Origin: Thraustochytrium sp. TN22 | Lineage: Eukaryota > Sar > Bigyra > Thraustochytrida > Thraustochytriidae | Length of the DNA stretch: 64,000 nt | Direction of reading: 5' to 3' | Assembly: GCA_013306675.1 (NCBI GenBank) | Contig: JABLUY010000029.1 | Span: forward strand, 62,001-126,000 | Shown here: piece after piece, positions 1 to 64,000 of the stretch | How positions within the stretch are numbered: position 1 is the stretch's first letter | Layout of the letters: the number at the start of each line of letters is the position of its first letter | The notes under the pieces: model-generated | Database searches by the model: none | What the model was told of the DNA's origin: nothing | What the model saw: only the letters and a program-made list of their open reading frames with translations | Program-made: the position numbers and the translations under genes

Positions 1-2
1 TT

Positions 3-656
3 GTTGACGAGCCGCATTTCAAGGCAGACTCGGCCAACGTCACTGCGGTGATCAGGATGTTCAGTGACGTCAACGAAGGGCTCTTCAGCGGGCGAGGCCG
101 CTCGCCTGGCCTGCTGCACTACGCAGCGCGGGAGACGGACCAGGCGACGCTCATCCTCGAGGATGGCTGCCATCTCTGGAGGCAGGTGGAGGGTCATGCG
201 ACTGCTGAAGACTGTGAGACTTTCATGAACGGTATCATGAAGGGTGGTCTCTCTGCGGCTAGCTTTCAGTTCGTGGAGAGGCTCAAGGTGATGGTGGACG
301 ACTTTGAGCTTGATTCGGACCCAGTTGCAATCTTTGGCAATGCCGACGTGAGCGAGACGCTTCTTCTGGAGGAGGAGTACTTGCAGAACCAGTTCACAAC
401 CTCTATCATCATCTATGTGCAGGGTATCACAGAGCGCCTGTCGGCGGACCGCACCAAGCGAAATATTTGCCTGGCACTGCTCTTCATCGGGACGGCCGGA
501 CTTTACGTGACCGTGGCCCACCACGTGCTGCGGGCTCTCGACCAAACGCTGCGCCGCACACGTCGACTCCTGCTCATGGTCCCTGAAGAGCTCTTCAGCC
601 AGCTACCCATACTCAAGGCCTTTGTCACGCGCGAGTTCAAGCGAAGCAGAATCTAA
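3..656 (+). CDS. C-terminal part of a membrane protein, open at left edge
   Basis: The reading frame is open from the window edge, so the true start lies to the left. About 217 residues are visible, ending RSRI. A soluble, acidic stretch (LEEEYLQNQFTTSI) leads into one clear hydrophobic helix (NICLALLFIGTAGLYVTVAHHV), then an amphipathic basic segment (RRTRRLLLMVPEELFSQLP). That helix-plus-basic ending resembles the C-terminal end of the large TmcB/TmcC-like multipass proteins of protists, in which a short helix and an LLxxVPxE segment follow the last membrane span. I recognise it only by style, so the function is not assigned. It is convergent with the downstream gene (Borealin), 179 bp away. 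Confidence 0.6.
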   Translation, partial: VDEPHFKADSANVTAVIRMFSDVNEGLFSGRGRSPGLLHYAARETDQATLILEDGCHLWRQVEGHATAEDCETFMNGIMKGGLSAASFQFVERLKVMVDDFELDSDPVAIFGNADVSETLLLEEEYLQNQFTTSIIIYVQGITERLSADRTKRNICLALLFIGTAGLYVTVAHHVLRALDQTLRRTRRLLLMVPEELFSQLPILKAFVTREFKRSRI

Positions 657-835
657 TGAGCGCATTCACACGAGTTTGGGTTGTATTGTATATCATGAGA
701 AGAACTCAGGAGAAGACCGAGGGGTGGAGGACTTAGGGAGGAAGGGGGACTTCGGGCTCGTCTCCGTGCGCTTGCTTCTCGAACAGGAAGGAATTTGAGG
801 CTGCAGTGAAAGCGCAAGCAGCGCGCCATTCTTTT

Positions 836-1837
836 TTAGGACTGCGAGTCGCTGGCTGAAGCAGCCGGCTCCGCGCCCTCGCGGCCTTGGATGACTTCCA
901 TCATGCGTGCCACCTCGTCCTGGATTCGGGCCAGCTCCGAGACGGCCGCGCTAGGGTCCGAGCTACTGAGCATGGAGGCCAGGTTGGAGGGATCCAGGCC
1001 CAGATTGAGTGCAAAGGCGGTCGGATCCTGCTCCGGCGGCTGTTTCCTGGCGGTCGCACCATCCGGCGTGCTGTTGGCGGCCTGGCTGGCGGCTGCGGCG
1101 ACAAGGGGAGACCCGTTGACTGACATGATGCTCTCTCCGCGGCGCATGGGACGGGCGGCCTTGCTCCCAGCGACCACGGTGGCCGGTGTCTGAAGGACCG
1201 ACGGGTCAAACCGAGGCGTGGCGAGGTCGTCTGTAAGCCCGCTGCCGCCACTACCGCTGCCGGCGGTCGGGCGTAGCGGCGTGGCCAGCGGCGGGCCGGG
1301 CCTTTGGTGCTTAAGCGCGCTGTTGTGTGCCCCAAGCGCCGCGCGGTTGCGCAGGCCGAGCGCCGTGGCCGGCGCTGCGCCGCCAAAGCGGGGATTTTGC
1401 GTCTTGGATGCCTTGCGCATGGACATGCTTCGCTGCACCGCCTTGGCGGACTGCAGGACCACCTTGCTCGGTGTCAACGTGCCACTCGACGAAACGAGCC
1501 CGGTCGACTCGAGCACGCGCTTGCGGTCCTGCTCCAGCACTGAGCTGATCTGGCCGCGGTGCTTCTCGCAGAACTCGCGCACGCTCATGGCGCGGATGCT
1601 CTTGGGCAGCTTGATGATCTCGCTGCTGTACGCGTTGCGGACCGCGTCCACGCGCCGCTGCGCCTCGAACTCAATCAGCCGGCACCGGCTCTGCAGTTCC
1701 ACCTCCAGGTCCTCCAGGAACCCGGTCGTGTCCATCTCATCCATCACCACCTTCTTCTTCAGCGGCGCCGTGCCGGCCTTCTTGCGCAGCTCCGCGCGCT
1801 TCTTCTTCATGGCCGCCGTCGTGTCGGGCCGCGCCAT
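836..1837 (-). CDS. Borealin-like chromosomal passenger complex subunit
   Basis: Borealin joins Survivin and INCENP in the three-helix bundle that targets Aurora B to centromeres and the midzone. The N-terminal block FLEDLEVELQSRCRLIEFEAQ, followed by IKLPKSIRAMSVREFCEKH, matches the Borealin/Nbl1 N-terminal helices (pattern KLPKxxRxM and EF). The rest is disordered and basic, with many TP/SP sites and the motif RRGESIMSVNGSPL, typical of Borealin C-terminal regions, then a short acidic helix. I chose the ATG giving MARPDTT (333 aa). The frame stays open upstream for 45 codons, but that part is Ala/Arg-rich and looks like GC-rich leader; MKKKR a few codons later is an alternative start. Length is close to animal Borealins. 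Confidence 0.72.
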   Translation of the reverse strand: MARPDTTAAMKKKRAELRKKAGTAPLKKKVVMDEMDTTGFLEDLEVELQSRCRLIEFEAQRRVDAVRNAYSSEIIKLPKSIRAMSVREFCEKHRGQISSVLEQDRKRVLESTGLVSSSGTLTPSKVVLQSAKAVQRSMSMRKASKTQNPRFGGAAPATALGLRNRAALGAHNSALKHQRPGPPLATPLRPTAGSGSGGSGLTDDLATPRFDPSVLQTPATVVAGSKAARPMRRGESIMSVNGSPLVAAAASQAANSTPDGATARKQPPEQDPTAFALNLGLDPSNLASMLSSSDPSAAVSELARIQDEVARMMEVIQGREGAEPAASASDSQS

Positions 1838-2091
1838 TCTCGCGTCGCCGACTCTCCTGCTGCCGCCAAGGGCGCCGGGCCTCGCGCGCAGCGCGCACCG
1901 CGCTGCCGCCGCCTCGCCCGCCCGCGTCCCCGCCCGCGCCCGCCCGCGCCGCTCCGAGCCGAGTTCAAACAAGGCTTGTTTAGGCTGGGCGCCCGGGCTG
2001 CCGCGGCGTCGCGGCGGGCGGGCGGGCGGTTACGCGGCGACGCTCGGTCTCCGTCCCTTGCGCCGCGGCGGCGGCGGGACTCGGACTCGGA

Positions 2092-2141
<50 letters not shown>

Positions 2142-2426
2142 TCGGACTCGGGATGCCGCATGCATGTGACGGCGCTCGCCTGAGGCGCTCATTCGGGGCC
2201 GCGGGAGTCCGGCTGGCTTGCCAAGCCTCGATCTCGCCTCGTGTCGACCCGCTCGAGAGAGCTTCCGAGGCCGCACGCGGTATACATCAGCACACAAAAT
2301 TGGATTCTTTCCATTCATTGCTAAGAGTTACACTTGGCTGGGGCGCGTGAGAGAAGCAAAGCGCAGCAGTCGGTCTTTTTCTTCCTTCCCTCCGAGTCGT
2401 CGCATGGTCGCTCGGCCGCGCAAATA
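1838..2426. other. Intergenic spacer upstream of Borealin
   Basis: It lies between the Borealin start and the 3' end of the receptor-like gene. It is GC-rich and holds a hexanucleotide (GGCTCG)n tract at about 2080-2140. No credible gene was seen. Confidence 0.6.
2080..2140. repeat. (GGCTCG)n hexanucleotide tract
   Basis: Near-perfect tandem GGCTCG/GGACTC units in the Borealin leader. On either strand this translates to Ser-Pro or Ser-Gly runs that are not a gene. Confidence 0.85.
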
Positions 2427-3443
2427 TCAGGCGCTTGCCGTCACATCAACCTTAGAATCACAACGCCCTGCCTCACTTGAACCACCGCGGCAAACCGTCA
2501 CGTCGGAATCATCCGCCTCTGTTGCAACCACAGTCTTCACACGGACGGCGACGGCATGGTCGGTCGAGACGTCGTGGTTCTGCATGATCTCAGCGCTGGA
2601 AGTGGATGACGTCGACGTCTTGCGGTTTTCCGGGCCACGCAGACCGAGAATCTGCGCCGCCTGAGCGACGAAGCGCGCGACGGAGGATAGCACGACGGAA
2701 GTGATGAGGGCATCGAGCGAACTGTAAGCCATTCTAGCGCCGACAAAGACGGCCACGAGAATGATTTGCGCGAAAGCCGCAACGGCGAAGACACGCAGCC
2801 ACTTGGCCATGTGCAGCATAAAGCGCTCAACGTTGCTCGCCGCATTGTCGCGAGTCTTGGCAACGCTGCTGGTCATGTGATCCTGGAGAATGTTGAGAAT
2901 GCGATAGACGGAGACAACAAAGGCGGAGCCGACGACAAACTCGCTGATCGTGTAGACCCAGGTCACACTGTCGAGGTTGATGGCCTTGTACTGCGCGGCC
3001 ATGCTCGAGACGGTAATGTCAGGAATGACAACAGCAATGACGGAGAGGGAAATCCGGATTGGGTACTGCCTGAAGATGTTGCGAACGGGCTGCAGCGTTT
3101 GGATGGCACGGGCCATCTCGTACCAGAAGACAGCAACCAGTATCACGCAGGCGAGCTTCGGTCCGTACAGCGAAGTCGTAAAGAAAACCTTCCACTTGTA
3201 GTGCAGCTTGCTGTCGTCGACAAGAAAAGAGTGCGTCGTTGACCCGGAGCAGCCGAGGATGGCAAAGAACCCGGACAGGATGTTCACGGCGCCGAAGATG
3301 AGCATAATTTGGCCTTGTCCGGAAATGGAGGAACGCCTTTTGGCTGGAGGGTGCATTGAACGCCGTCGCGTTGGCTGCGGCCGCCTTCCGACCGAGGTCA
3401 CTTCCTCCGACGCCACTGAAGCATTCACGGACGTCGTCTGCTC

Positions 3444-3482
<39 letters not shown>

Positions 3483-4238
3483 TAGATGCTTCCTGGCGCG
3501 CTGAGATGCGCCCGAGATGCAGCTCTTGCACGTGCGCCAGGAAATACCGCACCCCCACCGGCGCGGCTCAGGTTGAAGGGCAAAGTAGATTGCGGCGAGG
3601 CCGAGCACGAAATCGGCCCAGCCGAAGATGAACTCAACGGACGACATCGACAACAGGTAAGGCACCGCTGGGTTAGGCTCGTCGCAAGTGACAGCGATTC
3701 GCGGGAAGTAGCCCAAGAGCATAACGTCAATGATTTTCTGGACGTCGTAGATGCTCATGGCCACAAACGGGATGCTCTCGTAAATTGCCGGGTCGTGCTC
3801 ACGCTCGCCGTGAATGAACTCCGCCAAGCTCGGCGTGGGGTCCACCGACATGCTCACGATGGCGACGGCGCCGGTCGCGACGAGCTTCTCGAAAATGTCC
3901 TCTCGCGAGCACCCTGCATTGCCGAAGTCGATTACCAGACCGTTGTCGTCCGTGATCACGCCCAGTGGGTAGGCCACGTCAGGCACGATGAGGACAGTGC
4001 CAGCATAGTTGCCCTTGAACGCGGGCCCGCAAAGCCTGTCGCCGTCAATGAGGAAGGTTGCATAGCTCTCGACACGGCCACAATCGCTCTGCTTGCCAAA
4101 GTATCGACCAAATTTGGTCGAGGGCACGGAGAAGTTGCCACTTTCCCAGATCACCTCCAGCCCATGCACGTTTGTGTGCGCAGTGAGGGCTACAAGCAGA
4201 CCAAAGCAGACAGCCGCCCAGGACGGCGCCTTGAGCAT
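2427..4238 (-). CDS. Seven-helix membrane protein with PA-type ectodomain
   Basis: 603 aa from the chosen ATG (MLKAPSWAAV), which begins a clear signal peptide (FGLLVALTAHTNVHG). The ectodomain, about residues 75-195, reads like a protease-associated (PA) domain: CGPAFKGNYAGTVLIVPD, GCSREDIFEKLVATGAVAIV, then IPFVAMSIYDVQKIIDVML. One helix (about 195-220) is followed by a cytosolic loop with a 13-Gln run, then six more hydrophobic helices to about residue 530 and a Ser/Thr-rich tail. The layout of signal, PA domain and 7TM is that of a receptor. I do not recognise a named family or ligand. In-frame sequence upstream of this ATG lacks a signal and is rich in Arg/Ser, so it was excluded. Confidence 0.75.
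3444..3483 (-). repeat. (CAG)n polyglutamine tract in coding sequence
   Basis: The + strand reads CTG repeats; on the coding strand they give about 13 consecutive Gln in the first cytosolic loop of the receptor-like protein. Such tracts are length-variable. Confidence 0.9.
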
Positions 4239-6360
4239 TCTCGGGTCGTAGGATCCGCTCGCTCGCTGGCTTCTGCCTGCTCGCTCAGGTCTCAAATGGC
4301 TGCCCAGTGACGATCTTCGACTCGCTTGCTTGGCAAGAGCAGCTTGGGTCTGCGGGAAGAGGGCTCGAAGCGCGCTTTTGAGCGGGCCCGTGAGCGCTCG
4401 CTTGCCCGCTCGAGAACGCCCGCGTGGGTGTCGCCACCGCGCGGCGCGAGTTGACGTGACGCTGCCGCAACGGGATGCGGGTCTGCCCAATTTTAGAGGG
4501 AGCGGGGCCGCAAACGCGGCGCCTGACTAACCGTGCGCCCCTTTCTCCCTCCCTCCTTCCTCCCTGCCCGCCCGACGCGGTTCTCCTACCGCCACGTGCA
4601 GCCACGCAGACCCAATATGCGCACCTACACCCTCAGCTCAAGGCTTTGCTGCGAGGCGTTACGGATGTGATGCACGCCTCGCTTGCGGCTTCCCTCCTGA
4701 TTGTTAGGCCACAGGGTATTGACCGACGTCCCTGTGTTCTTGCTTGCTACACTGCGCTAGCTACTATGGGGCCTGGACTAGAACATCATGGTTCCACGAA
4801 GTCTTCCTGGCGGCAGACTTCGCCGAGTTGCGGTCAAAATCAGAAGCAGCTAGCTGAGCTAGGCGAGAGCGCGTTGGCAGTCAATGCCTTTGGTAGTCCC
4901 TCCATCACTACCCAGGCTCTGAACGTGTGGCACGCAATGGCGTGCATTGTCCGCCGGGTCCCTCCCCCGCACCCGCCAGGCTGGGCCAGTATGCAGGCCG
5001 AGGTTGGCTTCGCTAAGCGGTGGGACAAACTCGATGCCCCTGCGACGGCTCCTGCGCCTGGCTCCTACGAGGCCCATACGCCCTGGTCTTCAACGAGCTC
5101 AAATTGCAATGCAACCCAGCGAGGCCTGGAGGCTGTCTCCGGCCGCGAGCCGCCATGGTCGATGCCCTTCGCCCCTAACTTACAGTTAGAGCTCGCCGAT
5201 GCGGGCGAACTTGCGTGGCACCCGGAGAGCGCTAAGCTCCTCGCCTCCTCCCTGTCTCAGCACCTCCGAGTCCAAACCAGCCGGAACCCTTCAGTGCCGT
5301 CCGCGAAGCGAAGGACGTCCGTCCCGTCCCACCAAGCTCGCGTCGAGCCAGGCAGGAGGCCCCGTCTTGCACGGCGCGGACTCGGAGCAGCGCACCCTCG
5401 CACGCTGCAGCCTCGCGCGCCGAGCCCGTCGCACAGTCTGCGCAACCCTTTCCCGCGCCCTCGAAGTTGGGGGGGGGCTTGAGCCTCGAGCTGGCCAGCC
5501 TGATGACTCGGAGGAGGGTCGGGTTCGAGTCAGTCTCACTGTCAGTCAGGAAACCTCATCATGACACACGCACGCGGAGCGGCCAAGGCCGAACCGCGCG
5601 CTCTTTCTTTGCGCGGCTTCGTGCGCCTTTGTGCTGCTCCGTGCTGATTCCAGTTCGTGCCGCGCCGCACACGAGCCGCGCTGTGCACGAAGCGCTCGTG
5701 CTTGACCCGCGCTGCTGCTCAAGCGCAACGCGTTGCGCTCTTCCGGGCCTTGGATCCCACCACCGCGCATCTCCAGATGCTCTGACCTGTCATGTGAGTC
5801 GCTTGGCCACGAGCGCGAGCGGCGTGTGCACGTGCACATGAGCTCCAAGAGTTGTGGTTGCACTGGCAACTTGCACGTGAAATGCAATGCAGGCTCACGA
5901 TCAAATGCGCTGAGATGGCGCACTGCAGCTGTCCGGTGGCAGGGCAGCAGGCCAGGGCCCCTCGGCGATGGCGCGGCGCGCGGGCGGCAAGCACCGGCGC
6001 TGCGGCGGGCGGCGGGGCGAGGCGGGAGCGAGCGCGCGCGGCGGCGCAGGCACGGGCATGGGGCGCGGGCCGGGGCTCGGCGCGCGTCGGATCGCGGGGC
6101 AAACCCGGAGCCCGGCCTGCGGAAGCTGGGTGCGGCCTGACCGCGAGCGCGAGGCGGCGCCGGCGCGGCGAGAGCGGGGCGCGCGCGCGGCGCGGGCGGC
6201 GGCCGGGGGGAGCCGGCGGCGGCGGCGCGGTGGCCGCGGCGCAGCGCAGAAGGCTGCCAGGCGGCCGAGGCGAGGCGCGCGGCGGTCGCGGCGGCGGCGT
6301 GCGGTGCTGGCCGCTGCGTGGCGACGCGGGACGAGGGGCTCGCTCTTGACGACGAAAGCC
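4239..6360. other. 2.1 kb divergent spacer
   Basis: It separates the start of the PA/7TM gene (minus) from phytochelatin synthase (plus). A + frame is open for 335 codons at 4475-5482, but its composition (Pro/Ser/Arg mixtures, no domain, no hydrophobic pattern) argues against a gene. From about 5950 to 6350 GC content is extreme and all frames stay open by chance. I see no RNA gene. A 5' untranslated exon for either flanking gene is possible. Confidence 0.55.
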
Positions 6361-6601
6361 ATGATGCTGCGCGCGCGCAAGAAGGAGGCCACGGCGGCCG
6401 CACGCGCGGCGGCGCGCGCCGAGGTGAGGCTCCCGCCCACGGGCGACGACCTGCGGCCCAAGAGCCTGTTTCGTCGCCAGCTGCCCTGCCCGCCGGCCAT
6501 TTCGGCGCTCGAGGACGATCTGGGCCGGGACCTCTTCGCCAAGGCGCTCGCCGCCGGCACGGCGCGCTGCTTCTTCGCGCTCGTGAGCGCGTACCAGACC
6601 C
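6361..6601 (+). CDS. PCS: Phytochelatin synthase, exon 1
   Basis: This exon encodes the first 80 residues of a glutathione gamma-glutamylcysteinyltransferase, which makes (gamma-Glu-Cys)n-Gly chelators from glutathione when metals are bound. The block KSLFRRQLPCPPAISALEDD, then GRDLFAKALAAGTARCFFAL and VSAYQT, matches the start of the family's catalytic domain. The frame ends at a stop just after the donor C|GTACGT (6601/6602). Joining to 9098 restores YQTQSEPACCGLATL, the family signature, with the Gln codon split 1+2. I chose the ATG at 6361; another follows at 6364. The Ala/Arg-rich open frame further upstream is probably leader. Confidence 0.85.
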
Positions 6602-7199
6602 GTACGTGAACTTGCCTTGCACCCTGCGCCTTTTGAAGCCCGCTCATTGCCTGATGGACCGACTGACTGACTGACTGACTGCCTGACGAACGCCTGCCTG
6701 CCTGCCTGCCTGCCTTGGTTGCATTGGCTGCCTATCTTGCATATCCCAATCACACCTCTATGCTTACTCGTATCCGCCTACCACGCGGGGGTCCCTCGGT
6801 GACGCCCGGCACAGGGGGCACTAAAGCGTATTAAGAGGGTACTTTACTCCCGATTTGCTCCAAAAAAGTGGCCTAGAGTCTGGCGAAGTTAGTTCCGCAT
6901 TCGATCAAAAACGCAGCGATGGGGCCGAGCTTGAAGAGGCCCACTCGAAGCGACCCAAGGCTCCTGCCCCCTATTCATTTTGGCCGAAGGCGTGGTGGTT
7001 AGGATGAGATGAGCTCGGCAGTTCGCCCAGAGCGGCTTTGGGGGGAGCTCGCGCGCGACTTCGTCGCGGAGCGCGCTGGAGCCGCAGGCGCTGCGGCGCG
7101 CGGCTGCAGGCGGCCCTGGCGGGTGCCTTGTGCCTGCTCTCAGCTCGCACGCCCCTGCCGCAGCGCTTGGACGTGGAGTCGGGCCCGCACTGCGACATC

Positions 7200-7535
7200 A
7201 TGGCATCGGCGAGGCCTAACCACCGCGTGGAGGACGACAGCGACAGCGACAGCGACAGCGAGTTCGTGCCCCTGGACAAGCGGGACACAGGGGACGAAGA
7301 CGAAGAAGGAGAGGAGCTTGGCGACGAGGATGCTCGTGCTGAGGCCGCTGCGCAGCAAGACTTCGAAGACATACTTGCGTTGGTCGACGAACCGACGCGT
7401 GGTGCGCGTGCATGTTCGAGGTCGGCCTCATTCAGCACAAGACCGTTCCGGGGCTCGCAGTCTCGCCGGAAGGAGTCGCTCTCGTCCGCCATCCAGGCGC
7501 GCAGAGCGCCGCATCGTCAGTACTACGCATCGTAG
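7200..7535 (+). pseudogene. Acidic N-terminal fragment, probably transposase
   Basis: From an ATG at 7200 the frame gives MASARPNHRVEDD, then a (DS)n run and an acidic stretch with EDILALVDEP near the end. PiggyBac transposases commonly begin with such an acidic, disordered region. The frame then runs into Arg/Ser-rich sequence and stops, and no catalytic core follows in this frame. Assignment rests on position and composition only. Confidence 0.35.
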
Positions 7536-7882
7536 CGTCCAAGCCGCGCTTCGCGCCTGGAGGCGCGGTAGACGCACGTATCGTGAGCACCCAGATGAAC
7601 ACGTGGGGGACGAGACTTGGTGGAAGGCCATACCTGCCGAGCACCGCGCGCAAGTCTTGCACCAAGCTGTGGTCCTCCAAATCGATCACGTGCTCTACGT
7701 TGCTGCCAGCACGAGTTCGTGTTTGTACGCCTGCCTCGTTGAAGTGCCTCCGGACGCCCGGCTCGCCATGGAGCGCGCTCTGAAACCGTGGGCGGACAAG
7801 CTCACGACATGGGCGCACCAGAGCATCGACAGCGGGTGCGCCGCCCAAGCCACCTGCCATCTTCGGCGAGGAGGAGGGGGCG

Positions 7883-8875
7883 GTGCTGAGCTCGCACTTC
7901 CGGCTGTGGCGCGCCATGCGCAAGCTTGTCGCTCTGAAGGGGCCCATGCGGCCCGTGCATGTCATCAAGTGCTTACCGCAGGAGCTATACAACGTCGCAA
8001 AGGGCGGCGTCGACGGAAGCACACAGTACGTGGAGCAGATCACCAACACGCAGTGCATGAATCTGAGCTGCGACCAGAACATCGCGTTGCGCACGTACAA
8101 GCAGCTCGTTGTCAACGCCATCGTGGTCTACCGCTACTTACAGGCTGCGAGGAAGAGCAACCTCGAAGACAGCGACGGGCTAAAGGCCCTCCGCGACAAG
8201 GTGAACCGCTCTGAAGCGCTCAGCACTGTCTCGTTCCGCCTCACTGTCGACATGGTCCGTCACGTCTACAGGAGCAGGCAGCTCGATACGGCGCAGGTGG
8301 AGTTCAACATGCAGCCAAGCATGCCCAAGCCCACTGGGCTCACCAGGGAAGCGGCGAGGGACCTCGTGACCGCCGGTAAGCGCAAGCGAACCCCCGAGTT
8401 GCAGAAGTTCTTCAACCACGGCCAAGCCCGCGACATCCGCCTCGATGCCGCACTGCAACATGACTCAGAGGCAGCGGGAAAGGCATCCTTCAACGCCAAC
8501 AACAAGAGGATTCCCGCCAAGCGGCTCTGCGTCATCTGCGGCAAGCAAACGCACCGTCGTTGCACCATCTGCGGTGTGCCTCTGCACGTGTTCATGAGAA
8601 AGAATGAACGCACAACCTGCTTTTCCAAGTGGCACACGCGCGTGCGCGTCGAGCCTCACGAAGGCTTCAAGAAGCGCAAGACAAACGTCAACGGAACACC
8701 TTCGCCCATTTGCCTCGATCATGTCGATTCGAGCAGCGCCAGTGCCTCGTCCGGTACCCCTACAGCGCAGAGCAGGAACGACCACGTAGCCCAAGCCAGC
8801 TACACCGACACCCCATCAAGCCATAGTTCAAGATCCTCTCGCAGCAGCCTCAGCACGAGTCCATCGTGCCCTTGA
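7883..8875 (+). pseudogene. PiggyBac-like transposase, C-terminal half
   Basis: 330 codons remain open. The segment ELYNVAKGGVDGSTQYVEQI carries the GGVD of the third catalytic Asp of DDE_Tnp_1_7 transposases. LRTYKQLVVNAIVVYRYL follows, matching the helical NAxxxY stretch that comes next in the family. The end has a cysteine-rich zinc domain (CVICGKQTHRRCTICG, then CFSKWH), as in piggyBac transposases, and a Ser-rich tail. The first two catalytic Asp blocks are not visible; upstream sequence in other frames has no clear family match. I read it as a transposase remnant with a lost or scrambled middle. A domesticated, spliced gene is the alternative. Confidence 0.6.
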
Positions 8876-9097
8876 TGCAGCCCAAGTTGGCCTCAGCATC
8901 CGCACAGGCCAGTCGGAAGTGACCAACACTTTACGCTTCCATACAAACCCAGTAGTTGAAAGTTCCAAAAATGATTAGAATCATGATAGCAACAGGTCAG
9001 TCGAGCGCAAGCAGGAGAGCCGATTTACTAGGGATAATATGGCTATCCTGATTAAACTCCGTCTAGGGCGATGGGATTGGGATATTTTCTCAAACAG

Positions 9098-10446
9098 AGT
9101 CCGAGCCGGCGTGCTGTGGCCTGGCGACCCTGGTCATCTGCCTGAACACCTTCATGATCGACCCGTGCCAGCTGTTCCGGCCGCCGTGGCGCTTCTTCAC
9201 CGAGACAATGCTGTCCGGGTGCGCCTCGCTGGACGAGGTCAAGGAGCGCGGCATCACGCTGCCGGAGCTCATGTGCCTGGCGCAGTGCAACGGTGCACGC
9301 GTGACGCGCTTTGAGCGCGGCGGCGGCACCCTCGAAGGCTTTCGTGAGCAGGTGCGCGCGAGTACGATGCAGGACTCTCGCGAGCACATCCTCGTGGTCT
9401 CGTATTCGCGCAAGGAGCTCAAGCAGAGCGGCGACGGCCACTACACGGTCATTGGCGGCTACTGCGAGGAGGAGGACTGCGCGCTCATTATGGACACGGC
9501 CCGCTTCAAGTATGGCCCGCACTGGGTGCGCATCGAGGACTTGCACCGTGCCATGCGACGGCCCGACCCGGAGACCAACCGTCCACGCGGCTACTTCACC
9601 CTCGTGCCCTCCCGGCTCAGCTGCTCCACGCTCTTCATGTTCCGCACCCACGTGGACGACTGGCAGACGCTGGTCAGCTTCTTCGAGGAGCTCGGCCGGC
9701 GAGACAAGGAGGGCCAGGCGCTCCTGTGTGGCGGCAGCTGCGGCAGCTGCTGCAACAACGACGACGGCGACGACGACGATGGCGACATCAGCGATGTTGC
9801 CAAGGAGGCTGACGTAGATGCCAGCGTCGACGGCGACAGGACGAGCTCGTATGACGGCGACGCGGAGGACCTCGACTCGGAAGGAGGCAGACCTCGCGGA
9901 GAGAGCGCCCTCCTGCGGAGTTCCGTGCGTCGCGCCGTGCAGTGCTTCTTTAAGTGCATGCCAGACAAGGTCTCAGAGGCCCTTACGACCTACCAGGACG
10001 AGTTCAGCTTTCCGGACTTGCCCTTTCGCCCGCGCGACCACGAGTACAAGCTACTCAATATTAGGGCCGAAGTGGCGGACCTGCCTCTCTTCGCGGTCGT
10101 CGATGAGGTGCTGCACGGCCTCGGCAAGGACGACCAGAACCGCATGCTTTCCACCATCCTCCTTCTTGCGTTCCCAGAGCCGAGCAAATTCTGCGCCGCC
10201 ACAGGCGTCACCTTCGAGGAGATCCAGGACCTCTCGGACGCTTCGCCGCTGCTGCGCAAGGAGGTCAACACGCTGCGCCGCCAGATGTCCCTCATGATGG
10301 ACGCGGCACAGAACTTGCCGCCCATACTCGAGGACGAAGACACCGAGGTTACAGCCTGCAACGGGCCCAACGCGGCCTGTAATTCTGGTGCCCAAGGAGG
10401 GACAGGCTGCAGCAAGCATGGCCGCGGTTTCCCGAGGCCCTTTTAG
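9098..10446 (+). CDS. PCS: Phytochelatin synthase, exon 2 (catalytic core and tail)
   Basis: With exon 1 this makes a 529 aa enzyme. The predicted triad is Cys87 (in EPACCGLATL), His195 (in GDGHYTVIGGY) and Asp213 (in ALIMDTARFKY). The His-to-Asp spacing of 18 equals that of Arabidopsis PCS1 (Cys56, His162, Asp180). The block KERGITLPELMCLAQCNGA is also typical. After about residue 265 the protein becomes acidic and Cys-containing (CGGSCGSCCNN), like the variable metal-sensing C-terminal half of plant enzymes. It ends with further Cys (ACNGPNAACNS). It probably acts in the cytosol in cadmium, copper and zinc tolerance. All catalytic residues are present, so the gene looks functional if the large intron is spliced. 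Confidence 0.9.
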
Positions 10447-11429
10447 GCATGATTAGCACCAGCAGCACCAGCAGCACCAGCAGCACCAGCAGCACCAGCA
10501 GCACCAGCAGCACNNNNNNNNCACCAGCAGCACCAGCAGCACCAGCAGCACCAGCAGCACCAGCAGCACCAGCAGCAGAGCTCTCGTGCTTATGTCGTAG
10601 GGAGGCCATTGATCATCGCCGAGGCGGTCTCGAGACGCGCGAAACTATCGTCAGATCAGATCATGAGGATGAGAAGGTCATCCCTTCATCTGATGATTGA
10701 TGAGGTTCCATGGTGCTTCGTACACTGACAATTTCCCCGTACATGCGATTTGCCTATCAGCTGAAGAAAATCCAAATCTGTTCGACCTTTTCCTTTCATC
10801 CGGTGGCGGCGAGTCGCCTCGGCCTCGGCTTCGACACAAGATCTTGGCTCTTGGCTCTCTTAGGGGCTGTCCAAAGTAGCCTGCCTGCCGCACGTGGTGC
10901 CCGCCACCATGCGCCACGACCCAGGCCGGCCATGGCACGTGGAACTTGAAGCACCAGCTTCCTTTGTTTACTACACAGCCTGCCTCAGGCTCTCTCAGAG
11001 CGGCAGCATTTCGGGCACGGGTGTACAGCACTGGCGCTGATACTGGGCACAACGGGCCTTGCCAGCCAGCAGCTGAGTGAGGCCTGCCAGTGCCTCTGTA
11101 GCTAGCTGACCAGGGTCGAATCTCTCGTCTTGTCCCGTCCACCACCACTGGCACCCTGGAGTCTGGACAGAGCAGGCTGATCTGAGCCGCAAGTCAACTG
11201 CTGGCACTGCGCAGCCGCAAAGTCCAATCTGCTGCGAGCGCGCGGGCGAGCGGCGCGGGCGGACGGCGGGCGCGGCGGGCGCGGCAGGTGCGGCAGGCCA
11301 GGCGCGTCAGCGACCGGTCCTTGCAGCGCAGGTCGGGACCCGCGTCGCGCTTCGACCTCGTCCGAGCGCTAACGGCGGCGAAGGAGGGGGCCGAGCGGTT
11401 GCAGTCGGCGGCGAGCTCAGAGCGCGACA
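10447..11429. other. Intergenic spacer upstream of the sugar-nucleotide transporter
   Basis: Apart from the minisatellite at its left end I see no gene. A 158-codon minus frame at 10678-11154 has no recognisable domain. The last 200 bp is GC-rich leader of the transporter gene, with GGCGGGC/GGCAGG runs. Confidence 0.55.
10454..10578. repeat. (CACCAGCAG)n minisatellite with an assembly gap
   Basis: A perfect nine-base tandem repeat just after the phytochelatin synthase stop, interrupted by 8 N at 10514-10521. The gap is placeholder length, so the real array may be longer. It lies in the 3' untranslated region or spacer. Confidence 0.95.
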
Positions 11430-12437
11430 ATGTCGTCCTCTACGTTGATGGCGCGCATGGTCTTCATCGCGGTTGGGTACGCGGTGAGCAGCTCCGGCCT
11501 GGTGGTGATCAACAAGTGGGCCGTGATGAAGTGGCCGTACTCGAGCACGCTAACCTTCACGCAGCTCACTGCGTCCTGGGTCTTCGCGGCCATCATCGGC
11601 CTGCTGGGCGTGGTCGAGGTGGACAAGCTGGACTGGGCAAAGATCAAGGCGTTCTCGCCGGCATGTCTCATCTTCTTCGTCGTGCTGGCGTGCAACATGA
11701 AGCTGCTCTCGTACGCGAACGTGGACACCTTCATCGTGCTGCGCTCGCTCGTACCACTGTTTACGGCCTTCACGGAGCGCCTTACGCTGGGCACGCCGCT
11801 GCCCGGCCCCAAGGTGCTGGCTTGCCTCGTGCTCATCGTCGTGGGCGCCGTCGGTTACGTGCAGGCGGACGCTGAGTTTAACCTGACTGCCTACTCGTGG
11901 GGCTTCGCCTACGTCTTTACCATGGTGATCGACACGGTGCTCGTGAAGCGCGTCGTGACCAAGGTCGAGCTCACGCCCTGGGGTCTCGTACTTTACAACA
12001 ACCTCATCGCCAGCGCTCTCTACCCGTTCTTCGCCATGCTCACCGGCGAGGCGCCGCAGATTCCGATCGCGCTCGCTGAGCTCATGGCGCCCGGCAGCTC
12101 GCCGGCACTCGCCGTCGGCGCCTCGTGCATCTTTGGCATCGCCATTAGCTACTTTGGCCTCAACGCGCGCAAGGCGCTCACTGCGACGGCCTTTTCTGTG
12201 CTCGGCGTCGTCTGCAAGTTTGCCACCGTGCTCGTGAATGTCTCTGTCTGGGAGCATCACGCCTCTCCGGTTGGCGTCTTCTGGCTTTGCGTCTGCATCG
12301 CCGGTGGCATCCTGTACCAGAAGGCGCAGCAGGCGGCATCTTTCACGCCGCCCAAGCCCGAGGCTGAGAAGCCGGCCTATTCGGCTGCGCCGACCAAGGA
12401 CGAAGAGAACCCGATGGAGGATGACGTCAACAAGTGA
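11430..12437 (+). CDS. Nucleotide-sugar (GDP-sugar type) transporter, DMT superfamily
   Basis: 335 aa with about ten hydrophobic helices, the usual size and topology of Golgi nucleotide-sugar antiporters. VINKWAVMKWPYSSTLTFTQ in helix 1-2 and NMKLLSYANVDTFIVLRSLV in helix 3-4 match the triose-phosphate/GDP-mannose transporter family. FGLNARKALTATAFSVLGVV, followed by CKFATVLVNV, aligns with the substrate region of plant GONST-type and fungal VRG4-type proteins, in which a GALNK-like motif binds the guanine nucleotide. The motif here is GLNARK, so the substrate is uncertain. The short, charged C-terminal tail (EENPMEDDVNK) should be cytosolic. The start MSSSTLMARM leads directly into helix 1. 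Confidence 0.82.
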   Translation: MSSSTLMARMVFIAVGYAVSSSGLVVINKWAVMKWPYSSTLTFTQLTASWVFAAIIGLLGVVEVDKLDWAKIKAFSPACLIFFVVLACNMKLLSYANVDTFIVLRSLVPLFTAFTERLTLGTPLPGPKVLACLVLIVVGAVGYVQADAEFNLTAYSWGFAYVFTMVIDTVLVKRVVTKVELTPWGLVLYNNLIASALYPFFAMLTGEAPQIPIALAELMAPGSSPALAVGASCIFGIAISYFGLNARKALTATAFSVLGVVCKFATVLVNVSVWEHHASPVGVFWLCVCIAGGILYQKAQQAASFTPPKPEAEKPAYSAAPTKDEENPMEDDVNK

Positions 12438-13372
12438 TTCCCGCATTTGAGCGCGATCTCGATCCTGGCTGGCTCTACAGACCGACCAACCGATGGTCTA
12501 CGTTACCGTAGCAGCTCTACAGGACGCCGTCGAAGCTTTGTCTCGAAGTTTTTCAGTTCACAAACAAGATTGGATGTAAGCACTATCACTTCTTGGACCG
12601 AGCCCTCGCCTTTTCTCACTGGAGCAAGTGTGCCCGAATCCTTGAAGCACGCCCAAGCTTCATGAAATGCCATTGCCACCAAACGGCCAAGGACCGAGAA
12701 GCAGCGCGCAGCAAAACCTCGCTTTCGCTGGTCAGCAGAATTCTGGGTGACAAAGCGCCCGTTTTTGTCCTCGATCGAGTTCGGCGCTTCTTGCGATGAA
12801 GGCAAGCCTTGGCCCAACCGCACCCAGCCTTGTAACAAAGTCATGAGTTTGAGCTGTGGCGAGGCGCTGCGTCCCACACGTTCGGCAGTGTCCCCTGTCT
12901 CGAACTTGGAGCCAGCCCACCGCACGACTGGCTCGGTGCGTCAGGAGCAGCCAGCCATAGTCAGCAAAGAGCGCAAGGACGAAAAAGGTCGAATCTGGGT
13001 TTGGCATGGGTCTCTGATGATGATGTTGTCGATGTGGGGTCTCTGGGTGCTTGAAAAATTCAGCAGGGTCACGAGGGAGAGAAGAAAAGAGACGGGCTCG
13101 GGACGAAGCTTGCCCTGAGCACGTTCAAGGCGGAAGAGGAAAGCGAGTGGCGTGGGATGAATGCAGCAGCAGCAGCAGCAGCAGCAGCAGCTACTGCAAC
13201 AGCGAGAGGCGCTGCAGCCACGGCTGCGAAAAAAAAGAGGAGGACGCAGCAGCGACCGCAGAGCAGCTGCAGCAGCCACAGCGCAGCAGGTAGCAGCGGC
13301 AGCAGCGACAGCGGGACTGCCAGCGGGAGTTTCACAGCGTGCGTCAGTCAGGACGATCTGGTCGCACACATT
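12438..13372. other. Spacer between convergent transporter and Rab1 genes
   Basis: It contains the 3' regions of both genes and a CAG-rich stretch near 13159-13290. No credible gene was seen. A + frame covering the CAG tract is open, but it translates to Ala/Gln runs. Confidence 0.55.
13159..13192. repeat. (CAG)n tract
   Basis: Eight to ten CAG units in the 3' spacer of Rab1, followed by looser CAG/GCA-rich sequence to about 13300. Confidence 0.85.
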
Positions 13373-13978
13373 TTAGCAGCAGCCCGACTCGACCGGCTTG
13401 CCGGGCCCGGGGAACGGGGTGGCCGACGGCTCCTTGCCGCTGAGCGGCTGGCTGGCCATGCGCTGCTTGATCTGGCTGGCCATCACCATGAAGGCCTTCT
13501 CGACGTTGGTAGAGTTCTTGGCACTGGTCTCGAGAAACTCCATCTCTACGGAGTCAGCGAACTCCTTGGCGGCCTCGTACGAGACGACGCGCTTGTTGGT
13601 GAGGTCGCTCTTGTTGCCGACGAGGAGAGTGTTGACCTTGTCTGCCGCGTAGCGGTCAATCTCCTGCAGCCAGGTCTTGACGTTGTCGAAGCTCTCCTGG
13701 TCCGTCACGTCGTACACAATGATAATGCCGTGTGCCCCACGGTAGTAGCTGCTGGTGATGGTGCGGAAGCGCTCCTGGCCGGCCGTGTCCCAGATCTGCA
13801 GCTTGATGGTCTTGCCGTCCATCTCGATCGTCCGGATCTTGAAGTCCACGCCGATCGTGGAGATGTAACTCTCCGTGTACGTGTCGTCCGCGAACCGCAA
13901 CAGCAGGCACGACTTACCAACGCCCGAGTCGCCGATCAGCAGCAGCTTGAACAGGTAATCATACTCGGGGTGGTTCAT
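13373..13978 (-). CDS. RAB1: Rab1/Ypt1-type small GTPase
   Basis: 201 aa, the standard length. The switch for ER-to-Golgi vesicle tethering. All G motifs are intact: [19 protein letters not shown], the Rab1 effector loop [43 protein letters not shown] and ETSAK. The protein ends in SGCC for double geranylgeranylation. The start [16 protein letters not shown] is the family's normal beginning. A purine-rich GGCA/GACA tract abuts the ATG on the coding strand. The frame continues upstream but only through GC-rich leader. Confidence 0.97.
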
Positions 13979-15780
13979 CCTGCCTTGCCTGCCTGCCTGT
14001 CTGTCTGCCACGCGCCGCCTTGGCTCTGCTTTGTTCTGCGCTCTGCTCCGCTCCTTGGCGCTGAGTGCTACGCTGTGCTGTACCGCCTCGTCATCCGTCA
14101 GTTCGCTGCTCGCCGGCCTGCCGTTGTCCTCTGCTCTCCTCTCTCCGTCTCTCCCTTCTCCGCGCCCGCGCCATGCCCGTGCCCACGCCCATGCCCGTGC
14201 CCACGCCGACGCTGCCACGTCCCTGGTCCCCGCCGCCCTGCGCGTCAACGGCTGCTCAAGAGCGCCCCGCTCGCCCGCCCCTTTCCGCAAGCGAGCGAGC
14301 CCGGCTCAGCGCTTCGCCGCCGACTCCGCCCGGCGTCCGCCGCCGCGGGCCGCCGGCCTCCTGCGCACGCATCGCGCCGCGCCGCGCTGCGCTGGCCGCC
14401 GCGGGGCTGCCGCGCGCGCGCGCTCCGCCGCCGCCGCTGCGCGCCCGCGCGCCCCGCCGCGCGCCCGGCCGCGCGCGCGCGCTCGCCTCCGCCTCGCCCG
14501 TGCCGGAGGGCGCCTGAGGAGAGAGAGAGGGGAGGGAGCGCGTCGCGTTCGAGCCGGCGGGCGGCGGGCGGGAAACCGCCTCCCTCCCGCCTGCGCGCTG
14601 CGCGCGCGCTCGCCGCCGCGGCTCTCGCCTCCGCGCGCCGCCCCGCGCGCCTCCGCGCGCCTCGCCGCGCGCGCCGCGCTGGCCGCAGCCTCGCGTAGAG
14701 ACTCTCGCTGCGCGCCGCTTCGTGCCGCTTCTTCGCCTCCACCTCATCCATCGCCCGCCGCGCCGCACCGCGCGTCCCGCCGCGCGCCGCCGCCGCGCTC
14801 TGCCCTGCCCTGCGCTGCGCTGCGCTGCCCTGCGCTGCTGCGCTGCGCGCGCCGCCGCCGCGCCGCGCCGCGCCGCCGCCCACCTACCTGCGCGAGGCGG
14901 AGAGGCGCGCCAAGTCGGTTTGCCGCGCCGTGCTCGCCTTCTCGCTCCTTGCTGCCGCTTGCCTGCCTGCCTGCCTGCTTGCCTGCCTCTTGGAGGCCCT
15001 GCTTTGCGCGATCCTCGCCTTCGCTCCGCAGACAGGCGGAACTCTCGCCGCCGCCGGGGCCCAGTGGGGCCGCCCCCCGGCGCCACTGGCGGCCCCGCCC
15101 CTCCCTGGGCGCCGCCGGCGCCGCGCCCGGCGGGGGCGGCGCACTGGGCCCGCTGGGGGGGAGGGCCGCCAGTGGGCGCGGGGGGCCGGGGCGCCAGTGG
15201 GCGGGGCCAGCGCCGCGGGTGACGTGGTCGGGCACGACGTGGCGGCCGAGGCGGCGGTGGAGAGCGGGGAGGAGCGGAGCATGCTGCGTACGAAGGACAT
15301 GACGTACGCGCGGAATTAGGGGGCGGCGGCGGGGAGGACGAGGAGGTGACGTGGCGGTGGCTGGCTGAGGGCGGAGACGTGGACGAGGCGAGGCGGCGGG
15401 ACGACAAGCGGGAGCCGGCGCCGAGAAGCCAAGCGGAGCCGAGCGGAGCGAGCGCAGAGAGTTCTGTGAAGGTTCAAGGAGCAGGGCAAAAGAGAAGGGG
15501 AGCTGGTTGTGGGGATGAGTCTTTGGATGCTGGCAGGTCACGCGCACGTACGAGCGATGGCGAGCGTACGTGCGCCTTTAAAAGGGGGCCGGCCAGGGCA
15601 TGGCAGGAGCGAGGAGCCTTGGGAGCCGGCTCGCGACAGGGGTTGCGTGCGTGCGTGCGTGCAAGCGTGGGTGCGTGCGTGCGTGTGCAGGCGTGCGTGG
15701 AAAGGATAACGCACCGGCAAGAAGCGGGCGCAGGAGGCTTGCGTAGGCAGCCAGCCTCTGCGGCCGGCCACGGGTGAAAA
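13979..15780. other. 1.8 kb Rab1 upstream region, extremely GC-rich
   Basis: It lies between the Rab1 start and the end of bL32m (both minus). GC is so high that all six frames stay open; the Arg/Ala/Pro translations are not genes. It holds CCTG/TGCC runs (13981-14009 and about 14958-14992) and a GC-box-like cluster at about 15058-15215 with CCAGTGGGC in both orientations. A GTGC-rich run lies at about 15645-15700. Confidence 0.6.
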
Positions 15781-16347
15781 TCACCAGACGTCAAAGTCGG
15801 GGTTCTTCTTGCCCACGTCCTTGGTGCGGAGGAAGTTGTTGAACGGGTAGCAGAACGGGCACAGATGATGCGAGAGGTGCTTCTCGTTGCAGGACTTGCA
15901 GACCGCAAAGGTCTCCTTGCGCTTGACGTACTTGGTGTGGTTGCGGATGCGCTTCCGGCTGTGACTGACGCGGTGCTTGGGCACGGCGAAGAGAATGCCG
16001 TCCTGCCAGATGCGCTCGAGCGCCTCAATCGCGTTCGCCGCGGCGCGCTGCGCGCGCTCCGCCAGGCTGCCGCCCTCGGCAGCGCCCTGGGCCGGTGCCG
16101 GCGCCGCCGGCAGGCCCTCGAACCCGAGCGAGGGCCGCAGCGGCGTCTGCGCCTGCTGCAGCTGCTGCAGCTGCTGCGCGAAGGGCGCCCACCAGCGCGC
16201 TGGCGCCTCCGCCTGGGCGCGCAGGCGCTCGCGCGCCGCCTGCAGCACGTCGCCGCTGCCCACCACGGGCTGGCCCAGCGCGAGCCGCTGCGCGCGCGCC
16301 GCCAGCAGCAGCCGCGCCGTCTGCGCGCCGCGCGCCACGCGCTCCAT
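15781..16347 (-). CDS. MRPL32: Mitochondrial ribosomal protein bL32m
   Basis: 188 aa from the chosen ATG (MERVARGAQ). The N-terminal 120 residues are Ala/Arg/Gln-rich, as expected of a mitochondrial presequence plus spacer. The conserved C-terminal part begins VPKHRVSHSRKRIRNH, the start of mature bL32, and has the zinc ribbon CKSCNEKHLSHHLCPFC with two CxxC pairs. PFNNFLRTKD follows. In fungi and animals the precursor is cut by the m-AAA protease before joining the large subunit; a site cannot be placed here. It is head-to-head with the MORN gene, 384 bp apart. Confidence 0.9.
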   Translation of the reverse strand: MERVARGAQTARLLLAARAQRLALGQPVVGSGDVLQAARERLRAQAEAPARWWAPFAQQLQQLQQAQTPLRPSLGFEGLPAAPAPAQGAAEGGSLAERAQRAAANAIEALERIWQDGILFAVPKHRVSHSRKRIRNHTKYVKRKETFAVCKSCNEKHLSHHLCPFCYPFNNFLRTKDVGKKNPDFDVW

Positions 16348-16731
16348 TCTCGCCGAAGCCGCCGCCGCCGCCGCCGCTCCCCTCGCCGCGCCGCGTCGCC
16401 CGACGCGCGCGCGCTCCAACTCTGCCGCCTGCCGCCGCCCGCGCAGCCCGCCTCACATACATACAGGCTGCTGCGCCGTGGCCGTCCAGCTGCCGGGAAC
16501 GCCGCCAGGTGTGTTCTCGCGGCCGGGCTCGGGGGGCGCGCCGCAGCGCTGGAATGCGAACTTTCGATCAGAGCAAGCACGGCCAAGCACGCCAAGCACA
16601 CGCATCGGCACTGCTCAGCGCTGCAACTCGCTGCAACTCGCTGCGAGAGCGGACGGCGCCCGCGTCGTGGGCTCGCCGCGCTCGCGCGTCGTCCGTCCAG
16701 CCGACATCGCGGTCCGAACGCGGCTACTTTA
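16348..16731. other. Shared divergent spacer of bL32m and the MORN gene
   Basis: 384 bp between two starts. It contains tandem CTGCAACTCG copies near 16618-16640. No gene was seen. Confidence 0.6.
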
Positions 16732-17475
16732 ATGTCGGGGGCGGCTGGGTCCAAGGCGAGGTCGAGGCCGACGACGACGGCGGCCTCGGTGAGGTCGACG
16801 GCAGCCTCGGCGAAGTCGTTGGCAACGTCCGTGGGCGCAGGCTCGCGGACCGGGGCGACGCTGCGTACAGCGGTCTCGGTCGTGTCGCTGTCGCCTGACG
16901 AGGTACGCAGGCAGCGGCAACTCGAGGTGGTGCGTCAGCGGCGCGACCCGCACGACCAAATGTACACGCTACGCAGCAAGAGCAACATTGTCTACCACGG
17001 CACCTGCTTGAATCGCGTGCCGCACGGGTTCGGTCGCAAGACTTTTCCAAACGGAAACTATTATGAGGGCGACTGGAAGCTTGGCAAGCGCCACGGCAGT
17101 GGCATCTACGTAGACATCGAGAGAAACACCACGTACGACGGCGAGTGGCGCCAGGGCATGCGCGACGGGACCGGCACGTGCCGGCGCGCCATTCTCGGCA
17201 ATTGGGTCGAATATAATGGACGCTGGAGCAAGAACCGCGAGCACGGACCTGGCACTCTGCGCTGGTCGAATGGCCGCGTCCTTAATGGCACTTGGCTTGA
17301 GGGCGAGCTCATGGACATTGAAATTGACGAGAGCAACCGCTCCGAGGGCTCTGGCTGCATTAATCCCAAAGACATGTCGCTGAACTTCCTCGCCATGTGC
17401 GTCGAGAAGAAGGACCTCGACAAGATGCTCGAGGAAGCCGACGACGACACCGACGGAGCCATGCGTTGGACTTGA
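16732..17475 (+). CDS. MORN-repeat protein
   Basis: 247 aa from MSGAAGSKARS. The first 90 residues are Ser/Thr/Ala-rich and basic. From about residue 95 come four to five MORN units: VYHGTCLNRVPHGFGRKTF, YYEGDWKLGKRHGSGIY, YDGEWRQGMRDGTGTC, YNGRWSKNREHGPGTL and LNGTWLEGEL. MORN repeats form beta-hairpin strips that bind membranes or act as cytoskeletal scaffolds. The C-terminal region is acidic, with a helical end (EKKDLDKMLEEADDD). There is no kinase or SET domain, so this is a MORN-only protein of unknown role. The frame is open far upstream, but that sequence lies antisense to bL32m. Confidence 0.82.
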   Translation: MSGAAGSKARSRPTTTAASVRSTAASAKSLATSVGAGSRTGATLRTAVSVVSLSPDEVRRQRQLEVVRQRRDPHDQMYTLRSKSNIVYHGTCLNRVPHGFGRKTFPNGNYYEGDWKLGKRHGSGIYVDIERNTTYDGEWRQGMRDGTGTCRRAILGNWVEYNGRWSKNREHGPGTLRWSNGRVLNGTWLEGELMDIEIDESNRSEGSGCINPKDMSLNFLAMCVEKKDLDKMLEEADDDTDGAMRWT

Positions 17476-17776
17476 TGATTGCAGGAGCTAACTTTCTAAG
17501 AGTCTGGCTGGTGGCGACCTCGCGCACCTTCAGCCAGAGGCAGCATGCTCCCGCTTCGAGGAGGAAAAAATTTGAGTGGCCGGGGCAGTGCTGCGGCGCG
17601 GTCAGTCACCGTGTAACCCGCTGCACTGCCAGTGCTGCAGGCAGTGCGCGCGCACCAGAGCGCCGCGCTGCGCTGCGCTGCGCCACGAGCTCAGGCAGGT
17701 CGGCAGACAGCCAGACGGAGAGTCAGGCAGAGAGATAGACAGCAGCAAGGCGCAGCGGGCCAGGCGCTGGACAGCC
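17476..17776. other. Short spacer upstream of the DUF4470 gene
   Basis: It contains the MORN gene 3' region and a sense-strand GGCAG/GACAG-rich leader at about 17692-17753. No gene was seen. Confidence 0.55.
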
Positions 17777-20044
17777 ATGGCGGACGCAGCGGCGGAGGCG
17801 CCCGTGTGCGCGTGGCCGCCGGCGCGGCGCAAGCTGGTGGACGGGCTCATGTCAAGCTTCGTCATCGGCAACACGAGCGCGCGCGCGCTGTGGACCGAAG
17901 AGGAGGCCGGCACGCTCGCGCAGCTCACACGGCTCGCGCAACCGGCTGCCAAGAGGCGACGAAGGGCGCCGTCGGCCGGCTCCGAGGACGACAGCGCCAA
18001 TGACGCGTGCTGCTGCAGGGTGCTCTACATCGGCGTCGGGGACCTTCGCAACCCACTGCGCACGCTGCAGACGCTAACGGCGCCGGGCCGCGTCGAGCTC
18101 GTCCTCAACGACGCCACGGCGCTGACGCTGGCCCGGGACGCTGTGCTGCTGGCAGCGGCCGAGGTCGCGCCCGACGAGGCGGCCATGAACGCGCTTTGGT
18201 GCGATGCGCTGGTCCTCAAGCAGGAGCGCGCGCTCCTCGTGCTCGCGCTCGACAGGCTCTTGGCGCCAGAAAAGGCGCGCTCCGCGAAGCAGCCCTGGCT
18301 TCACTTCGATCGCGCGACGCGCGACGCCTTGGAGCCGCACTGGCGCGCCTGGCGCGCGGCCGAGGGCGACTTCGACCCGGACCAGGCGGCGCGCCGCGCC
18401 GCCATGGCACGCTTCGGCGAAGGCGCCGGCCATGGGCGCGCCCGCACGTCGCAGGCGTGGCTGGAACAGGGCGTCTCGTCGCGTCCCGCCTCCGCCCTGG
18501 AGGGCGCCACGCTCCTGCCCAACCCACTGCTTTATGATCTCTCATTGCCCGACGGGCCCGTGCGCTTCGTGGACTCACAGGGCCCATCGGGCGCCTTCGG
18601 CGAGCTCGCCGGCCTGCGCCCAGGAGGCGCTGCCTTCGCCCAGGTTATGGCGGGCTGCTGGCGATCGGCATGGGTCGCCTTGCGCAAGGCTCTCGCGAAC
18701 GGCACGCTGACGGTGCAGCTGGCGGCGGGCGACTGCATCGAGCTCCTGCGCCAGGGTAGCTTCGGCGCCGGGCGGCGCTTCGCCGCCATCGACACGAGCA
18801 ATGTGTCGGACTACGTCGGCTTGTGGAATCTGCTCCTGCTGTGCGAGCCGCTGCTCCTGCTGGACGGCTTTGTCCAGACCGAAAGTATTCTGACGGCGGC
18901 CGAGTCGCTCGACGAGCTGCTCGAGACCACCGTGCTCCCGCACAGCGCCCAGGCCGCTCGTGAGCTCGCTGCCCTGGCCGGTCTGCAGCCCGCAGAGCCG
19001 CCCGCGCCGCTGCGTCCGGACGCCGAGGAGAAGATCGTGCGCGTGCGCTGGGTGGCGCGCGACCCGGATCCCGCGGACGCGGCGCGCATGGCGGCACCCG
19101 AGGCGACGCAGGCGCTCGCCGTGGACCTGGAGCGCGCGCTCCCGGCGGCCGGTCTCGAGGTCGACATCAACACGCTGGCGTCGCGCCTCATTCGGCCGGA
19201 GCTGCAGATGCTGCTGGAGCTCGCGCGCACGCAGGCCGGCCCGCTCCGCCTCCAGCGGGCCATCGACGATGTGCTGCGCCAGTCGGCCGCCGGCCGCGAC
19301 CGCGTGCGCGCCACCTTCGAGGCGAACGTCTTTCTCTTTCTGCACGGTGCGCTCGTGCCTCAGCCCGTCACCTCCGACATGCTGCGCGACTTGCGTGAGA
19401 CCATCAACGCCTCGTACCCGTTCCCCACGCACACTGCGCTTACCGTCGTGCTTCTGCTGCGCGCCATTGAGTCGCGGTCTGCGGTGGGTCGTGGACTTGC
19501 CGAGGGCTTCTGGAAGACCTACTTCAACGACCCAGCCATGTGCTCGCACGTTCACGTGAAGCTGCGCAACATGACGCTTCGCATGCTGAGCGACTACGGC
19601 GTCGCTGTCGGCGCCGCCAAGACAAAGAAGCAGACCGGGCTTGAACACCGACCCGTGGAGCTCACGTTCCATGCCACGACGGACGTCTGGAAGCCCAAGG
19701 GCGGCCTGCTGGAGCCTGCGCTCGCCGTCCTGCTGGTCAGCGAGAAGTCGCGCCTGCCCAAGAAGCTGGTCCAGGACGTTGCCAGCTTTTACCGTGACAA
19801 GAGCGGCCGCGAGGTCTACATGAACTTTGAGCATTTGGCCGCCGCCAAGCCAAGCGAGGCGCAAATTGTAGACAACCTGATCCTGGATGCCTCGCCCAGC
19901 GGACCGCGTCCCCACGAGCTTCGCGTGCAATTTTCGCTGCCCCTCCGGAACGCGTATACGCAAGCCTACCTCATTGACGTGCAGACCTACGCGGTGCTGA
20001 CCGAGCCCGCCCTGCTACCGACGACAAAGCGGGTCAGCAAGTAG
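17777..20044 (+). CDS. DUF4470-domain protein
   Basis: 755 aa. The segment VLYIGVGDLRNPLRTLQTLT, then LVLNDATALTLARDAVLLAA (about residues 82-130), is the DUF4470 signature: a Gly-Asp loop followed by an E/ND motif, a methyltransferase-like fold start shared by DNAAF3 and by large fungal MYND-associated proteins. DNAAF3 helps assemble axonemal dynein arms, but this protein is longer and its C-terminal half (PFPTHTALTVVLLLRAIES, FWKTYFNDPAMCSHVHVKL) looks more like the non-ciliary fungal and protist type. No MYND finger is seen. The start MADAAAEAP lies just after a GGCAG-rich leader. The function is unknown. Confidence 0.75.
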   Translation: MADAAAEAPVCAWPPARRKLVDGLMSSFVIGNTSARALWTEEEAGTLAQLTRLAQPAAKRRRRAPSAGSEDDSANDACCCRVLYIGVGDLRNPLRTLQTLTAPGRVELVLNDATALTLARDAVLLAAAEVAPDEAAMNALWCDALVLKQERALLVLALDRLLAPEKARSAKQPWLHFDRATRDALEPHWRAWRAAEGDFDPDQAARRAAMARFGEGAGHGRARTSQAWLEQGVSSRPASALEGATLLPNPLLYDLSLPDGPVRFVDSQGPSGAFGELAGLRPGGAAFAQVMAGCWRSAWVALRKALANGTLTVQLAAGDCIELLRQGSFGAGRRFAAIDTSNVSDYVGLWNLLLLCEPLLLLDGFVQTESILTAAESLDELLETTVLPHSAQAARELAALAGLQPAEPPAPLRPDAEEKIVRVRWVARDPDPADAARMAAPEATQALAVDLERALPAAGLEVDINTLASRLIRPELQMLLELARTQAGPLRLQRAIDDVLRQSAAGRDRVRATFEANVFLFLHGALVPQPVTSDMLRDLRETINASYPFPTHTALTVVLLLRAIESRSAVGRGLAEGFWKTYFNDPAMCSHVHVKLRNMTLRMLSDYGVAVGAAKTKKQTGLEHRPVELTFHATTDVWKPKGGLLEPALAVLLVSEKSRLPKKLVQDVASFYRDKSGREVYMNFEHLAAAKPSEAQIVDNLILDASPSGPRPHELRVQFSLPLRNAYTQAYLIDVQTYAVLTEPALLPTTKRVSK

Positions 20045-20160
20045 GCGGGCGACGAGCTCGAAATGTGACATTCTTCATTTGGTACCATGGTAGGCTACAG
20101 TTGGCCGCCCGGGTGTTTGGCGAGGCCAGATCTCTGAGAAAAAGAGCCAGGGCTAGTCCC

Positions 20161-21693
20161 TCAGGCACACTTGAGCCCACTGACACAACACGTCGCAGGC
20201 TGCGCCGGGTTTTGCGCGTCCTTGAGGAAGCACATGGCGTCCGCCTTGGTGTAGACGAAAGATCGGCATCTGTAATCGGCTTCGCAGACTTGGCGACACT
20301 CTCGCGCGCTGCGGACGCTCTGGCTCTGGTACGAGGGTCCGGGCCGGTCCGTGTTGAACTCGAAGTTGCGCGCCTGGTCGCACGGCGCGGCGCCCATGCC
20401 GCCGCCAACGCCGCCAACGCCAACGCCGCCGAAGCCTCCCATGCCGCCGCCCTGCACGTAGCCTCCCCCAAAGCTGCCGCCGTTGCTGTAGCCAGTCGCC
20501 ATGGGCTGGCCTGGCATGCCAAAGCTGCCTTGCTGCTGCTGCTGCGGCTGCTGCCAAGCTGGCTGGAGGTTTTGCATCTGCTGCATCTGCTGCATCTGCT
20601 GCGCGGGATGCTGCGGATAGCCCATGCCCCCAAACTGCTGCGGCTGCTGCGGCTGCTGCTGCTGCTGCTGGCCAAAGCCGAGACCAGCAAAGTCATCGTG
20701 CACGGGCCGAGCTGGTGGGCGCTGCTCAGGCCGCGCAGCAGCGTCCTTCAGAGCCTGCTCGCGCTCGGCGCTGGCGCTGCGCAGCTTTTCCAATTGGACG
20801 TCGGCGTCCGCGAGCGCCTGCTGCGCGCTATCTGCCTTGGACTGCGCCTGCTGCGCGACCTTGCGCATTCGCGCGAGCTCCGACTCGCCACTGCGCAGAC
20901 GATCCTGAAGCGCCTTGTTCAGGCTCTTGAGCTCGCGGAGGCTTTCTTCGCACGAGAGCGCCGCGTCAGTCTCCAGCTCGAGCGCCGCGCCGTCGCCATC
21001 GTTGTCGTCAGTCTCGTCATCGCTCGGGGCTGTTGCGCCCGCGTCTTCGCGCAACGCCAGCGCGCCGTCACGCTCCGCGCGGAGGCGGTCCGCCTCGGCG
21101 CGGAGCGCAGCCGCCTCGTCGCGGGCAGCCGCCGCCTCAGCCTGCGCCTTGGTGAGCGCCGCGGCGCTCTCATCCGCCTTGGCGTCGTCTGCCTTGGCGT
21201 CGAGCAGGCCGTGCGTGGCCTGCGCGAGCTTTTGCTCGAGGCGCTCGTTGGCCAGCTCCAGCTGCGCGGCGTGCTCCTTGTACTGGTCGATCTGTGTCTT
21301 GGCGCGCTGGAGATACCCCATATAGGTGGCATTCAGCTTGGCCGCGACCGCCGAGTCCTGCTTGCTCTGCACGCGCCCGTGCGCGAGCGCCGCCTTGGCG
21401 TCAGCCTTGTACTTGTCCACCTCGCTGCGAACGCGCAGCAGGTCGCCGCTGATCTGCAGTGCCTTATCCTTGAGCTTTTCAAACTTGCGCTTCGGCACCG
21501 ACGCCGTCTCCATCTCGAGCCGCAGCGCGCCCAGCTCCTCGCGCAGCGCCTCCAGTCGGGCTTCGGTCGCCGCCTGCAGCTCGCCGGCCCGCGCCGCGCC
21601 GCCTTGCTCGCGCCCCGCCTCCAGCCACCGCCACAACAGCGGCAGAAAGCTCAGCGCCGCCACGGCGACCAGCACGCGCTCCACTGCCACCAT
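20161..21693 (-). CDS. Type II coiled-coil protein with C-terminal PAN/Apple domain
   Basis: 510 aa. Starting at [11 protein letters not shown], a signal anchor ([14 protein letters not shown]) is followed by a long Ala/Glu/Lys/Arg coiled coil (about residues 30-330, broken by an acidic loop [11 protein letters not shown]). Next come a Gln/Met/Gly-rich linker ([17 protein letters not shown]) and a final 65-residue domain with six or more Cys: [47 protein letters not shown] and CCVSGLKC. That is the PAN_4 pattern, a protein- or carbohydrate-binding fold. Placing PAN after a signal anchor puts the domain in the ER lumen or outside the cell. No homologue with this exact layout comes to mind. Confidence 0.75.
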
Positions 21694-22358
21694 CTCGCTG
21701 CCGCGCCGCGCCGCCGCGCTCCATGCTCTCCGTCTGCTCCTTTCGTTCCTCAGCTCCGCGTCGGTCTCGTCGTCCTCGCCCTCGTCCCGCCGGCGGCCGG
21801 CGGGCGCCTTTCGGTCTATTTTCAAATTTTCCTCAGGCTCAGGACACTGCAGCCTTGAGCCCGGTCGCGGTTCTCTCCTCGTGCAGCGTGCACCAGGCAG
21901 CCAGCTGCAAGCCAGACGCCATGGCGCGCTGCGCTGCGCGACGATGCGCGTGCCCGCCTCCGCCGCCGCGCCCGCGCCGCCGCGACTGTGCGCCTCGCGC
22001 GCGCGCAGTCGAATTCGAAATTTGCTCTCTCTCCAAGTCGCCGCCTGGCGGCGCCTGCTTGGCCGGTACACCGGTGCTGGCGAAGAGCCCCAAGGGCGGC
22101 GGAAAGCGGCCCAACCGTGTGAAGCTTCGCCGCGGCGGCGCGACGATCTGGGCGGGGCGCGCGGGCGGAGGCGCGCGCGCGCGCAGGGCGGCAGACCGGG
22201 GCGGCGCGCGGGTCGCGGCGCGGGTGCGGCGCGAGGCTTGGTCCGAGGGCCGAGCGGCGGCGGCTGGCTCGCGGCGTTGCGGCGCGCGGCAGGCAGGCAG
22301 GCAGGCCTTCAGGCGGTTTGGGGCGAGCGCCGCGCGCGGGGCGGCGCAGGCGAGCACC
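21694..22358. other. Shared divergent spacer of the PAN protein and Rpt2
   Basis: 665 bp, GC-rich toward Rpt2, with a GGCA run at 22288-22306 about 50 bp before the Rpt2 ATG. Open frames here are leader read-through, not genes. Confidence 0.6.
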
Positions 22359-23827
22359 ATGGGCAACGCGCAGGGCGGGCCCGGCGGGCAGAAGCGCGGC
22401 AAGGGCGACGACCAGAAGAAGAAGAAGAAGTTCCAGCATGGCCAGCCGTCGCGCGTGGGGCGGCGCAAGCGCAGGAAGGGCGTGGCGACCGCCACCAAGG
22501 TGCCCAACGTGCTGCCGAGCGCCAAGTGCAAGCTGCGGCTCATGAAGCTGGAGCGCATCAAGGACTTTCTGCTGCTTGAGGAGGAGTACATTCGCAACCA
22601 GGAGGTGCTCAAGCCCAAGCACGTCAAGGACGAGGAGGACCGGTCCAAGGTGGACGAGCTGCGCGGCACGCCGCTCAGCATCGGCACTCTCGAGGAGATC
22701 ATCGACGACAACCACGCCATCGTGTCGTCCAGCGTGGGTCCCGAGTACTACGTTAACATCCTGTCCATCGTGGACCAGGACCAGCTCGAGCCGGGCGCCT
22801 CGGTGCTGCTGCACAACAAGACGTCCTCCGTCGTCGGCATCCTTAGCGACGACACGGACCCGCTCGTCACGACCATGAAGGTCGACAAGGCGCCGGCGGA
22901 GACCTACGCCGACATTGGTGGCCTCGAGGACCAGATTCAGGAGATGAAGGAGGCTGTCGAGCTCCCGCTCACGCACCCTGAGCTCTACGAGGACATTGGC
23001 ATCAACCCGCCCAAGGGTGTCATTCTCTATGGCCCGCCCGGCACTGGCAAGACGCTGCTGGCCAAGGCCGTGGCCAACCAGACCTCGGCCACCTTCTTGC
23101 GCGTCGTCGGCTCCGAGCTCATTCAGAAGTACCTCGGTGACGGCCCCAAGCTCGTGCGCCAGATGTTCGAGGTTGCCGAGGACCACGCACCGTCCATCAT
23201 CTTCATTGACGAGATCGACGCCGTTGGTATGAAGCGTTATCAGAGCTCCAGTGGCGGCGCAAAGGAAATTGTACGTTGGGTATTGCCTCTGCTGCAAGTA
23301 GGCAAGCCAAGCTACCAAGCAACCAAGCCAGCCAGCAAGGCATTTACAAACAAACTCCGGTTTCACGGGCTCTATCAGTGGACTAACTCGCTCTCTCACA
23401 CGCCTCTTGAACCGCACAGCAACGTACCATGCTTGAGCTCCTCAACCAGCTCGACGGCTTCGACAACCGATCAGACATCAAGGTCATTATGGCGACCAAC
23501 CGCATCGACAGTTTGGACCCGGCTCTCATCCGCCCCGGCCGCATTGACCGCAAGATCGAGATCCCGCTGCCCAACGAGGCCACCAAGAAGCAGATCTTCG
23601 CCATCACCACCTCCAAGATGAGCCTCGCCGAGGACGTCGACCTCAACGTCTTCATCTCTGCCAAGGACGACATCTCTGGCGCCGACATCAAGGCCATCTG
23701 CACCGAGGCCGGCCTGCTCGCGCTCCGCGAGCGCCGCATGAAGGTCACCCAGGACGACCTCGTCAAGGCCAAGGAGAGCGCGCTCTACCGCAAGAAGAGC
23801 AACATCCCCGAGGGCCTCTACCTGTAG
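22359..23827 (+). CDS. RPT2: 26S proteasome regulatory ATPase Rpt2
   Basis: Two exons, 22359-23270 and 23420-23827, give 439 aa (human PSMC1 has 440). The intron of 149 bp has donor GTACGT and acceptor CACAG; splicing restores [29 protein letters not shown] fits the conserved N-myristoylated Gly2 of Rpt2. Next come a Lys-rich segment, the coiled coil [19 protein letters not shown] and the OB domain. The AAA module has Walker A GPPGTGKT, Walker B IIFIDEID and the arginine-finger region [19 protein letters not shown]. The C-terminal LYL is the HbYX-type tail that docks into the 20S ring to open its gate. Rpt2 unfolds and translocates ubiquitinated substrates. Confidence 0.97.
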
Positions 23828-23883
23828 ACCAGACCACCAGCAGCCAAAGAAACGCTCTCTATCCTGCACACAATTCTTCGACG

Positions 23884-23932
23884 CTTGCTTGCTTGCTTGC
23901 TTGCTTGCTGGCTTGCTGGCTTGCTGGCTTGC
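23884..23932. repeat. (GCTT)n / (GCTG)n microsatellite
   Basis: About twelve tetranucleotide units directly after the Rpt2 gene. On the minus strand they read as AAGC units. Confidence 0.9.
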
Positions 23933-24129
23933 TTGCTGCGACCTTGCTCGGCCGCCCGCACGCACGCATGCTTGCTCTCTCGCGCGGGCACCGCTCGCGT
24001 CCAGAAAGACCGCGCTCGCCGCGCGCCTCCCTCTCGGACTGGCGTTGGCGCACAGAGCGCAGCAGCGACGGTTGTCTTGTCTTCTTGAGCAAGTAGCCTC
24101 TTGAGCAGCTAGCCCGCAGAGCGGCAAAA

Positions 24130-24155
24130 AGGGCAGCGGCGGCGACGGCGGCAGC

Positions 24156-24186
<31 letters not shown>

Positions 24187-24230
24187 GCAGCGGTAGCGGC
24201 GGCAGCGGCGGCGGCAGTAGCGGCGGCGCT
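24130..24230. repeat. GGCGGCAGC-rich imperfect repeat
   Basis: Imperfect GGC/AGC triplets immediately 5' of the TPR-prefoldin start; probably part of its leader. Confidence 0.8.
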
Positions 24231-24269
24231 CGCTCGTTCGCTCGCTCGCTCTCGCAGCGGCGCGGCATC

Positions 24270-25073
24270 ATGGCGGAGGCCAAGAAGGAGGCCGGCAACG
24301 CGGCCTTCCGCGACGGCCAGCACGAGAAGGCGCTGCAGCTGTACTCGGAGGCGATCGAGCTCGAAGAGCTGAACGCAGTGCTGTACGCGAACCGCGCTGC
24401 CGCGTACTTGGCGCTGCGCAAGTGGGAGGACGCGAGGGCAGACGCCAAGAAGTGCCTCGCCCTGGACGCCTCCTTCGTCAAGGCTTACCTGCGGCTGGCG
24501 ACGGCGGAGAAGGAGCTGGGCAACGATGAGGAGGCGCTGCGCGTGGTCAAGGAAGGCATGAAGCTCTTTCCGAGCACCTCGGGTAAGAAAGCCACGCAGA
24601 AGAAGGTGGGCGTGCACGAGTTCAAGAAGCTCGAGAAGGAGCTCAAGCACCGCATTCGTGAGGCCGCCTCGCGCGCCAACGCCAGCGCGCGCGCCTCGGG
24701 CACCGAGCAGGCCATCATGGGCGGCAGCACGCAGGAGCTCGGCCAAAAGGTCATGGAGGCCAAGTTCAAGTACATGCAGGTAGTCAACGAACTCAACGAG
24801 AAGGAGATCGAGCAGCGCACCAAGGCCATCATCTCCCAGAGTATTGCGGACGAGACCAAGTCCAAGAGCGGCGCTGACATTGTCTGCTACCGCGCCTTCG
24901 GCAAGGGCTTCCTGCTTCAGGACCCGGCGTCCATCACCAAGGATCTTAGCGATGAGGGCGCCAAGCTCGCGGGGGAGATTGACAAGCTCAAGAAGGGCCA
25001 GATTTTGACCAAGCGCAAGATGGAGGAGGCCAACAACACGCTCATGGAGCACCTGCGCCGCCGACAGACCTGA
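24270..25073 (+). CDS. TPR domain fused to a prefoldin subunit 1-like domain
   Basis: 267 aa, uninterrupted. Residues 1-105 form three TPR units of the Sti1/Hop type (KKEAGNAAFRDGQHEKALQL, VLYANRAAAYLALRKWEDA, VKAYLRLATAEKELGNDEEAL). Residues about 150-265 align with prefoldin subunit 1: an N-terminal helix (ELGQKVMEAKFKYMQVVNEL), then VCYRAFGKGFLLQDPASITK, which matches the YEGVGRMFILQSKEAIHSQL block of human PFDN1, then a second coiled helix (KMEEANNTLMEHLRR). Prefoldin is the hexameric chaperone that hands actin and tubulin to CCT. TPRs of this type often bind Hsp70/Hsp90 EEVD tails. The fusion would couple the two; that is inference. The leader is (GCTC)n-rich. Confidence 0.78.
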   Translation: MAEAKKEAGNAAFRDGQHEKALQLYSEAIELEELNAVLYANRAAAYLALRKWEDARADAKKCLALDASFVKAYLRLATAEKELGNDEEALRVVKEGMKLFPSTSGKKATQKKVGVHEFKKLEKELKHRIREAASRANASARASGTEQAIMGGSTQELGQKVMEAKFKYMQVVNELNEKEIEQRTKAIISQSIADETKSKSGADIVCYRAFGKGFLLQDPASITKDLSDEGAKLAGEIDKLKKGQILTKRKMEEANNTLMEHLRRRQT

Positions 25074-25187
25074 CAGTGAGTAGCCTAAGGGGGGGGGAGA
25101 AACATACGAGGCAAAGCAGATCCCTTTTTGCATCGTCATTATTATCAGCAGCGATATCGTCTTCATCATCTGGCGGTGCAGACTTCG

Positions 25188-26585
25188 TTACATATGCCGA
25201 AACCCAGAGTCCTGCGGCCCGGAGCTCGACCGCGGCCTGCGCTTGATGCCCTTGGGCTCGTTTCGTTCGTGCTGCGGCATCTCTTCGTCCGCCTTGGCCC
25301 GCGCCTCGCGCTGCGCCGCCTCGCGCTCCTTGAGCCGGTGCCTCGGCCGCGTGAAGGGCAGCAGACACTCGGGCGTCGGCAGCGGGTGCTTGTTTGCGAT
25401 CTCCACCGCCAGGATGCTCGAACCGATCAGAAACGCGATGGACCCCCACAGCAAGGAGAGCTCCGTGCCCCAGCGCTGGCAGCAAATCGCTCGGCCGTCG
25501 ACGTTGCCCAAGAGGCCGAAGACCGCGTTGAGAAGAAAGCCGAAGCCGCCCAGTGTGTTCCAAAAGTTGGCGTGCCAACCAAGCGAACCCAGGTTTGGCA
25601 TGTACCAAGCGTACTGGGTCTCGAGCATGAGCAGGCCGCTTGCGTAGATGAAGCAAAAGGACCCAAGGACGTCCAGACCCCACATGAAGATGTCGCGCAC
25701 CACGAAGCGGTCCTCGGGAACGAGCTCGTCCGTAAGGTCTCGATTCGGAACCGCGAGCAGGCTGGCGATGGTATACATGGTGGCGCCAATGAACTGTACG
25801 CTCGCCGACCTGCTGCCGTAGTCGTCGAAGCGCAGCGCGAACCACGTCCAGTCCCGCTTCTTTGCGTTCACGTGCGGCACGAGGTGCAGCATCTGCCGGG
25901 CGTTCTTGTGCTTGACATGCTCAAGGAGCTCCGCGACGCGGTAGCCAAACTCCAGATGCTGGCGCGGGTTGATGGCCTCCACGACCGCCAAGTAGGCGCC
26001 CACCTGGTAAAGCATCGCGCCGACGAAGAGATCGGTGCCAGTGATGAGCAGGTTTCTCTTGTCGTCCGGCACGGGCCACATCGTGTAGCACGCTTCCACG
26101 ATGAAGAGCACCGAGCCCCACACGAAGAGGTGCGGCACCCACCAGGACACATTGCGCGGCTCGAAGTTGAGAAGGTTCAAAGGGTGCCGCTGGACGTAGG
26201 TCTCGTCCGTGTGTGCCTCAATCGCAGGGAAACGATTCTTGCGATGGTTACGTGCGTGCCACACCAGCTCGCCGTCGAAATCGTCCGGATAGAAGACCAC
26301 TTCGTGCCTGCCGGTCTGCTGCAGGCTCGACACACCCTCCTGCAGCTTGTCCAAGTTGCGCACGTGCCGCAGCGGGTGCGGCGGCTTTCCTCGCGCAGCG
26401 TCCGTGCAAGACACGCGCGCGCTCGAGCCCTGGCTCACGCGCTTCGACACGGACGACCGCACAGGCAATCTCGCCCGCTCCAGGTCAATGATACCGGTAC
26501 CATCGCCATCTCGGTTTTCCTTCAGGTCGACCGAGTCCGTCTTGAACCGGCCTTTCTCCTCGGCTTCTGGCCCGTCACCCAGCAT
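25188..26585 (-). CDS. Multipass membrane protein, paralogue 1 of 4
   Basis: 465 aa. The cytosolic N-terminal region ends in a block shared by all four paralogues: PLRHVRNLDKL, VSSLQQTGRHEVVFYPDDF, DGELVWHARNHRKNRFP. Six hydrophobic helices follow, including VPHLFVWGSVLFIVEACYTM, LFVGAMLYQVGAYLAVVEAI and LGSLGWHANFWNTLGGFGFL. After the last helix all members have ANKHPLP. Helix pairs of the form GSVLFxxxA...GAYLxxxEAxNP resemble the bacterial YrhK domain, but I am not certain. The C-terminal tail is basic and charged. Closest in sequence to paralogue 4 (shared HTDETYVQRHP and CCQRWGT). Function unknown. Confidence 0.75.
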   Translation of the reverse strand: MLGDGPEAEEKGRFKTDSVDLKENRDGDGTGIIDLERARLPVRSSVSKRVSQGSSARVSCTDAARGKPPHPLRHVRNLDKLQEGVSSLQQTGRHEVVFYPDDFDGELVWHARNHRKNRFPAIEAHTDETYVQRHPLNLLNFEPRNVSWWVPHLFVWGSVLFIVEACYTMWPVPDDKRNLLITGTDLFVGAMLYQVGAYLAVVEAINPRQHLEFGYRVAELLEHVKHKNARQMLHLVPHVNAKKRDWTWFALRFDDYGSRSASVQFIGATMYTIASLLAVPNRDLTDELVPEDRFVVRDIFMWGLDVLGSFCFIYASGLLMLETQYAWYMPNLGSLGWHANFWNTLGGFGFLLNAVFGLLGNVDGRAICCQRWGTELSLLWGSIAFLIGSSILAVEIANKHPLPTPECLLPFTRPRHRLKEREAAQREARAKADEEMPQHERNEPKGIKRRPRSSSGPQDSGFRHM

Positions 26586-27194
26586 GACGCTCTTGCTGCT
26601 TGCTCTGGCTGGCTACGGGGAGTTGCAAATGCGTTTTGTCGCTGCTGCAGTCTCGCGCCGCGAACCCACTGCCAGTGACAGTGACGGACTCTCGCGGGAA
26701 CGAGGCAGAGCGCGCTTGCTTGTGGTCTCGCTTCCTTGGGTTCAGGCATGTACCGAATTCTTTCCGACCGCACCTGCGCCGTGGAGCCTCGCGCAGTTGC
26801 AAGGCTCGTGCGACGGGTGATCACCATCATGACAGCTCACAAAGCCCGCTTCTGCCCTCCAGCTTTGCAGCTCGCGGCGCTCCTGCCCCCCAGCTTTGCA
26901 GCTCGCGGCGAAGGTGATGATGTTATGGAGGCCCAATCAGGATCTCACTCACGTCGGCTGATTGCGGCGCAGTGGTGAGTTCACGTCAGGCTGCGCCTCA
27001 AGGGACAATCCCCAAGTGTCTCGGTCTCGCTGACACGTAGGCGCGCCACTGGCGAAGACGCCGGCATACAGTGGCCTCTATCGGCCGAAGCCCAAGGCCT
27101 TTGACCTTATCTTATCAAAAAGCAACAAACATTCTTTGCAATACTCATCACTCAAAGGATGCCTTGCTTGCGGACACAGCAAGCACCTTTCCCC
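26586..27194. other. Spacer between paralogues 1 and 2
   Basis: It includes the paralogue 1 leader and two direct copies of CCAGCTTTGCAGCTCGCGGC at about 26858-26911. No gene was seen. Confidence 0.55.
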
Positions 27195-28688
27195 TCACTT
27201 GGCAGCCTCGTGCTGGACGTCGGGCGCGTCCTGGACGTCGCGGCGCTCGCCGTCGTTCTCGTCGTCAACCTTTTTGCCGTCGCTCTGCGCCGAGGTGGAC
27301 CCGGAGTCACTGCTGTTGCCGCGCTTGTGAATCGGCTCGAACTTGCCCTCGGTCTCGTTCTGGCGCTCCTTGGGCGACCGCGAGAAGCGCTCGAGGCACT
27401 TGGGCGAGGGCAGCGGGTGCTTGTTGGCGGTCTCAATGGAGAGCAGCACGGAGCCGACAAAGTAGCCAAAGGCGGCGAAAAGCGAGGACTCCGAAGAGCC
27501 GAAGCCAGTGCAGCAGTCCTTGCCCTTGAGGTCCTCAAGCAAGCTGAAACTGCCTTTGAGCACGAAGCCGACGGCACCCAAGCCGTTCCAAAAGGCGGCG
27601 TGCCAGCCGAGTGAGCCGAGGTTGGGCACGTACCACACATATTGTGTCTCATACATGCGCAAGATGTTGGCGAAGATGAGGCAGCAGGCGCCAGCGATGT
27701 CAAAGCCCCAAATGAAGATGCCCTGGAGCACGTAGTTGTCGCTCGGAATGACGGTGTCCCAGCCTGTGTAGTTGGGCAGGGAGAGCAGCGCGGCGATCAG
27801 CGACATAATTGCGCCCACGAACTGCACGCTGGCCGCGCGCGTGCCGAGGTCGTCGAAGCGGAAGGCGAACCAGGTCCAGGTTTGACGGCGCTTGCGCAGG
27901 TGTGGCGTCATATTGAGCGACTGCGTCGCCTTGCGGTCCTTCTCGTCCATGTAGGCTAGCATCTCTTTGCCGATGGACGAGATTTGAAAGCCGAACTCCA
28001 TCTCGCGGCGCGGGTTCACGGCCTCCAAAATGAGAAAGTATGCGCCAAGGAAAAAGAAAAAGGAGCTCAGGAATGGAAGGACGCCTGGTCCGGTCAGCTG
28101 TGTCTGCCTGTCGCCCACCGGCCACTGCTGGCATCCGCTGCCAATGCCGAGCAGAATTGCGCCCCATGCAAAGACCTGCGCGATCCACCATGACACGTTG
28201 TGCGGCTCCCAGCTCAGCAGGAACACCGCTTGCCGCTGCACATACACCGACTCGCCATTCGCCGAGACCGTCGGGAAGCGGCTCTTGCGGTGCTGCCGCG
28301 GGCTCCACAGCAGCTCGCCGTCGAAGTTATCCGGGTAAAAGGTCACCTCGTGCCGCCCCGTCTGCTTCATGCTCGACACGTTCGGCAGCTCGTCCAGGTT
28401 CGACATGTTGCGCAGCATCTCGGGCCGCTGTCGCGCCGCCTCCGCCGTCGACAAGCACTTGGCCATGCCGCGCTCGCGCTCGCGCTCGCGCTCGCGCTCG
28501 TGCTCGTGCTCATGCTCGTGCTCATGCTCGTGCTCATGCTTGAGCCCATGCTCGTGGTCGCTCTGCCCCTGCTTAACGCTTTGCTTTTCATGCGTCTCGT
28601 GCTCCGCCTTCTCCAGATCTTGCTGCAACATGTCGCCCACCACCGAGGGCGACTGCACGCGTGCGCTGCCCTCGCCGCCGCGCAGCAT
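27195..28688 (-). CDS. Multipass membrane protein, paralogue 2 of 4
   Basis: 497 aa. The N-terminal region carries an unusual (HE)n run passing into an (RE)n run (about residues 48-75), then GMAKCLSTAE. The family block follows: RNMSNLDELPNVSSMKQTGR, HEVTFYPDNFDGELLWSPRQ, HRKSRFP. Six helices include WWIAQVFAWGAILLGIGSG, FLSSFFFFLGAYFLILEAVN and SVQFVGAIMSLIAALLSLPN. ANKHPLPSPKCLERF follows the last helix. The C-terminal tail is Ser-rich and acidic (SDSGSTSAQSDGKKVDDEN). It pairs with paralogue 3 by shared DRQAV/QRQAV and WEPHN motifs and LKGxF in helix 5-6. Function unknown. Confidence 0.75.
   Translation of the reverse strand: MLRGGEGSARVQSPSVVGDMLQQDLEKAEHETHEKQSVKQGQSDHEHGLKHEHEHEHEHEHEHERERERERERGMAKCLSTAEAARQRPEMLRNMSNLDELPNVSSMKQTGRHEVTFYPDNFDGELLWSPRQHRKSRFPTVSANGESVYVQRQAVFLLSWEPHNVSWWIAQVFAWGAILLGIGSGCQQWPVGDRQTQLTGPGVLPFLSSFFFFLGAYFLILEAVNPRREMEFGFQISSIGKEMLAYMDEKDRKATQSLNMTPHLRKRRQTWTWFAFRFDDLGTRAASVQFVGAIMSLIAALLSLPNYTGWDTVIPSDNYVLQGIFIWGFDIAGACCLIFANILRMYETQYVWYVPNLGSLGWHAAFWNGLGAVGFVLKGSFSLLEDLKGKDCCTGFGSSESSLFAAFGYFVGSVLLSIETANKHPLPSPKCLERFSRSPKERQNETEGKFEPIHKRGNSSDSGSTSAQSDGKKVDDENDGERRDVQDAPDVQHEAAK
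28478..28560 (-). repeat. (GAGCAC/GAGCGC)n hexamer run encoding His-Glu and Arg-Glu
   Basis: In-frame hexanucleotide repeat in paralogue 2. One half encodes alternating His-Glu, the other Arg-Glu; the two differ by a single base per unit. Confidence 0.85.
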
Positions 28689-29203
28689 GGATCACTCAGA
28701 CGCAGCTGCGGCACGATGCAGGTATGCAAGGCAACATTCGGACGGACGCGGCCCGGCGACACGCGCCGCAAGTCCCTGTTTTCTCGTGTTGAGCCTCACC
28801 ATCGCGAGGCAGGACTCATCGAGCCGCGGAGCGCAGCAGGCTGAGAACCAGGCAAGCGGGCGCGGCGCGCCTGGCGACCGTGAACGATCCGCTGCCAAAC
28901 AACCACGCCTCGGGCCTCCAACTAGGCCGAAGGCTAAAAAGGAGCTTGCAAGTTACTTCTACTTCTCGGCGAGACTTGGACGCGCGGGCCGCCAGGCCAG
29001 TCGCGTTGACTCAAAGTTCCTTTTGAGGCGCGGGTTTGAGGCTGTGCCCGGAATTGCCGTGGAGACGGGTGGGTAGGTCGTGGGCCAGGCTCTTTGACGC
29101 TCAGGGAAAGGGGGGCAAGCAATCAATCGACTCGAGCTCGGAACAGGAGCAAAATCATTGTGATTCGGTTCATGATAGGCGGTGTAGGCCTAGCTAGACA
29201 ACG
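28689..29203. other. Spacer between paralogues 2 and 3
   Basis: 515 bp with no recognisable gene or long repeat; it should contain the paralogue 2 promoter. Confidence 0.5.
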
Positions 29204-30559
29204 TCAAGTGGGCTCGATGAGTGCCTCCTCGAGGTTGGTGCTGTTGTCGCTGGAGCCCGTGCGCTGGTTTCGTGTCCCCGTGGGCTGACGCCCATACTCC
29301 GGGTCCTCCGGGTCGTGGGACGCATTCTCGTATCCGCGGCGCCTCTCCTCGGCGTCACGGACGGACTTGGGCTTGGACAGACGCTCAAGCCACTCCGGGG
29401 CCCGCAGCGGATGCTTATTGGCCACTTCGACGGACAGCAAGATGGAGCCCACAAGGTAGCAGAAGCTGGCGGCCAGCGACGCTTTGCCCGCTGCCGAGCT
29501 TGACATGGCCTGCACGGCGGAAGCCAGGCCAAAGATGCCCTTGAGCAGAAAGCAAAAGGCGCCCAGCGCGTTCCACAGACTGGCGTGCCAGCCTAGCGAC
29601 GCGAGATTCGGCACGGTCCACGCGTACTGCGTCTCCAGCATGCGCTTGACGCTCGCGTAGGCGAAGCAAAGCGCGCCCAGGATGCTAAAACCGTACACGA
29701 AGACGCACGTGAGCGCCGTGCGGTTTTGCGGGATGATCGTGTCCGTGCCCGAGTAGTTGGGCAAGGCCAGCAGGCCGGACAGCCAGAAAAAGGTGGTGCC
29801 GATGAACTGCACGCTCGCGGACAGCGTGCCGGAGTCATCAAAGCGGAGCGCGAACCACGTCCACTGCTTGGTGCGCGCCTGACGGCGCTGCATGTGCGGG
29901 GTCATGTGCAGCATCTGCTTGGCATCCTTGTCCTTGTCCTCCAGGTACTGGCTGTTTTTGCCGAGGTTGGACAATCGGAAGCCGAACTCCAGCTCCTGCC
30001 GCGGGTTCACCGCCTCGAGGATGATGCAGTACGAGCCAAAGTAGAAGATGCACGACCCCACGAAGACCAGCACGCTCGGGGTCACAACCTGCATTCGAGG
30101 GTCCGTGGGCGGCCATCCGCTGTACGCGCTCGCCACGATGAAGATGATCGACCCGATCGCGTACGTGTGCGCCACCCACCACGACGCGTTGTGCGGCTCC
30201 CAGGTCAGCAGGTACACGGCCTGCCGGTCTACGGCAGTGCTCGTTCCATTGGTCTCCACGGCCGGGAACCGATTCTTGCGATGCTGTCGCGAATTCCACA
30301 GTAGCTCGCCGTCGAAGTTGTCCGGATAAAAGGTTACCTCGTTCCTCCCCGTCTGCTTCAAGCTTGACACGTCCTCCGGCAGGTCATCCATGTTCCGCAC
30401 GTACCGGAGCGGGTACGGCCGGTCCTCGCTCGCCGCCTGCGACGTGCCCATGCGCGGGCCCATGCGCCGTCGCCGCGACTGCACATCGCTGCTCGGCACA
30501 TCGCGCTGGGACGATTCTGAGACCATGGTGATTTGGAGATCATGCGGGTCTGCCGTCAC
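29204..30559 (-). CDS. Multipass membrane protein, paralogue 3 of 4
   Basis: 451 aa, or 440 aa if the second Met (MVSESSQRD) is used. The family block is intact: PLRYVRNMDDLPEDVSSLKQ, TGRNEVTFYPDNFDGELLW, RQHRKNRFP. Six helices follow, for example WWVAHTYAIGSIIFIVASAY, VGSCIFYFGSYCIILEAVNP and YGFSILGALCFAYASVKRML, then ANKHPLRAPEWLERLSKPK. The tail ends RTGSSDNSTNLEEALIEPT. A basic RRxxRTKQW patch lies before helix 3, where the other members also have Arg/Lys clusters. It is head-to-head with the metallophosphoesterase, 696 bp apart. Function unknown. Confidence 0.75.
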   Translation of the reverse strand: MTADPHDLQITMVSESSQRDVPSSDVQSRRRRMGPRMGTSQAASEDRPYPLRYVRNMDDLPEDVSSLKQTGRNEVTFYPDNFDGELLWNSRQHRKNRFPAVETNGTSTAVDRQAVYLLTWEPHNASWWVAHTYAIGSIIFIVASAYSGWPPTDPRMQVVTPSVLVFVGSCIFYFGSYCIILEAVNPRQELEFGFRLSNLGKNSQYLEDKDKDAKQMLHMTPHMQRRQARTKQWTWFALRFDDSGTLSASVQFIGTTFFWLSGLLALPNYSGTDTIIPQNRTALTCVFVYGFSILGALCFAYASVKRMLETQYAWTVPNLASLGWHASLWNALGAFCFLLKGIFGLASAVQAMSSSAAGKASLAASFCYLVGSILLSVEVANKHPLRAPEWLERLSKPKSVRDAEERRRGYENASHDPEDPEYGRQPTGTRNQRTGSSDNSTNLEEALIEPT

Positions 30560-31255
30560 AGCTCCGAGTCCGCGTCGTCATCTCGCCGGAGGCCGCACCG
30601 GAGTCGGCCCCTGTGCGCGTGACCGCCGCAGCCGGAGTCCGCAAGGATCAACTTCACAGCACTCGTCCTGAGTCGTGAGTCACAGACAGAGGCCGACGCA
30701 TCCGTCCTGGCCCTCGGGCACCACCAGTGACGGCGGCGAACTTGTTCCTCCGCGTCGCCAGGAAGCCTTTTCCAACGTTCCGAGGCTCACGCCGTGAGAG
30801 GTCAATCTCGACCTCCGATCACCGGTGTCCGAGTCACGGTGCAGTGCCACGCGGCCATGCACTGGCAGTGCAACGCAACAGTGCCATGCCCTGACATTGC
30901 CGCCTTGATTGAACTGCGAATCAGAAGCCACTGCCCCACCAAAACTTGGAGGCATTTCGAGGCCGCTGCGCGCGTTCTCCGAGAGGAAGTCACCTGCGCC
31001 ACCCAATGGGAGCCTCATTGGCGCCAGGCTCCGACTGGCGGCAAAGCTTGAGGTGCCGGCACTGCCGAGAGTGAGATGAGGCAGCGGCCATCGTAGCTGG
31101 CTAGCTAGCTAGCTAGCTAGCTGCCTTGCGCAATGACGTTTCAGAGCAAGGAAGCATGTCTACGTTTTGCAAGATCCCCGTGGTCCCCGGCCTCACATAC
31201 TATCCCGGCTCGCATTGACAGCGCTTGGCAGCGCCCTGGCAAAGCTGCAGAGGCC
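30560..31255. other. Divergent spacer of paralogue 3 and the phosphoesterase
   Basis: It holds a (CTAG)n tract at about 31094-31123, roughly 130 bp before the phosphoesterase ATG. No gene was seen. Confidence 0.6.
31094..31123. repeat. (CTAG)n microsatellite
   Basis: About seven palindromic CTAG units in the spacer upstream of the metallophosphoesterase. Confidence 0.9.
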
Positions 31256-32677
31256 ATGGGCCAGGCGCGGCGGCCGCGCGGCAGGCGGCGCCGCGTGGCG
31301 CTGGCTGTCGTCTGGGCGGTCGCGCTCGTCGCAGGCGAGGCCGGCGTCTTCTGGGTTGCTGCGTGGTGCGGCAGCGCGGGCAGCCATGACGCGGCGAGCG
31401 TCGCGGTGGTGGCAGACCCGCAGCTCACGGACGACTACAGCTACGGGCAGCGGCCCGGATCCGTGGCGCTACGGCTGACAGAGTTCTTCAGCGACCTCTA
31501 CATGCGACGCGCCTTCCGACTGGCGGTACGGCTGCAAAGGCCGCAGCGCGTTGTCTTCTTGGGCGACCTCTTCGACGGTGGCCGCCTCGCCTCGACACGC
31601 AGCTATGAAGAGCACGTGGCGCGCTTCAAGGCCATCTTCGGCAGCGACTGGAGCTCTTTCGTCTTCGCGGCCGGCAACCACGACGTGGGGCTCGGCCCGT
31701 ACTTCTCGCGCGATGCGAGTAGGCGCTTCCGCGAGACCTTTGGCGTGCGGTCCAGCGCCAGCGCGCAAGTCTGCGGGATCCCTCTCGTCGTGGTAGATGG
31801 CCCAGCGATGATCAATGCAATCTCGCCCCTCGCAGGTGACGGTGCGGCACTGCATGAAGCGCAGACTGTGGTGCAACGGGCCGCGGAGCACCACCGCGAA
31901 CGCCTGTTGCTCTTCACGCACATCCCGCTCTGGCGCGACGCGCGCGTGCAGTGCGACAAACAGCGCGCACCGCGCTACAAACCGCACGTGAGCCAGGGGT
32001 CCGGCGTCTCATACCAGAACCTGCTCGAACGGCGGCCGTCCGACATGCTCTTGAACGCGCTGCGCCCGCTGGCCGTCTTCTCCGGGGACGACCACGATTT
32101 TTGCGTCATTTCGCACGAGCGCAGTACCGTCGCGGCACCTGTTCAAGAGTACACCATTGCAAGCTTCAGCTGGCTGCAGGGCGTCCGCCACCCAGGCTTC
32201 GCCATGGTCCACCTTTCGGACTGCTCCACAGGATCTGCGCGCTTGGAGCGCGTCGACCTGTGCTACCTGCCTGACCAGCTCCTCGTCTACCTGGGCTATG
32301 CCTTGCTCGCCTGCTTGTCCCTCGTCGTTTTGGCGGAAAAGCACTGCAGGAGCAGATTCCGGACCGCGGGCGCCGCGCCTGTCAGCGGCCTCGGCGTCAT
32401 TGGCGGTGACGGCAGCGATCTGGAGTGGCAGAGCGACTTACAGGACGCGCAAGCCAAGCAGCGCGTCATGTCGGGCAAGCTCCGCGCCCGCCTGTCCTCC
32501 GCTCCGGTCACGGACGTCGACACCGCCGTGTCACCTCGCACCGCGGTTCGCTGGACAACTGCTGAAGCAGATACCGCTGCAACAGCGGTGCGGAACATGC
32601 GCGAGCTCGCGGGCGACGTGGCATGGCTGGTCGGCGCTGGGCTGAGCGCTTATTGCGCGCTGCTCATTCTTGTCTAA
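31256..32677 (+). CDS. Cdc1/PGAP5-type membrane metallophosphoesterase
   Basis: 473 aa. An N-terminal helix (VALAVVWAVALVAGEAGVFW) is followed by a calcineurin-like domain with the metal ligands in order: VADPQLTDDYSY (about 52), GDLFDGG (102), GNHDVG (140), HIPLWR (221) and SGDDHDFC (277). YTIASFSWLQGVRHPGFAMV follows. The DPQLxDxYSY, HxPLWR and FSWLQGxxHPGF signatures are those of yeast Cdc1/Ted1 and animal PGAP5/MPPE1. These manganese enzymes remove ethanolamine phosphate from GPI-anchor mannose in the ER, allowing export of GPI proteins. Two C-terminal hydrophobic segments (LLVYLGYALLACLSLVVL and the final WLVGAGLSAYCALLILV) fit the family topology. Confidence 0.86.
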   Translation: MGQARRPRGRRRRVALAVVWAVALVAGEAGVFWVAAWCGSAGSHDAASVAVVADPQLTDDYSYGQRPGSVALRLTEFFSDLYMRRAFRLAVRLQRPQRVVFLGDLFDGGRLASTRSYEEHVARFKAIFGSDWSSFVFAAGNHDVGLGPYFSRDASRRFRETFGVRSSASAQVCGIPLVVVDGPAMINAISPLAGDGAALHEAQTVVQRAAEHHRERLLLFTHIPLWRDARVQCDKQRAPRYKPHVSQGSGVSYQNLLERRPSDMLLNALRPLAVFSGDDHDFCVISHERSTVAAPVQEYTIASFSWLQGVRHPGFAMVHLSDCSTGSARLERVDLCYLPDQLLVYLGYALLACLSLVVLAEKHCRSRFRTAGAAPVSGLGVIGGDGSDLEWQSDLQDAQAKQRVMSGKLRARLSSAPVTDVDTAVSPRTAVRWTTAEADTAATAVRNMRELAGDVAWLVGAGLSAYCALLILV

Positions 32678-32814
32678 GCCTCGAGCTTCGTGCCGGACGC
32701 TCCTCGCCATCATGTGACATGACATCTGTGACTACTACCGGTACTACCCTTACATTCGCAGAACTAATTAGCTAACTTATGCACCTCCCTGGCTCGAACT
32801 AGATTCTCTCTCGC

Positions 32815-34311
32815 TCACGTGGAGGTGGACGCGGGGCTCGCTTCGTCATAGCCCTCAGACTTGGCCTTGGTCGGCTGCCCGGACTGCGTGTTGTTCCCGT
32901 GCACGTCACGGCGCGCGGCTGCGTGGCTCCGGTGCCGGCTGCGGTGATGGCCATTCCGGCGGTGCCGGTGGCGCGGGCCGTGGCGGCGCTGGCCGTCGTC
33001 CACGTCGGCCTTGGCTTTGTTGGCGCCCGCGTCACGCCTACTACACGGGAGCAGAAAGCTTGGGGTCGGGAGAGGGTGCTTGTTGGCGACCTCAACGACC
33101 ATGAGAATTGATCCGATCATGAAGCCAATGGACCCCCAAAACGTGGAGAAGACCGTGCCCCAGTGCTGGCAGCACACCGTGGTGCCATTCACGTTGTCCA
33201 AAAAGCCAAAGACCGCGCAAAAGAAAAACCCGAGCGCCCCCACGATGTTCCAGAAGTTGGCGTGCCAGCCGAGCGAGCCCAGATTCGGCACGTACCAGAC
33301 GTACTGCGTTTCCAGCAGGAGCACCACGCCCGCGAAGGTGAAGCAGCTCGCGCCGAGCACCTGGAAGCCCCAGATGAAGATATCCTGCACAACGTACTGG
33401 TCCGAAGGAATGACCAGGTCCGAGGCTTCGCGGTTCGGCAGCGCCAAGATGCAGGCAACGAGGAAGAGCGTGGCGCCGATAAACTGCACGCTGGCCGCCT
33501 TCTTGCCGGCGTCGGAGAACTCGAGCGCGAACCAGCGCCAGGAGCCGTCGCGCTCGTTGTCCACATGCGGCACGAGGTGCAGCATCTGCTTGGCTCTGGC
33601 GAACTTGCTGCCGTGGCCAATGTTGGCCAGGCGGTAGCCAAACTCCAGCCGCCGCCGCGGGTTGATCGCCTCGAGGACGGCAAAGTAGGCACCGAACTCG
33701 AAGACAAAGGCGCCAAAGAAGGCCGTGAGCGCCGTCACGTTCAGGCTCGCCTTCTCATTCTCCAGCGGCCACATGAGGTAGGCCCCATTCAGGATCCACA
33801 AGACCGAGCCCACCGAGAAAGTATGCGCTACCCACCAGGATACGTTGTCCAGCTCCACGCTGAGCAAGAAGATTGGGTGCCGCTGCACGTAGGTCTCGTC
33901 CGTGTGCGCCTCCACCTCTGGGAAGCGGTTCTTGCGATGGTGGCGCGTGTGCCACACCAGCTCGCCGTCGAACTCCTCCGGGTAGAACACCACCTCATTC
34001 GGCCCGGTCTGTTCCAGGCTCGACACGCCCTCGGGCAGGTCCAGCAGGTTGTCCACGTGCCGCAGCGGGTGCGGCTGGTCCTCGGCCGCCACGGCCACCG
34101 GCACGCGCAGTCCTGCGCCTTGCGACCGCCGCGAGTTCGCCGACCACACGCGCCGCCTCAGGCTCGGCTTGGGCACGCCGCCCTCCTCCTCCGGCTTGGC
34201 CGCCGTCTCCAGGAGCGCGCCGTCGCTCTGCGTCGCGCTCGCCGTCGTCCGCTCCTCCGCCAGTCCCTTGCTCTCCGGCAGGCCGCCCGGCGCCGCCTCG
34301 TCGCGCAACAT
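32815..34311 (-). CDS. Multipass membrane protein, paralogue 4 of 4
   Basis: 498 aa from MLRDEAAPGGLPES; the open frame extends upstream but through repetitive leader. A disordered N-terminal region with SLRRRVWSANSRRSQG precedes the family block: PLRHVDNLLDLPEGVSSLEQ, TGPNEVVFYPEEFDGELVW, RHHRKNRFPEVEAHTDETY. Six helices include WWVAHTFSVGSVLWILNGAY, FFGAFVFEFGAYFAVLEAIN and WGFQVLGASCFTFAGVVLLL. ANKHPLPTPSFLLPCSRRD follows. The tail is His/Arg-rich (HRHRRNGHHRSRHRSH). It is separated from the other three by the phosphoesterase yet is most like paralogue 1. Function unknown. Confidence 0.75.
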   Translation of the reverse strand: MLRDEAAPGGLPESKGLAEERTTASATQSDGALLETAAKPEEEGGVPKPSLRRRVWSANSRRSQGAGLRVPVAVAAEDQPHPLRHVDNLLDLPEGVSSLEQTGPNEVVFYPEEFDGELVWHTRHHRKNRFPEVEAHTDETYVQRHPIFLLSVELDNVSWWVAHTFSVGSVLWILNGAYLMWPLENEKASLNVTALTAFFGAFVFEFGAYFAVLEAINPRRRLEFGYRLANIGHGSKFARAKQMLHLVPHVDNERDGSWRWFALEFSDAGKKAASVQFIGATLFLVACILALPNREASDLVIPSDQYVVQDIFIWGFQVLGASCFTFAGVVLLLETQYVWYVPNLGSLGWHANFWNIVGALGFFFCAVFGFLDNVNGTTVCCQHWGTVFSTFWGSIGFMIGSILMVVEVANKHPLPTPSFLLPCSRRDAGANKAKADVDDGQRRHGPRHRHRRNGHHRSRHRSHAAARRDVHGNNTQSGQPTKAKSEGYDEASPASTST

Positions 34312-35105
34312 GGTGTCTTCCTCGCCTCGCCTCGCCTCGCCTCGCGGCGTCCAGGCGCGGCGGCTTCGAGGCGGTCTGCCAGCCTGCCTGCCTGCCTGGC
34401 GGTCTGCCGCCGCGCCGCTTCGAGCGGCCGCGCCGCGCTTCGTTCGGCCGCCTGAGGCTGCGAGCCGTGCGGTGCCGCTGGTCCTCACGCCGCCTGGCAG
34501 CGACTGATCAGACAGTGCTGTGAGGCTAAGGCCGCCGCTGCGCGTGCCCGCGCGAGGCCCAGGCGCCGTCGCTCGCCCGTGCGGTCTGCGGCAGAGACCC
34601 GCGACGCCCCGCGACCAAGGATGCGTCGGCTTGGCTCGGCTCGGTCGCGTCTCGAACTTGGACTCGGACTCGGCGGCCGGGAGCGCCCCATTGGCACTGT
34701 CGCCCCTGCAGTTGTTTCGGGGTTGCGCAGTCCGAGGCACTTGGATCTCGCCATCGATCCGAGTGACCGCCCGCTGGGCGAGAGACCTCCGCATGGCTTC
34801 GGGCAGGCCACGCCACGTGAAGCGGGTTGTGATTAGGTGGAGGCGTTGACATCATCTCGGGCCCGTGCGCGACCGATTTGCGCGGGAGGAAATCGTGATA
34901 CTGCAAGGGGATGACTGCAACTCCGAGTCGGGCCGAGACTCGGATCACGCGAGACCAACGGATGACTTCGGCTAACGTCCAGCCTGTCGCGACGGGACGA
35001 GCCGAACGACGTGCTTGCTCAGATCACCCTTTGCGGCGTGACGCTTGCAAAGGCACGGCGCAGCGCGCGTGGTCGCAGACTGGGAACCTGCCGCAGGAAA
35101 GGACC
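34312..35105. other. Divergent spacer upstream of paralogue 4 and the secreted repeat gene
   Basis: 794 bp. It holds CCTG runs at about 34374-34400, which read as a GGCA-type leader on the paralogue 4 coding strand. No gene was seen. Confidence 0.6.
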
Positions 35106-37621
35106 ATGCATCGAGCGTATCTCGCGGCGGCGGTGCTCGCTCTCTCCCTGCCTTCGCTTAATGCCGCAGGATGCCCGCATGCGAACTGCGACGCCTGGGC
35201 TGCCATTTACGACGCCTTTGGTGGTGATAGCTAGACGAACAAGTGCCAGGGTGAGCGTGAGATTAACCCCTGCGATTCCAACTCGTGCGTCAAGAATGCT
35301 GGCACCTACTACGACATCAACTGCGGCTCAGGCAACCTGAGAGTGCTATCCATGACGCAACCATCGGCACAAGTGCCCTCACCACCGCCATCGAGGCTCA
35401 GCCGCAGCTCGCCTCCTTCTCCATCTCCAACCAGGCTAGCCTCGGCCAGACCGACTGCATTGATGCATGCAATGGCATCACGTGCGACATTCAGGGCTCA
35501 GATGCTACGTGCGTGCCGACTGCCGAGCCCACGCCTGAACCAACTGTCGCGCCCACGCCTCGACCGACCGCACAAACTAGTGGCTGCTCGCATGCGAACT
35601 GCGACGTCTGGGCTGCCATTTACGACGCCTTTGGCGGTGACAGCTGGACGAACAAGTGCCAAGGCCAGCGCGTGATTAACCCGTGCGATTCCAACTCGTG
35701 CGTTAAGAATGCTGGCCTCTTCTACGACATCACCTGCGGCGCAGGCAACCTAAAGTTGCTCTCCATGAAGAAGGAGAACGGCATGGTCTATGACGCAACC
35801 ATCGGCACAAGTGCCCTCTCCACCGCCATCGAGGCTCAGCCGCAGTTCACGTCCTTCTCCATCTCCAACCAGGCTAGCCTCGGCCAGACCGACTGCATTG
35901 ATGCATGCAATGCCATCACGTGCGACATCCAGGGCTCAGATGCTACGTGCGTGCCGACTGCCGCGCCCACGCCTGAACCGACTGCACCACCCAGCTGCCA
36001 GCATCCCAACTGTCTTTTGTGGGCCGCCATCTACGACGCGTTTGGCGGCGACAACTGGACGAGCAAGTGCCAAGGCGAGCGCAACATGAACCCCTGCGAT
36101 GCCAGCTCGTGCGTCAAGAACGCGGGTACCTTCTTCGACATCACCTGCGGCTCAGGCAACCTGAAGGTGCTGTCCATGAAGAAGGAGAACGGCATGATCT
36201 ACGACGCTACTATCGGTACTGGCACCTTGAGCGCCGCTATCCAGGTGCAGCCTTACTTCACTGACTTGTCCATCAGCAACCAGGTTAGGCTCGGCCAGGT
36301 CGACAACATTGACGCCTGCAATGACGGCTACGTCACATGCAATATCCAGGGCGCGCCGAATCGCGATCTCTGGCAGGCCTTATACAGGACCTTTGAGGGC
36401 GAGCAATGGCTGCTTTGCTCCAATTCGTTTGGGGAGGACCCCTGCGTCGCTGGATCCTGTGTTTTGTCGAGCAGCGACGCCTTTGCGCTCACGTGCAGCG
36501 ATGGCAGCATCGAAATGCTGGCACTCAAGAGCGAGATCGGTTTCAAGTACGATCCAAGCGTCGGTGTCGCGGCTCTAAGTGCCGCAATGCTCTCGGCGAA
36601 CTCGCTGACGACGCTGTATCTCGGGTCCCAGGCAAACCTTGGTTTGTCGGTCTGTGTGCCGGCCTGCAGCGAGATGGACTGCATCTTCCCCAACGCTTCG
36701 CCGTCCGACGGCGTGTGCGCGCCGACGGCGGCGCCTACCACTGCGGCTCCAACGGCAGCGCCTACTACCGCGACGCCCACCACGGCGGCACCGACGTCCC
36801 CGCCCACGCAGGCCACCTCGACGTGTCTCCATTCGAATTGTGCACTGTGGGTCGCCATCTACAATGCTTTTGGCGGCGCTTACTGGAACACATGCAGCGG
36901 GTCCTACGCGGAGGATCCGTGCGACCCAGCTTCGTGCGCTCAGGCCGCAGGCTCTCGGGTCGATGTCATGTGTACCAGCAGTGGAGATATCGAACAGGTG
37001 ATGCTCATGCAGGAGAATGGCCTGCGTTATGAGCCAAGTGTCGGTGTGGCCGCACTAAATGACGCGATCCAGTCTGCGCCGCGGCTCGTGACCCTTTTTT
37101 TCGCGGGCCAGGCAGATCTCGGACTGACAAACTGCGTGCCAGCGTGCAGCGATATCACGTGCTACTTTCAGAACGCTGTCGTCTCTTCCGACGGCGAGTG
37201 CGAGCCGACTCTCGCGCCCACTGCGATGCCAGTTTCCTGCACGCACCCGAACTGCAACCTATGGAACAGCGTCTATAACACCTTCCGGGGCAGTGCGTGG
37301 ACCCAGTGTGCCGACGCCTACGACGAGGACCCCTGCGATTCGCGCTCCTGCGCTCAGAGCAACCGTCGCGCCGGCATCAAGGCCAAGTGCAAGAGTGGCA
37401 AACTCAAGACGCTGATTTTCAGGAAGGACCTCGGCCTGCAGTACGACAGCAGCGTCGGCGTGGGCTTTCTCAGCGACGCCATCTACGGTGCAACCTCGCT
37501 CAAGCAGCTTTACATCGGCTCTCAGAAGCAGATAGGCCTCACGGACTGCGTCCCAGCCTGCAGCAGCATCAAGTGCCTCTTCAAGGATGCACTCATTCCC
37601 AAGCACGGCCGATGCGCTTGA
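35106..37621 (+). pseudogene. Secreted Cys-rich repeat protein, first unit broken
   Basis: MHRAYLAAAVLALSLPSLNA is a clear signal peptide, followed by CPHANCDAWAAIYDAFGGDS. At 35232 a TAG replaces the Trp codon seen in the next unit. Near 35351 unit 1 lacks 25 bp present in unit 2, which moves the frame. From 35285 the second frame is open for 778 codons to 37621. Six units of about 125-145 residues are present. Each has CxHxNCxLWxAIYxAFGG, PCDxxSC, a G(N/S)(L/I)xxL strand, IG/VGxxALxxAI and LGxTxCxxAC, with Thr/Pro/Ala linkers. The pattern is reminiscent of LRR N-terminal segments in stramenopiles. Alternatives: an intron bypassing unit 1, or sequencing error. Confidence 0.65.
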
Positions 37622-37835
37622 CATCCCACTTTTCTCTGCTCCTCAAGCTAGCTAGCTAGATACTCACCTACCTACATGATCGTCATTGAGCCGTTCCTTT
37701 CTTGCGGGCTGACTCTGACAGCACAGTATTGTGCCATCGTCCGTCCACTCCACTACCGGCGATGATCCGTTGGGATAGGGACCGCAACAGAGCGTCCCGC
37801 GCAGCAGAAAGAGGTCACGACAGGAAAAGAGACGA

Positions 37836-37875
<40 letters not shown>

Positions 37876-38151
37876 GCCACGGCCCGGGAAGGAGGTGCGC
37901 AGGCGCGTGGCGCAGGTCGCGCGGTGCGGCGCAGTGCGGCGCGGTGCGGCGCGGTGCGGAGAGGCGCGACGCGACGCGGCGCGGAGAAGCGAGGCGTGAC
38001 GCGCTCGGAGCAAGGCTCGGAGCGACGCTCGGAGCGACGCTCGGAGCATCGCTCGGAGCGGTGCTCGGAGCCGCGCCCGGAGCAGCGATTGGCGGTCACC
38101 GCAGGCGCGTGGGTTCGCTGCGTCGCACGTGCGAGCGCGACGGTCCACGCG
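37622..38151. other. Leader region of the large uncharacterised gene
   Basis: It contains a (GA)n run (about 37839-37869), GCGGTGCGGC repeats and imperfect CGCTCGGAGCGA copies (about 38005-38085). The frame is open through it, but the resulting Arg/Glu/Ser repeats look untranslated. Confidence 0.55.
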
Positions 38152-41100
38152 ATGGCGACGTCGCTGACGCGGCTGCCCCTGGAAGGCGATGGCATCGTGA
38201 AGAACATTTATCACTTCTTGTGGACGCGCGACGAGCTGGACTGCGGCCCAAAGATCAACATCCCGGATACGGTCATCTATGAGTTTAGACAACCAGCAAC
38301 GTGGTACTTCACGAGCAAGTCAGGTCACATCAAGAAGAAGAGCCGCTACAACTTGAGCAACATCCGCATTGAAGAGGCCTTCACGCGCAACGTTTTGGGG
38401 TCCGACATCGTCGCGAGCTACCTGAGCACAGACGCTGAGTCCGGCGCGACGACCATTGAGTACTTTGACCGCGCCAGCCTCCGCGACTTCTTGTACAAGC
38501 GCGAGAAGGTGGACAATGGCATCCTACAGCGCTTTGTGGAGCCCAAGGGGACGCGCAACGTGATGATTCGCGGCGTGTGGTCGCCCAAGATCCTCCTGCT
38601 CGAGCGACGCGAAAACATGCGCCAGCTCTCGGACACGCGCGTCAGCCTCTACGAGCGTGCCGTGACGTACGAGGGGCCTGACCACTTCAGTCGCGCTGCG
38701 CCTGTGCGGGGCTCGCACTTGCCGCTCGCGGTGCAGCGCGTTTGCGAGGACATTGTCGAGCACGTCGCAGAGGTGTCTTTCCGCAAGTTCAGTATTTCGC
38801 GCATGGCGGCCAACTTCAAGGTGGACGGCCGCGACCGCGTCTGGTTCCTCTGGTGCTCCTCGCTGCGCCTCGCGCAGACTCTGCCCGCGGATCCGAACGA
38901 CGGCACGGTGCTCTCGGCCAGCGTCAACTCTGCGTCGGTGTCGTCGCTCGCGTCGCTCGGAGTTCCGCCCCGACGTCACGTGGTTCCAAGCTCCAAGGGC
39001 CCGGTCAGCCTGCTCGCCCACTGCCAGGTCCCGGATCAGGTGCAGCAGGCCTTCACCACGAGCAAGGCGAGCCGGTCAGCGGGCAGCCACTTGCCACCGG
39101 AGGAGCTCGTCCCGCCGCCACGTCTACATCAGGACGACCTGCCGCCCAACGCGCGGACATCCCCGGTCGTGCCTTCGGCGGTCAGCGCGGGGGTGGTCCC
39201 GATCCAGAGCACGACGTGTCGAAGCTGCCGCGCTGAGGTGCTCATGGACCGCTTCTATCGCGTGCCGTACAAGTCGGTGGTAGCGCACTTTGAGCAGTTC
39301 ATGACCATTCTTGCAGCCAACCACGCCGGTCTGCGTCTCCGCCGCTCCCAGCTCGCGGTGGACGGCGGCTCGCGGGCAGGCCAGCGTAGCCCGAATCAGG
39401 CGCTGCACGAGACAACCAAGGAAGATGAGACGGGCGGGAACGGTCTGCAGATCGAGTGGCCACCCGGGCGCGACCTGGTCGAGGCGGTGGGCAACGTTGG
39501 CCTGGGCCCGCTCGAGGACCTGCGCACCGCGATTCGGACCGCCAAGGACCGCTCGCGCGTTGTCATTGCGCAAGAGGACATCGAGGTGCCACCCATCATT
39601 CGCGAAGCGCATCCGCACCTGGCCGCAGCCGACTACCGGCGGTACCGGCGAGACCCGATGTTTCTCTATAAGACTGCCGCCGTCTGCGAGGACTGCTACC
39701 TCGTCTTCGCCCAGGTCGCGAGCGCGTCCAAGACGGACGAGTTCGCCAAGGAGCTGCAGCGGCAGCTCGATGAGCTCACGGGCGCGACAGCGCGGGAGGA
39801 CCCGGAGCGCCGCGCCGAGCGCCTCAAGGCCAAGAACTTGCGTGCGCAGGTCGACCACGTTGAGCGCACCTCACGCGAGCGCCGCTTGCAGCGTGAAAAG
39901 CGCCGGCGTGACCGCGAGATGCACCGCCAGGCGCACCAGCGCGCCGGCGCCCACATGGTGGCCGCGGCCAAGACGGCGCCCATGACGCGTCTCAACAAGG
40001 CGCACGGCCCCAGCATGCCGCCGCGAATCGACGAGAAGAACCTCTCGACCATCGCAGTGTGTCGCTCCGAGCCCGTACTGGAGACGTTGCGCAAGCGCGA
40101 GGTGGAGCTGGCCAGCGCGGCCGCCCGCGACGGCACGAGCGGCAGCGGCAGCGGAGGCGACTTCTTCGACGCGAGGGCGGACGTCAGAGAAGGAGCTGAT
40201 GTGGCTGACCTTGCGCCGGACTTCCAGCAAGAGCTGCGAGAGCGCGAGAATGCATTCTTCCGTGACCTGTACAAGAATCCGAACCTGGAGCATGGCCACC
40301 CGCTCGCCCACATGGTCGCTTCGCACGCCAAGGTGTCCATCACGGAGGCCGCGCTTTCGAGCGACGGGCCAGCCGCCAATGCCGCCGCAGGCGGTGGGGC
40401 CGAGGCCGCACGCAAGCCGCAGGCGCGGAGGCGGTCCGCGGCCAAGGCCCTGCTCTCGCGCGTGCTCAGCCCTCGCGAGCTGCAGGACGTGGACTGGAGC
40501 AGCCCGTACGTGCAGACGCAAGTGGTGAATCGACCGCGCGGCACGAGCGCGCGACGGCGCAGGAGCCCGCGACCGCGCTCCGCTGACGCCGCGCAGGTGC
40601 CCACGGTGGACGGCGTCAACGACGCGGCGGCACTCACGGCCGCTCTAAGCCGCCCGGCCTCACGCGAGTCGCAAAGCGCAGCAGAGCACCGCGACTTTCT
40701 TCTCAAGACGCTCGAGCACGTGCAGTCGCAGCTCGACAACCCGCTCCCGCTCAACCAGGCCGTCGGCCTTGGCAAGTCGGCCGAGGTGGCGGCGGATTGT
40801 CTCGAGTCGGCCACGGACCTCGACGCGGCTTGGGATGCCCGCGACCGCGCGCTCCTCGCCACGCCGTCCAACCTCGGCCGCGTGCTGCGCACCGCTGTAC
40901 ACGTCGGCGGCGTGCGCATGATGGCCGCCGTCGACATCAACGGGACCGACATGGTCCTCACAATCTTCAATCCCCGCCTCAGCCTGTCGCAGCGGATCGA
41001 CCTGCCCATGTCCGCCGTACTTGAGAACGCGCCGCCTAGTTGCACCTCCAGCGAGGACCTCGCTCGTTTTGTGCTCGACACGCTCGAGCCGGACACTGTC

Positions 41101-41187
41101 TCGGACATTTTGCCAGAGACCGACACTGAGACTGCGACTACCGCGGTTCGCGTTGCCTTCGCTGACCTGCACAAGCCGTCATCATAG
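38152..41187 (+). CDS. Large conserved-looking protein of unknown function
   Basis: 1,011 aa from MATSLTRLPLEGDG, chosen because well-ordered sequence begins here. The N-terminal third (about residues 1-240) is compact and non-repetitive: KNIYHFLWTRDELDCGPKIN, IEYFDRASLRDFLYKREK, NVMIRGVWSPKILLLERREN, MAANFKVDGRDRVWFLWCSS. It looks like a folded domain I cannot name. Two CxxC pairs lie further on (CRSC near 362 and CEDC near 513) and may form one split zinc site. A Lys/Arg-rich helix (RERRLQREKRRRDREMHRQA) and a long disordered region follow, then a final folded block (LRTAVHVGGVRMMAAVDING, MVLTIFNPRLSLSQRIDLP). No enzyme motif seen. Confidence 0.75.
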   Translation: MATSLTRLPLEGDGIVKNIYHFLWTRDELDCGPKINIPDTVIYEFRQPATWYFTSKSGHIKKKSRYNLSNIRIEEAFTRNVLGSDIVASYLSTDAESGATTIEYFDRASLRDFLYKREKVDNGILQRFVEPKGTRNVMIRGVWSPKILLLERRENMRQLSDTRVSLYERAVTYEGPDHFSRAAPVRGSHLPLAVQRVCEDIVEHVAEVSFRKFSISRMAANFKVDGRDRVWFLWCSSLRLAQTLPADPNDGTVLSASVNSASVSSLASLGVPPRRHVVPSSKGPVSLLAHCQVPDQVQQAFTTSKASRSAGSHLPPEELVPPPRLHQDDLPPNARTSPVVPSAVSAGVVPIQSTTCRSCRAEVLMDRFYRVPYKSVVAHFEQFMTILAANHAGLRLRRSQLAVDGGSRAGQRSPNQALHETTKEDETGGNGLQIEWPPGRDLVEAVGNVGLGPLEDLRTAIRTAKDRSRVVIAQEDIEVPPIIREAHPHLAAADYRRYRRDPMFLYKTAAVCEDCYLVFAQVASASKTDEFAKELQRQLDELTGATAREDPERRAERLKAKNLRAQVDHVERTSRERRLQREKRRRDREMHRQAHQRAGAHMVAAAKTAPMTRLNKAHGPSMPPRIDEKNLSTIAVCRSEPVLETLRKREVELASAAARDGTSGSGSGGDFFDARADVREGADVADLAPDFQQELRERENAFFRDLYKNPNLEHGHPLAHMVASHAKVSITEAALSSDGPAANAAAGGGAEAARKPQARRRSAAKALLSRVLSPRELQDVDWSSPYVQTQVVNRPRGTSARRRRSPRPRSADAAQVPTVDGVNDAAALTAALSRPASRESQSAAEHRDFLLKTLEHVQSQLDNPLPLNQAVGLGKSAEVAADCLESATDLDAAWDARDRALLATPSNLGRVLRTAVHVGGVRMMAAVDINGTDMVLTIFNPRLSLSQRIDLPMSAVLENAPPSCTSSEDLARFVLDTLEPDTVSDILPETDTETATTAVRVAFADLHKPSS

Positions 41188-41801
41188 CCTCGATCTGACT
41201 GATGAAGCCCTGAATGTAGCACGAAGGAAATCGCCGCCGTTTCTTTAAAATTTCTGATCCTTCCATGGCTCGTCCTGCAAGCACTGTGCGCTTCAAGGCT
41301 CTCTGACCTCCTCCACCTGGGCTTTCGAGTTGAACGCCGTGCGCTGGCGCTTGCACTGCAGCCTGAGTCCGAGCCTGAGTGAGCGGCCGCCGCGGCCTGA
41401 CGTCCACTAGCGTCGCGCCTGACCCGCGTCTGACCCGGCGGAGAACTTGAACTGGCATGAGCCGCATCATGATGCAGGCCGCTCAGGCTGACTGTACCTG
41501 ACACTCTGTGATGACCTGCCTCTGATGAGTGACTCGGACTCAGTCGGACCCCCAAGGCTCGGAACTTCAACTCAAACTGGAACCAAGTACACACGTTCTC
41601 GAGCGCGACGAGGCTTTGTCCGCGCGGCGCTGCGCAGCGCGGCGCGGCGCGGCGCGGCGCGGCGCGGCACGACGCGGCGCGACGCAGCAAGGCACAGCGC
41701 GGCGGCGTCTCCTGCATTCGGCCGCCGCGCCTGCGCGGGAAAACTGAGCGGGTGCGAGTGCACGACGGAGGGCAAGCGCTCTGCCAATACGCACGAGCAC
41801 G
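41188..41801. other. Spacer upstream of the TPR-cNMP gene
   Basis: 614 bp, with GCGGC-type runs at about 41635-41680. No gene was seen. Confidence 0.55.
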
Positions 41802-44147
41802 ATGCAGGCACAGCGGCGCAGCGCTGCGCCGCGCAGGAGCTCCGTGGACACGCTCTACGGCAAGCTGGCCAAGACGCGGCGCGAGGTGCCGGGCGATGAC
41901 CTCGGCCGACTGACGGCGCTCCCAGCCCACGCGAGGCTCATCACATCGACCAAGAGCCTGCCGATTGTGCGAGCATCCGAAGAGGAGGAGGAGGAGGAGT
42001 TTGACATGGAGGACGGCGCAGGCCTGCGCTCACGAACCGCGCCACAAAGGGAGGGCGACGAGAAGGCGGGCACTACGTCAGACCGGCAACGTCTGCGCAA
42101 ACTGGCGCTACCCAAGCCGCGAAAAGCCAAGGCAGGCGCGGGCCGCGACTTCCCGTGGCTCCTGCACACCAAGTCGATGGAGATTTTTGGATCAAGGGAG
42201 CGCGACCTGTCTGCTCGCGGAGACGCGCACCGCGCCAAGAGCCACTGGAAGAAGGAGATGACGCGGCACTCCAACACGCTTGCCATGGGCCACGGACGCC
42301 TGACGCGACCGGAGGCCTTCAAGTCGCACTTCTGCCGCGCCTTCGCGGAGGCCCGCCTCAGCGAGAACGAGGCCGCGCTCGCGGACTACTCTGCCGCCAT
42401 TGACGCGATGCCATCCAGCGGGCCGGCATATTTCAACAGGTCGGAGGTATACGCACGCCTTGGCCAGTACGAGGAGGCCATCGCGGATCTGGGCGAGGCG
42501 ATCCAGCGCGACCCGAGTCACCGCGCGGAGTACTTTGGGAACCGGGCTCTGCTCCACCGCAAGGTGGGCAACTATGCAGAGGCCATGAGCGACTACGAGG
42601 CCGCTGCGCTCAACAAACAAACACGCGCTCATCGCAGGCGCAGCGTCCGCCTGCTGGAGACCGGGCCAGTCAATTCCACGGAGGAGTTCAAGAAGCTCGC
42701 AGCGCTCGGCGCCACGGAAGGAGGGTCCGCATTGGCCGCCTGTTTGCGTAGCGAGATCGCTTCGCGAAACACAGAGAACCTGGACGAGATTTGCGCGCTC
42801 ATGCGAGAGCTCTTCCTCTTCAAGTACCTACCGCTGAAGATTCTGCGCGGTCTGAGCCAGCTTGCCAAGTTTGTCAAGGTCCGCGCGGGACACTACGTGT
42901 TCAGGCAGGACGAGGTGGGCAGTTCCATGTATGTGATTCTAAGTGGCACAGTCTCGGTGCGGAAAAGACTGGACGATTCAGCCGGGGAGTCGGTCGCCAC
43001 GGCCATCTTCAAGGAGGCGCTCGAGGGCCTCCTTCTGCCCACTGGGGCGGACGAGGCGGGCGAGGTCGTCGTAACGACCTTGCATGCCGGGGTAAGCTTC
43101 GGCGAGATCGGGGACGAGACCACCAGCACCGAGAAAGCCAACGCCTCCGCCGAGGGCGCTGCAGCAGTAGAGGCCCTCGAGGCGCCCTTGGCAGTACCCG
43201 AAGAAGGGAGCTTCTCCGAATCACTCGCGCAGGATGAGGAGGAGGCCGGCAGCGTCGCAGCGAGCGAGATGTTGGAGAACAGCCAAGCCAGGCGAAAGAG
43301 CCGCCCGGTCCAGCGCTGCAGCACCGTGCGCTCCACGCGCCGGCGGCGAGCGTCCATCTACGCGGAGAAGGACGTGGAGTTGCTTGTCTTCGAGACCGGG
43401 CAAATGGCAAACTCCGTGCTCAACAGCTACCGCGCGTGGCAGGTACAGCACCGCGTGGAGACCTTCAGCCAGAGCAGCATCTTTAGCGGGTGGACTAAAG
43501 CAGCCCTGGAGGAGCTCGCGAAGCTGGCCATGCACCAGCAGTTCGCCTCCGGCACCGAGCTCATCTCACAGGGGAGGCCCGTGGATGACCTCTTCTTCAT
43601 CCAGTGTGGCGTGTGCTGCGTCACCAAGCGAGTCGACGTCAACTCGCGCGTCCCGCCGGCGGAGCATCCCATCCGTGCGACTTCGTATGGCGCCATCATC
43701 GAGGATGCGCAGAGCGAGCACGCCGGAAGCACTCTGCGCGGAGGCCCAACAAGTCGCGCACAGAGCAGCAAAAGGCCGCCCGAGTGGCGTGACTTCGAGG
43801 TGGGCGTACTAGGCCGCGGCCAGGTTGCTGGGGAGCTCGTGGTGCTCGAGAACCACCGTCAGGTGCCCTCGCCGGTTACGATTACGGCAACCACCTCCGT
43901 GGACGTCCTGGTGATTTCGCGCTCACAGCTGGTCGACATCATGCCGAGCTTTTACGGCGAGTCCATGGCCAAGATTCGAGAGAATCTGCGCGTCAATGCG
44001 CGGCCCACCGCCGTCGTTCGCACCTCGTATGCTGAAAACCGCAACTGGGAGCGCGAAAAGAGGCGACTCGTGCTCACAAATGTCACCATGAACAACCGCC
44101 TGCTGCGTGCGCAGCGCGAATTCGAGGCGTCCATGCAGGGCATGTAA
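41802..44147 (+). CDS. TPR protein with two cyclic-nucleotide-binding domains
   Basis: 781 aa. A disordered N-terminal region with a Glu run precedes three TPR units (about 170-285: AFAEARLSENEAALADYSAA, AYFNRSEVYARLGQYEEAIA, YFGNRALLHRKVGNYAEAM). Two cNMP-type beta-roll domains follow. The first starts near 350 (FVKVRAGHYVFRQDEVGSSM, YVILSGTVSV) and carries a long acidic insert after FGEIGDE. The second starts near 580 (FASGTELISQGRPVDDLFFI) and ends SVDVLVISRSQLVDIMP. Neither shows the full FGExAL...RxA phosphate-binding cassette of PKA (FGEIGDE and VAGELVVLENHR are the nearest), so nucleotide binding is doubtful. AATAAA at 44150-44155, just after the stop, could be the polyadenylation signal. 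Confidence 0.8.
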   Translation: MQAQRRSAAPRRSSVDTLYGKLAKTRREVPGDDLGRLTALPAHARLITSTKSLPIVRASEEEEEEEFDMEDGAGLRSRTAPQREGDEKAGTTSDRQRLRKLALPKPRKAKAGAGRDFPWLLHTKSMEIFGSRERDLSARGDAHRAKSHWKKEMTRHSNTLAMGHGRLTRPEAFKSHFCRAFAEARLSENEAALADYSAAIDAMPSSGPAYFNRSEVYARLGQYEEAIADLGEAIQRDPSHRAEYFGNRALLHRKVGNYAEAMSDYEAAALNKQTRAHRRRSVRLLETGPVNSTEEFKKLAALGATEGGSALAACLRSEIASRNTENLDEICALMRELFLFKYLPLKILRGLSQLAKFVKVRAGHYVFRQDEVGSSMYVILSGTVSVRKRLDDSAGESVATAIFKEALEGLLLPTGADEAGEVVVTTLHAGVSFGEIGDETTSTEKANASAEGAAAVEALEAPLAVPEEGSFSESLAQDEEEAGSVAASEMLENSQARRKSRPVQRCSTVRSTRRRRASIYAEKDVELLVFETGQMANSVLNSYRAWQVQHRVETFSQSSIFSGWTKAALEELAKLAMHQQFASGTELISQGRPVDDLFFIQCGVCCVTKRVDVNSRVPPAEHPIRATSYGAIIEDAQSEHAGSTLRGGPTSRAQSSKRPPEWRDFEVGVLGRGQVAGELVVLENHRQVPSPVTITATTSVDVLVISRSQLVDIMPSFYGESMAKIRENLRVNARPTAVVRTSYAENRNWEREKRRLVLTNVTMNNRLLRAQREFEASMQGM

Positions 44148-44225
44148 GAAATAAAAAGTGACCTGGTCAGACTGTGAGGTCCATCGCAGTCCAAGAGACT
44201 CGGAGGACGACCACATCGCAGCTTG

Positions 44226-44229
44226 CCCA

Positions 44230-44273
<44 letters not shown>

Positions 44274-44278
44274 CTTGC
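44226..44278. repeat. (CCTG)n microsatellite
   Basis: About twelve units in the 133 bp between two convergent genes, ending two bases before the stop codon of the small secreted-protein gene. Confidence 0.92.
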
Positions 44279-44280
44279 CT

Positions 44281-44688
44281 TCAGAGCTCCTCCTTGCCAG
44301 CTTGCGCGGAGGCCTCCGCTTGCGCCTCCAGCTTCTGCCTACGTTCGTTGTTGCGCTCCCGGATAAGCTTGAGCGTCATCGCCTGCTCGCGCTCGGTCAT
44401 CTTGTCCCAGTTCGTGATCCTGCGCGTGGTCCCGTCCGAGTTGATAATGATCGGGCCCAGCGTGTCAAACACCAGCTTGCCGCCCACCTCCAGCGTCGGC
44501 ACCGGCCCGCCTTGCATCGACCCGGTCTCCGGCAGGCTCAGCACGGGCTCCTGCTGCGTCTCGTCGCCGCTTGCGGCCGCCGCCCTGCCGTTCTCCTCCT
44601 CCGCCGCGCCGCCATGCGCGAGCGCGAGCGTCAGCACCAGGAGTAGCGCCACCAGCGCCGCCACGAGCGCGCGCCGCGCTCGCGCCAT
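44281..44688 (-). CDS. Small secreted/ER protein with conserved GPIIINSDGTTRRI block
   Basis: 135 aa. MARARRALVAALVALLLVLT, ending LALAHGG, is a signal peptide, and an acidic linker follows. The C-terminal 70 residues are the conserved part: VGGKLVFDTLGPIIINSDGT, TRRITNWDKMTEREQAMTLK, LIRERNNERRQKL. The pattern GPxxxNxDGTxxRIxNWxxM, then RNxxR, matches a small plant and protist protein family of unknown function (I recall the cotton fibre protein Fb14 group). That group generally lacks a signal peptide, so the leader could instead target an organelle. The final Lys-Glu-Glu-Leu is close to an ER-retrieval tetrapeptide, which would fit ER residence. Confidence 0.7.
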   Translation of the reverse strand: MARARRALVAALVALLLVLTLALAHGGAAEEENGRAAAASGDETQQEPVLSLPETGSMQGGPVPTLEVGGKLVFDTLGPIIINSDGTTRRITNWDKMTEREQAMTLKLIRERNNERRQKLEAQAEASAQAGKEEL

Positions 44689-45167
44689 GCTCGCCTGCCT
44701 CCTGCGCACGCGGCCTTCCGGGCGGGCTTTGATCTGGGACTGCCGTTTGCTCCGTCGCGCGCCTGGCGCCTCCACTGGGCTCCAGCGTGGCCTCCAAGTC
44801 CTCGCGGCTCGCGAAACTCCGCCGGTTCCTCCCTCTCCCGTCGAGCGCTGCTGGTCGTCGCGACCGCGAGCCCGCGCGGCATCAGGCGCCCCGCGCGTCT
44901 CCGGGCGCCGGTGATGATTGCAGACTCTCAGGCTGCTTCGTTTGCCTGCGCATCGCAGTGCTTGTAACTCAGGCTTTCTTTCTGTGCGCCGTCGGGTTTG
45001 ACCGCGGGGACATGCAAGACGGGGTTCGAGCGCGCAACGGATCGCGTCGTGACGCTGCAGCGCAGCAGTGCATTGCAGTGGAGCGATCAAAGCTGCGATG
45101 CTGGCGAGCGATCGACCCGAGGATCGAGCGGAGCTCTGAGCGAGCCGTCGCTGAGGACTGCGCGGCC
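44689..45167. other. Divergent spacer of the small secreted protein and WW-PH-SAM genes
   Basis: 479 bp. A GGCAGGCGAGC leader abuts the minus-strand ATG. No gene was seen. Confidence 0.6.
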
Positions 45168-47082
45168 ATGGCAGAGGCGCCGAGCGAGGCGGAGGTGGCC
45201 GCATGGGTGGAGCGCGTGGACGCCAAGTCGGGCCGCACGTACTGGGGCAACTTGAAGACCAAGGTAGGTTGAGGCTCATGCGAAACAGATGGGGGCGAGG
45301 AGCGACTGACATTCTGCGGTTGATTGCGCGCGGGCACAGGAGACCACGTGGAAGGAGCCAGAGCCCGTGAGGCGCTGGCGATCCAGCTCCACGGAGGATG
45401 ATTTCGTGGAGATGGTCGACGCCAAGTCAAAGTTGCCGTACTACGTGTGCCAGCGTACCCGGAGCTCAACGTGGATTCGGCCGCTGGGCCGAATTACGCG
45501 GGCTGGAGAAAGTGGGGGCCCGTCCGTGGCCGGGGCGAGCGACACCAAGACAGTGCCCGACGCGACTCGGCGAAAGGAGCGCTTGGTTGAGACGAAGTCC
45601 GCAGTGCAGGGCGGCCTGGGCCGCACGCGTGCAAGTCAGGCTCAGTCCCCAATCTCCGAGCGTAGCGAGCTAGAGGACGCCACGTGGGTCGAGTGCCTTG
45701 ACACGAAGCGCAACAAGACCTACTACTTCAATGCGCAGACCGGCAAGTCGACGTGGAAGCGGCCTGGCACCTCCCAAGTTATCAAAGCCACGCTCTGGCA
45801 GCAGCTCAAAGCCAAGGGTCGCGCCTCGAAGCAAAAAGCCGCAGCAGCCAAGGACGATGCACGGCCCGACGCTGGCGCTGCAGTGAACGCCAAGGAGGGT
45901 TCGCGTGGCCCTGGCTCCGTCATTTCGGCTGCTGTCACAGCAGAAGACATCCAGAACAAGAACAAGGACTCTGCTGCACCGCTGCCCCTTGCGCCAAAGG
46001 AAAAAGCGGACGAGGCTTCTCATGATGTCGTGGTCTCTCCGGGAGAGAAAGCGGCCTCGAACGACGATGCTGGCGGAGCTGCTCGCAAGAAGGCATCGGC
46101 GGATGACGAGGGCGCTCAGTGCGCTTCAGAGGAAGCAGAGGCCGACGGGAGAGCTGTCGTGGCTACATTAGATGACGGATGCGCAGCCGCGGACGCTCAG
46201 AGCAAAGTTTCGTCAGAAAGCCCCCGCGACGCCATGGGCACACTGGCTGCGAACGTTGACGAGGGTTCTCCAGTACAAAAGGTGGAGCTCGTCTCGGAAG
46301 CCTGCCACGAGCAAGCCGAGGACGACGCTGATGAGGAGTCAAGCGCAGAAGTTTGCGCAGACGGGAGCGTGCGCGGCTGGCTGAACGCCAAACTAAGCAC
46401 AAGGGGCGACTTCGAACGCGCTTTTGTGAGTGTGCAGGGCGAATCGCTTCGCGTGGGCGAGACGAGTACCTTTGACTTGCGCGAAGCACAGAGTGTGGCA
46501 GTGTGCGACGAGGATGAGGTTGAGTCGGACCACGTCTTCGTGATTCGGCTAGAGGGCGCCACAAAGACATGGTTCTTTGGCACGGACTCTGTGGAGGACT
46601 TTCAGACGTGGCTTGAGGCGCTGCAGCAGCAGGTGCGAAGGACACGCGTCGCATCCATGGACGCGAGCCCTGGCGAGGGTACAGAGCCCAGCTCGGAGCC
46701 GGCGCAGCCGCCAGTACCACTGCAGCAGCGACGGCCGTTGCACCCGGCGCAGGACCTGCGCGTGAAGTTGACTGGCGCATCCTCGCCTCGTGCTCTACGC
46801 GTCCTCCCAGAAAAAGGCACGGCGGATGAGGAGTCCTCGGAGTGCTGGACTTTTGAAGCGGGTCCCATGGCTTTTAGGGCATGGGCCAGGGCGCACGGTT
46901 TCGAGGCCCACGCGGAGGCCTTCACAGAGACCGGCTACGACGACCTCCTCCTCCTGGCAGGACTAAACGATGCGGACCTCAAGGAGATGCTCGCCGAACA
47001 CGTGCGCATTTCAAAGGCGGGCCACCGCATGAAGGTGGTCCTCGCAGTACGCAAGCTACGGGCCCTAGAACGTCCGAGGTAG
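45168..47082 (+). CDS. WW-WW-WW-PH-SAM scaffold protein
   Basis: Two exons, 45168-45263 and 45340-47082, 612 aa; the 76 bp GT-AG intron splits the first WW domain, and splicing restores YWGNLKTKETTWKEP. WW1 lies at about 8-41. WW2 (FVEMVDAKSKLPYYVCQRTR, STWIRP) lies at about 51-83. WW3 (TWVECLDTKRNKTYYFNAQT, STWKRP) lies at about 145-176. After a disordered acidic region comes a PH domain (about 373-468: GWLNAKLSTRGDFERAFVSV, then WFFGTDSVEDFQTWLEAL). A SAM-like domain follows (about 540-608: FRAWARAHGFEAHAEAFTET, LKEMLAEHVRI). Such proteins link proline-rich partners to phosphoinositide membranes; the partners are unknown. Confidence 0.85.
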
Positions 47083-47167
47083 CAAGAAAAATGAAGCAAG
47101 GAAAAGATTGAAGGCAGTTTCGCTGCGGCCAAGGCTCCGACGACCCTAGATCAATCGAAGACAAGAA

Positions 47168-47266
47168 GATGCTTGACTGGAGGAGCACTTGCACTTGCGC
47201 ACTTTTCAAGGCGGGCCGGCCACCACCACATGAAGGTAGTTTACGAGGTGCGTAAGCTGCAGGGCA
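47168..47266 (+). pseudogene. Relic duplicate of the SAM-domain end
   Basis: About 100 bp downstream of the WW-PH-SAM stop, the sequence repeats the last part of the SAM coding region at 46970-47066 with many changes: GATGC at the start, TTTCAAGGCGGGCC and ACATGAAGGTAGT in the middle, and GTGCGTAAGCTGC near the end. It has small insertions and no useful frame. It looks like a decayed partial tandem duplication lying in the 3' untranslated region. Confidence 0.7.
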
Positions 47267-47341
47267 TTTGGAAAGGAATGGGAAAGCAATGAAATTGCGA
47301 AACAGTGATGTGAGAACATGCTTGGTGATCTAACATCACTG

Positions 47342-49489
47342 TCAGCCCCGGTTGACCTTGCTGAGGAGACTCTTGAGGTCGCTAACCTGGTTCGGGGTGA
47401 GCTTAATGGGAGGGTCGTTGTTGCGACCAGCGGGCGGGATGGAGGGCCTGCCCTGCTGGGACCCTGACGAGGAAGAACCTAGCTGACTGCCGTAGGGCCC
47501 GCCAGGAGGCCTGGGCGGCGGCGCATTGCCGTACCCAGAGTCCTGGTAGCCATTACCGCCGCCGCCGCCGCCGCCGCCCTGAGGAGGTGGCGGGCGGTAG
47601 CCGCTGGGCGTGCCGTCAGATGGACCACCGTACCGGGACGGCTGCTGCTGCTGCTGCTGCTGCTGCTGTGGCGGCGGCTGCTGCTCGTAGTGCTGCGGGG
47701 GCGCGCCATAGCTCTGCGGCGGCGGCCCACCGTAGGAAACCTGATGCTGCTGCGGCGGCGGCGGCTGCGGCTGGCCATAGTAGCCCTGGTGCGGCGGCGG
47801 CGCTCCGTACGGCGACTGCTGCGGCGGCGCCCCGTACGACTGCTGCGGCGGCATCCCGTAGGAGGGCTGCTGGGGCGGCGGGGGCTGCGGCGGGTAGTGG
47901 CCGTAGCTGGGTGGCGGCGCCCCGTAAGCGTGCTGCGGCGGCGGCGCCTGCGGGGGTGGTGCGCCGTACTGCGGCGGCGCCCCGTAAGCGTGCTGCGGGG
48001 GAGGCGCGCCGTAGGGCGGGACCGGCTGGCTTGAATGGTGCTGTTGGCCATGCTGCGGCGCATGGTGGTGGTGCTGATGCTGGTGCTGCTGGTGCTGCTG
48101 CTGGCCGTAGGCAGGCGGCGCGCCGTACCCCGCGGCCGCGCCGCCGCCCCGCGGCGTGTAGGTGTAACCAAGCTTCTCCTCGGCTCGGATGATGCGGTCG
48201 CACATCTCGGGCAAGGTGGCGTCCACCGTGAAGCACTTGCCGCTGCTGTCGTGCTCGCGCAGAAACTTCATGGTGACGCGCTGCGTGCGGACACTATTGT
48301 TGCCGACGATGACGCCGTAGCGCGAGTTGTTCTTCTCCCACTCGCGAATCGCGGTGCCAAGATTGCGTCCGTCAGGCATCTCCAGCTTGAAGGGCACACC
48401 GGTTCCCTCCAAGATGCGGGCGGTCTCGTCTGCAAAGTCGCGCTGCCCGCGGCCCAAGAGCAAGAGCTTGACAATGTCGCCGTCAGTTGGGGGCGGGATG
48501 CCACCGCGATGCGCACCTGGGGGCGGCCCGCCATAAAAGTCGCGCGCCCGCGCCGGACTACGCTCGCGCTCGCGACGTCCGCCACGCCCATGACTCCGGT
48601 CGCGCTCCCGGTCCCGCGAGTCCCGGCCGCCGCGCCGATCGCGGTCGCGGTCGCGGTCACGGTCGCGGTCGCGATGCTCGCGGTGCTCGCGGTCGCTGCC
48701 GGGAGCTCCACGCTCCGGACCAGACCCGCGGTCGCGCCGCGCGCCGCGCTCCAGTGCATCGTTTGGCCCGCTCGACACCGGCTGCGGGTCAATCGGCTTC
48801 CCGCCCAGGTACATGCCCTTGGTCTGCATGGCGCCGCGCACGGCATCTGGGCTGTCAAATTGCACGAAGGCGTACTTGCGATGGTACGAGACCTCCTTGA
48901 TGTTGCCGTACTTGCTGTAGAGCTCGACGAGGTCATCCTCCGTCACAGTCTCCGTGTTGAGGTTGCCAACGAAAAGCCGGCTCGCATTGCGCTCCTCCGG
49001 GGTCTTGAAATCGTCCCCCTTGTCTTCGTAGAAGAGCTTGTTCGACGGCGTATGCGCCAACAGGCTGTCCGCCGCCTCGTTGCTGGCTGGCGGCGCAGGA
49101 CGCGCCGGCGGTGCTGGCTGCGCTGGCGGCGCAGGTTTGGCAGGCGGGGCAGGCGGAGCAGGCTGGGCAGGCTGGGCAGGCTGGGCAGGCTGGGCGGGCT
49201 GCTCGGTCTCGGCGGGCGCAGCGGCAGCAGCCGCAGCCTCGCCAGATGCCTGAGGAGCCACAGCGGCCGAGCCCTCGGTGCGGCCAGCGGTGCCAGAGTC
49301 CTGCTTCACGGCATCCTCCGTGGCACCGTTTGCGCCAGCGGTAGCGCCATCAGCAGCAGCGCCAGCGGTGGCCTCCCCAGCTGGGGCACTGTTCGTAGTT
49401 CCAGTCTGCGCTGCCTCGACAGGCGCGATCTGATCAGAAGGGGCTGCACCTTCGGTGGCAGGCCCAGGCACTGCAGTCTCGTCTGCCAT
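47342..49489 (-). CDS. RRM protein with NCOA5-like domain and prion-like tail
   Basis: 715 aa from MADETAVPGP. The N-terminal region is Ala/Pro/Glu-rich with (PAQPA)n repeats. The RRM has RNP2 LFVGNL and RNP1-like KYAFVQF. An Arg/Asp/Glu-rich stretch (RDRDRDRDRDRD) follows, then a domain reading DGDIVKLLLLGRGQRDFADE, VPFKLEMPDGRNLGTAIREW, YGVIVGNNSVRTQRVTMKFL. That resembles the anticodon-binding-like fold of human NCOA5 and of class II tRNA synthetases. The C-terminal 250 residues are Tyr/Gly/Pro/Gln (YGAPPQ-type repeats), a prion-like composition seen in proteins of RNA granules and splicing condensates. A nuclear RNA-processing role is likely but inferred. Confidence 0.8.
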   Translation of the reverse strand: MADETAVPGPATEGAAPSDQIAPVEAAQTGTTNSAPAGEATAGAAADGATAGANGATEDAVKQDSGTAGRTEGSAAVAPQASGEAAAAAAAPAETEQPAQPAQPAQPAQPAPPAPPAKPAPPAQPAPPARPAPPASNEAADSLLAHTPSNKLFYEDKGDDFKTPEERNASRLFVGNLNTETVTEDDLVELYSKYGNIKEVSYHRKYAFVQFDSPDAVRGAMQTKGMYLGGKPIDPQPVSSGPNDALERGARRDRGSGPERGAPGSDREHREHRDRDRDRDRDRDRRGGRDSRDRERDRSHGRGGRRERERSPARARDFYGGPPPGAHRGGIPPPTDGDIVKLLLLGRGQRDFADETARILEGTGVPFKLEMPDGRNLGTAIREWEKNNSRYGVIVGNNSVRTQRVTMKFLREHDSSGKCFTVDATLPEMCDRIIRAEEKLGYTYTPRGGGAAAGYGAPPAYGQQQHQQHQHQHHHHAPQHGQQHHSSQPVPPYGAPPPQHAYGAPPQYGAPPPQAPPPQHAYGAPPPSYGHYPPQPPPPQQPSYGMPPQQSYGAPPQQSPYGAPPPHQGYYGQPQPPPPQQHQVSYGGPPPQSYGAPPQHYEQQPPPQQQQQQQQQPSRYGGPSDGTPSGYRPPPPQGGGGGGGGNGYQDSGYGNAPPPRPPGGPYGSQLGSSSSGSQQGRPSIPPAGRNNDPPIKLTPNQVSDLKSLLSKVNRG

Positions 49490-49552
49490 GATATTGCAGG
49501 ACTCACGGCACAACGACGATACGGAACAAAAGTCACAGCGTGCGAAGCACGC

Positions 49553-49604
49553 TCGAGCTCAACTGGAGGGCAAACTTCTCGAGCTCAACTGGAGGGCAAA
49601 CTTC
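49553..49604. repeat. Perfect 26 bp tandem duplication
   Basis: Two identical adjacent copies of a 26-mer beginning TCGAGCTCAACTGG, about 65 bp upstream of the RRM gene start. Identity suggests a recent event. Confidence 0.9.
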
Positions 49605-50365
49605 AAGCCGCAGACGTGCTCGGCGGGCACCGCGTGCCAGTAACAACCACGTGTGAAGAGGAGAGTCCAAAGAGGCGCCGTACGACGCTACGCTACGCTA
49701 CGCGGCGCGACGAGGCACAACGAGGCGTAACGAGGCGCGACGCGAGATAGCGCGCGCGCCGAGGAGTAGGGTTAGAAGAGCGAAGGCGAGCGAGCGCGTC
49801 AAGCCGCCGCTTACTCTCCTTTCAAAACCAAGGCGCAGCCGCAGCGCCCAACAGCCAGCCAGCCAGCCAGCTACGCCTATGTAGCTCGCTCACTCACTCG
49901 CCACCGCCCGCGGCCGCTTCCCGCCACGCGAGCGCCTGCCGCCCGCACGCAACCGAAGAGAAGATGACCACCGACGGGCCGGCCGAACGTCTCGTCGGCT
50001 CCGCCGTTCGCTTCGCTTCGAGAAACCAGGACAGGAAACTACAAACCGCTGCTTCGCGCGCGCCGCCGGCTGGCCGGCAGCGCCGCGCCGCGCCGCGCCG
50101 CGCCGCGCCGCGCCCGCGCCGCCCTCTACGCCGCGCCGCTCTGCTGGCGGCGCCGGTGGTTGGTTGCGCCGCGCGTTGATCGTTGTTTGCAGACGCTCCG
50201 CTGGCGCCCGCCGCTGACTCGGAGCCTGAGTTAGGGTCCGGTCGGGGTCGATCCTTTTTCCCGCGTCGCGGGGCACGCGGGGCGCCCCGTATCCGCCTCC
50301 TCGCAAGCGGCTGCCGCCGCCACCGCGTGCGATCCAAAGTCGCTCGCGCGCTCGGTCTCGCTTTC

Positions 50366-50455
50366 TCGCTTGCGCGCTTGCGCGCTTGCGCGCTTGCGCG
50401 CTTGCGCGCCTGCCTGCGCGCTTGCGCGCTTGCGTGCTTGCGTGCTTGCGCGGGC
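50366..50455. repeat. (GCGCTTGC)n octamer array
   Basis: About ten imperfect octamers forming the immediate 5' leader of the glucosyltransferase gene. Confidence 0.88.
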
Positions 50456-50462
50456 CGGGCCC

Positions 50463-52049
50463 ATGGACGAGGACGGGCTGGCGCAGCGGGCGCTGGTCGC
50501 GCTGCTGCTGGCGGTCCTGGGCGGCCTGGTGTACCGCACGGCGGCGGCGCGGCGGGCCAAGGGCCAGGAGACCGCCAGCTTTGTGAAGGTGGGCGCGCCG
50601 GGCGCCGCGACGCTCCGACTGCCGGTGCAGCGCTGGGTGCGCCGACCGAGCCGCGGGGAGGATGCGGGCCTCGTCGCGCTGCTCTGCTATGGCACGCGTG
50701 GCGACGTGGAGCCGATGATCGCGCTCGCCGAGCGGCTCCAAGTGGTGGGGATGCGACCCCGCCTGTGCGCGCCGGGCTGCTACCGCGCGCTCGTGGAAGA
50801 GGCCGGCATTCCCTTTGTGCGCGTTGGCGGCGAGAAGGTCGAGCAGCCGGAGTCCATCTTCCGCGCAGATCGCGGATCCATCGCGGACGTTCTTGACGTC
50901 CTCGCAAAGGTGTATCCGACGCTGGGCCGCGAGAGCCTGCATGCAGCACAAGGAGCCACAGCCATCGTCTGCCAGGCGCTCACGCGGTCCCTGGCCATGC
51001 ACATTGCAGAGAAGATGCGCATTCCCTGCTTCTGTGCGCACTTTGTCGCCTCAGATGTTTCAACCGGCGACTTCCCGCCCTGCGAGTACCTGGCGATCTC
51101 ACGCCAACTCGCGCCGCGCTTGGGCCCGGTGCTCTCCCGTGGCTTTCATCACGCTCTGTATATATGGCGGCAGCTTGTCATTGTGCGCGGCGCGCTAGCG
51201 ACAGGTTTGGCCAAGGCCGACGCGGCCTATCGCAGAGACGACGTGGGTCTACCACCAGCCGACCCGCTTCAGACCGTGCGAGATACCAATTCGCAGCCCG
51301 CCTTCCACGCCTACGCGGCTGAAGTGCAGCCGCGACCGGACGACTGGCCAGCGAATGTCATGGTGTGCGGGTTTTGGCGGCGGCGGCGGGAGCAGCTGCA
51401 GCACCAGCACCAGCACCAGCACCGGCGCCAGGAAGGGGACCTGCACCCAACAGCACAGGCAGTTCTGGCCGAGATTTCGCTCTTTGCTGCCGCCGCCGAG
51501 AAGGAACCTAGTGGCCGCATCGTACTCGTCACTTTTGGCAGTATGCAGCTGCGCGCAGGCCTCGACCAGGCGCTGAAAGCCATCGTGCACGCAGCGCGCT
51601 CCCTGGGCTGCTGGGTCATTGTGCAGGGCAACCTGGATTGGGACGAGGGAGACGGGCGGGTCCTTCACGTGCAGGGCTCGCTCCCTTACAACGAGGTCTT
51701 CCCGCTGTGCGCCTGCATTGTGCACCATGGCGGCGCGGGCACGACCGCGTGCGCCCTGTATGCCGGAGTGCCAGCGCTCGTTCTTCCTGTGTTGCAGTGG
51801 TCTGATCAGCCGTACTGGGCCTCCCGTGTAGAAGCCTTGGGCTGCGGCGCGACCCTCTCTCGCAACGCTGCAGAAAACGAGGGAACGCGTGGTCTCGTCG
51901 CTGTCTTGGATCGCGTGCTCGCACCGGCCACCAAGTCTCGAGCCCAAGACCTTGCAGGCCGGCTCGCTGCGGCGCCGGACGGGGCGTTATTCGCTGCGAA
52001 CGTGCTCAAGGCGTACTGCGATAAGCTGCAAACGATCCACACGGAGTAG
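50463..52049 (+). CDS. GT1 glycosyltransferase, sterol 3-beta-glucosyltransferase-like
   Basis: 528 aa. An N-terminal helix (ALVALLLAVLGGLVY) suggests a membrane anchor. The acceptor half starts with CYGTRGDVEPMIALAERLQV (about residue 75), the TRGDVxP signature of sterol glucosyltransferases (UGT80/Atg26). The donor half has VTFGSM and the PSPG-like block HHGGAGTTACALYAGVPALV, then LQWSDQPYWASRVEALGCGA (about 420-460). The HHGGAGTT and DQPxWxxRV residues bind UDP-sugar. A Gln/His insert (QHQHQHQHRR) sits between the halves. The acceptor could be a sterol, another lipid or a small molecule. The ATG follows an octamer-repeat leader whose open frame is not credible protein. Confidence 0.84.
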   Translation: MDEDGLAQRALVALLLAVLGGLVYRTAAARRAKGQETASFVKVGAPGAATLRLPVQRWVRRPSRGEDAGLVALLCYGTRGDVEPMIALAERLQVVGMRPRLCAPGCYRALVEEAGIPFVRVGGEKVEQPESIFRADRGSIADVLDVLAKVYPTLGRESLHAAQGATAIVCQALTRSLAMHIAEKMRIPCFCAHFVASDVSTGDFPPCEYLAISRQLAPRLGPVLSRGFHHALYIWRQLVIVRGALATGLAKADAAYRRDDVGLPPADPLQTVRDTNSQPAFHAYAAEVQPRPDDWPANVMVCGFWRRRREQLQHQHQHQHRRQEGDLHPTAQAVLAEISLFAAAAEKEPSGRIVLVTFGSMQLRAGLDQALKAIVHAARSLGCWVIVQGNLDWDEGDGRVLHVQGSLPYNEVFPLCACIVHHGGAGTTACALYAGVPALVLPVLQWSDQPYWASRVEALGCGATLSRNAAENEGTRGLVAVLDRVLAPATKSRAQDLAGRLAAAPDGALFAANVLKAYCDKLQTIHTE

Positions 52050-52247
52050 GCTATGGTCGTCCTGAGCGGTCGCAGCGTGAGCCTGACAAAACTTCATTGA
52101 CTCAACATTCGACGCTCTCTATCCCAAGATTTTAGGCCGAAGAGCCTCCAAATTTCTCTCTCGGAGATTTCCTCTCTGAAGGTCCGCGGATCGCAGCCTT
52201 GACGTGCCCGGGGCGGATCGTCCTCGTCCTCGTCGTCGTCCTCGTCT

Positions 52248-52281
<34 letters not shown>

Positions 52282-52318
52282 GCAAACCTCTTCCGCGCCG
52301 GAGGGCGGGGGCACTGCC

Positions 52319-52363
<45 letters not shown>

Positions 52364-52466
52364 CGCGGCGGGCGGCGGGAGGAACGCACTCGCTGGCAGC
52401 GGCACGTGGCGCGCCCTGCACGGTCCGAGCCACGCAGGCGGCATCAGTTGAACAAGGTCACCCACC
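52050..52466. other. WDR24 leader with trinucleotide and hexanucleotide repeats
   Basis: It holds (GTC)n at about 52219-52281 and (GGGCGC)n at about 52319-52362. Open frames translate to Val or Ala/Gly runs and are not genes. Confidence 0.65.
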
Positions 52467-55426
52467 ATGACCGCGCCAACGCTGCTCTACATGGGAGCCG
52501 CCGCGGCGGGTGGCGGCACGGCGGCCGAGGTGACGCACCGGGTGAAACCGCAGGGCGCCAAGAGCATGGACCTGAGCGCGGACCAGCAGCTGCTGGCCAT
52601 GGGCATGAACTCGAGCCTGACGCTGGTCCGCGTCATGAATCGCTATCAGACGCTGCGTGACGAAGAGCCGCACCTGGTGCGCGACACCAAGCACGGGGCC
52701 GGAGGCCAACTCACCAAGGTGAAATTCAACCCAACGCTGCCCCGCGCGCACCAGCTCGCCACCATGAGCTCGAGCGGAGCGGTGGGCATCTGGGACGTGA
52801 GGCACTACTCGAGCGGGTTCTGGGAGCCCGAGAACGTCCTGAACCACAACTCCGCAGTGAACTGCATAGCATGGCACTACAGCGATCCGGAGACGCTGCT
52901 GACCGGGTCCAAGGGGTCAATCAAGTTCTGGGATCTGCGCGTGCGCTCGGGCAAGCCCAACTTTGAGATCAACCCGCAGCGCGGCACGGTGCGCGACCTG
53001 CAGTTCCGCAAGGAGGAGGGCAGCGTGCATTTTGCGGTTGCTCTCGAGGACAATGGAGTCGTGCAGATCTGGGACGTTCGCCACAACTCTGAGAAGGACA
53101 AGCCGGTCCTGGAGTACAAGAACGTGCACACCAAGACGTACACGGTGGACTGGAATCCGGAGCTGAGCCATCTGCTGGCGAGCGGCGGCGAGGACGGCTG
53201 GATCAACGTGTGGGACACCAACAAGGAGAAAAAGGCGCCGCGGGCGCAGATGCAACGTGCGCCGGCGCAGCAAGACGATCTGCTGGACGGGCCGCCGTCG
53301 CGCAGCTCGCTGGGGCACGCGCGAATCAGCAGCACTGGCAGCGACGCCCCGTTTCCCGGCGGCGGCCCGGGTTCGGTGGCCTCATCTGTGCAGACCACGA
53401 GCGATGTCAGGCGGCTGAAACGGCGCGCGATGCAGTCCGCTTTGTACCGCATCAAGACCCCGGATCGTACGGTGATGCGCATCAAGTGGCGGCCGCAGCA
53501 CCCGTACCAGCTGGCGGCGAGCTCGCTCAAGAGCCCGACAATCGACATTTGGAACGTGCTGGAGCCTGATGTGCCCGTGGCCACGATCGCGCCCGTCGAG
53601 CGATCGCAGCACGCGACTGACTTCCTCTGGCTGGACCCGTTTTTGGATCCCAACGACGTCCTGAGCTCCTCCTTGTACCAGTCGCAGTGGTGGCCTACAA
53701 AGGAAGACAACGACGACGAGGATGACTTCGATGGAGTCTTGGAGCGCGAGGAGGACGTGGAGCGCTTGCGCGCGCTTGCGCGGCCGGACGGCTCGCACCG
53801 TGCCGGAAGTGGGCGCGCAGTCCTGCCGCAGCAGAGCCGACACGGGTTGGACCCACCCACGATCGCGACGGGCCCGGGCCGGCTTGCCTCGCCATTGCTC
53901 GAGGCGCGGCCGCCCAGCCCTGCGCCCTCTGTGCCGGATTCGATCATTTCGCACCGCGCAGCGAACACCGTGGCCCTGGGCGCCCCCGAGCAGGAGGCCT
54001 TCAAGCGACTGCAGCAGCGCTTCCGCAAATACAGGCACCGGCACCCGTCGGACGAGGTGGCCAAGCACAGTTGGTGCTGTCTGCTGGCGCTGTCGCCGGG
54101 CAACACCGCGAGCGTGCTCGCGCTTCGCAGCGTGCAGCGCGCGGTAAAGCCTCTGCAAAAGTACAAGTCCGCGGCGCTGAGCCTCTCCGTCAAGGCGAGG
54201 CTCGCTGCGCACCACGAACATATCCCGTTCATGCGCGTGTCGGGCGCTTTGCTGGTGAATCATGCGCTGCAACCGGAGCAACTACCGCCGCGGCCAGCCA
54301 ACCTGCTGCGCATCTTTGGCGCCCCGGCCATGCGCAAGCGCGAGGGTGCGCCCCAGCCCTCCTTTGCGGACTCCATCCTCGGTTTCGACGCGGAGCAGTT
54401 CGTTGCGCTGGCGCAGGGGTACAAGACGCCGAGCACTCTACTTGAAAGCGACGAGGGCATCGCGCTCTTGGAGATGCACCAGCGGCGTCATCGAGGCCTC
54501 CTGAACTACTCCATGGACGGCCGTGCGCGCAGCGGTGCGGGTCAAGCCACTGCGAGCCCGCCGGGCCGCAGAAGACGGCGCAACTCTGATGCCTCGGTGT
54601 CAGGCGCGGATGGCCCGCAGCGGCGAATGCCGCAGCCGTACGGCAGGCAGATTCCGGACGAGGAAAACGCCGTGGCCCAAAAGGAGCTGCTGAATCAACA
54701 GGCCATTCTGACGGCGTGCTGTGAGCACAACGCCAAGGTCGCCCTGGCGGCTGGCGCCTACGTCCAGGCGCAGGTGTGGCGCCTCGTCATGCTGCTGCAC
54801 GCGCCCCAGAGCGTACATATGGAGGTGGAGGACCGTCTAGGCCCGGCCCTCGCGCTGCCGCCGCCGTTTTCATCATTGCGACACCGCGCGATGAGCTATG
54901 CGAGCCAGTCCAGCGGGGACTCGAGCACGGTGCTCCTGGGCGGCCTCCACCGGCAGCACACCGGGGAGACAAGTCTAGGCGGCGCAAGCGGGAGCAGCAA
55001 GGAGCGCAGTTTTGATGCATCATCGGATGTCCACTTGGAAGGATCGGCAAGCGTGCCGCTCAACAGCTCGCTCCGCAGCACAATGCACCCGGGCGGTGGC
55101 GGCGTGTTCGGGTCGACGTCGACGCCTTCGGCGGTGCGTGATCCCCATCCTCAAGGGCCTAAACTCAACATCGGGGCTTCCCCGTCCACCGCGCCGCGCA
55201 AGCACGTCCGCACTCACAGCGCCAACAGTGCGCAGCTGGCCACGACTGGTACGGGCCAGGATGTCCTCACACCGGGGAGCTCGTCCACGTGGGGACCGAG
55301 TCGTGCCCGAACCATGTCGAATGCCTCCCTCGGGGTCTTGGACGCCGGATTGGACGCGGTTGGTGTGGTGCGCATGCAGCAGGAACTTGACATGCACCCA
55401 GCGCAAGCGCAGAACGCACAGGGCGT

Positions 55427-55474
<48 letters not shown>

Positions 55475-57488
55475 TCAACAGCAGCACCAGCACCAGCACC
55501 AGCAGCAGCTTGCACAGACTGTCAATGTGGATCAGCAGCCTCAGCACTTGGACAAAGAGCTACTGCAAGGCTCCCATGACCCTACGAGGGGAGTACCAAG
55601 CAAAAGAAACAAGAGCAGGCTCGACAGCAAGGAGCACGGGGCGGGGCATGAGCAGAAGCAAGAGCGTATCCAAGTGGCGGTGGACACGCCTTCTGAAGAG
55701 CGCGAGCGGGAAAAGCACACCCAGCTCCTGGAGCAGCCGCAACAGGCCGCCGAGGCGGGGACGGAGGCGACAGCGACGCACGAGAACCCCACGGGGGGCG
55801 TCGGAGGCATGGATGTGTCAGGCGGAGGCGGCGAGGAGAGCAAGCACATGCACGAGCGCGAGCCGTCGCGTGAGCAGGTCGAGATCGTGCCGGAAGAGCC
55901 AAGGATGGCGGAGGACGTGCAATTTGAAGAACCATTCAGCATCGCGGCGGCGCGAACTCTTCTGTGGCGGCCGGAGAGCATTAACCTCCTGTGCCGTTTG
56001 AACGTGGCGGTGCCGCTGGACGAGTCCCAGTTCGCACTCTCGTCCAAGATCCTGGAGGGCGACGTGCAGGAGCTGTCGGACGCGCTGGAGCTGGCCAAGC
56101 CGCCCATTCTGCCAAGCCCGATGCCCAAAGGCCACCAGAAGATGCGCCGTCTGCACCGCATGCAGCGGCGGCAACGCTTCATTCACTACTACCAGCAAAT
56201 GTACACGACACAGATGCAGGTGCAAGCCGTGGCGCCCGTGCGCGGTCCAGTGGCGGCCGTGCCGCTCTTTGATCCTGCACTGCGCGCGTTGGAGGCAACC
56301 GAGCACAGCCACCGCGGCGAGCGGCGGCAGCGGCGGTCTAGCGGTGACATGAGACAGGGCTCGGCGCCGTCGCAACACCCGGAGGCGAGCACGGGCCAGG
56401 ACCAGGACGTCGCGGAGACCTCTTTGCACCGGCCCAGGCACCAGCACCAGCACCACCAGCACCAGCATCGTCATCGCCACCACCACCGCCACCACCGACA
56501 TCACCATCAATCTGCAGCGGACCGCCTCCCCCCTTCTCACCACCACCACCACGACGGGGGGCAGGCCTCTGAGGACGTGACGTTCCGGCACCCGATGCAC
56601 GAATTTGCCGAATTGGACCTGTACCACAGCGCGCAGGGTGAGCTCGCGCAGGGCGGGCGCACGGCCGGACGCCTGGACGAAGTGGAGGACGAGGACGACC
56701 ACGACGGCGAATCGGACCGCGTGGCTGCAGGCGGCAGTCGCAGACGTCGCGATGAGCGGGAGGAGGCTGGCAACGGCGACGCCGGGCCGGACACGGAGAG
56801 CGAGGGTGGGGTCAGCAACAGCAGCAGATTTGAGGCGCCGCCGCCCCTGCTCAACAGCGTGCCGCCGCTGAGCTGGGTGGGCATGTCGGAGGAGCAGCTC
56901 ATGAATGGCGAGGTCATGCTGTCACCGTTCCAAATCGTGACGCAGAACAAGAGCAAGCTCAAGTCGGAGTTGGTGCACGAGATCTTGGAGCACCATGCCG
57001 ACATCGGCGACGTGCAGACGTGCTCGATGCTGCTGTTGGTGCTGGGTGACCTCCTCGAACCGGCGGTGGGCGAGGTGAGGCGGCGCAAGTGGCTCTGCTC
57101 ATACGTGGACCTGCTGCAACAGCTGCGCGAGTTCTCGGTGGCGGCGCGCGTCATCTCGGCGTGTCAGGACGCGGAGGTGGAGCGGTGCTACCAGATGGAG
57201 AGCATGGTTGCGGAGGGCTGCAGCTTCTGCATGCGGTCGGATCCAACGAACCGCATCACCAAGAAGGAGCACAACTTCCACGGCTTCTGCGGGACGTGCA
57301 AGAATGTGGTGAGTCGATGCGCCATTTGCGAGCAAGCTGTCAAGGGTGTCTTCGTGTGGTGTCAAGTCTGCGGCCACGCCGGCCATCTCGACCACATGAC
57401 GGAGTGGTTTCGCACTGAGTCGACCTGCCCGACCGGCTGTGGCTGCACATGCAAGTTGGACTCGCGCGGAAGCGAAGAGGATGCCTGA
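52467..57488 (+). CDS. WDR24: WDR24/Sea2 subunit of GATOR2 (SEA) complex
   Basis: 1,673 aa in one exon, about twice human WDR24 (790). The N-terminal WD40 propeller has IWDVRHYSSGFWEPENVL, LTGSKGSIKFWDLRVRSGKP, VVQIWDVRHNSEKDK and ASGGEDGWINVWDTNKEK. The C-terminal zinc module (about 1585-1670) reads CSFCMRSDP, CGTCKNVVSRCAICEQAVKG, FVWCQVCGHAGHLDHMTEWF and CPTGCGCTC. The VWCQVCxHxGHLxHxxxW and CPxGCGxxC patterns are diagnostic for WDR24. GATOR2 activates TORC1 at the lysosome or vacuole in response to amino acids. The middle is swollen by a poly-Gln run, a (HQ/HH)n run and acidic and Ser-rich disorder. The alpha-solenoid segment (ILEHHADIGDVQTCSMLLLV) lies just before the zinc module. Confidence 0.93.
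55428..55509 (+). repeat. (CAG)n polyglutamine tract in WDR24
   Basis: About 19 Gln codons, nearly pure CAG, followed by His/Gln alternation. Expected to vary between strains. Confidence 0.92.
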
Positions 57489-57523
57489 GAGGTACGGGCC
57501 CTCGCAGGGCACTGCGACACACT

Positions 57524-57640
57524 GCAATGCGATGCGATGCGATGCGATGCGATGCGATGCGATGCGATGCGATGCGATGCGATGCAATGCGATGCGATGC
57601 GATGCGATGCGATGCGATGCGACGCGATGCAATGCAATGT
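57524..57640. repeat. (GATGC)n pentanucleotide array
   Basis: About 23 GATGC units with a few GCAATGC variants, in the 276 bp between the convergent WDR24 and eS12 genes. A shorter (GCTGT)n run follows at about 57698-57727. The five-base unit leaves all frames open, which creates spurious open frames. Confidence 0.93.
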
Positions 57641-57764
57641 GTAGTGTTTGTGTGATGATAAGATGAAGACATGTGAAAGCCAACGGGAAAGGCCCGCTGT
57701 GCTGTGCTGTGCTGTGCTGTGCTGTGCGCAGTGCTGTGCTAAAAAAAGACTCAGATCGCTTAGA

Positions 57765-58202
57765 TTAGGCGTTCTTGAGGTAGTCGAGCAGGTAGTTGAG
57801 CGCAGGAGACTCCTCCCCGAAGTCGGTGATGACGGCGCACGAGCAGCCGACCACGCGGGTAGCCGCGCCCTCGGCGTCGATCTTGCACAGACCGCACCAC
57901 TGGCCGAGCTCCTTGCGGTCGGTGACCTTGATGAGCGGCACGTCGTGCTCGGCGCAGAGCGCCACAATAAGCTTCTTGTACGCCTCCTCCTCGCAGTTCT
58001 CCGCGAGGCAGCACAGGCGCGCGGCCTTGCTGTCGAGCGCCTTGCAGCACTCGTGCAGGCCGCGGCGGAGCCCATCGTTGTACATGGACTTCTTCAGCAC
58101 CGCCTGCAGCGCCGTCATGGGCGTCAGGTCCTCCACCGGCACATCCTCCACCGGCGTCGTCTCCTGGACCTCCTCGCCCATCTGCACGTCCTCGTCGGCC
58201 AT
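57765..58202 (-). CDS. RPS12: 40S ribosomal protein eS12
   Basis: 145 aa, the usual length (human 132). It starts [14 protein letters not shown]; the N-terminal extension is acidic, as in other eukaryotes. The L7Ae-like core is clear: [96 protein letters not shown]. It sits at the beak of the small subunit. A GGCA-type run lies about 100 bp before the ATG on the coding strand. Confidence 0.96.
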
Positions 58203-58928
58203 CTTGCTGCTGCTCCTTGGCGAACTTCTGATCGCGACCTCCACCCCGGCGCGCGCCAAGGTTTCCTCGGGCGCGTCAACAAGCTTTGCCGTCGCCGCCG
58301 CCGCCTGCCTGCCTGCCCAGCCAATGGTGCCCGCCAGATAGGCCGCTTCGCCGCGCGCCGCCGCCGCCCCCGCCCCCCGCCGCCTTACGCCCCTGCTCCG
58401 CCGCCGCCCGCGCAGCCCACGCCGTAAGGTGCCCACCGCCCGAGCCCGCAACCGGGGTTTGCACCCTTCCGGCGCGCCGCGGCGCCGGAGCCACTGCGCC
58501 GCGCAAGGGCCATGACCATGCATTGCTGACCATGACCAGGGAGGGTGTGCGCGGGGACTGGCTGATGCGTGCAGTGCTCACTGCTCATGCGCAGCAGGGA
58601 CTGGTGATGGGACTGGGACGCTGGGACTGGGGGCGGGACGGGCCACGCCTCGCGGCCGAGCGCGGCCACGCACGGGACCGTCGTGGCGCGCGCAACGCGA
58701 CGCGACGCGGCGCAGCGCGACGCGGCGCGCGTCGTGACGGATAGCGCCCGCTGTCAGGCGGACCAAGGCCTGTCGCTGGCGGCGCCCACTCGCGGTCAAG
58801 GCACGCCAGCCTGACATTTGAGTGCAGAGCAGCACCGTAGCTCGCGGCGCGCGTGGCGCTCTCTGTCAGGTGCATCATCATCACGGCGTGTCGCTGGCGA
58901 CGCTCAATCACTGTCACGGCTAACTCTA
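58203..58928. other. eS12 upstream spacer
   Basis: 726 bp between the eS12 start and the 3' end of the TP-repeat gene (both minus). It holds GC-rich leader, a GGGACTG run near 58595-58635 and ACGCG-type runs near 58695-58735. No gene was seen. Confidence 0.55.
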
Positions 58929-61900
58929 TCAGGGCATGCAGCGCCGCAGGAAGCGCGCGCTGCGGCGCAGCGACTCGTAACGCATGATGAACATCTCGAC
59001 GCGGCGCAAGAGCAGGCGCGCAGCGGCCTCTGAGCGCTCCGTGGTGGCGGCCGCCTGCAGGCGAGAGAGTTCTGCCTGCAAGTGCGTCTGCTGCTGCCGC
59101 AGGTCGTCAAGCTCGTCGTCGCGCAGCTCCTGAATGGGCGTCGACAGCACCGAGGCCGTCTCGCGCATCTTGGCCTCGATGCTGCGGATCGTCCTGGACT
59201 GACGTCGCACCTGGCTGCGCAAGCCGGCCTCCTCCTGCCGCAGGCCCTCCAGCTTCTCGACAGCAGGCGTCGCGGCGGTCCCGTCCCCGTCGGCCTCTCG
59301 GTGGGCCCGCGCCGCAGAAGCCGCGGCCCGGGCACGCCGCAGCTTCCGGGCGCGCTCCCGGTGCTGGCCGCGCAGGGCCGCTAGCTCCTCCGCGAGCTGG
59401 CTCCCAGCCTCCTCCAGCTGCGCCTGCGTCAGCCCGTCGACCGACTCGCCCTCCGCGAGCCGCCCGCGACTGCGCAGCCACGCCGAGGCCGCCTCCGCCC
59501 GGGACGCCGCCTCGCTGCTGGACTCCTGCAGGCGCTCTGTGCGGTACTCCACCTCGTCCGCGTGCTGGCTCACCTCCTTGAAGCGCCGTCGCAAGGCCTG
59601 CAGCTCCTCGCGCGTGCGCTCCAGCGCCTTGACGTTGTCTAGGTGCGCCAGGTACGCTTGCTCCTGCTCGCGAAGGCCCAAGTCGCCACTGGACGCCACG
59701 CTCTTTGCGTGCAGGGAGAGCGGCGTGTCAGCGGCCGCGCCGTTCATCCACTCGTCGTCATCATCGTCGTCGTGCGCCAGCGCCATGGGGGAGAAGGCGC
59801 TCGTGGGCGTCGGTTCGCCGCGCCGCATGCTCTTGACACTTGACGGCGGAGGGAAGGGCCCCTGCGCATCGAGAGGCGTCCTCTGCAGCGCGTGACCCGT
59901 CGGGATTACATTGCGTCTTGCCACGGGATTCTCCTCCTCGTGCTCCGCAGGTGCAGGAGGCGAATCATGGCGCGGCGGCGCGATGTCCCCGCTCGCGCCC
60001 CCCGCATCCAGAGGCGTCCTCTGCAGCGCGCGACCCGTCGGAATTACATTGCGCCCTGTGACGGGCTTCGCCTCCGCGTGCTGCGCAGGCGCAGGAGGCG
60101 AATCGCGGCGCGGCGGCGCGGTGTCCCCGCTTACGCCCTCCGCATCCAGAGGCGTCCGCGCAAGACCCTTCCCCGCAGGGATGGCGTTCCGCATTGCGCG
60201 CAATGAGGGATCGTGCGTCTGCTCGCCCTCGGTCTCCGAGCTCGCTTCCTGTACCAGGTTCCTTTCATGCGAGACGGAGATGCCAGCCTGAGCTCGTGCC
60301 GCATCTAGAGGCGTCCTTACGAGCCCGGTGCCGGTCGGGATGGCGTTGCGGTTTGCCGCTTGGCCGTCGAAGCCTGGAAGCGTCTGCTCGATGGCGTTAT
60401 TGCTCGTTTCCTGCGACTTGACTACTTCGAGCGGCGTTCTGGCGAGCCCGGTGCCAGTCGGGATGGCGTTGCGGGCCGCCTTGTGGTCGCCGTCGACTGT
60501 TCGCGTCTGCTCAATTTCGTTGCTCGTTTCCTGCGTGTTGGTCACCTCGAGCGGCGTCCGGGGCAGCCCGGCTCCGGTGGGGATCGCATTGCGGATTGCC
60601 TTTGTGTCCTCGAGGCTTGTCGCTGGGCCGCCGAGTCCCGACGCCCGCGCCTTGGGCGCGTCGAACGGCGTCCTGGCAAGCCCGTTTCCTGAAGGCATGT
60701 CGTCACGGGGTGCCTCTTGCCCAGCGAGGCCTGCCCTATGCTCCATTGCGGCGTTGCTCGACTCTTGCGTCTTGGTTCCGTCGAGCGGTGTCCTGACGAG
60801 CCCAGTGCCATTCGGGATGGCGTTGCGAAGAGTTTTGGCCTCAGCCACTTCTTCTGCATTCACCTTCACTTCCTTGTTGGGGGGGGCGTTCAGAGGCGTC
60901 CTGGCAAGGCCGGTGCCAGAGGGAATGGCGTTGCGGAGCGCCTTAGGGTCGAACTCCTGGTTGGCTTCCCGCTCCTGGACCTTTGGCGCATCCACTGGCG
61001 TCCTGGCAAGGCCAGAGCCAGAAGGAATGACGTTGCGGAGCGCCTTGGACGCAATCTCCGCGTCGGCTTCCTGCTTCTGCTGCTCCTGCGCCTTTGGTAC
61101 ATCCGCCGGCGTCCTGGCAAGACCGGCGCCAGAGGGAATGGCGTTGCGGAGCGCTTTGGGTTCGAGCGCTCGGTTGGCTTCCCGCTCCTGGACCTTTGGC
61201 GCATCCGCAGGCGTCCTGGCCAGGCCGGTGCCCGAAGGGATGACGTTGCGGAGAGCCTTGGGCACGATATCCATGTCAGCTTCCTGCTCCTGCTGCTCCT
61301 GCGCCTTTGGCACATCGACTGGCCTCCTGGCAAGGCCGGTGCCAGAAGGAATGGTGTTGCGGAGCGCCTTGGGGCCACCTTGAATGGTCTCTTGCCGATC
61401 CAGGGCGCCTCTGCTCATGGGTGCATCCACGGGGGTCCTGGCAAGTGCAGCACCAGAAGGGACCGCGTTGCGCAAGGAGTTGGAGGCCGGCGCGTCGTTA
61501 GCAGCCTGCGACTGCGTTGGCACTGCAGCATCAACGGGCGTCCTGGCGAGTCCAGTGCCTGAAGGGATCACGTTGCGTAGATGTCTTGCCTCCTGCTTGC
61601 CACCCTCGCGGTTTTTAGTTGCTGGTGCCTCGGCGGCCGCGTCCAAGGGCGTCCGAGCGAGCCCGCCCCCGGTAGGAATCGCATTGCGAGTGGAGGCGGC
61701 GGGAGGTGCGGGCGCCTGCACGCGGGTGGCGGTCTCCACTGGCGTCCTTGCGAGGCCACCTCTGGTGGGGATTGCGTTCCGGCCTAGCGCAGCATTCTGG
61801 CTTGAGGCCGCATGAGCGAGCGGCTTCGTTGCGACCGTGTCAGTGCGCACCAAGGGCGTCCTCGGCAGGCCATGGCTGGTGGCGATGCCTTCGACCGGCG

Positions 61901-62249
61901 TCCGCGCGAGGCCGCGTCCGGCTGGAATGGCGTTGCGCTGCAGCGGCGCGGCCGGCGTCTGTGCGGCTGCGGCGGTCGCGTCTGCGCGCGCGCGCTTGAT
62001 GGGCTCGCGTTCCGTGGGAATGGTTCGCTTGACCCCCGGGTTCGCGCCCTGGGCGCCTGCATGATTAAGGCCGAGATCGCGCAGCGGCTTGCGGCCTGGC
62101 AGCACAATCTCGGAGCACTCCTCCCAGCCCGTGCTCTTCGCCTGCGCCGCCCTGCTGCGCTGCTCGAGCGCCGTCGCCGTCGTTTTCTGCGTCTGGGTCT
62201 CCTCCCCCTGCGCCGGCCTCGCCCGCTGCACGGGCGTCCTCGCGAGCAT
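58929..62249 (-). CDS. Repeat protein: 18 RNxIPxGxGLARTPLD motifs plus C-terminal coiled coil
   Basis: 1,106 aa from MLARTPVQRARPAQ. After about 100 residues a 16-residue motif appears 18 times, spaced 31-52 residues apart. Its consensus is R-N-x-[IV]-P-[ST]-G-x-[GA]-L-[AQ]-R-T-P-[LVA]-[DE]. The spacers are disordered and Gln/Glu/Lys/Ala-rich. A partial motif (HGLPRTPLV) and the N-terminal LARTPVQ echo it. The last 300 residues form coiled coil (REQEQAYLAHLDNVKALERT onward), broken by Gly/Thr linkers, and end in a basic tail (YESLRRSARFLRRCMP). Nearly every motif has a proline-directed Thr. I know no family with this motif. A multivalent cytoskeletal or spindle scaffold regulated by phosphorylation is a guess. 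Confidence 0.78.
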   Translation of the reverse strand: MLARTPVQRARPAQGEETQTQKTTATALEQRSRAAQAKSTGWEECSEIVLPGRKPLRDLGLNHAGAQGANPGVKRTIPTEREPIKRARADATAAAAQTPAAPLQRNAIPAGRGLARTPVEGIATSHGLPRTPLVRTDTVATKPLAHAASSQNAALGRNAIPTRGGLARTPVETATRVQAPAPPAASTRNAIPTGGGLARTPLDAAAEAPATKNREGGKQEARHLRNVIPSGTGLARTPVDAAVPTQSQAANDAPASNSLRNAVPSGAALARTPVDAPMSRGALDRQETIQGGPKALRNTIPSGTGLARRPVDVPKAQEQQEQEADMDIVPKALRNVIPSGTGLARTPADAPKVQEREANRALEPKALRNAIPSGAGLARTPADVPKAQEQQKQEADAEIASKALRNVIPSGSGLARTPVDAPKVQEREANQEFDPKALRNAIPSGTGLARTPLNAPPNKEVKVNAEEVAEAKTLRNAIPNGTGLVRTPLDGTKTQESSNAAMEHRAGLAGQEAPRDDMPSGNGLARTPFDAPKARASGLGGPATSLEDTKAIRNAIPTGAGLPRTPLEVTNTQETSNEIEQTRTVDGDHKAARNAIPTGTGLARTPLEVVKSQETSNNAIEQTLPGFDGQAANRNAIPTGTGLVRTPLDAARAQAGISVSHERNLVQEASSETEGEQTHDPSLRAMRNAIPAGKGLARTPLDAEGVSGDTAPPRRDSPPAPAQHAEAKPVTGRNVIPTGRALQRTPLDAGGASGDIAPPRHDSPPAPAEHEEENPVARRNVIPTGHALQRTPLDAQGPFPPPSSVKSMRRGEPTPTSAFSPMALAHDDDDDDEWMNGAAADTPLSLHAKSVASSGDLGLREQEQAYLAHLDNVKALERTREELQALRRRFKEVSQHADEVEYRTERLQESSSEAASRAEAASAWLRSRGRLAEGESVDGLTQAQLEEAGSQLAEELAALRGQHRERARKLRRARAAASAARAHREADGDGTAATPAVEKLEGLRQEEAGLRSQVRRQSRTIRSIEAKMRETASVLSTPIQELRDDELDDLRQQQTHLQAELSRLQAAATTERSEAAARLLLRRVEMFIMRYESLRRSARFLRRCMP
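59865..61937 (-). repeat. Array of 18 degenerate coding repeats (unit about 93-156 bp)
   Basis: Each unit contains the 48 bp encoding RNxIPxGxGLARTPxD and a variable spacer. The motif part is conserved at protein level and less so at DNA level. Units 6-7 and 8-9, counted from the N-terminus, form a two-unit duplication with matching spacers (VPKAQEQQxQEAD, then APKVQEREAN). Confidence 0.88.
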
Positions 62250-62649
62250 TGCGCCAGCCAGAGCGGCGCGCTGCAGCCGCAGCGCCGCGCAGCGCCGCGC
62301 AGCGCAGCACCCGCCGACGCCGTGCGCGAGCACGCCCGCCCGCGTAGCGCGCGCCCGAAGCGGACTTGGTCTCCGCGCTCGCGGAGTCCGCGTCCTCGCC
62401 CGCGTCCGAGTCCGAGTCCCTCGAGGCGCGGTTTTCTGCGCAACGCATTTTCTGGCGCCGTCCGTTTCAGGTCACGGCCCGGCCCTTTTCGCCAACGCGC
62501 CCAGTGCGGTTACGCGAACCGGCCGGGTCGCGGCGGCGACCAGCCAGCCAAGCCTGCGCCAGCCGGCAGCAGTCCGGGTCCTGGCGCGCGCGGCGGGGGG
62601 TTCGGAGCTTGCGCGGGGCGAGCGAGGGCGGGTCGGGCCTCGCAGGACG
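62250..62649. other. Divergent spacer of the TP-repeat gene and Trm112
   Basis: 400 bp, GC-rich. The repeat-protein frame stays open 28 codons upstream to another ATG, giving an Ala/Cys/Arg leader I do not favour. No gene was seen. Confidence 0.55.
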
Positions 62650-63018
62650 ATGAAGCTCCTCACGCACAACCTGCTCAAGTGCAACGTCAAGGGCGTCAAG
62701 AACGGGTACCCGCTCAAGATCGAGGCGCGCGAGAAGGAGGTGCGCGAGACGGAGATGAACGCGGTCTTTTTGCGCAACGTGCTGCCCAAGCTGGACTGGG
62801 CGGTGCTGCGCGCGGCATCGGCGCAGCTCGGCGTGGAGGGTCTGCCCGAGGCCGTGACGCCCGAGCTCCTGGAGCAGGATGAATTCTTGCAGAAGCTGCA
62901 CCACGCGCTGCTTGAGGTCGTCGTGGTGGAGGGCGCGCTGGTATGCCCGGAGTCCGGTCGCAAGTTCCCCATCACCAACAGCATCCCCAACATGCTTCTC
63001 AACGAGGATGAAGTGTAA
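62650..63018 (+). CDS. TRM112: Trm112 methyltransferase activator
   Basis: 122 aa, full length (human TRMT112 has 125). MKLLTHNLLKCNVKGVKNGY opens the family's strand. EMNAVFLRNVLPKLDWAVLR and EFLQKLHHALLEVVVVEGAL follow, then CPESGRKFPITNSIPNMLLN. Only the second zinc-side CPxSGRxFPI is kept; the first Cys pair of the fungal zinc knuckle is absent here, as in animals. Trm112 stabilises several SAM-dependent methyltransferases acting on tRNA (Trm9/Alkbh8, Trm11), 18S rRNA (Bud23) and release factor eRF1 (Mtq2). It is head-to-head with the TP-repeat gene. Confidence 0.95.
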   Translation: MKLLTHNLLKCNVKGVKNGYPLKIEAREKEVRETEMNAVFLRNVLPKLDWAVLRAASAQLGVEGLPEAVTPELLEQDEFLQKLHHALLEVVVVEGALVCPESGRKFPITNSIPNMLLNEDEV

Positions 63019-63504
63019 GATGTTCGAGTCAGAGATGGAAAAGAGAGAGTGAGGGAGACATGAGACGTGACGCAACGGAGGGCATGCGCGAGCGAGCGAG
63101 CGAGCGAGAGAGAGAAAAAGAGAGAGCACGCGGGCCCAAGCAAATGGGCAAAGGAACACTTGCCTCTCTCTCCCAAGCTCTGGCTGGCCATTTAGAGGGA
63201 TCCTGCCCCCCGTATCTCCCGCTCACCGAATGCGAGTTCCGCTCTCTTTGGCGCCGAGAATGCGAGTTCCGCTCTTTTTGGCGCCGAGAACGCGAGTTCC
63301 GCTCTCTTTGGTGGTGCTCCATCGCGCTCCATCGCGCTCCTTCTTTTGATTTCCGTGCCCGCGTGTTTGGGCTCTTCCTACATTGTGCAGATAAAGAAAA
63401 AATGGCGTTTGCAAAGGCAAGCCGTAGTCCACCACGATACACCGACGGCGACTGGAAAGCTTGAAGCCATGACACGGTGGTAAAGGTACACAGAGGGCCA
63501 GACA
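63019..63504. other. Convergent spacer with 30 bp tandem repeat
   Basis: 486 bp. It holds a (GAGC)n run at about 63089-63113 and a 30 bp tandem repeat at 63231-63312. No gene was seen. Confidence 0.6.
63231..63312. repeat. 30 bp tandem repeat, 2.7 copies
   Basis: Units at 63231-63260, 63261-63290 and 63291-63312, starting TGCGAGTTCCGCTCT and differing at one or two positions. They lie downstream of Trm112. Confidence 0.92.
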
Positions 63505-64000
63505 TTATCCGTTGATTCCTCCTGCAAAGGCTTCCTTTTGCAGGAGGAGATAGAATAGTCTACAGGGCGAAAAGATCTGCGCAATGTCAGGATTGACCGC
63601 AGCGAGAAAGTCGTGCCCGAAGCGCGCGCGGCAAAAGTCCTCCCAAGGCTGCTCTTGCTCGGCCCGGTTTGCGTGCGGTATGTCCAGCAGCATATGTACC
63701 GGTGCGCGGCGCGTGAACTCGAGCATAGTGCCGCTGGGCCAGACGCGCATGTCGAGCGACGAAGGGTTCACGGTCTCGAGGAAATACTGCATGACCAGTT
63801 CGACGACGTATTCGGGAAGGTCGCCGAGGTCGATGCGGTAGTCGACGAAGCAGCGTAAGGAGAGCGCAAAGAGAGAGCCATACTCGCCGCGCTTGTGCGT
63901 GTTGGCGGCGAGGGTGACGGCGTCCATGGGGCTGAGCGCGTCAGCGGCGGCCTCCTCTTCTTCACGCAGCTGCGCGTCCAGGACGCTCTTGTCCAGGCCC
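63505..64000 (-). CDS. C-terminal part of an unknown protein, open at right edge
   Basis: The minus frame is open from the right edge to a stop at 63505, so the start lies outside. About 164 residues are visible: an acidic helix (LREEEEAAADALSPM), then a compact block (THKRGEYGSLFALSLRCFVD, YRIDLGDLPEYVVELVMQYF, LETVNP). Aromatic-rich segments follow (VWPSGTMLEFTRRAPVHMLL, WEDFCRARFGHDFLAAVNP, CRLFYLLLQKEAF). It ends FAGGING. The composition is that of a folded soluble domain. I do not recognise the family. Confidence 0.65.
   Translation of the reverse strand, partial: GLDKSVLDAQLREEEEAAADALSPMDAVTLAANTHKRGEYGSLFALSLRCFVDYRIDLGDLPEYVVELVMQYFLETVNPSSLDMRVWPSGTMLEFTRRAPVHMLLDIPHANRAEQEQPWEDFCRARFGHDFLAAVNPDIAQIFSPCRLFYLLLQKEAFAGGING

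Follow-up and report, generated by a model that had tools for sequence, protein, structure and literature searches.

What is encoded by an open reading frame in which one short peptide recurs many times ahead of a predicted coiled coil, and what might such a protein do? This question is raised by P0001, an intact frame in the window, i.e., the whole stretch of 64,000 nucleotides analyzed here (Table 1). Pfam places a gene for ribosomal protein eS12 (57765-58190, minus strand) on one side of it and one for Trm112 (62650-63018, plus strand) on the other, neighbors that mark the genome as eukaryotic. The GC content of the window averages about 65% (60-75% across 2-kb blocks), and at codon position 3 the value for P0001 (0.78; 0.90 in the coil) is equal to that of the neighboring genes or somewhat lower. 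Six-frame searches of the 37.9-Mb assembly (453 contigs) were performed with the coil and the array separately and matched only P0001 itself, both among the 38 candidates scored for the coil (E ≤ 0.001) and among the nine scored for the array (E ≤ 1), indicating a single-copy gene among the candidates scored.

The window also encodes a protein with a phytochelatin synthase domain (9154-10446, plus strand; PF05023, E 1.4e-47) and a protein of 1673 residues that combines WD40 repeats with RING_16 at its C-terminus (52467-57488, plus strand; zinc_ribbon_16 just below the cut-off), which we take to resemble a GATOR2-type subunit. A further protein (836-1837, minus strand) contains a Nbl1/Borealin N-terminal domain (PF10444, E 3.8e-12), by name that of a chromosomal passenger complex subunit, and has several Thr-Pro in its tail. 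The pentanucleotide TGCGA is repeated about 23 times at 57523-57639, adjoining eS12, and a 30-bp tandem repeat of 2.8 copies is located downstream of Trm112 (63228-63311).

Table 1. Features of P0001, with positions in the window.
Feature	Position	Strand	Basis
P0001, whole intact ORF, 1106 aa	58929..62249	-	ORF translation, without internal stop
Motif array, 18 full copies of 16 residues each (residues 105-794), in a chain predicted to be disordered	59868..61937	-	motif alignment and AlphaFold2
N-terminal half copy LARTPV, residues 2-7	62229..62246	-	sequence
Half copy GLPRTPL, residues 127-133	61851..61871	-	sequence
D-box-like RKPLRDLGLN, residues 53-62	62064..62093	-	one of four regular-expression matches in P0001, suggestive only
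Bipartite-NLS-like KRTIPTEREPIKRAR, residues 74-88	61986..62030	-	consensus match, suggestive only
213-nt unit with two motifs, duplicated in tandem (2.3 copies)	60895..61374	-	repeat detection
138-nt unit with one motif, duplicated in tandem (2.1 copies)	59865..60157	-	repeat detection
Acidic DDDDDDEW (residues 827-834), after the array and before the coil	59748..59771	-	sequence
Conserved C-terminal helical domain/coiled coil, residues 859-1104	58938..59675	-	AlphaFold2 and conservation in P0002
Thr994-Pro995, where two predicted helices meet; corresponds to T511-P512 of P0002	59265..59270	-	alignment and AlphaFold2
Thr1037-Pro1038 (SVLSTPxQEL), in a stretch of low confidence that separates predicted helices; corresponds to T554-P555 of P0002	59136..59141	-	alignment and AlphaFold2

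A reading of the sequence alone (the sequence-only reading) had described a 16-residue motif held almost constant across 18 copies, and this description was borne out by the alignment of 18 full copies with the consensus R-N-x-I-P-x-G-x-G-L-x-R-T-P-x-D. R1, P5, L10, R12, and P14 are present in every copy of P0001, and N2 and G7 in 17 of 18. Thr-Pro was counted in 17 copies rather than the 16 reported before; the copy at residues 297-312 has Arg in place of T13. Neighboring copies are 31-53 residues apart, with 12 of the 17 spacings falling between 34 and 41. Of the 18 copies, 16 fit a strict motif pattern, which did not occur in any of 2000 residue shuffles of P0001 and yielded no match elsewhere in the window in six frames; the looser core [GA]L.RTP was found there twice outside the P0001 gene. 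The only match of a literature search with literal motif strings was “shRNA IPTG”.

A single relative, P0002, passed among 7989 candidates scored from a collection of 5.8 billion proteins. It is a protein of 627 residues from a 2035-base metagenome contig, is probably incomplete at its N-terminus, and shares 45% identity with the C-terminal coiled coil of P0001 over 293 columns, its end lying four residues past that of P0001 in the alignment. P0002 contains three copies of the motif, all with Thr-Pro, and outside motif and coil no convincing similarity between the spacers of the two proteins was found. Across the 21 copies of both proteins, P5, L10, R12, and P14 are invariant, R1, N2, G7, and T13 occur in 20, I4 in 19, and G9 in 18, while 18 copies have Ser or Thr at position 6; altogether, at 12 of the 16 positions a single residue is shared by 14 or more copies. 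T13 is replaced once, by Arg, and never by Ser, which would fit a reader specific for phospho-Thr or a structural role of this Thr. Two further coil searches of protein collections, one of them with length limits that excluded P0002, gave nothing beyond P0002, and scans of viral and prokaryotic contigs gave no confirmed relatives. The family is therefore either narrow or poorly covered by the collections searched. In line with the earlier statement that no named family has this motif, no Pfam-A family, and hence no known Pfam repeat, scored above its curated cut-off: the best match of P0001 was HAMP (13.8 bits, cut-off 25), P0002 had nothing at E ≤ 1, and the coils alone reached at best ANG-1 for P0001 (18.5 bits, E 0.0023, cut-off 28.5) and a sub-threshold Syntaxin_2 match for P0002 (E 0.0055).

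The motif had also been assumed to be under selection, with spacers that vary freely. When all copies were compared, the motif codons showed a pS of 0.61 and a pN of 0.167 (pN/pS 0.27, bootstrap 0.23-0.33), and the flanking codons, which are mostly non-homologous between copies and were used as a saturated yardstick, a pS of 0.63-0.67 and a pN of 0.56-0.63 (pN/pS 0.88-0.94). Since the silent sites of the motif are nearly as diverged as those of the flanks while the peptide is kept, the peptide is under selection, and neutral evolution of the motif codons does not apply across all copies. The free variation of the spacers was confirmed only in part: most flanks are non-homologous, but the 213-nt and 138-nt tandem units represent recent duplications. 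Such units would be expected if slippage or unequal exchange enlarged a repeat that is kept for bulk or flexibility, with no docking function, and among recent duplicates only, where the spacers are homologous, the pN/pS of the motif (0.32) does not differ significantly from that of the spacer (0.52; Fisher p = 0.13 for the types of difference and 0.26 for nonsynonymous sites). Nevertheless, the all-copy ratios and the preservation of the motif in P0002 make this explanation highly improbable.

The C-terminal coiled coil proposed earlier is supported by the predicted structure. AlphaFold2, run on a two-sequence alignment of P0001 and P0002, predicted helices at residues 859-927, 942-987, 994-1040, 1044-1068, and 1071-1104. 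Within this region the mean pLDDT of 10-residue blocks is 50-93 and reaches at least 70 in 19 of the 25 blocks; the coil modeled alone has a mean of 67.7. By comparison, block means are 29-46 for residues 1-110 and mostly 27-45 for the array, in which one block of 69 corresponds to a short predicted helix (387-405). Heptad periodicity was evaluated in four helical stretches, where 4, 231, 30, and 52 of 1000 shuffles reached the observed power; it is thus clear in the first, absent in the second, and suggestive in the other two. A fold comparison of the predicted structure gave no significant match, only generic helical pairs. As in P0001, a run of Asp precedes the coil of P0002.

Some short stretches might hint at the cellular setting. 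The NLS-like stretch of P0001 agrees with the commonly used bipartite consensus, and P0002 has one NLS-like match only, at its extreme C-terminus. A stretch matching the usual D-box consensus is also present; as this regular expression matches P0001 four times, a single match carries little weight. A KEN tripeptide is found in P0002 (residue 226) and none in P0001. Together, such NLS-like and degron-like stretches would fit a nuclear protein that is degraded in the cell cycle, yet each is common by chance, and a nuclear, cell-cycle setting of P0001 is a guess from sequence.

Taken together, the motif array of P0001 is real, under selection, and undescribed, and the coiled-coil family to which this protein belongs is an orphan. 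The explanation to which we give somewhat better than even chances is that of a coiled-coil scaffold whose 18 peptides, carried on a disordered chain, dock one partner by avidity. The conserved coiled coil would oligomerize or anchor the protein, and about 800 residues of presumably disordered chain would extend from it, bearing the 18 copies of R-N-x-I-P-[ST]-G-x-G-L-x-R-T-P. If every copy binds the same partner domain, one oligomer could gather tens of partner molecules by avidity. A proline-directed kinase acting at Thr-Pro may control this docking, which makes Thr-Pro a plausible phospho-switch. This scaffold is supported by the conservation of motif positions whose silent sites are diverged and by the joint preservation of motif and coil in P0002. 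The low pLDDT predicted for the array next to values of up to 93 at the C-terminus is consistent with it, and so may be the Thr-Pro of 20 out of 21 copies together with the two Thr-Pro of the coil region that both sequences share. Counted against it were the result for [ST]P apart from the motif copies (10 occurrences against 7.5 expected, i.e., no clear enrichment), heptads that are clear in one of four stretches, the non-significant test on duplicates only, and a family with a single known relative that is probably truncated at its N-terminus. The acidic residue at +3, which is atypical of CDK sites, was also counted against it. A conserved helical domain joined to a disordered chain with many copies of one selected peptide is how an avidity scaffold is built.

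Several known peptide readers would each account for part of the motif. Ligands of BRCT1/2 of TOPBP1/Rad4 are described to carry a hydrophobic residue at -3, several of them at sites of proline-directed kinases (PMC6175577). The motif would fit this rule, since each of the 21 copies has Leu at -3 and 20 of them have Thr-Pro, and P0001 might be a phospho-Thr array read by such a BRCT domain in replication initiation or checkpoint control. However, BRCT1 ligands tend to have a hydrophobic residue at -4, a position that all 21 copies fill with Gly or Ala, and the equally conserved first half R-N-x-I-P-x-G is left unexplained; we regard this as very unlikely. It is the first half that would speak for a microtubule plus-end scaffold of the EB1 type, with N-x-I-P-[ST] as a variant of SxIP: EB proteins also bind unconventional peptides, and N-x-I-P-[ST] with its basic neighbor recalls the SLIPTP of MACF (PMC5201023). 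Yet Asn replaces the Ser/Thr of SxIP in 20 of 21 copies, [ST]x[IL]P is absent from P0001 and occurs in P0002 twice, outside its motifs, and here the C-terminal half of the motif finds no explanation, which leaves this possibility extremely doubtful.

Two further alternatives start from the layout of the protein. The motifs might be closure motifs that thread into a Hop1-like or Mad2-like HORMA domain, the coil building an axis-like assembly as in Red1/SYCP2/ASY3. The succession of disordered chain, peptide, and C-terminal coil matches that of axis core proteins, and R1 and R12 bracket the motif similar to the basic residues between which the hydrophobic centers of plant closure motifs lie (PMC6349405). 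The core G-L-A-R resembles the brown-algal closure motif (K/R)C(S/G)LA(K/R), closure motifs being degenerate (PMC12678776). Moreover, the genome contains two HORMA-domain genes, read as Mad2-like and Hop1-like; in the latter (L004, 819-2296, minus strand) the HORMA domain (PF02301) spans two open frames and is followed by a frame ending HTPNATPKRRRR. This C-terminal frame does not contain the motif, however: its best score is -14.8, as compared to 40.6-52.3 for true copies, and 363 of 500 shuffles are as good. The four-residue likeness is within chance, and even when any residue is allowed in place of Cys, the full brown-algal pattern occurs a single time in P0001 and never in P0002. Red1 orthologs are described with N-terminal ARM-like and PH domains (PMC12678776), for which P0001 showed no match (no Pfam match at E ≤ 1). 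The chance of this being a closure-motif array is judged to be very slim. Finally, P0001 could fill the slot of KNL1/Spc105 with a diverged checkpoint-docking array, in the manner of KNL1 MELT arrays as the sequence-only reading had put it. The layout is alike, Nuf2 was found in the genome, and the Spc7 and Knl1_RWD_C models gave sub-threshold matches only, in ORFs without MELT-like or motif sequences; a MELT model found nothing in the genome, but its controls gave no match either. KNL1 diverges fast, and such models may miss it. As Nuf2 is present while no KNL1 passed the cut-off of the two models, this reading is kept, at low odds. The KNL1/Spc105 array consists of MELT motifs, M-[ED]-[LIVM]-T (PMC3779320), and its C-terminus of tandem RWD domains (PMC11189301). 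The tetrapeptide M[ED][LIVM][TS], on the other hand, has no match in the 1106 residues of P0001 or the 627 of the probably incomplete P0002, and Pfam gave no RWD at E ≤ 1 in either protein or in four 3' minus-strand frames, although a very diverged RWD could escape this search. P0002, moreover, ends at almost the same residue after the coil. The analogy in layout thus stands, the likeness to MELT and RWD does not, and we consider a KNL1 replacement the least likely of these readings.

For the multivalent scaffold, the motif peptide itself, e.g., RNAIPTGTGLARTPLD in plain and phosphorylated form, is a ready-made bait that should retrieve the partner. Should this partner turn out to act in a checkpoint, in the axis, or in replication, a new docking code would be at hand where two KNL1 models found no KNL1. 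That the array represents a phospho-Thr docking code not described before, recognized by a dedicated reader and employed for chromosome segregation or replication control in this protist lineage in place of KNL1 MELT repeats or the axis-core closure motif, appears unlikely to us. If the partner is mundane, P0001 would still define a new family of orphan scaffolds and be a natural example of how tandem duplication can raise valency without loss of the motif.

Compared with known systems, P0001 shares with the EB1-binding SxIP proteins the core x-I-P-[ST] and a basic neighbor and departs from them in the Asn. With the TOPBP1/Rad4 ligands RAD9, Treslin, and Sld3 it has the hydrophobic -3 in common and, with several of them, Thr/Ser-Pro, whereas P0001 offers 18 putative sites, each with a second conserved half. 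The axis core proteins share a C-terminal coiled coil, which is predicted in P0001 and conserved in P0002, but Ectocarpus RED1 has six predicted closure motifs, one of them validated (PMC12678776), as opposed to 18 copies of the candidate peptide. KNL1 is, by analogy, the closest of the compared systems in layout, although its array differs from the P0001 unit, which is 16 residues long and has Pro after Thr. P0001 is thus new in sequence, and its build is like that of known motif-array scaffolds.
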